From positions 1 to 20,091 of IMG/VR virus record IMGVR_UViG_3300017782_000312: DNA of 20,091 nucleotides; one strand, written 5' to 3'. Below are positions 1-20,091 of the stretch, piece by piece. The number at the start of each line of letters is the position of its first letter. The stretch's first letter is position 1. The position numbers and the translations under genes were made by a program. Origin of the DNA: a virus. The notes below the pieces were generated by a model that did no database searches, had not been told where the DNA came from, and was given only the letters and a program-made list of their open reading frames with translations.

Positions 1-1296
1 ATTAATATTGACCAGCTGTTTAATTTTGATATTGGTTTTTCTATAGAGAATCAATTAGCTACAACTGGAGAGGAAATAATAGAATACAAAGTATTTGATC
101 GCTTAGGTAATTATAAATTCACTACTACTGAGGATGTATTATTAAAAGCGCCTACTGATTTAAAACCTATTGGAGCTGACTTGTATAAGGAATATTTAAA
201 ACCTTATAACCAGGTCAAATATGATGTCGAGCTGACAAGTGATAAAATTTTAAATCTCAATCCACAGCTATTATATGATGATCACGATTATACTCTAGGC
301 GCAAATACCTCAATAAATACTGATGAGAATTATGTCCTGGTGGGTAATAAGTCTATCAAAACTACTGTACACGCCAGAGAAAACGTAGATTTTGATGACA
401 CCTATGAGGTGATTATGAATACAGTTACTACTGATGACACTAAAAAATTAAAGGTAGGATTTTCGTTTTTTGTGGATCCAGATTATACTTTAACAAATTT
501 CTCAGATTTATGGGAGTATGAAATAGCTGTTATTGTTTATGCTTATGATGCTAATAATGATTTGATTTATTATAACTGGAAAACAAACGAATGGCAAACA
601 GGAACTGGATTAGGAGCAATCAATCAAAAAAATAGAACTAAGCTGCCACAATTTAAAAAGGTAGGGACCTGGCAAAATGTAGAACTAGAGTTAAATGCCT
701 ATGAGGAGGTCGAGGGTGATATGGATGTCACTATAAACATTCACTATCCTAGATTTACAGTTTACCCTAGTGCATCTGGTTTAGGTTTAATTAACGCTAC
801 CTACTTTGATAAAATATTTATAGCTGAGGCAAATGAAAACGCCAGCGAGATGATTGTCACTAATACTCAAAATGTAGTAAATACACAAACTGCTGTCTAT
901 GAGTCTAAAGGTATTTTTATCTCTAACTACTTAGGAGCTGATGCTTTCCAGGGCGGATTTGATGGATTTTTTGAGCGCCCTAGAGATTTTTCTATAGTAG
1001 CATCCGACTACCCAACAGTCGATAATATTGTATCACAGGAAATATTAAACGACTTTAGAGATTTTGTAAAGCGCTATGAGGGTACATTCTATAACCTTAA
1101 ATCAGAGCCTATTCCTATTGCGCCTCATAATAAAGTCTGGATTGACTTTGGATCTGGTACATTTAGAGAGGGCGCTAGTTGCTATATAGACTCAATGAGA
1201 TATGATGTAAAGGCTAATGAATATGAGCTAACTATGCACGTTCCTAACCAGACTAATGACGTAGCATCTACCTTTGGCGTAAAATTAAAGAAATAA
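1..1296 (+). CDS. Phage structural (probably tail) protein, 5'-truncated
   Basis: The frame is open from base 1 to the TAA at 1294-1296, so the gene begins upstream of the window. A TTG at 181 is in frame but is not needed as a start. At least 431 residues are present. The visible part is rich in Asp, Asn, Tyr and Thr, has no membrane segment or signal peptide and lacks Cys-rich motifs, as expected of a beta-rich virion protein. Its C-terminal 120 residues (including RDFVKRYEGTFYN and KVWIDFGSGTFREG) look like a conserved domain, but I do not recognise a named family. A strong terminator follows directly, so this is the last gene of a late operon whose other members lie outside the window. 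Tail, baseplate or fibre function is inferred from position only. Confidence 0.6.
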   Translation: MNIDQLFNFDIGFSIENQLATTGEEIIEYKVFDRLGNYKFTTTEDVLLKAPTDLKPIGADLYKEYLKPYNQVKYDVELTSDKILNLNPQLLYDDHDYTLGANTSINTDENYVLVGNKSIKTTVHARENVDFDDTYEVIMNTVTTDDTKKLKVGFSFFVDPDYTLTNFSDLWEYEIAVIVYAYDANNDLIYYNWKTNEWQTGTGLGAINQKNRTKLPQFKKVGTWQNVELELNAYEEVEGDMDVTINIHYPRFTVYPSASGLGLINATYFDKIFIAEANENASEMIVTNTQNVVNTQTAVYESKGIFISNYLGADAFQGGFDGFFERPRDFSIVASDYPTVDNIVSQEILNDFRDFVKRYEGTFYNLKSEPIPIAPHNKVWIDFGSGTFREGASCYIDSMRYDVKANEYELTMHVPNQTNDVASTFGVKLKK

Positions 1297-1323
1297 CAGT
1301 TTAAACAATCCCTTTTGTTTGCT

Positions 1324-1363
1324 GATCCCCAGGATAGTTTCGACTTGAATGGGGATTTTTTTT
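1324..1363 (+). terminator. Rho-independent terminator of the tail operon
   Basis: Arms ATCCCCA (1325-1331) and TGGGGAT (1350-1356) pair perfectly over 7 bp around an 18-base loop and run into eight T (1356-1363). It lies 28 bases after the tail-gene stop and before the first early promoter, separating late from early transcription. Confidence 0.85.
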
Positions 1364-1383
1364 ATAAAATTACTGTAAAAATA

Positions 1384-1414
1384 TTTGCATATTGAAAAAA
1401 TATTATTACTTTTA
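1384..1414 (+). promoter_or_regulatory. Bacteroidetes-type early promoter
   Basis: TTTG at 1384-1387, a 19-bp spacer, then TACTTTTA at 1407-1414, one mismatch from the known Bacteroidetes -7 box TAnnTTTG. The following leader is A-rich and contains AACAAAC. It would drive the single gene at 1447 and, by read-through, the replication genes. Confidence 0.65.
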
Positions 1415-1446
1415 CAGAGTAAAACAATAACAAACAACTAGAAATT

Positions 1447-1686
1447 ATGAGTACTACAATAGCAAAATTTACAACATCAAAAGGAAATGAAATTGAAATT
1501 TACACGACATTAACTATTGGTAAAGATGGTTGTGTCGTATATGACAAGTCTTGTCAACTGGAAAGATTTTACTGGATAGGTCACAATGCGTTTTTAAGTT
1601 GGGATGAATTTGAAAATGGATATCAAAAGGTAAAATCAATAAAATCTGTTGTTAATGCTTGGAAAAATGAGGATATACATTTTTAA
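1447..1686 (+). CDS. Hypothetical early protein, 79 aa
   Basis: I do not recognise this protein. It is 79 residues with no membrane segment, mixed charge and several aromatics (RFYWIG, FLSWDEFENGY). It has only two Cys (near residues 29 and 36), so a zinc site is unlikely. The ATG at 1447 is preceded by an A-rich leader (AACAAACAACTAGAAATT) with no Shine-Dalgarno site, normal for Bacteroidetes. It is flanked by its own promoter (1384-1414) and terminator (1698-1724), so it probably forms a one-gene transcript made at the start of infection. That position suits an early host-interaction or regulatory protein, but this is inference from context only. Confidence 0.7.
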   Translation: MSTTIAKFTTSKGNEIEIYTTLTIGKDGCVVYDKSCQLERFYWIGHNAFLSWDEFENGYQKVKSIKSVVNAWKNEDIHF

Positions 1687-1697
1687 CAAAATAACCC

Positions 1698-1724
1698 AGG
1701 GGAGGCAACTCCCCTATTTTTTTT
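1698..1724 (+). terminator. Rho-independent terminator with GCAA tetraloop
   Basis: AGGGGAG (1698-1704) pairs perfectly with CTCCCCT (1709-1715) around a GCAA (GNRA) loop, followed by A and eight T (1717-1724). The next gene starts only 5 bases after the T-run, so downstream genes depend on read-through, antitermination or an unseen promoter. Confidence 0.9.
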
Positions 1725-1728
1725 ATAT

Positions 1729-1920
1729 ATGAATAATTTAGAATTAGAATTTATCAATGAGATAAAACGCCTAGGACTTAGGAGGTTAGATGTTACAGAT
1801 CATTTAGGGATAACCTATCCGACTCTGAGATCTAAACTACAGGATCCTGGGCGCTTTACTTATGCAGAGCTGATTAAGCTAAAACAATTAAAATTAAATT
1901 TAAATAACCTAGAACTATGA
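1729..1920 (+). CDS. Small helix-turn-helix protein
   Basis: A 63-residue protein. Residues about 12-45 read as a helix-turn-helix: RRLDVTDHLGITYPTLRSKL has the small-residue turn and the polar recognition helix typical of Cro/CI-type or phage regulatory HTH proteins. It is all-alpha, with no other domain. The ATG at 1729 lies just after the terminator T-run. Its stop overlaps the next gene's start (ATGA at 1917-1920), so it is translationally linked to the recombination genes. It may regulate the early region, but no operator could be assigned. Confidence 0.6.
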   Translation: MNNLELEFINEIKRLGLRRLDVTDHLGITYPTLRSKLQDPGRFTYAELIKLKQLKLNLNNLEL

Positions 1921-2423
1921 AAACAATAAACATTAAGGGCAAAGAGTATGTCCAGGTCAATGAGCGTATTGGCTATTTTCATTCCCAGAAAAAATACGAC
2001 AAATGGGGAATCGAAACAATCAAAATTAAAGATGAGGTTTGCCAAACTAAAAAGGATCGCCTGGTACAGTTTAGAGCTGTAATCTTTGATGAGAATAAAA
2101 TGATTAGAGCAACTGGTCACGCTGAGGAATATATGGGCAGCAGCTACATAAATAAAACTTCATTTATTGAGAACTGTGAAACCTCAGCAATAGGTCGAGC
2201 ATTAGGACTGCTAGGAATCGGAATAGATACATCCATAGCATCAGCTGAGGAGGTTTCTAATGCAATATCTAATCAAAAGGAGGATAGCAGACCTTGGCTC
2301 AAGGAAACAGAATTAAAAGCGCTTTTAGAGAAAGGCACTAAAAAACAGGCGGAGAACGTACTCGCTGCCTATAAAATGAAAAACGAGTACAAAGATCAAA
2401 TAACTAATAAATTTAAATTATGA
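1917..2423 (+). CDS. ERF-type single-strand annealing protein
   Basis: 168 residues. The central segment ENCETSAIGRALGLLGIG (about residues 85-102) is the signature of ERF-superfamily phage recombination proteins (Ala/Glu-Thr-Ser-Ala-Ile-Gly-Arg-Ala-Leu). The basic N-terminal half would bind single-stranded DNA, and the C-terminal 40 residues, beginning at PWL, form a helical tail common in these proteins. Such proteins anneal complementary single strands during phage recombination and end repair. It overlaps the upstream HTH gene by 4 bases, and the following SSB-like gene starts inside its last codons (ATGA). Together with the exonuclease at 2892 it forms a lambda Red/RecET-like module. Confidence 0.8.
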   Translation: MKTINIKGKEYVQVNERIGYFHSQKKYDKWGIETIKIKDEVCQTKKDRLVQFRAVIFDENKMIRATGHAEEYMGSSYINKTSFIENCETSAIGRALGLLGIGIDTSIASAEEVSNAISNQKEDSRPWLKETELKALLEKGTKKQAENVLAAYKMKNEYKDQITNKFKL

Positions 2424-2689
2424 CAACAGAGAAAGTTTTTGCAGATGGATTTAGCTTTAAGCGTAGAACTGGAGCGCCAGACTTTGTAGTAGGAAACATT
2501 AGCGTTAAAGTTGATGATGCTGTTACATTTCTACAAAAGAATGCTAAAAATGGCTGGGTAAACCTAGACATTTTAACCGCTAAGAGCGGAAAGCAGTACA
2601 TTGAATTAAATCAATGGGAGCCTAATGGCGAAACACAAACAAAAAAGCAAGTCAATCCTGTAGCACAGGATGATGATTTGCCATTTTAA
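2420..2689 (+). CDS. Small single-stranded DNA-binding-like protein
   Basis: 89 residues. The protein ends in DDDLPF, the acidic-plus-Phe tail by which bacterial and phage SSB proteins recruit partner enzymes. The body (about residues 8-68) has alternating hydrophobic and aromatic residues compatible with a small beta-barrel, and the linker is Gln/Lys-rich. It is shorter than a standard SSB (about 110-180 aa), so the OB-fold is not certain. It overlaps the ERF gene by 4 bases and precedes a terminator. Role inferred: coating single-stranded DNA and recruiting replication or recombination proteins. Confidence 0.6.
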   Translation: MTTEKVFADGFSFKRRTGAPDFVVGNISVKVDDAVTFLQKNAKNGWVNLDILTAKSGKQYIELNQWEPNGETQTKKQVNPVAQDDDLPF

Positions 2690-2695
2690 TTAACC

Positions 2696-2723
2696 AGGGC
2701 GGCTGTAAAATGCTGCCCTTTTT
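2696..2723 (+). terminator. Terminator or attenuator after the SSB-like gene
   Basis: AGGGCGGC (2696-2703) pairs with GCTGCCCT (2712-2719) over 8 bp with one G-T wobble and an 8-base loop, followed by only five T. It probably reduces rather than abolishes transcription, since the genes downstream show no clear promoter. Confidence 0.7.
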
Positions 2724-2734
2724 ATTTAACTTAT

Positions 2735-2914
2735 ATGGCTAATACAATACATAACAAAGATGGCTCCTGGAAAGCGGATGATATTAAATATATGGAGGAG
2801 AGGATTATGGTATTATTGGAATATGTTGCCAACAGCAGAAATGAGGTATCATTGTTGAGGGACCAAGTTGCTTACTTAAAAACCAAACTAAATGAGAATA
2901 ACATTAACTACTAA
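2735..2914 (+). CDS. Small coiled-coil protein, 59 aa
   Basis: An ATG at 2735 opens 59 codons ending in TAA at 2912-2914. The product starts MANTIHNKDGSW. Its second half (about residues 19-53) is a predicted amphipathic helix with Leu/Val/Ile spacing typical of a coiled coil (EVSLLRDQVAYLKTKL). It overlaps the start of the exonuclease gene at 2892 by 23 bases in another frame, and so may be coupled to it. No family is recognised. It could be a dimeric accessory to the exonuclease or simply a short phage ORF. Confidence 0.55.
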   Translation: MANTIHNKDGSWKADDIKYMEERIMVLLEYVANSRNEVSLLRDQVAYLKTKLNENNINY

Positions 2915-3662
2915 ACAGGACTCCAATGAGGAGTACCATTCGCATAAATCTATATCAGCGAGTGGATTAAAAATGATTTATAAAAAATCAGTAAAGCATT
3001 ATTTAACTGCAAAGTTTACAGAATCGCCAGCAATGGCTCTAGGTACTGCTGTACATACTATAATGCTAGAGGGTCAAAAACAGTTTGACCAGGATTACTA
3101 TTTAATGCCTAAATACGATGGGCGGACCAAAGAGGGAAAGCAAATAAAAGCAAAGCACAAAAAGCTGGCTGGGGATCGCAAACAATTAAGGGACTCGGAT
3201 ATGGATATCATATCTGGAATAATGCAAAATCTAAGACAGCACGATCTGGCGCAAAAATATTGCACAGGAACTGTAGAGCTATCGCACTATGGTAAAATGG
3301 ATGGAATACCTATTAGAGTTCGCCCAGATGTATTTGGTGATAATTGGATAGGGGATGTCAAAACTTGCCAGGATAACTCTCCTGTAGCATTTAGGAGGGA
3401 CTTATATAAATACGCCTACCATTTACAGGCGTGCTTTTATTCTGATGTTTTAGGCTTTCCTCCAGAAAACTTTCGCTTTGTAGCTGTAGAAACAAACTAT
3501 CCATATTCTATTGAGGTTTATGCTTTAGATGATGATATGATAGCACAGGGTAGGCAAGCCTATAAAAAAGCATTATCAGACTGGGGTTTTTATTTAAGCA
3601 CAGGAATTGAGAAAGGCTACCAGGCTGCTGGTTATATGGATGATGGCGCTTTAATACTTTAG
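2892..3662 (+). CDS. RecE-like PD-(D/E)XK exonuclease
   Basis: 256 residues. The order of motifs matches the RecE/exonuclease VIII-like PD-(D/E)XK family: SISASGLKMIYK near residue 20; ALGTAVH with His55; RPDVFG with Asp146; GDVKT with Asp155 and Lys157; and the helix YAYHLQACFYSDVL with Gln179 and Tyr183. These residues bind metal and DNA in the family. Such enzymes digest one strand from duplex ends, exposing the tail that the annealing protein (1917) loads on. The start ATG lies inside the upstream coiled-coil ORF, and the stop is 5 bases before the next gene. Full family length for a phage version (E. coli RecE itself is far longer). Confidence 0.82.
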   Translation: MRITLTTKQDSNEEYHSHKSISASGLKMIYKKSVKHYLTAKFTESPAMALGTAVHTIMLEGQKQFDQDYYLMPKYDGRTKEGKQIKAKHKKLAGDRKQLRDSDMDIISGIMQNLRQHDLAQKYCTGTVELSHYGKMDGIPIRVRPDVFGDNWIGDVKTCQDNSPVAFRRDLYKYAYHLQACFYSDVLGFPPENFRFVAVETNYPYSIEVYALDDDMIAQGRQAYKKALSDWGFYLSTGIEKGYQAAGYMDDGALIL

Positions 3663-3667
3663 CTATT

Positions 3668-4099
3668 ATGACAGTAGATTTACAACTAATAAAATTGACA
3701 GTAGAGCGTTATTTTGGATTTAATTTAAATGTAAGATGCAGAGAGCGACATTTAGTAGATGCTAGAAAAATCTATTTTTCACTATGTAGAGATTTTACCA
3801 AAAGCAGTTTGATGCTAATAGGTAGATCAATGGATAGAGATCACGCTACAGCTTTGCACAATATTAGAAGTTGCAAGGATTTAAGGAAAACAGATCCAGA
3901 ATTTAATGAGAAATACATAGCTTTGTACAGGCGGCTAAGTATGTTTAAATCAGACTCCTGGAAATTTAAGGCATACAACGCTCCTAAAGTAATTCATCCA
4001 GGTAGATTTAGACAGTTAGGATATGGCAAAACGAAATCCATTCGAAAAGTATTTAACCAAAGAGGACCGACTCCAAAACAGCGTTATGAATTACATTAA
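3668..4099 (+). CDS. DnaA domain IV-like DNA-binding protein
   Basis: 143 residues. Residues about 10-70 match the C-terminal DNA-binding domain of DnaA: RCRERHLVDARKIYFSL aligns with the basic-loop/helix region, and IGRSMDRDHATALHNI with the DnaA signature (usually GrDHtTVlha). The AAA+ domain of full DnaA is absent. The protein could bind DnaA-box-like sites to help open a phage origin, compete with host DnaA, or act as a regulator. The basic C-terminal 30 residues are encoded by DNA that also encodes the start of the VRR-NUC protein. It sits 5 bases after the exonuclease gene, within the replication operon. Confidence 0.75.
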   Translation: MTVDLQLIKLTVERYFGFNLNVRCRERHLVDARKIYFSLCRDFTKSSLMLIGRSMDRDHATALHNIRSCKDLRKTDPEFNEKYIALYRRLSMFKSDSWKFKAYNAPKVIHPGRFRQLGYGKTKSIRKVFNQRGPTPKQRYELH

Positions 4100-4397
4100 G
4101 ATGCAGTATCCTGGCACTTTTGCGATTCATGTTCCCAATGAGGGCAAGCGCTCACCATTTGAACGCTACAAGTTTAAATACTTAGGCGGAGTTGCTGGAG
4201 TACCAGATATACTACTTTTTGCATCTAAAACTAAATACAGCGGTTTAGCGCTCGAATTAAAGGTAGGGTATAACAAACCTACAGAAAACCAAAAAAACTG
4301 CTTAGAGAGGCTTAAAAATGCCTCCTGGGATGCGCATTGGTGCAATTCGTTTGATGCCGCAAAAGAAATAATTGATAATTTTATGAGTTATGAGTGA
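4023..4397 (+). CDS. VRR-NUC domain nuclease
   Basis: 124 residues covering almost exactly one VRR-NUC (PD-(D/E)XK superfamily) domain. Visible motifs: Gln18 in EDRLQNSV; HVPNEGKRS (residues 36-44); GVPDIL with Asp62; LELKVG with Glu78 and Lys80; and TENQ (87-90). Phage single-domain VRR-NUC proteins cut branched or flap DNA, with Holliday-junction-type resolution a likely role. The ATG at 4023 is required because the conserved N-terminal Glu/Gln region lies just after it. This produces a 77-base overlap with the DnaA-like gene in a different frame. The next gene overlaps by 8 bases. Confidence 0.85.
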   Translation: MAKRNPFEKYLTKEDRLQNSVMNYIKMQYPGTFAIHVPNEGKRSPFERYKFKYLGGVAGVPDILLFASKTKYSGLALELKVGYNKPTENQKNCLERLKNASWDAHWCNSFDAAKEIIDNFMSYE

Positions 4398-4641
4398 ATA
4401 TAGAAATGTTTACTGGAATGAAATTGATCAGAGAATGTGGCGTACTACTACTACTGTAGATGATGTTACAGTACGCTATGAGTATGTAGGGACAATGACT
4501 AGAGCTGAGTATGATCTACTGATAGAAACTCTATGGGAGTTATTTGATGATAATAAAATCACTTTAGCTGAGTTCCAAAGAATCTTTGGTGATATTCGTA
4601 CATTTTGTGACCAGGTAAAAAATTTAGTGGAAAAAGCATAA
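4390..4641 (+). CDS. Hypothetical protein, 83 aa
   Basis: Not recognised. 83 residues, acidic, without membrane segment or Cys motif. The N-terminal 35 residues look beta-like (MWRTTTTVDDVTVRYEYVG). The rest is helical (MTRAEYDLLIETLWELF, then a second helix near residues 58-80). It overlaps the VRR-NUC gene by 8 bases (ATGAGTTATGAGTGA) and ends 3 bases before the initiator gene, so it is co-expressed with replication proteins. Confidence 0.65.
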   Translation: MSEYRNVYWNEIDQRMWRTTTTVDDVTVRYEYVGTMTRAEYDLLIETLWELFDDNKITLAEFQRIFGDIRTFCDQVKNLVEKA

Positions 4642-4644
4642 CAA

Positions 4645-5370
4645 ATGAAACCAAACTACTATGCAGTAATACCAGCGGAGGTTAGGTATAATGAGAAACT
4701 GACCGCCAACTCCAAATTACTTTATGGCGAACTAACCGCCCTAAGTAATAAAACAGGAGTCAGCTGGGCGCAAAATAAATACTTTGCTCAGTTATACTCT
4801 GTTGATTCTAGAACTGTATCTAGATGGATCAAACAGCTCCAGGAGGAGGGGTTTATAAAAATTAAAATGAAGTACGATAAACAAACCAAACAAGTCACTA
4901 AAAGACTCATAAAAATATCTACTGTAGGGGGTGGGGACAAAAATGTCCAGGGGGGACAAAAAGATCCCCAGGGTGGGGACAAAAATGTCCAGGATAATAT
5001 AGATATACATAATAGTAATAATAATACAAGAAATAATACCGCCACTTTTAAAAAAGTGTCAGATTTCAATGAGAAGTATCTTTTAGCCTATGAGCATATA
5101 GTTAAATTATTCCACGAAAGGAATATCCCAAAAACTACTAAACAAAAAGTAGAATGGTTAAATGTTATTAGATTGTGCGAGGAAAAAGACAAAGTAAAAC
5201 CTCAGCAGCTTTGGTGGATCTGTAATGAAGTTAGAAAGGATAGTTTCTGGGCAAAAAATTTTCTCACACTACTAAAGCTCAGAAAATCTAAAGATGGAGT
5301 AATGTATTTAAATAGATACATAGGAATTTTTGGAAATGAGCAATTTGATATTTTAGGTTCTGATAATTAA
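4645..5370 (+). CDS. Winged-helix replication initiator protein
   Basis: 241 residues. The N-terminal 80 residues are a winged helix of the kind found in phage replication initiators: YYAVIPAEVRYNEKLTANSK, WAQNKYFAQLYSVDSRTVSR and WIKQLQEEGFI. A low-complexity linker follows (residues 96-130) containing three 7-residue repeats (GGDKNVQ, GGQKDPQ, GGDKNVQ) and an Asn-rich stretch. The C-terminal 100 residues form a helical domain of the DnaD/helicase-loader kind by position. This layout resembles lambda O: DNA binding at the N-terminus, helicase contact at the C-terminus, and DNA repeats between them inside the gene. The primase-helicase gene follows after 32 bases. Expected role: bind the iterons at 4930-4992 and load the helicase. 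Confidence 0.82.
   Translation: MKPNYYAVIPAEVRYNEKLTANSKLLYGELTALSNKTGVSWAQNKYFAQLYSVDSRTVSRWIKQLQEEGFIKIKMKYDKQTKQVTKRLIKISTVGGGDKNVQGGQKDPQGGDKNVQDNIDIHNSNNNTRNNTATFKKVSDFNEKYLLAYEHIVKLFHERNIPKTTKQKVEWLNVIRLCEEKDKVKPQQLWWICNEVRKDSFWAKNFLTLLKLRKSKDGVMYLNRYIGIFGNEQFDILGSDN
4927..5040. other. Candidate phage replication origin
   Basis: The iteron array (4930-4992) is followed at once by about 48 bases that are nearly all A/T (4993-5040, with TAATATAGATATAC and ATAATAGTAATAATAATAC), a plausible DNA-unwinding element. Iterons plus an AT-rich tract inside the initiator gene is the known arrangement of the lambda origin in gene O. Origin function is inferred from this architecture. Confidence 0.6.
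4930..4992. repeat. Three 21-bp direct repeats (iterons)
   Basis: Three consecutive 21-bp units start at 4930, 4951 and 4972. Units 1 and 3 are identical; unit 2 is divergent. All three contain GGGGACAAAAA, at 4933, 4952 and 4975. Units 1 and 3 carry a small inverted repeat GGACA-AAAA-TGTCC; unit 2 carries GGGGA and TCCCC arms. The period is exactly seven codons, so the array is translated in frame as the initiator's linker. G-runs here are unusual for this AT-rich genome. Confidence 0.9.
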
Positions 5371-5382
5371 TTTTTACTTTTA
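5352..5382 (+). promoter_or_regulatory. Possible weak promoter before primase-helicase
   Basis: TACTTTTA (5375-5382) is identical to the -7-like box at 1407 and is followed by AACAAAC, as at the two other TACTTTT promoters. A TTTA (5352-5355) lies 19 bp upstream, one mismatch from TTTG. Confidence 0.4.
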
Positions 5383-5402
5383 ACAAACAAACAACAAACC
5401 AA

Positions 5403-7082
5403 ATGATTAACGAATTTTTAAATATTGGTATTACTCCTAGGGGAAACGCCATAGAGCAAAAGGTAATCTGTCCTAAATGCTCACACACTAGAAAAAACAA
5501 AAAAGATCCTTGCCTATCTATAAACATAGAAAAAGGCGTTTATAACTGCCATAACTGTGGCTGGTCTGGAAATGTACAATTCAAAGAAAAAAAGGAATTT
5601 GTAAAACCTCCAGAGGCTAGAACAGAGTTATCAGATAGGACTATATCTTGGTTTAACAAACGAGGTATTTCTGAGGCTACCTTAGCTCATTGGAATGTAG
5701 GGGAGTCAGTAGAATACTTTCCCCAGGTTCAAAAGAAACGCAAAGCAATCAATTTTAATTATTACAGAGAGGGCGAACTCATCAACTGTAAATATCGAGA
5801 TGCTGAGAAAAACTTTAAAATGGTATCTGGAGCTGAGTTAATATTCTATGGCTTAGATAACATAGCTACTATGGAAAAAATCTACATAGTAGAGGGCGAA
5901 ATGGATGCTCTATCACTACACGAGGCTGGTATATATTCTGTATGCTCAGTACCTAATGGCGCATCTAAAGGAAACCAAAGGCTAGATTATTTAGATAACT
6001 GCTGGGAGTTTTTTAAAGACAAAAAAGAGATAGTTCTCTGTACTGACAACGATCAGCCAGGTTTAGCTCTTAGAAACGAACTAGCCAGGAGGTTTGGTCA
6101 ATACCGCTGTAAGTATATCGAATTTGGCGATTATAAGGATGCTAACGAGGTTTTAACTGAAAAAGGCGCTGAGGTACTTAGAACAGTTTTAAAGACCGCT
6201 AAACACTTTCCACTAGAGGGAGTCGTAAATATTGATGATATTTGGAAAGATGTTTTAAACTATAATGATTATGGTATTAAAAATTACAGCATTGCTTTGG
6301 GTGATAGCGATGATTATTTTAAGGTCGATTTTGAGGGATCTTGGACTGTAGTCACAGGAATACCAAACTCTGGTAAATCCGATGTAGTCGATCAAATAGC
6401 TTGTAATATGGCGGTTAAGTATGGGCATAGGACTGCTTTCTTTGCTCCAGAGTCATTTCCTTATGAGGGACATATAAAACGCCTGGCTAATAAGTTAAAT
6501 GAGAGAAACTGCTCTAATGAGGAATTAAATAAAACTAAAAATTTTATAGAGGAGCATTTCTATTTTATAAAGATTGACCTGGATAATCTAACTCTAGATG
6601 GTATCCTAGATGCTTTTAGAGATTTAGTATTTCAAAAGGGGGTTAATTTATTAGTAATTGATCCCTGGAATATGCTGGACCATTCAGCGCAGCGTGATCA
6701 TTCCTATGTAGGTTTAATGCTTTCTAAAATTACCCAGTTTTGTCAGCAGACAAAGACTCATTTATTCCTAGTTGCACACCCTAGAAAAATGGAATCTAAT
6801 GACAATGGTAATTACAAAGTACCTACTCCCTATGATATTTCTGGATCAAGTGACTTTTTTAATAAAGCCTTTAACTGTATCACAGTATTTAGAAGTCTAG
6901 GCGAAATGACTCAATTTAAATCAGATGCTGTCCAGATACATATCCAGAAAGTAAAACGTAAAGAGAATGGACAACAGGGTAGCTTTACAGTAGCTCCAGA
7001 CTTTAAAGATGGCGGAGTATATAAGACAATAGATGAGAAAAAACAAAGATTCACAGTAGTTAGGGACCAAGTACCTTTTTAG
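5403..7082 (+). CDS. Bifunctional DNA primase-helicase
   Basis: 559 residues with the T7 gp4/Twinkle domain order. A zinc-binding domain has Cys23, Cys26, Cys49 and Cys52 (CPKC and CHNC). The TOPRIM primase core has IVEGEMDAL with Glu164 and Asp168, and CTDNDQPG with Asp215 and Asp217. A DnaB-like helicase has Walker A TGIPNSGKS (318-326), Walker B LLVIDPWN (416-423) and the VAHPRKM segment downstream. It would unwind the phage fork and make primers. The length matches the family and all key residues are present. The ATG at 5403 follows the A-rich AACAAACAAACAACAAACCAA leader. The upstream initiator probably loads it. No DNA polymerase gene is in the window, so the phage either uses the host enzyme or encodes one elsewhere. 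Confidence 0.93.
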   Translation: MINEFLNIGITPRGNAIEQKVICPKCSHTRKNKKDPCLSINIEKGVYNCHNCGWSGNVQFKEKKEFVKPPEARTELSDRTISWFNKRGISEATLAHWNVGESVEYFPQVQKKRKAINFNYYREGELINCKYRDAEKNFKMVSGAELIFYGLDNIATMEKIYIVEGEMDALSLHEAGIYSVCSVPNGASKGNQRLDYLDNCWEFFKDKKEIVLCTDNDQPGLALRNELARRFGQYRCKYIEFGDYKDANEVLTEKGAEVLRTVLKTAKHFPLEGVVNIDDIWKDVLNYNDYGIKNYSIALGDSDDYFKVDFEGSWTVVTGIPNSGKSDVVDQIACNMAVKYGHRTAFFAPESFPYEGHIKRLANKLNERNCSNEELNKTKNFIEEHFYFIKIDLDNLTLDGILDAFRDLVFQKGVNLLVIDPWNMLDHSAQRDHSYVGLMLSKITQFCQQTKTHLFLVAHPRKMESNDNGNYKVPTPYDISGSSDFFNKAFNCITVFRSLGEMTQFKSDAVQIHIQKVKRKENGQQGSFTVAPDFKDGGVYKTIDEKKQRFTVVRDQVPF

Positions 7083-7084
7083 TT

Positions 7085-7711
7085 ATGCAGTTAAATTTGT
7101 TTGGGTTTGAAAAATTGAAAAAATGTAATACTTGTAATGAAATTAAAACAATTAAAAATTTTAGTTTTTATAAAAGTTATGGTTTTTATCATGAATGTAA
7201 AAATTGCAAAAATACTAGAGGAAAAAAATATTATCATTCAAATAAAAATATGATAAGTTTATATTATAAAAATTATTATAGTAGAAATAAAAAAACTATA
7301 AATGAAAAAAGAAAAAATATTTTAAACAAAAAATTAAAAACTGATAATTTATTTTTGATAAAACATAGAACTAGACAAGCGATTAGTGATGGTTTTTTTA
7401 GATTAAAAAAATATAAAAAATTAAAAACAAATAAAATTTTAGGTGCTGACTGGAATACTATAAAAAAACATATTGAAAATCAATTTACCGATAATATGTC
7501 TTGGGATAATTTTGATCAGATTCACATAGATCACAAAATCCCTTTAGCAGCAGCATCCACAGAGTTTGAGGTTATAGCCTTAAATCATTACACTAATTTG
7601 CAGCCATTGTGGGCAGAGGATAACTTGAAAAAATCAGATAAATACGATCCAGAGGATTTTAAAAAATATATGGACTGGTATAGTAAAAATGTAAAATCAG
7701 ATTTAGATTAA
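7085..7711 (+). CDS. HNH endonuclease with N-terminal zinc ribbon
   Basis: 208 residues. An N-terminal zinc ribbon is visible (CNTC at 14-17, CKNC at 38-41). A Lys/Asn/Tyr-rich middle follows, then a C-terminal HNH nuclease core: IHIDHKIPL with Asp149 and His150, LNHYTNLQPLW with Asn171, and DNLKKSDK with Asn180. Free-standing phage proteins of this type are often homing endonucleases, though some assist packaging. It starts 2 bases after the helicase stop and shares one base with the next gene (TAATG). Composition is odd: about 34 G/C in 240 bases at 7141-7380 (near 14%), against close to 38% in its last 150 bases and in neighbouring genes. This suggests a foreign or chimeric N-terminal part. 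Confidence 0.82.
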   Translation: MQLNLFGFEKLKKCNTCNEIKTIKNFSFYKSYGFYHECKNCKNTRGKKYYHSNKNMISLYYKNYYSRNKKTINEKRKNILNKKLKTDNLFLIKHRTRQAISDGFFRLKKYKKLKTNKILGADWNTIKKHIENQFTDNMSWDNFDQIHIDHKIPLAAASTEFEVIALNHYTNLQPLWAEDNLKKSDKYDPEDFKKYMDWYSKNVKSDLD

Positions 7712-8451
7712 TGACTATAAAAATATCAGAGCGAGATCATTTACTAGCCAAATGGGTGGCTATTATCAAATCATATAGCGTAGGCTGTACTGACACTAAA
7801 AACAGTCAAAACTTTTTCGAGGGTAAAGAGCATCTCTACAGATCCTATTTAGGTATGCTAGGAGAGGTAGGGTTTGCTAGATACAGCGGTCTAAAAATGA
7901 ATATTGATACCATAGGAGTAGGCGATGATGGAACTGATTTTGACTATGGGATCCAGGTAAAATGCTCTGATGCTAAAAACAAACCAAACCTAATGTTTCC
8001 TGTGACTCAGTACAAACGCAAACACGCTGAGTATTATATTCTCACCTGGTATAAAAACCAAATGCTAGAATTTGTAGGATACACTACCAGAGGTTACATA
8101 GACAACAATCACAAATTAAAAAATTATGGTTATGGCGATACTGTATTTGTATCTCATAATGAATTAAAACCAATACAAACACTTGAAATATTAGAAACTA
8201 TGCCAAAAAAACAAAAATACAAACAGCCAACAATTAACACCCAGGAGGAGCATTATAAGGCGTTTAAATGGTGCGATGAGAATAATATTAGGATTTATCC
8301 AAAACCTAGAGATGGACAGTTTATCCTAGTTTATACAGTAGATGGCGTAGCTCATACAACTAACAAGCTACACAATCCTAAAGACTATCAGCAAGCTATC
8401 TGGGATTTTTACCTATTTTTGTATAATAAATTAAACAATGGTTCAAATTGA
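7711..8451 (+). CDS. PD-(D/E)XK-like nuclease or restriction-like protein
   Basis: 246 residues. Residues 45-90 show the layout of a PD-(D/E)XK core: GMLGEVGFARYSG with Glu52, GDDGTDF with Asp73 and Asp76, then IQVKC with Gln82 and Lys84. The following segment YYILTWYKN is the usual next strand. The C-terminal 70 residues (from about 175) look like a separate helical/beta module. No exact family is recognised. Candidate roles are degradation of host DNA, recombination, or a restriction-type nuclease working with the methyltransferase two genes downstream. It shares one base with the HNH gene and overlaps the next small gene by 14 bases. Confidence 0.65.
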   Translation: MTIKISERDHLLAKWVAIIKSYSVGCTDTKNSQNFFEGKEHLYRSYLGMLGEVGFARYSGLKMNIDTIGVGDDGTDFDYGIQVKCSDAKNKPNLMFPVTQYKRKHAEYYILTWYKNQMLEFVGYTTRGYIDNNHKLKNYGYGDTVFVSHNELKPIQTLEILETMPKKQKYKQPTINTQEEHYKAFKWCDENNIRIYPKPRDGQFILVYTVDGVAHTTNKLHNPKDYQQAIWDFYLFLYNKLNNGSN

Positions 8452-8602
8452 TTTTTTTCCGATCTATGGAGTTATGGTAGGAATAAACTACTCTAATGAG
8501 GAAATCGAAATGATAGAGGTTGTAGCGGATGACAAAAGGCACACACTACAATTTTTTATTTTTTTATTTGGATTTAATATACATTGGTTTACAAATAATT
8601 AG
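8438..8602 (+). CDS. Small hydrophobic protein, 54 aa
   Basis: An ATG at 8438 (14 bases inside the upstream gene, different frame) opens 54 codons to TAG at 8600-8602. The product begins MVQIDFFPIYGVMVGINY. It has a charged middle (NEEIEMIEVVADDKRH) and ends in a strongly hydrophobic stretch LQFFIFLFGFNIHWF (residues 37-51), possibly a membrane-associated helix. I recall similar small proteins in flavobacterial phages but no function. It ends 11 bases before the methyltransferase gene. Confidence 0.6.
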   Translation: MVQIDFFPIYGVMVGINYSNEEIEMIEVVADDKRHTLQFFIFLFGFNIHWFTNN

Positions 8603-8613
8603 AAGCAAACAAT

Positions 8614-9747
8614 ATGGCAAACAAAAAGGTAAACATTTCGGCTATAAAGCCAAATGAGGAAAATCCACGTTTTATAACTGACTCAAAGTTTAAAAAACTG
8701 GTAAAATCAATTAAAGAATTTCCAGAAATGCTAGAAACTCGCCCATTAGTAGTGGATGAGGATATGGTGGTACTAGGCGGAAATATGCGCCTCAAAGCAT
8801 TAAAATCAGCTGGAGTTTTTGAGGTTCCTGTACATCAAATTAAAGGATGGACAGAGGACCAGAAAAAAGAATTTATTATAAAAGATAACTTAGGTTATGG
8901 AGAGTGGGACTGGGATATAGTTGCTAATGATTGGGATTTAGATAAACTTACTGATTGGGGTTTAGATTTACCAGATTTTCCACAGCTTGAACCAGAGGCA
9001 GAGGAGGATGATTATGAGGAGCCAGATGATCTGCAAGTGGATGTAGTATTGGGCGATTTAATAGAGATTGGAGAGCATAGATTATTATGTGGTGATTCTA
9101 CAGATTCAGATCAAGTTGCTAAACTAATGGATGGAAAAAAAGCTGATATGGTTTTTACTGATCCGCCTTATAATGTATCCTTTAATGGTAGAAGTGGAAA
9201 GTTTGATGTAATAAAAAATGATAATTTAGCTGAGAGTGATTTTGAAAATTTAATTAATGGATTTGTTTCTATATTAAACTTGTTAAATCCAAAAAGCTAC
9301 TATGTATGGTGTAACTGGAAGTTTTATAGCATATTACAATCCAAATTAGAATTTAAGGCTTGTATCGTTTGGGCAAAAAATGTTTTTGGATTAGGACAGG
9401 GATATAGGCACCAACACGAATTTTGCCTTTTTAATGGTAAACTCGATGATGGCATTAAAAACGAAAGTGATTTATGGGAAATAAAAAAGGATTCTAATTA
9501 TATGCACCCTACACAAAAACCAACAGAGTTGGCATCTAGAGCATTTAAAAACCACAAAAAAAGTAAAAATATTGTTGATTTATTTTGTGGCTCTGGCTCT
9601 ACAATGGTAGCAGCTCATCAGCTTGATAGAATTTGCTATGGTATGGAACTTGATCCTAAATATTGTCAAGTTATAATAGATAGGATGCAAAAATTAGATT
9701 CTACTTTAGAAATCAAAATAAACGGAAAAGAATATAAAAACCTATAA
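8614..9747 (+). CDS. ParB-like domain fused to DNA methyltransferase
   Basis: 377 residues. Residues 5-75 are a ParB/Srx-like N-terminal domain (NPRFITDSKFKKLVKSI; VVLGGNMRLKALKSAG at 52-67). After an acidic linker (about 125-140) comes a beta-class amino-methyltransferase. The catalytic DPPY motif (183-186) precedes the SAM-binding FCGSGST motif (324-330), with HPTQKP (298-303) between them, which is the N6-adenine/N4-cytosine order. This fusion is common in phages. It would methylate phage DNA, probably as protection against host restriction; the ParB part may add DNA binding. The ATG at 8614 follows GCAAACAAT. From about 9160 the DNA appears somewhat more AT-rich than the N-terminal half. 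It is the last gene before the early/late boundary. Confidence 0.9.
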   Translation: MANKKVNISAIKPNEENPRFITDSKFKKLVKSIKEFPEMLETRPLVVDEDMVVLGGNMRLKALKSAGVFEVPVHQIKGWTEDQKKEFIIKDNLGYGEWDWDIVANDWDLDKLTDWGLDLPDFPQLEPEAEEDDYEEPDDLQVDVVLGDLIEIGEHRLLCGDSTDSDQVAKLMDGKKADMVFTDPPYNVSFNGRSGKFDVIKNDNLAESDFENLINGFVSILNLLNPKSYYVWCNWKFYSILQSKLEFKACIVWAKNVFGLGQGYRHQHEFCLFNGKLDDGIKNESDLWEIKKDSNYMHPTQKPTELASRAFKNHKKSKNIVDLFCGSGSTMVAAHQLDRICYGMELDPKYCQVIIDRMQKLDSTLEIKINGKEYKNL

Positions 9748-9768
9748 CGTTCTTTTAGTAAACAAAAG

Positions 9769-9791
9769 TTAGCTAATCAGTCACAGCTAAT
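9769..9791. repeat. Short inverted/direct repeat before the switch terminator
   Basis: TTAGCT (9769-9774) and AGCTAA (9785-9790) are inverted repeats with a 10-base gap; AGCTAAT also repeats directly at 9771 and 9785. It lies between the methyltransferase stop and the late promoter. It could be an operator or an extra hairpin; function unknown. Confidence 0.35.
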
Positions 9792-9798
9792 AATCATT

Positions 9799-9829
9799 AA
9801 AACGTAGTTTGTATAGGTTCTGCGTTTTT
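9799..9829 (+). terminator. Terminator of the early region
   Basis: AAAACGTAG (9799-9807) pairs with CTGCGTTTT (9820-9828) over 9 bp with one wobble and a 12-base loop, ending in five T. It closes the early operon, and its loop holds the -33 box of the late promoter. Confidence 0.75.
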
Positions 9830-9840
9830 ATATAATTTTG
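9808..9840 (+). promoter_or_regulatory. Late promoter for terminase, probably leaderless
   Basis: TTTG (9808-9811), a 21-bp spacer, then TAATTTTG (9833-9840), a perfect match to the Bacteroidetes consensus. The terminase ATG at 9845 is only 4 bases after the box, about where transcription should begin, so the mRNA is probably leaderless. Confidence 0.8.
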
Positions 9841-9844
9841 CAAT

Positions 9845-10219
9845 ATGGAAAAATCAACAAAATCCAACACAGATTTTAAAAAAAAGGCATTTCAAGAGGC
9901 GTATAAGAAAGCGTTTGGTAATGTTACTCAGAGCTGTAATGCTATTGGAATAGATCGCAGCACTTATTATGATTGGATTAAAAAGGATGCAAAATTTAAA
10001 AAGCAAATAGAGGAGCTTGAGCCAGAGGAAAGGTTTATGGACTTCTTAGAAAGCAAACTGGTCGAAAGGATAAACAAAGGGGATACTACATCTATAATTT
10101 TTGCGCTTAAAACAAAAGCCAAAAAACGAGGTTATGTTGAACGCCAGGAGATAGAACACTCATCAAATGTAGAAACAGATATAGTTTTTGAAATCCACGA
10201 AAGAGAAAAAGAATCTTAA
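9845..10219 (+). CDS. Terminase small subunit
   Basis: 124 residues. An N-terminal helix-turn-helix (about residues 25-46: GNVTQSCNAIGIDRSTYYDW) is followed by a helical region. The conserved stretch IIFALKTKAKKRGYVER (about 84-100) is typical of phage small terminases that read the packaging site and hand DNA to the large subunit. Size and position directly before the large subunit fit. The start ATG is 4 bases after a perfect -7 box. The gene overlaps the large subunit by 32 bases. Confidence 0.82.
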   Translation: MEKSTKSNTDFKKKAFQEAYKKAFGNVTQSCNAIGIDRSTYYDWIKKDAKFKKQIEELEPEERFMDFLESKLVERINKGDTTSIIFALKTKAKKRGYVERQEIEHSSNVETDIVFEIHEREKES

Positions 10220-11384
10220 AGCAAACGTACAGCTAAAGCACTTACTAAATTGTAAGAAGCGTTTTGCTGTATTACAGGGGGGAACTCGTTCTGGTAAAAC
10301 CTATGCTGTTTGCCAATATATAGCCTATTTAATAAGAACTGAAACTCAGCCACTAGTTATATCGGTTATTAGAAAAACACTGCCAGCACTAAAAGCATCG
10401 GTGCAAAGAGATCTTATACAGATCCTAGAGGATATGGGTACATATTATGCTGGCGTACACAACAAGGCAGAGAATACATTTCGCTACAAAAATCATTTGA
10501 TAGAATTTCTAAGCGTTGATGAGCCACAGAAAATTAGAGGGAGGAAAAGATCTCTAGCTTTTTTAAATGAGGCAAATGAATTAAACCTTGAGGATTTTCG
10601 CCAGATCAATATGCGATGTACAGGAATAAGAGAAAATATGCCAGCTATGATATTAGATTTTAACCCATCAGATGTTACGCATTGGATCTATGATGAGGTG
10701 ATACCTAGGGAGGATGCTGATACCTGGATTACTACTTATAAGGATAATTTACATTTATCTGAGGACTTAGTATATGAAATAGAGCGCATGAAAGAGCGTG
10801 ATCCAGATTATTGGCGTGTATATGGTGAGGGATTACAGGCATACTATTCTAAAAGGCAAATATTTTCTAATTGGGAGTTTATAGATTACAAAGATTTTCC
10901 AGATACAGATAATATTTATCTAGGGTTAGATTTCGGATATAGCAACGATCCCCTGGCGATTTGCGAAGTAAGGAAAGTTAATTCAAAGCTATATGTTCAC
11001 GAGCTATGCTATAAGCTAGGTATGACAAACAGCGATGCTATTAATTTTTTAGTAGATCAAAAACAAGATGATAAAATATTGTATTACGATGCAGCGGAGC
11101 CAAAATCTGGAGAGGATTTACGCAGAGGTGGTTTAATGGCTAAAGCAGCAGTAAAAGGGCAAGGATCAGTTAATGCTGGTATTAGTTTGCTAAAAGAATA
11201 TGATATGGTATTATCGAAAGAATCAACAAATTTTATAAAAGAATACCATAGCTATTACTGGGATCAGCTAAAGGATGGAACTATAGTAAACAAGCCAGTA
11301 GATAAAAATAATCACCTCATGGATGCCCTTAGATATTGCGTTTATAGCGCTTATGGTAAAGCGGTGGATTTCTTTGTAATATAA
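10188..11384 (+). CDS. Terminase large subunit
   Basis: 398 residues, the usual length for the PBSX-type large terminase. ATPase domain: Walker A GGTRSGKT (31-38), Walker B region SLAFLNEANEL (122-132) and DFNP (157-160). Nuclease domain: LGLDFGYSNDP with Asp248, YYDAAEP with Asp301, and NHLMDALRY with Asp379. It forms the motor that pumps and cuts DNA at the portal. The start is a TTG at 10188: an in-frame TAG lies at 10182-10184, and no in-frame ATG or GTG suited to initiation precedes the P-loop. The start lies inside the small-subunit gene, so translation is probably coupled. Confidence 0.93.
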   Translation: MKSTKEKKNLKANVQLKHLLNCKKRFAVLQGGTRSGKTYAVCQYIAYLIRTETQPLVISVIRKTLPALKASVQRDLIQILEDMGTYYAGVHNKAENTFRYKNHLIEFLSVDEPQKIRGRKRSLAFLNEANELNLEDFRQINMRCTGIRENMPAMILDFNPSDVTHWIYDEVIPREDADTWITTYKDNLHLSEDLVYEIERMKERDPDYWRVYGEGLQAYYSKRQIFSNWEFIDYKDFPDTDNIYLGLDFGYSNDPLAICEVRKVNSKLYVHELCYKLGMTNSDAINFLVDQKQDDKILYYDAAEPKSGEDLRRGGLMAKAAVKGQGSVNAGISLLKEYDMVLSKESTNFIKEYHSYYWDQLKDGTIVNKPVDKNNHLMDALRYCVYSAYGKAVDFFVI

Positions 11385-11388
11385 TTAC

Positions 11389-11396
11389 TATTTTTG
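11389..11396 (+). promoter_or_regulatory. Possible -7 promoter box before portal
   Basis: TATTTTTG matches TAnnTTTG exactly, between the terminase stop and the portal ATG at 11420. No TTTG is found at the right upstream distance, so this may be a weak internal promoter or chance in AT-rich DNA. Confidence 0.35.
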
Positions 11397-11419
11397 TATA
11401 ATTAAAATTTTCGTATTGG

Positions 11420-13372
11420 ATGGCTAGTTTCTTAGATAGATTCAAAAACCTTGTTTCTAAAAGCGCACAAAAAACTCATTTAGACTTCAACAAAGCAGTC
11501 TATAATTACTTAGGCGATACTCTGGTTTGGAATCCAGAGAATGATGATACCTACATAGATAAAGGCTATAGATACAACGCTACTATCTACTCGCTTATAA
11601 ATCTGATCACTAAGTCAGCGACTAACATACCATTCCAGATATACGAAATAAAAAAGGAAAACGACCTAAAAAGATATAAAGCACTTACTACTGGAGAGTT
11701 TAATTCCAATACAGTACTCCAGGCTAAGATGCTACAGAAAAAAGCGCTGGTAGAACTAGAGGACACCGAACTCCACCAACTTCTAGATCGTCCTAACCCA
11801 GCGCAATCATACAACTCCTGGATTTCAGAGATAATAGCTTTCGGTAAACTTACTGGAAACCGATATATCTATGGGATAGGACCAGATACTGGTGCTGGAG
11901 TTGGTAAATACAAGGAGCTGTACATATTGCCATCTCAGAAAGTAGAGATTAATTCTGGCGGTATTATGGAGCCAGTAAAAGAGTACACGCTAGAGTACAA
12001 CGGAACGTACAGAATCCCAGCAGAGGAGGTATGCCACATCAAAGATCCAAACCTCTACTATGATGGCACAGGATCACACCTTTATGGTATGTCACCGCTC
12101 AAGGCTGGACTCAGAGTAATGGATGCTAATAACCAGGCACTAACTACTGGCGTAAAGTATTTACAGAATCAAACTGCTAGAGGTATCCTAATGTCTGATG
12201 AGGGTGATCTAAACGAGGTACAGGCTAAACAGTTAAAGGATAAATTCCGCCAACAATACCAGGGCAGCGACAATGCTGGGGATGTAATCATTACGCCTAA
12301 GAAATTAAGCTGGGTAAACTTTGGACTAAACGCATCTGATCTATCATTAATAGAGCAATACAACGCCACTATTAAAGATCTATGTAATATCTATAATGTA
12401 CCAGTACAGCTGCTAAACAATACAGACAGTACTACTTACAACAATATGAGAGAGGCTAAAAAGGCACTCTATCAAAATGCTGTTATTCCAGAACTAAACA
12501 AAATCAGAGATGAGCTGAATAGATGGCTATCACCACAGTATGGCGATAAAATCTATATCGACTTTGACTATAGCGCTATCCCAGAACTCCAGGAGGAAAT
12601 GGACAAGGTGGTAGGGCAAATGAGTCAAGCCTGGTGGATTACGCCAAACGAAAAAAGAGCGGCTATGTCTTATGGTATGGATGATGATAATGATAACCTA
12701 AATGACTACTATGTACCAGCTAATCTATTACCTATTGGAGGTGAGATTATACCAGAATCCGAGCCAAAGAGTTTGGACCTTGATATAAGTAAACTATTCA
12801 AGTCAGCTGTGATTAATACAGTTGATACATACACTACCATAGAGGAGGCTCAAGCCAGAGCTATAGAGATGGGCGGTACTGGATACCACGAACACCTATT
12901 CAATGGCTCTACTGTTTATATGCCATTTGCTACTCACGCTGAGTATGAGGCAGCTAAAAACAATCGCCTGGATGAGTTCTATGCAGCTCAAAGGAGAGAG
13001 GCTGGCAATAATGAGGAAATAGACTACAATGCTATAGAAACAAAAGAGGAAACCTACAAAGACTATCCCCAGGGTGCTACTAATAACGCCAGGAGGATGA
13101 TTGAGTGGAGAGATAAATATGGCAGAGATGAGGTAACAGCTGGCACGCCCACAGGATGGACCAGAGCCTCACAATTAGCTAACAGAGAGGCGCTCTCATT
13201 ATCAACTGTCAAGAGGGTTAATAGCTTTTTAGCACGCCATAAGGATAATGCTAAAATAGATCCTAAGTTTAAAGATACGCCCTGGAAAGATAAAGGCTAT
13301 GTAGCCTATAATCTTTGGGGGGGAGCTGCTATGGTATCCTGGGCAAAAAGAATCTCAGAAAATGAGGGATAA
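11420..13372 (+). CDS. Portal protein with two C-terminal extension domains
   Basis: 650 residues; typical HK97-type portals are about 380-450. Residues about 30-430 are the portal: the N-terminal region ATIYSLINLITKSATNIPFQ, ELHQLLDRPNP, YGMSPLKAGL, and a late segment with YNVPVQLLN and NNMREAKKALYQNAVIPEL. The portal is the dodecameric ring at the capsid vertex through which DNA passes. Residues about 469-510 then form a small domain (IEEAQARAIEMGGTGYHEH, VYMPFATHAEY). Residues 545-650 form another (NARRMIEWRDKYG, GWTRASQLANREALSL, NSFLARHKDNAKI, YVAYNLWGGAAMVSWAKR). I recall both as accessory domains in other phage structural proteins, with no known function. The stop shares one base with the next ATG. 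Confidence 0.88.
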   Translation: MASFLDRFKNLVSKSAQKTHLDFNKAVYNYLGDTLVWNPENDDTYIDKGYRYNATIYSLINLITKSATNIPFQIYEIKKENDLKRYKALTTGEFNSNTVLQAKMLQKKALVELEDTELHQLLDRPNPAQSYNSWISEIIAFGKLTGNRYIYGIGPDTGAGVGKYKELYILPSQKVEINSGGIMEPVKEYTLEYNGTYRIPAEEVCHIKDPNLYYDGTGSHLYGMSPLKAGLRVMDANNQALTTGVKYLQNQTARGILMSDEGDLNEVQAKQLKDKFRQQYQGSDNAGDVIITPKKLSWVNFGLNASDLSLIEQYNATIKDLCNIYNVPVQLLNNTDSTTYNNMREAKKALYQNAVIPELNKIRDELNRWLSPQYGDKIYIDFDYSAIPELQEEMDKVVGQMSQAWWITPNEKRAAMSYGMDDDNDNLNDYYVPANLLPIGGEIIPESEPKSLDLDISKLFKSAVINTVDTYTTIEEAQARAIEMGGTGYHEHLFNGSTVYMPFATHAEYEAAKNNRLDEFYAAQRREAGNNEEIDYNAIETKEETYKDYPQGATNNARRMIEWRDKYGRDEVTAGTPTGWTRASQLANREALSLSTVKRVNSFLARHKDNAKIDPKFKDTPWKDKGYVAYNLWGGAAMVSWAKRISENEG

Positions 13373-14196
13373 TGCTACTAAAAAAAGCCAAAGAATCCTG
13401 GAAAGGTAATTTTAACAAGCTGCTAGATAAAGCAGAACGCAAAGAATTTGCTAACGCCAAACGTTACTACCAAGGGGAATACTTAAAAGCTATAGAGGAC
13501 TTTCAAAAGACTGGTAAAACAAATGGCTTTGATAATCTATTTAGAGTGGCGGACTTTACAGAAATATATCGCCAAGTCTATGTAAACATAGGACTCAAGT
13601 TTGCCAAGTGGTACGCTAAAAACTTTGACAAAGTAATATCTAAGCAAGTCGATGTATCTGGCTATGATGACATCTGGGCAGAGCGTTTTAATACAGTTAG
13701 CCAACAGATAGCAGCAGAGAGAGTGGTGCTGGTCCAGGGAACTGCCAAAGCTACATTAATCAAAGTATTTAAACAGCTATCCTCAGATCCAGAGTTTATG
13801 GCAATGAATGAGCGAGAGGCTCAGAGAATATTGCGCCAGAAGTTTGGACAGTACTCAAAGAGCCAGGCAGAAAGGCTAATTAGAACTGAGGCAACTAATG
13901 CAGCTAATGTAGCAACGCTACAGAGTGCTACTGATATGTTTGGACAGGAGAATCTACAAAAGGAGTGGATGACTGCTATAGATGGCAGAGAACGCCCAGC
14001 TCATAGAGCCGCTGATGCCCAGATAGTAGATTTTAAAGAAAGGTTTTTAGTAGGTGGCGAAAAGTTATTTAATCCTGGTGATCCAGCTGGGAGTGCAAAA
14101 AATGTAGTTAACTGTAGATGTTCTACAGCGCCATTTCCTAAAGAGGATGCACAGGCTACTGGTAAAATAGAGGGATTCTCAGTAAGTAATATTTAA
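13372..14196 (+). CDS. Mu gpF-like minor head protein
   Basis: 274 residues. The C-terminal half has the MuF/phage head morphogenesis signature: AERLIRTEATNAANVATLQ, a central WMTAIDGRERPAHRAADAQ, then FNPGDPAGSAKNVVNCRCS with the paired Cys. The N-terminal half is helical and charged. Family members are internal or vertex-associated head proteins needed for assembly, usually encoded between portal and protease as here. It shares one base with the portal stop (TAATG). Two Lys/Arg-rich segments may contact DNA or portal. Confidence 0.85.
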   Translation: MLLKKAKESWKGNFNKLLDKAERKEFANAKRYYQGEYLKAIEDFQKTGKTNGFDNLFRVADFTEIYRQVYVNIGLKFAKWYAKNFDKVISKQVDVSGYDDIWAERFNTVSQQIAAERVVLVQGTAKATLIKVFKQLSSDPEFMAMNEREAQRILRQKFGQYSKSQAERLIRTEATNAANVATLQSATDMFGQENLQKEWMTAIDGRERPAHRAADAQIVDFKERFLVGGEKLFNPGDPAGSAKNVVNCRCSTAPFPKEDAQATGKIEGFSVSNI

Positions 14197-14200
14197 TTAT

Positions 14201-14208
14201 TAAATTTG
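14201..14208 (+). promoter_or_regulatory. -7 box before protease, probably leaderless
   Basis: TAAATTTG, a perfect TAnnTTTG, is followed by CAAT and the protease ATG at 14213, the same TTTGCAATATG string as before the terminase. No good TTTG is seen at -33. Confidence 0.55.
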
Positions 14209-14212
14209 CAAT

Positions 14213-14905
14213 ATGAATACAATCATTTATAAATCAACTCAGATAGGCGAGCTAGTAGATGCTGATGCCTCCGCTGGAGTTGTAAAGGGTTATGGATCTG
14301 TTTTTGGTAATGTCGATTCTGATGGCGATGTAATCAACAAGGGAGCATACAAAAAGACAATACAAGAGAACGCCAAGAGGGTAAAGTATCTCTATCAGCA
14401 CGATATGGATAAGCCTCTAGGCAAAATGGTCCACCTGGAGGAGGATGACAAAGGTTTAATATTCGAGGCGCAAATCCCTAAAACACAATTAGGAAAAGAT
14501 GTAGTAGAATTAATGAAAGCTGGAGTTATTACTGAGAACTCTGTAGGGATCCTACCTATCCAAAAAGAGATGGGTAATGATGGCTATAGACACCTCAATG
14601 AAGTAAAACTGTTTGAAATCTCAGCTGTTACACTAGCAGCTAATGACCAGGCAATGATTATGGATGTAAAAGGAAATGTAGATCCAGAGAAAATTGCTAA
14701 GAGATTTGATAAAATTGCACAATTACTCAGAAAGGGAGAAATCTCTGATGAGCTTGGATTCGCCTTAGAGGCGGAAATACTAAAGCTAAAATCTATTTAC
14801 ATAAATGTCACTCAGCCAACTGATATTGAGGTTACTGAGCCGATCGAGGTAAAAGCAGACAATAGCGAAATTTATAATTATTTGTTAAACACTCTAAAAA
14901 GATAA
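14213..14905 (+). CDS. Prohead maturation protease (HK97 family)
   Basis: 230 residues. The N-terminal 150 residues are the HK97-type serine protease: GYGSVFGNVDSDGDVINKGA (26-45), YLYQHDMDKPLGKM with likely catalytic His63, ITENSVGILP with likely catalytic Ser110, and VKLFEISAVTLAAN with Glu135 as probable third residue. The enzyme cuts the capsid protein's N-terminal scaffold during maturation. The C-terminal 80 residues are charged and helical, possibly a targeting or scaffold part. The major capsid gene starts 2 bases after its stop. The start at 14213 is fixed by the promoter box 4 bases upstream. Confidence 0.93.
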   Translation: MNTIIYKSTQIGELVDADASAGVVKGYGSVFGNVDSDGDVINKGAYKKTIQENAKRVKYLYQHDMDKPLGKMVHLEEDDKGLIFEAQIPKTQLGKDVVELMKAGVITENSVGILPIQKEMGNDGYRHLNEVKLFEISAVTLAANDQAMIMDVKGNVDPEKIAKRFDKIAQLLRKGEISDELGFALEAEILKLKSIYINVTQPTDIEVTEPIEVKADNSEIYNYLLNTLKR

Positions 14906-14907
14906 AA

Positions 14908-16113
14908 ATGGAGGAAAACGTAAAGAATCAACTCGATCAAATCGGAAACATTGTTGATGAGAAAATCGAGAAAGCATTCAACCAGGCGAAAGATAACGCC
15001 AAAGGAGAAATGGAATCATCTCTAAAATCAGAGATTGATAACTTAACTACACAGTATGTAGAAAAGAGCGAAGCTCTTAATAAGAGAATGGATGAGATGG
15101 AAATAGCTGCAAAGAAAACACTTTCTGGAGCTACTCCTCAATCATTCAAATCAGCTATCGAGGGAGCGCTTAAAGATGGCGCAATCGATGCAATGGTAAA
15201 AGGAAACGCTAACGCTGCTCGCTTTGAAGTAAAAGCAGATATGAGTTTAGGTGCTGATGTTACAGGAGTAATTGCTGCTGAAACTATCGTAGATCAAATC
15301 AAATATGATCCTAGCCGCTCAGTACATATCCGCTCATTACTACCTTTAGGATCAACTGATGGACAAACTATCCGTTTCCCTAAAGAGTCAGCATATAGCG
15401 ACAACGCTGCTGCAACTGCTGAAACTAGTGCATTTGGTCAGTCTGACTTTGATCTAGCTGCATCTACTGTAAATGTCGAGAAAATCGGTACTTATATGAG
15501 AATCACAGGAGAGATGCTAGATGATATCAAGCAATTAACATCATACCTATCAGCTAGAGTACCAGAAAAAGTACTTTCTGTAGAGGATAATGAAATCTTA
15601 AATGGCGATGGATCATCACCAAACCTAGATGGATTATTTACTGATGGAACTGCTTTTGCTGCTGGCGATTTCGCTTTGGCTATCGAGTCAGCTAATGAGT
15701 TTGATGTTTTAACTGTAGCTTTAAACCAGTTAAACCTTTCTAACTACCAGGCGGATACTATTTTATTGAATCCAACAGATTTACATAAAATGATCTTGTT
15801 GAAATCTACTGCTAATGAGTACTTGAGAAATCAAATCTTTAGCGGTTTACAGCCAACAATCAATGGAATCCCTGTGACAGTAAATACTGCTGTAACTGCT
15901 GGAAAATTCTTAGTAGGAAACCTACGCCAGTCTAGCCAACTCTGGATCAGAGAAAATCTAGCTGTTGAGTTCTCAAGAGAGGATAGCGATAACTTCCAAA
16001 AGAATTTTGTAACTGTACGAGCAATGGAGAGAGTAGCTTTAACTAACTACCTACCAAATGCGATTGTACAAGGAACTTTCTCAACTGCTAAAACTGCCTT
16101 AGAAACTGCATAA
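14908..16113 (+). CDS. Major capsid protein (HK97 fold)
   Basis: 401 residues. Residues 1 to about 105 are charged, helical and coiled-coil-like, matching the delta/scaffold domain removed by the protease. The rest has HK97-fold features: IRSLLPLGSTDGQTIRFP, EKIGTYMRITGEMLDDI, NEILNGDGSSPNLDGLF, ILLNPTDLHKMILLKS, VTAGKFLVGNLRQSSQLWIRE, and FVTVRAMERVALTNYLP near the end. Position after portal, MuF and protease fits. Codon use is more uniform (many GCT, AAC and ATC codons), as expected for a very highly expressed gene. A terminator follows 44 bases later. Confidence 0.95.
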   Translation: MEENVKNQLDQIGNIVDEKIEKAFNQAKDNAKGEMESSLKSEIDNLTTQYVEKSEALNKRMDEMEIAAKKTLSGATPQSFKSAIEGALKDGAIDAMVKGNANAARFEVKADMSLGADVTGVIAAETIVDQIKYDPSRSVHIRSLLPLGSTDGQTIRFPKESAYSDNAAATAETSAFGQSDFDLAASTVNVEKIGTYMRITGEMLDDIKQLTSYLSARVPEKVLSVEDNEILNGDGSSPNLDGLFTDGTAFAAGDFALAIESANEFDVLTVALNQLNLSNYQADTILLNPTDLHKMILLKSTANEYLRNQIFSGLQPTINGIPVTVNTAVTAGKFLVGNLRQSSQLWIRENLAVEFSREDSDNFQKNFVTVRAMERVALTNYLPNAIVQGTFSTAKTALETA

Positions 16114-16157
16114 GCAGAGGATATAGCTAAAATAGCTTAATGAGAATTTTGATTAAG

Positions 16158-16187
16158 AGGGTAGCCTTTATGGGTTACCCTTTTTTT
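16158..16187 (+). terminator. Terminator after the capsid gene
   Basis: AGGGTAGCC (16158-16166) pairs with GGTTACCCT (16173-16181) over 9 bp with one wobble and a 6-base loop, running into seven T. It ends the head operon. Confidence 0.88.
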
Positions 16188-16211
16188 ATGCTTTAATAAA
16201 TAAAATGTAAA

Positions 16212-16226
16212 TAAATTTGCAATATG
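16212..16226 (+). promoter_or_regulatory. Duplicate TTTGCAATATG promoter-start string
   Basis: TAAATTTG (16212-16219) then CAATATG, as before the protease. The ATG at 16224 opens only 7 codons (M L F F F Y F) to TGA at 16245-16247. This is either a leftover from a lost gene or part of a tandem promoter. Confidence 0.4.
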
Positions 16227-16246
16227 TTATTTTTTTTTTACTTTTG
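16216..16246 (+). promoter_or_regulatory. Consensus Bacteroidetes promoter for small-gene cluster
   Basis: TTTG (16216-16219), 19 bp, TACTTTTG (16239-16246): both boxes perfect. The leader then contains AACAAAC and reaches the ATG at 16268. Spacing equals that of the promoter at 1384. Confidence 0.8.
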
Positions 16247-16267
16247 AAATAACAAACTTTTATAATT

Positions 16268-16432
16268 ATGAGAAATATCATTAGAAACTTTAAACAAACT
16301 GCTGACTATGAAGTATTGTCAGAGGTATTCAAACTAAAGAGATTAGCCTTGGCTGCTCTATTCAATGTTTTAGCATTTGCATCTATGTATGGAATACTAG
16401 AGCTTTTTTTAATTTATAAATACGGATATTAA
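16268..16432 (+). CDS. Small membrane protein, 54 aa
   Basis: An ATG at 16268 gives 54 codons ending TAA at 16430-16432. A basic, polar N-terminus (MRNIIRNFKQ) is followed by one predicted membrane helix at about residues 26-50 (LALAALFNVLAFASMYGILE). It is the first gene after a perfect promoter and is followed 1 base later by another small membrane gene. No family is recognised. Candidate roles are membrane modification such as superinfection exclusion or a lysis accessory, from topology only. Confidence 0.6.
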   Translation: MRNIIRNFKQTADYEVLSEVFKLKRLALAALFNVLAFASMYGILELFLIYKYGY

Positions 16433-16433
16433 A

Positions 16434-16580
16434 ATGAACTTGCAGCAAAGGGTTAGGATTGTTTTAATAGTGGGATTTATTGCCTGGGGATTTTCTCTGG
16501 GCATTAGATTCCAAGCTATATGGGATGCCATAGTTATGTTTTTGATTTCATTCACTCTAATACGCTATAACAATGGATGA
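16434..16580 (+). CDS. Small two-helix membrane protein, 48 aa
   Basis: An ATG at 16434 opens 48 codons to TGA at 16578-16580. Two hydrophobic segments are visible: about residues 8-24 (RIVLIVGFIAWGFSLG) and 29-43 (IWDAIVMFLISFTLI), separated by a short polar turn with Arg25. It has the size and hairpin topology of a small holin, but it is far from the endopeptidase gene, so that is only a possibility. It overlaps the next gene by 8 bases. Confidence 0.55.
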   Translation: MNLQQRVRIVLIVGFIAWGFSLGIRFQAIWDAIVMFLISFTLIRYNNG

Positions 16581-16707
16581 GCCATACGACTACTATTTAA
16601 AGAGCATTAGTAATCTGACTGATAAAATGGTACCAGCGGATTATTTGTATCTTAGTGACAAGATATGGGATTTTAAGGATCGACTAGATGAAATTAAAAA
16701 AAGGTGA
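16573..16707 (+). CDS. Small acidic/aromatic protein, 44 aa
   Basis: An ATG at 16573 opens 44 codons to TGA at 16705-16707. The product starts MDEPYDYYLKSISNL and ends with a basic tail (DEIKKR). It is soluble, mostly helical and Tyr/Asp-rich. It overlaps the preceding membrane gene by 8 bases and is followed 1 base later by the zinc-finger-like gene, so it fits a translationally linked cluster. Not recognised. Confidence 0.5.
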   Translation: MDEPYDYYLKSISNLTDKMVPADYLYLSDKIWDFKDRLDEIKKR

Positions 16708-16708
16708 T

Positions 16709-16831
16709 ATGGAATTTTATGATCACACACCGCCAGATGATTACGAGGGAGGCTATTGCAGAGTTTGCGACCGCCCTTGTTATGGTAATGACATTTGCTC
16801 ACAGGCGTGCTTTGAGGCGTTTATGAGATAG
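16709..16831 (+). CDS. Small zinc-finger-like protein, 40 aa
   Basis: An ATG at 16709 opens 40 codons to TAG at 16829-16831. Five Cys are present: Cys17 and Cys20 (CRVC), Cys24, Cys30 and Cys34 (CSQAC). Cys17, Cys20, Cys30 and Cys34 give a C-x2-C-x9-C-x3-C zinc site with a short helix after the second pair, a common pattern in tiny phage proteins. The acidic N-terminus (MEFYDHTPPDDYEGG) may be a partner-binding tail. It is the last gene of the cluster, with a terminator 23 bases on. Confidence 0.6.
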   Translation: MEFYDHTPPDDYEGGYCRVCDRPCYGNDICSQACFEAFMR

Positions 16832-16854
16832 TTTTTGTTTTTTCATTTGATGCT

Positions 16855-16889
16855 AACCCTAGGCTAAAATAACAGTCTGGGGTTTTTTT
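16855..16889 (+). terminator. Terminator of the small-gene cluster
   Basis: AACCCTAG (16855-16862) pairs with CTGGGGTT (16877-16884) over 8 bp with one wobble and a 14-base loop, then a T-run to 16889. A promoter box for the next gene begins 2 bases later. Confidence 0.78.
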
Positions 16890-16890
16890 G

Positions 16891-16898
16891 TAACTTTG
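16891..16898 (+). promoter_or_regulatory. -7 box for the lone nuclease gene, probably leaderless
   Basis: TAACTTTG matches TAnnTTTG exactly; the GTG start at 16904 is 5 bases after it. No TTTG is present at the correct -33 distance. Confidence 0.55.
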
Positions 16899-16903
16899 AG
16901 TTC

Positions 16904-17281
16904 GTGGATAATAATCAGCGAGGCTGTTTGGCGGAGTACCTATTCGCCACAGAGTGTATGAAAAGAAACTACCAGGTTTCTATGCCGCTCATAGATTCAT
17001 CTCTATACGACTGTATAGTAGATACAGGGGATAGACTCCTCAGAGTACAAATTAAATCATCTACCAAAACCCCAGATAGTGAAACGAAAAAAACAGTTCA
17101 TATTCCATTACAAAATAATAAACGAAACTACACTAAAGAAAAGATTGACTACTTTGCTGTCTGGAGTGATTTTTTTGATGGTTGGTTTATTTTTAAAAAT
17201 ATTGGAAAAATGCAATCCATAAGAGTTTCGCTAACAGGCAAAAACAAAAAATATTTTAATAACTTTGCATTTAACGAATGA
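16904..17281 (+). CDS. Small PD-(D/E)XK endonuclease, GTG start
   Basis: 125 residues. Residues 5-55 show the nuclease core of the small PD-(D/E)XK group: GCLAEYLFATECMKRNYQV with Glu11, LYDCIVD with Asp36, and VQIKSSTK with Gln49 and Lys51, preceded by a strand. The later part (DYFAVWSDFFDGWFIFK) is the usual next strand and helix. It acts on DNA, but the substrate is unknown; junction resolution or host-DNA cleavage are possible. It has its own promoter box and is bounded by terminators on both sides, so it is an independent unit inserted between capsid and connector genes. The GTG is supported by the -7 box 5 bases upstream. Its second half is AT-rich. Confidence 0.72.
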   Translation: MDNNQRGCLAEYLFATECMKRNYQVSMPLIDSSLYDCIVDTGDRLLRVQIKSSTKTPDSETKKTVHIPLQNNKRNYTKEKIDYFAVWSDFFDGWFIFKNIGKMQSIRVSLTGKNKKYFNNFAFNE

Positions 17282-17316
17282 TTTCGAAAAATCATAGTTG
17301 TTTGGTTTGTTAAGAG

Positions 17317-17350
17317 AAAGGCGCTACAATTACTGTGGCGCTTTTTTTTT
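17317..17350 (+). terminator. Terminator after the lone nuclease gene
   Basis: AAAGGCGCTACA (17317-17328) pairs with TGTGGCGCTTTT (17334-17345) over 12 bp with two wobbles and a 5-base loop (ATTAC), followed by T to 17350. It is the longest stem in the window. Confidence 0.9.
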
Positions 17351-17357
17351 ATCTTTG
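17350..17357 (+). promoter_or_regulatory. -7 box before the connector operon
   Basis: TATCTTTG matches TAnnTTTG exactly and begins at the last T of the terminator; the next ATG is at 17374. No TTTG is seen at -33. Confidence 0.5.
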
Positions 17358-17373
17358 TTGTAAATTAAGCGAT

Positions 17374-17571
17374 ATGAAAATTAAAATCATTAAAGATGTT
17401 TATTCTGGTAAAGGATGGCGCAAAGAGGGGGACATATTAGAGATGGATCCTAAAACAGCTCGCCACTATATTATCAGAGGGATCGGTATCGAATACAAGG
17501 AGGAGAAAGTAGTCAAAGAAACTAAAGAGGCTAAAACTCCTAAAAAGCGTACCACTAAAGCTAAAAAATAA
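17374..17571 (+). CDS. Small Lys-rich head protein, 65 aa
   Basis: An ATG at 17374 is chosen; an earlier in-frame start at 17335 would lie inside the terminator hairpin. The N-terminal 40 residues (MKIKIIKDVYSG, GDILEMDPKTARHYIIRGIG) resemble small proteins encoded next to head-tail connectors in many phages. The C-terminal 25 residues are almost only Lys, Thr, Glu, Pro and Ala (TPKKRTTKAKK), a flexible basic tail that could bind DNA. No exact family name can be given. It shares one base with the connector gene. Confidence 0.65.
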   Translation: MKIKIIKDVYSGKGWRKEGDILEMDPKTARHYIIRGIGIEYKEEKVVKETKEAKTPKKRTTKAKK

Positions 17572-18077
17572 TGCACGATATTAAAATCAATTCTGTTACT
17601 GGCAGCGAGATAGTAACTACTCAGAATGTTAAAGACTTTGTGAGAATAGATACTAGCGCTGATGATACTATTATAGATAGAATGATCGTAGCCGCCAGGA
17701 CCTGGTGCGAGAACTACATAGGAAAGGACATAGTAGCTAAAAACAGAACTTTCTACCTCCAGGAGGTGGATGGCAGATTTACGCTACCATTTGCTCCAAT
17801 AGCATCAATAACTACAGTAACCTCTAAAGGTACTGCTGTGGATTATGATACCTATGGACTAGATGATACTGTTATCGAAATAGGAACGCTACCAGCGGAT
17901 GAGGTAAAGGTAACTTATGTAACTACAGGATTGACTGATGACATTATTAAAGAGGCTATTTTGCATTTAGTGGCTACTATGTACGATTACAGAGCTGATT
18001 TCATTGAGGGATCTGTAAATGAGGTACCAGTAAAAACAAAAGACATCCTACAGTCATTCAAAACAATGTATTTCTAA
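17571..18077 (+). CDS. Head-tail connector, gp6-like
   Basis: 168 residues with the layout of gp6-like head-tail connectors. An N-terminal helical bundle contains VKDFVRIDTSADDTIIDRMI and AARTWCENYIGKDI. A beta insert contains LPFAPIASITTVTSKG, DYDTYGLDD and EVKVTYVTTG. A final helix contains IIKEAILHLVATMYDYRAD. In the virion it forms a ring under the portal. The following adaptor gene begins directly after its stop (TAAATG), and the next two genes complete a standard siphophage connector block. Confidence 0.85.
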   Translation: MHDIKINSVTGSEIVTTQNVKDFVRIDTSADDTIIDRMIVAARTWCENYIGKDIVAKNRTFYLQEVDGRFTLPFAPIASITTVTSKGTAVDYDTYGLDDTVIEIGTLPADEVKVTYVTTGLTDDIIKEAILHLVATMYDYRADFIEGSVNEVPVKTKDILQSFKTMYF

Positions 18078-18404
18078 ATGAACGCTGGGAAACTAAATAC
18101 TAGAATAGAAGTCAAACGACTTACTAAAACACCAGATGGATATGGCGGTACTACCTCTACAAATGCAACTGTAGAAACGCTATGGGCAAATAAAAAGGAT
18201 GTAAAGGGTGATATAACTGATACTGAGGGAAAGCGAGGCAGATCATTACAAATAGAGTTAGAGATGCGCAAAAAAGCAGCAGACCAGATTCTAGACAATG
18301 ATTTAATAAAACTAGAGGGCAAAGATGGACTCTATAGAATAAATGGATTTTACGATAGCGAACAGGATTTTTTTACTGTTATAAAAGCCACTAAACTAGA
18401 TTAG
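18078..18404 (+). CDS. Head-tail adaptor (SPP1 gp16-like)
   Basis: 108 residues, the normal size of the family. It begins with the characteristic AGKLNTRIEVKRLTKTPDGYGG. It continues with VETLWANKKDVKG, a charged stretch and a beta-rich end (YRINGFYDSEQDFFTVIKATKL), as in the phage head-tail joining family. It closes the capsid exit and binds tail-completion proteins. The gp10-like gene starts 1 base after its stop. Confidence 0.85.
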   Translation: MNAGKLNTRIEVKRLTKTPDGYGGTTSTNATVETLWANKKDVKGDITDTEGKRGRSLQIELEMRKKAADQILDNDLIKLEGKDGLYRINGFYDSEQDFFTVIKATKLD

Positions 18405-18405
18405 T

Positions 18406-18762
18406 ATGGAGTTGAATAAATCAGATTATAATAAGCTCCAGGCAAAGCTAACAAAGCTAAAGGCAATAGATAAAACAGCTCTATCTACAGAAATAGGAAA
18501 GGGTGCTTTAAATATTGCTAGAGATATGAAAAAAATTGCGCCAGTAGATACAGGAAATCTCAGAAAACAAATAAAATCTGTATTACAAAACAAACAGGCA
18601 GAGATTAGATCTGATGCGCCATACTCTGGATATGTAGAATTTGGCGGCAAAAATCCAAAACGACCACAGGCAGAGATACCTTTTTTCTATCCTAGTGTAA
18701 ATAAAGGATTTAAAGAAATGATAAACAGCATAGATAAAACAATAGAAAAACTACTCAAATGA
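18406..18762 (+). CDS. HK97 gp10-like tail-joining protein
   Basis: 118 residues. The signature MKKIAPVDTGNLRKQIKS (about 44-61) and YSGYVEFGGKNPKRPQAEIPFFYPS (about 72-96) are typical of the HK97 gp10 family of head-tail joining/neck proteins. The N-terminal helix is basic. Its stop overlaps the next start (ATGA at 18759-18762). Confidence 0.88.
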   Translation: MELNKSDYNKLQAKLTKLKAIDKTALSTEIGKGALNIARDMKKIAPVDTGNLRKQIKSVLQNKQAEIRSDAPYSGYVEFGGKNPKRPQAEIPFFYPSVNKGFKEMINSIDKTIEKLLK

Positions 18763-19196
18763 CAGAGGCAATACATTTTATTAGAAAGGCGATTATAGAC
18801 CGCCTAACAGATGCAATTACTGTTGATGGCAGTTATGTACAAGTTTATAATAAAGTGCCTAACGATGCCTCTGAGCCTTATATACGAGTCTATTCAGTAG
18901 ATTCTAATGAGGTGGATCAAAACGCTGATACTTTTATGCTAGAATGTACTACTAGAATTGAGGTAGTCACTTCATTTATTGGTGATGATGGCGGAGAGCT
19001 ACAAGCTAATCAAATAGCATCAGAAATATTGACTCTAATTAGAACACGCTCTGGAAATTATTTTGACCTCAGCGCTGATGGATTCAATGTTTACACTTGC
19101 ACAAACGAGGGGACCAGCTATCTATATGAGGATGGCGTAGAGAAAACATATTTTAGAGCAATAATGAGTATTTCTAACAGAGTAGAACAAATCTAA
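18759..19196 (+). CDS. Tail completion protein (DUF3168-like)
   Basis: 145 residues. An N-terminal helix (IHFIRKAIIDRLTDAI) leads to VQVYNKVPNDASEPYIRVYS. The middle region VTSFIGDDGGELQANQIASEIL and the final strand EKTYFRAIMSISNRVEQI match tail-completion proteins of the DUF3168/gp17 type. These terminate the tail tube near the neck. It overlaps the gp10-like gene by 4 bases and is followed 1 base later by the membrane-protein cassette; the major tail protein normally found next is absent from this window. Confidence 0.75.
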   Translation: MTEAIHFIRKAIIDRLTDAITVDGSYVQVYNKVPNDASEPYIRVYSVDSNEVDQNADTFMLECTTRIEVVTSFIGDDGGELQANQIASEILTLIRTRSGNYFDLSADGFNVYTCTNEGTSYLYEDGVEKTYFRAIMSISNRVEQI

Positions 19197-19197
19197 A

Positions 19198-19347
19198 ATG
19201 GAAAATTTAAAAATTTATGGAGTTAATTTGTCAGCATTAGGAATATCATTAGTGAATATAAATTCAATTTTAACGACATTGGTGCTATTGGCATCATTAG
19301 TGTGGACTATCGTACAAATAAATGATAAAATAAATAAAAAGAAATGA
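19198..19347 (+). CDS. Small holin-like membrane protein, 49 aa
   Basis: An ATG at 19198 opens 49 codons to TGA at 19345-19347. The product starts MENLKIYGVNLSALGIS. It has one clear membrane helix at about 24-41 (ILTTLVLLASLVWTIVQI) and ends in a basic tail (NDKINKKK). It overlaps the next gene by 4 bases (ATGA) and is two genes upstream of the M15 endopeptidase, so it is a good holin candidate. I recall similar short proteins in other flavobacterial phages. Holin function is inferred from location and topology. Confidence 0.6.
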   Translation: MENLKIYGVNLSALGISLVNINSILTTLVLLASLVWTIVQINDKINKKK

Positions 19348-19637
19348 GCAAAATTGATATTAATGGCGATGGCAAAGCCGATTTCAGCATCTCGCCGATG
19401 CAAATAATAACAATAGCTGCGATGTTTGCCTCAGTTATAGGCTCATATTACACGCTAAACAATAGAGCTACCTTACTGGAGGAGGAGGTATCTAAATTAA
19501 AGTATAATCAAAAAGAGTACACCTGGAAAAACCAGAGAGAACTAGAGGACCAGGTAAAAAATATCGAGTTAACTCTTAGAGATTTTATGAAAGACCTAGA
19601 GTATCTAGCTAAAGACAATGACAAAAAGCGTAGGTGA
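19344..19637 (+). CDS. Membrane/coiled-coil protein with EF-hand-like loop
   Basis: 97 residues. The N-terminus DINGDGKADFS (residues 5-15) has the spacing of a calcium-binding loop (Asp5, Asn7, Asp9, Asp13). A membrane helix follows at about 19-39 (MQIITIAAMFASVIGSYYTL). A long charged coiled coil covers about 43-92 (LLEEEVSKLKYNQKEY, LEDQVKNIELTLRDFMKDLEYL). The shape suits a spanin-like or holin-partner protein. It overlaps its upstream neighbour by 4 bases. The calcium site is an inference from a short motif. Confidence 0.62.
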   Translation: MSKIDINGDGKADFSISPMQIITIAAMFASVIGSYYTLNNRATLLEEEVSKLKYNQKEYTWKNQRELEDQVKNIELTLRDFMKDLEYLAKDNDKKRR

Positions 19638-19687
19638 AAACAGGAACTGTAGGCACTACTTTAAACTATAATTTAAACACAATAGAA

Positions 19688-19855
19688 ATGAACACAATTT
19701 TAATTATTATCACAGGAGTAATTGCAATTTCAGCAGTCGCTATGGTTTTAGCATCTTATAACATTGTAAAAGATGAGAACGGAAACAAAATCCCAGACTG
19801 GGTAGAGGATAAATTTTCAGATATTAAAGAGGAAATTAAAAAACTTAAAAAGTAA
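19688..19855 (+). CDS. Small membrane protein with Ca-loop-like motif, 55 aa
   Basis: The ATG at 19688 is preferred. It gives a compact protein with an N-terminal membrane helix (ILIIITGVIAISAVAMVLAS), then KDENGNKIPDWVED and a basic helical tail (IKEEIKKLKK). A GTG at 19634, overlapping the previous stop, would add 18 polar residues and cannot be excluded. The Asp/Asn spacing in DENGNKIPD resembles calcium-binding loops (D-x-N-x-N/D). It lies 3 bases before the M15 gene. It may be a second holin-like or envelope component. Confidence 0.55.
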   Translation: MNTILIIITGVIAISAVAMVLASYNIVKDENGNKIPDWVEDKFSDIKEEIKKLKK

Positions 19856-19858
19856 AAG

Positions 19859-20091
19859 ATGAGATTTATCAGCAAACATATCAGCTGGAGGGAGGCGAGT
19901 CATTCAGCGACAGCGGAGAAAAAAGAGATCGAGAACACGCCAACAGAGTCGGCTGTGCAAAACATGAAAAAACTTGCCAAAAATGTATTCGAGCCGCTGA
20001 GAGAATGGGCAAACGAGCCGATTCGTGTAAATAGTTTTTATAGATCGCCAGATTTATGCGATGCAATCAGATCTAGTAGAAACTCACAGCA
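19859..20091 (+). CDS. M15-family peptidoglycan endopeptidase, 3'-truncated
   Basis: 77 residues before the window ends. ISWREASHSATAEKKEIENTP (from residue 8), MKKLAKNVFEPLREW, and IRVNSFYRSPDLCDAI followed by SRNSQ match the M15 (D-Ala-D-Ala carboxypeptidase-like) phage endolysin family. The first zinc-binding His normally follows SQ directly, so the window stops just before the first metal ligand. The usual SGYRS is NSFYRS here. It would cleave peptide crosslinks in the host wall at lysis. The upstream membrane genes at 19198-19855 would supply access to the wall. Confidence 0.82.
   Translation, partial: MRFISKHISWREASHSATAEKKEIENTPTESAVQNMKKLAKNVFEPLREWANEPIRVNSFYRSPDLCDAIRSSRNSQ

Follow-up and report, generated by a model that had tools for sequence, protein, structure and literature searches.

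The viral DNA analysed here (IMG/VR record IMGVR_UViG_3300017782_000312, positions 1 to 20,091; hereafter the window) carries three iterons and an adjoining A/T-rich tract inside an initiator gene. These elements are very probably (we estimate 0.87) the phage's replication origin, which would be bound by the initiator in whose gene it lies; that protein would then recruit the helicase. The layout of this locus (Table 1), its conservation across phyla, selection at the level of DNA, covariation between protein residues and iteron bases, and the homology of the C-terminal domain to lambda O were each established by computation; experiments on this phage or close relatives were not found in the open-access literature. 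The design of an origin within its initiator gene is already known from lambda ori in gene O, RepA_N plasmids and pPR9. What is new is its breadth across relatives and a rule relating residues to bases, with the caveat that our literature basis is open-access and an earlier description of the rule is possible.

Table 1. Features of the initiator locus, in window coordinates
Feature	Position	Strand	Basis
Initiator gene, 241 aa: winged helix, disordered linker with putative origin, C-terminal helical domain	4645..5370	+	HTH_36, PHROGs, AlphaFold2 model
Winged-helix DNA-binding domain codons (residues 1-91)	4645..4917	+	AlphaFold2 model
Predicted recognition helix codons (residues 55-67)	4807..4845	+	Model; covariation with iteron bases
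Predicted specificity residues	R56 4810-4812; R60 4822-4824	+	Covariation
Disordered linker codons (residues 94-135)	4924..5049	+	pLDDT < 50; coincides with iterons and A/T tract
Iteron array	4929..4993	+	TRF, repeat search, motif count
Iteron 1	4934..4949	.	GGGACA-AAAA-TGTCCA, half-site GGGACA
Iteron 2, degenerate	4953..4968	.	GGGACA-AAAA-GATCCC; GGGGA/TCCCC arms at 4952-4969
Iteron 3	4976..4991	.	Same sequence as iteron 1; 2 bp short of A/T tract
A/T tract, proposed DNA unwinding element	4994..5039	.	87% A/T
C-terminal helical domain	5056..5358	+	Model; homology to lambda O
Primase-helicase gene, presumed recruitment target	5403..7082	+	Toprim_2, AAA_25, DnaB_C; phrog_239 E 4.7e-88

The N-terminal domain of the initiator matches HTH_36 (PF13730; E 7.8e-11, 42 bits against a cutoff of 25), and the protein matches the replication initiation families phrog_19658, phrog_270 and phrog_428. 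Its AlphaFold2 model (mean pLDDT 73) features a winged helix comprising helices at residues 11-14, 21-32, 44-50 and 55-67 and wing strands at 71-78 and 83-91. At the other end of the protein, residues 168-217 align with residues 217-266 of lambda O (hhalign E 1e-6, BLASTP 3e-5), and the C-terminal domain alone matches the O-like families phrog_391, phrog_2357 and phrog_277. A first-pass annotation of this DNA had placed the repeats inside a winged-helix initiator gene just upstream of a primase-helicase; the HTH_36 match, the PHROGs and the model agree with the former, and a Toprim/DnaB-C gene does follow. Its description of the locus as lambda-like is partly literal, given the homology of the C-terminal domain to its lambda O counterpart, but the N-terminal domain belongs to PF13730 and not to PF04492. 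Neither the RepA_N (PF06970) nor the Phage_rep_O (PF04492) profile matched the window protein at E<=0.1, and a PDB sequence search returned weak MarR-type matches only. By structure, Foldseek placed the RepA_N initiators 4pt7, 4pql and 5kbj at ranks 7, 14 and 18 (probability 0.99-1) among MarR proteins. The presence of RepA_N initiators in this list speaks for the origin reading; the weakness of the matches (E about 0.05) and a fold shared with MarR-type repressors speak against it.

The best matches of the primase-helicase lie mostly in Cellulophaga, Tenacibaculum and Flavobacterium phages and those of the terminase in Bacteroides and Phocaeicola phages, which supports a predicted host within Bacteroidota. 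Upstream of the initiator, a small gene at 3668-4099 encodes a stand-alone DnaA domain IV (Bac_DnaA_C E 4.2e-11; motif DRDHATALHNIRSC); DnaA boxes show no excess in the window (20 vs 28 expected). Further downstream, the gene at 8614-9747 encodes an N6/N4 DNA methyltransferase (PF01555, residues 178-354), in which the ~170 residues ahead of the PF01555 domain resemble a ParB-type domain by eye. Rfam and tRNA scans gave no match.

Within the initiator gene, TRF detects a 21-bp array at 4929-4993 (score 84), and a repeat search finds copies starting at 4929, 4950 and 4971, the first and third identical and the second 70% alike. When up to three mismatches are allowed, GGGGACAAAAATGTCC occurs at three sites in the 20-kb window, all within the array, where dinucleotide shuffles predict 0.11. 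Three tandem 21-bp units, two of them identical, had been reported in the first-pass annotation; the copy number and identity stand, but the even spacing does not, as the centres of the palindrome-aligned iterons lie 19 and 23 bp apart. The 21-bp period belongs to the peptide register only (GGDKNVQ/GGQKDPQ/GGDKNVQ), and the iterons occupy codon phases 1, 2 and 1, the frame of the middle one differing from that of the outer two. The A/T tract said to follow the repeats is real, if slightly generously worded as 'nearly pure', and its A/T content falls in the top 1.4% of 46-nt stretches in the window. Iterons and tract both lie in the linker codons between the winged helix and the C-terminal domain, and are found nowhere else in the window. 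As single-stranded DNA the array folds better than shuffles (z -3.9), which is expected of palindromes, and no conclusion rests on it.

Relatives of the initiator were drawn from viral contigs, genome contigs and annotated phages, giving a non-redundant set of 147 with N-domain identity of at most 92%. Their linkers were scanned with an array finder that seeks 16-bp sites with 6-bp arms and an A-rich 4-bp centre and uses no protein information. Arrays scoring >=8 were detected in 69% of the 147 relatives; for dinucleotide shuffles the figure is 2%, and for downstream regions of equal length 3.6%. The 31% of relatives under the cutoff are partly accounted for by the strictness of the finder. 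Iteron spacings are mostly 22, 23 or 24 bp. A tract start was called in 97 arrays, and in 79 of these a gap of 0-2 bp separates the A/T tract from the final iteron. Thus the comparison that the first-pass annotation had recommended bears it out: across phyla, relatives carry repeats at the same linker despite differing sequence. In the tracts of many relatives, e.g. L006 and L127, one motif, TACAAGTATTAATA, recurs, at times as tandem copies with a 15-bp period; TACAAGTATTAA (<=1 mismatch) is present in 36 of 106 tracts, its exact copies always in one codon phase. On two genome contigs, L240 and L248, the initiator frame stops inside the second iteron, the A/T tract runs on outside the frame, and no readable C-terminal domain lies downstream; the second iteron of L248 has 8-bp arms (AATCACAA-TAGG-TTGTGATT). 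These may be decayed copies.

The N-domain of the window initiator is 51-55% identical to those of Leuconostoc phage LLC-1, Lactobacillus phages iLp1308 and CL1, and Butyrivibrio phage Ceridwen, Bacillota phages whose C-terminal regions and downstream replication genes differ from those of the window. Since these parts differ while the N-domain is common, the N-domain and origin look like an exchangeable module. An N-domain common to Bacillota phages and a C-domain homologous to lambda O argue for inheritance or exchange rather than convergence, contrary to the earlier suggestion that the Bacteroidota phage reached this design independently. Aureibacter tunicatorum plasmid pAT5 (L499), a Bacteroidota plasmid record, also encodes an initiator with the same N-domain, and its linker DNA contains, by eye, GGGG/CCCC-flanked A-rich repeats.

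For the 102 clear arrays, each of 92 protein columns was compared with each of 6 half-site positions by mutual information. The signal is dominated by residues 54-63, in the predicted recognition helix; among the 92 x 6 pairs, residue 60 and position 5 score highest (z 27.8), followed by residue 56 and position 3 (z 16.8). Where residue 60 is Arg, half-site position 5 is C in 48/48 arrays, compared with 0/54 for other residues, and Lys or Arg at residue 56 accompanies G3 in 42/43 arrays, compared with 11/59 otherwise. The window obeys this rule, with R60, R56 and the half-site GGGACA. Clustering at 90, 80, 70 and 60% identity (98, 85, 57 and 20 sequences) leaves the residue-60 split without exception, with p 6e-6 for the 20 sequences at 60%. 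Among weak arrays held out of the analysis it is weaker (11/17 vs 3/28, p 5e-4), as expected if some of these are mis-called. Nearest pairs that differ at residue 60 also differ at base 5; the closest, L062 and L035, are 78% identical outside the helix and have Asn with GTCATA and Arg with GGGACA, respectively; L058 likewise combines Asn60 with the half-site GTCATA. Parsimony requires 19-21 changes of residue 60, but the domain is short and its tree poorly supported, with only 1 of 19 independent switches on well-supported branches, which makes their true number uncertain; a tree-based sign test was dropped for the same reason in favour of the clustering thresholds and nearest pairs. The covariation of recognition helix and iteron supports the earlier proposal that the N-terminal domain reads the repeats; for the origin reading, the pPR9 minireplicon provides a published precedent (PMC5703833).

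The A/T tracts of these arrays carry a further signature, in their codons. Asn is encoded by AAT 592 times and AAC 12 times within the tracts (98% AAT), vs 957 and 416 times in the remaining codons of the genes that contain them (70%), and ATC encodes 1 of 197 Ile residues within the tracts vs 277 of 1399 elsewhere in those genes. The A/T richness of the tract is therefore held by codon choice, and this is also the case in G+C-richer genes.

Comparison with known systems places these features in context. In lambda, as in the window, iteron arms converge on an A-tract between DNA-binding and C-terminal domains and beside an A/T-rich stretch; the four lambda iterons also lie in several codon frames (0,2,2,1), and the two C-terminal domains are homologous. 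The lambda iteron sequence is unlike the window's, the lambda O N-domain belongs to PF04492 (E 5.7e-36), and lambda encodes the loader P downstream, whereas in the window the next gene is the primase-helicase itself. Among RepA_N replicons, the winged-helix NTD of pSK41 Rep binds four boxes in the middle of rep, the central linker, which is encoded by the origin, is dispensable, and the CTD binds the primase DnaG (reviewed in PMC5703833); iterons of the RepA_N type are semi-palindromic and converge on a poly-A tract (PMC7145576). The mid-rep origin, semi-palindromes converging on poly-A, and separate CTD recruitment module of pSK41 and pTZ2162 all resemble the window (PMC5703833, PMC7145576), but these are plasmid replicons, whereas the window is from a phage, its C-domain is lambda-O-like, and its similarity to RepA_N is weak and at the fold level only. 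In pPR9, a phage-like PF13730 domain, together with its own origin, takes the place of a ~500-bp segment encoding the NTD and origin. The pPR9 minireplicon is capable of autonomous replication, which among HTH_36 initiators the literature documents for pPR9 only, and it is compatible with pSK41 (PMC5703833). According to the published description, this pPR9/pUSA03 hybrid initiator shares the Pfam family of the window N-domain (PMC5703833), here joined to a pSK41-type CTD and not a lambda-O-like one; a plasmid search for hybrids of this type returned phage-like plasmids and distant matches only. The initiator gene of lactococcal phage Tuc2009 is annotated in its record as 'contains origin of replication', but its product belongs to other PHROG families than the window's. 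TP901-1 and Tuc2009 were considered as same-family controls and rejected, since their initiators match mostly different PHROG families, and serve as precedents only. Overall, the window initiator would work like the lambda, RepA_N and pPR9 systems but groups with HTH_36 initiators.

These precedents bear on whether the repeats could instead serve the winged-helix protein as operators for transcriptional control of its own operon. Such a role would suit the palindromic form of the iterons and a fold near MarR-type repressors; it fits poorly with sites in mid-gene, away from a promoter, beside an A/T tract held by codon choice, and with a protein that carries an O-like C-domain, and the pPR9-type and RepA_N precedents are origins. 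We consider it very unlikely.

A different concern is that the site may be an origin of limited use, e.g. for early theta replication or a prophage-plasmid phase, with bulk replication starting elsewhere or by recombination. Many phages switch replication mode late, the window contains an exonuclease VIII-like gene, and some relatives of the initiator sit on plasmid-like records. Against this, neither the window nor its nearest longer relative (33.6 kb, initiator 92% identical) contains a second array of the iteron sequence, and in that relative the array is likewise restricted to the initiator gene. GC skew is positive nearly throughout both sequences and has no turning point; it tracks the coding strand and is thus uninformative on the origin. 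We judge an auxiliary or stage-specific role very improbable.

Finally, 70 of the 102 clear arrays distribute their iterons over two or more codon frames, and 145 of 205 spacings are not divisible by 3; the occupation of several frames indicates selection on DNA rather than peptide. That the DNA repeat is a by-product of a repeat of seven residues in a flexible linker rich in Asn, as the 7-residue periodicity of the window peptide and the predicted disorder might suggest, is ruled out by this mixing of frames and leaves us with negligible doubt, the more so as the bases track a recognition-helix residue and the tract favours AAT.

For the origin reading, we propose that copies of the initiator bind each semi-palindromic iteron via the N-terminal winged helix. 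R60 of the recognition helix probably recognises the C:G pair at position 5 of the half-site, and R56 probably the G at its position 3. When the initiator assembles on the three A-tract-centred sites, it would strain and open the A/T tract, which begins 1-2 bp past the last iteron. The lambda-O-like C-domain may then recruit the primase-helicase encoded by the next gene, whereupon theta replication would start.

On balance, we favour the broader view that HTH_36 initiators, found in phages of at least Bacteroidota and Bacillota with relatives in genome records assigned to other phyla, belong to a single family of self-contained origin cassettes, whose specificity would be set by a code, chiefly of residue 60 for base 5 and residue 56 for base 3, and would have switched many times. 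Among phages known only from metagenomes, most have origins that are unmapped. Because initiator and binding site reside in one gene, each genome gives a matched pair, and the ~100 pairs gathered here yield a residue-to-base rule that is testable by a simple binding assay. If true, replicon specificity would be predictable from sequence alone, and the rule would indicate which phages and plasmids have a replication specificity in common or compete for it.
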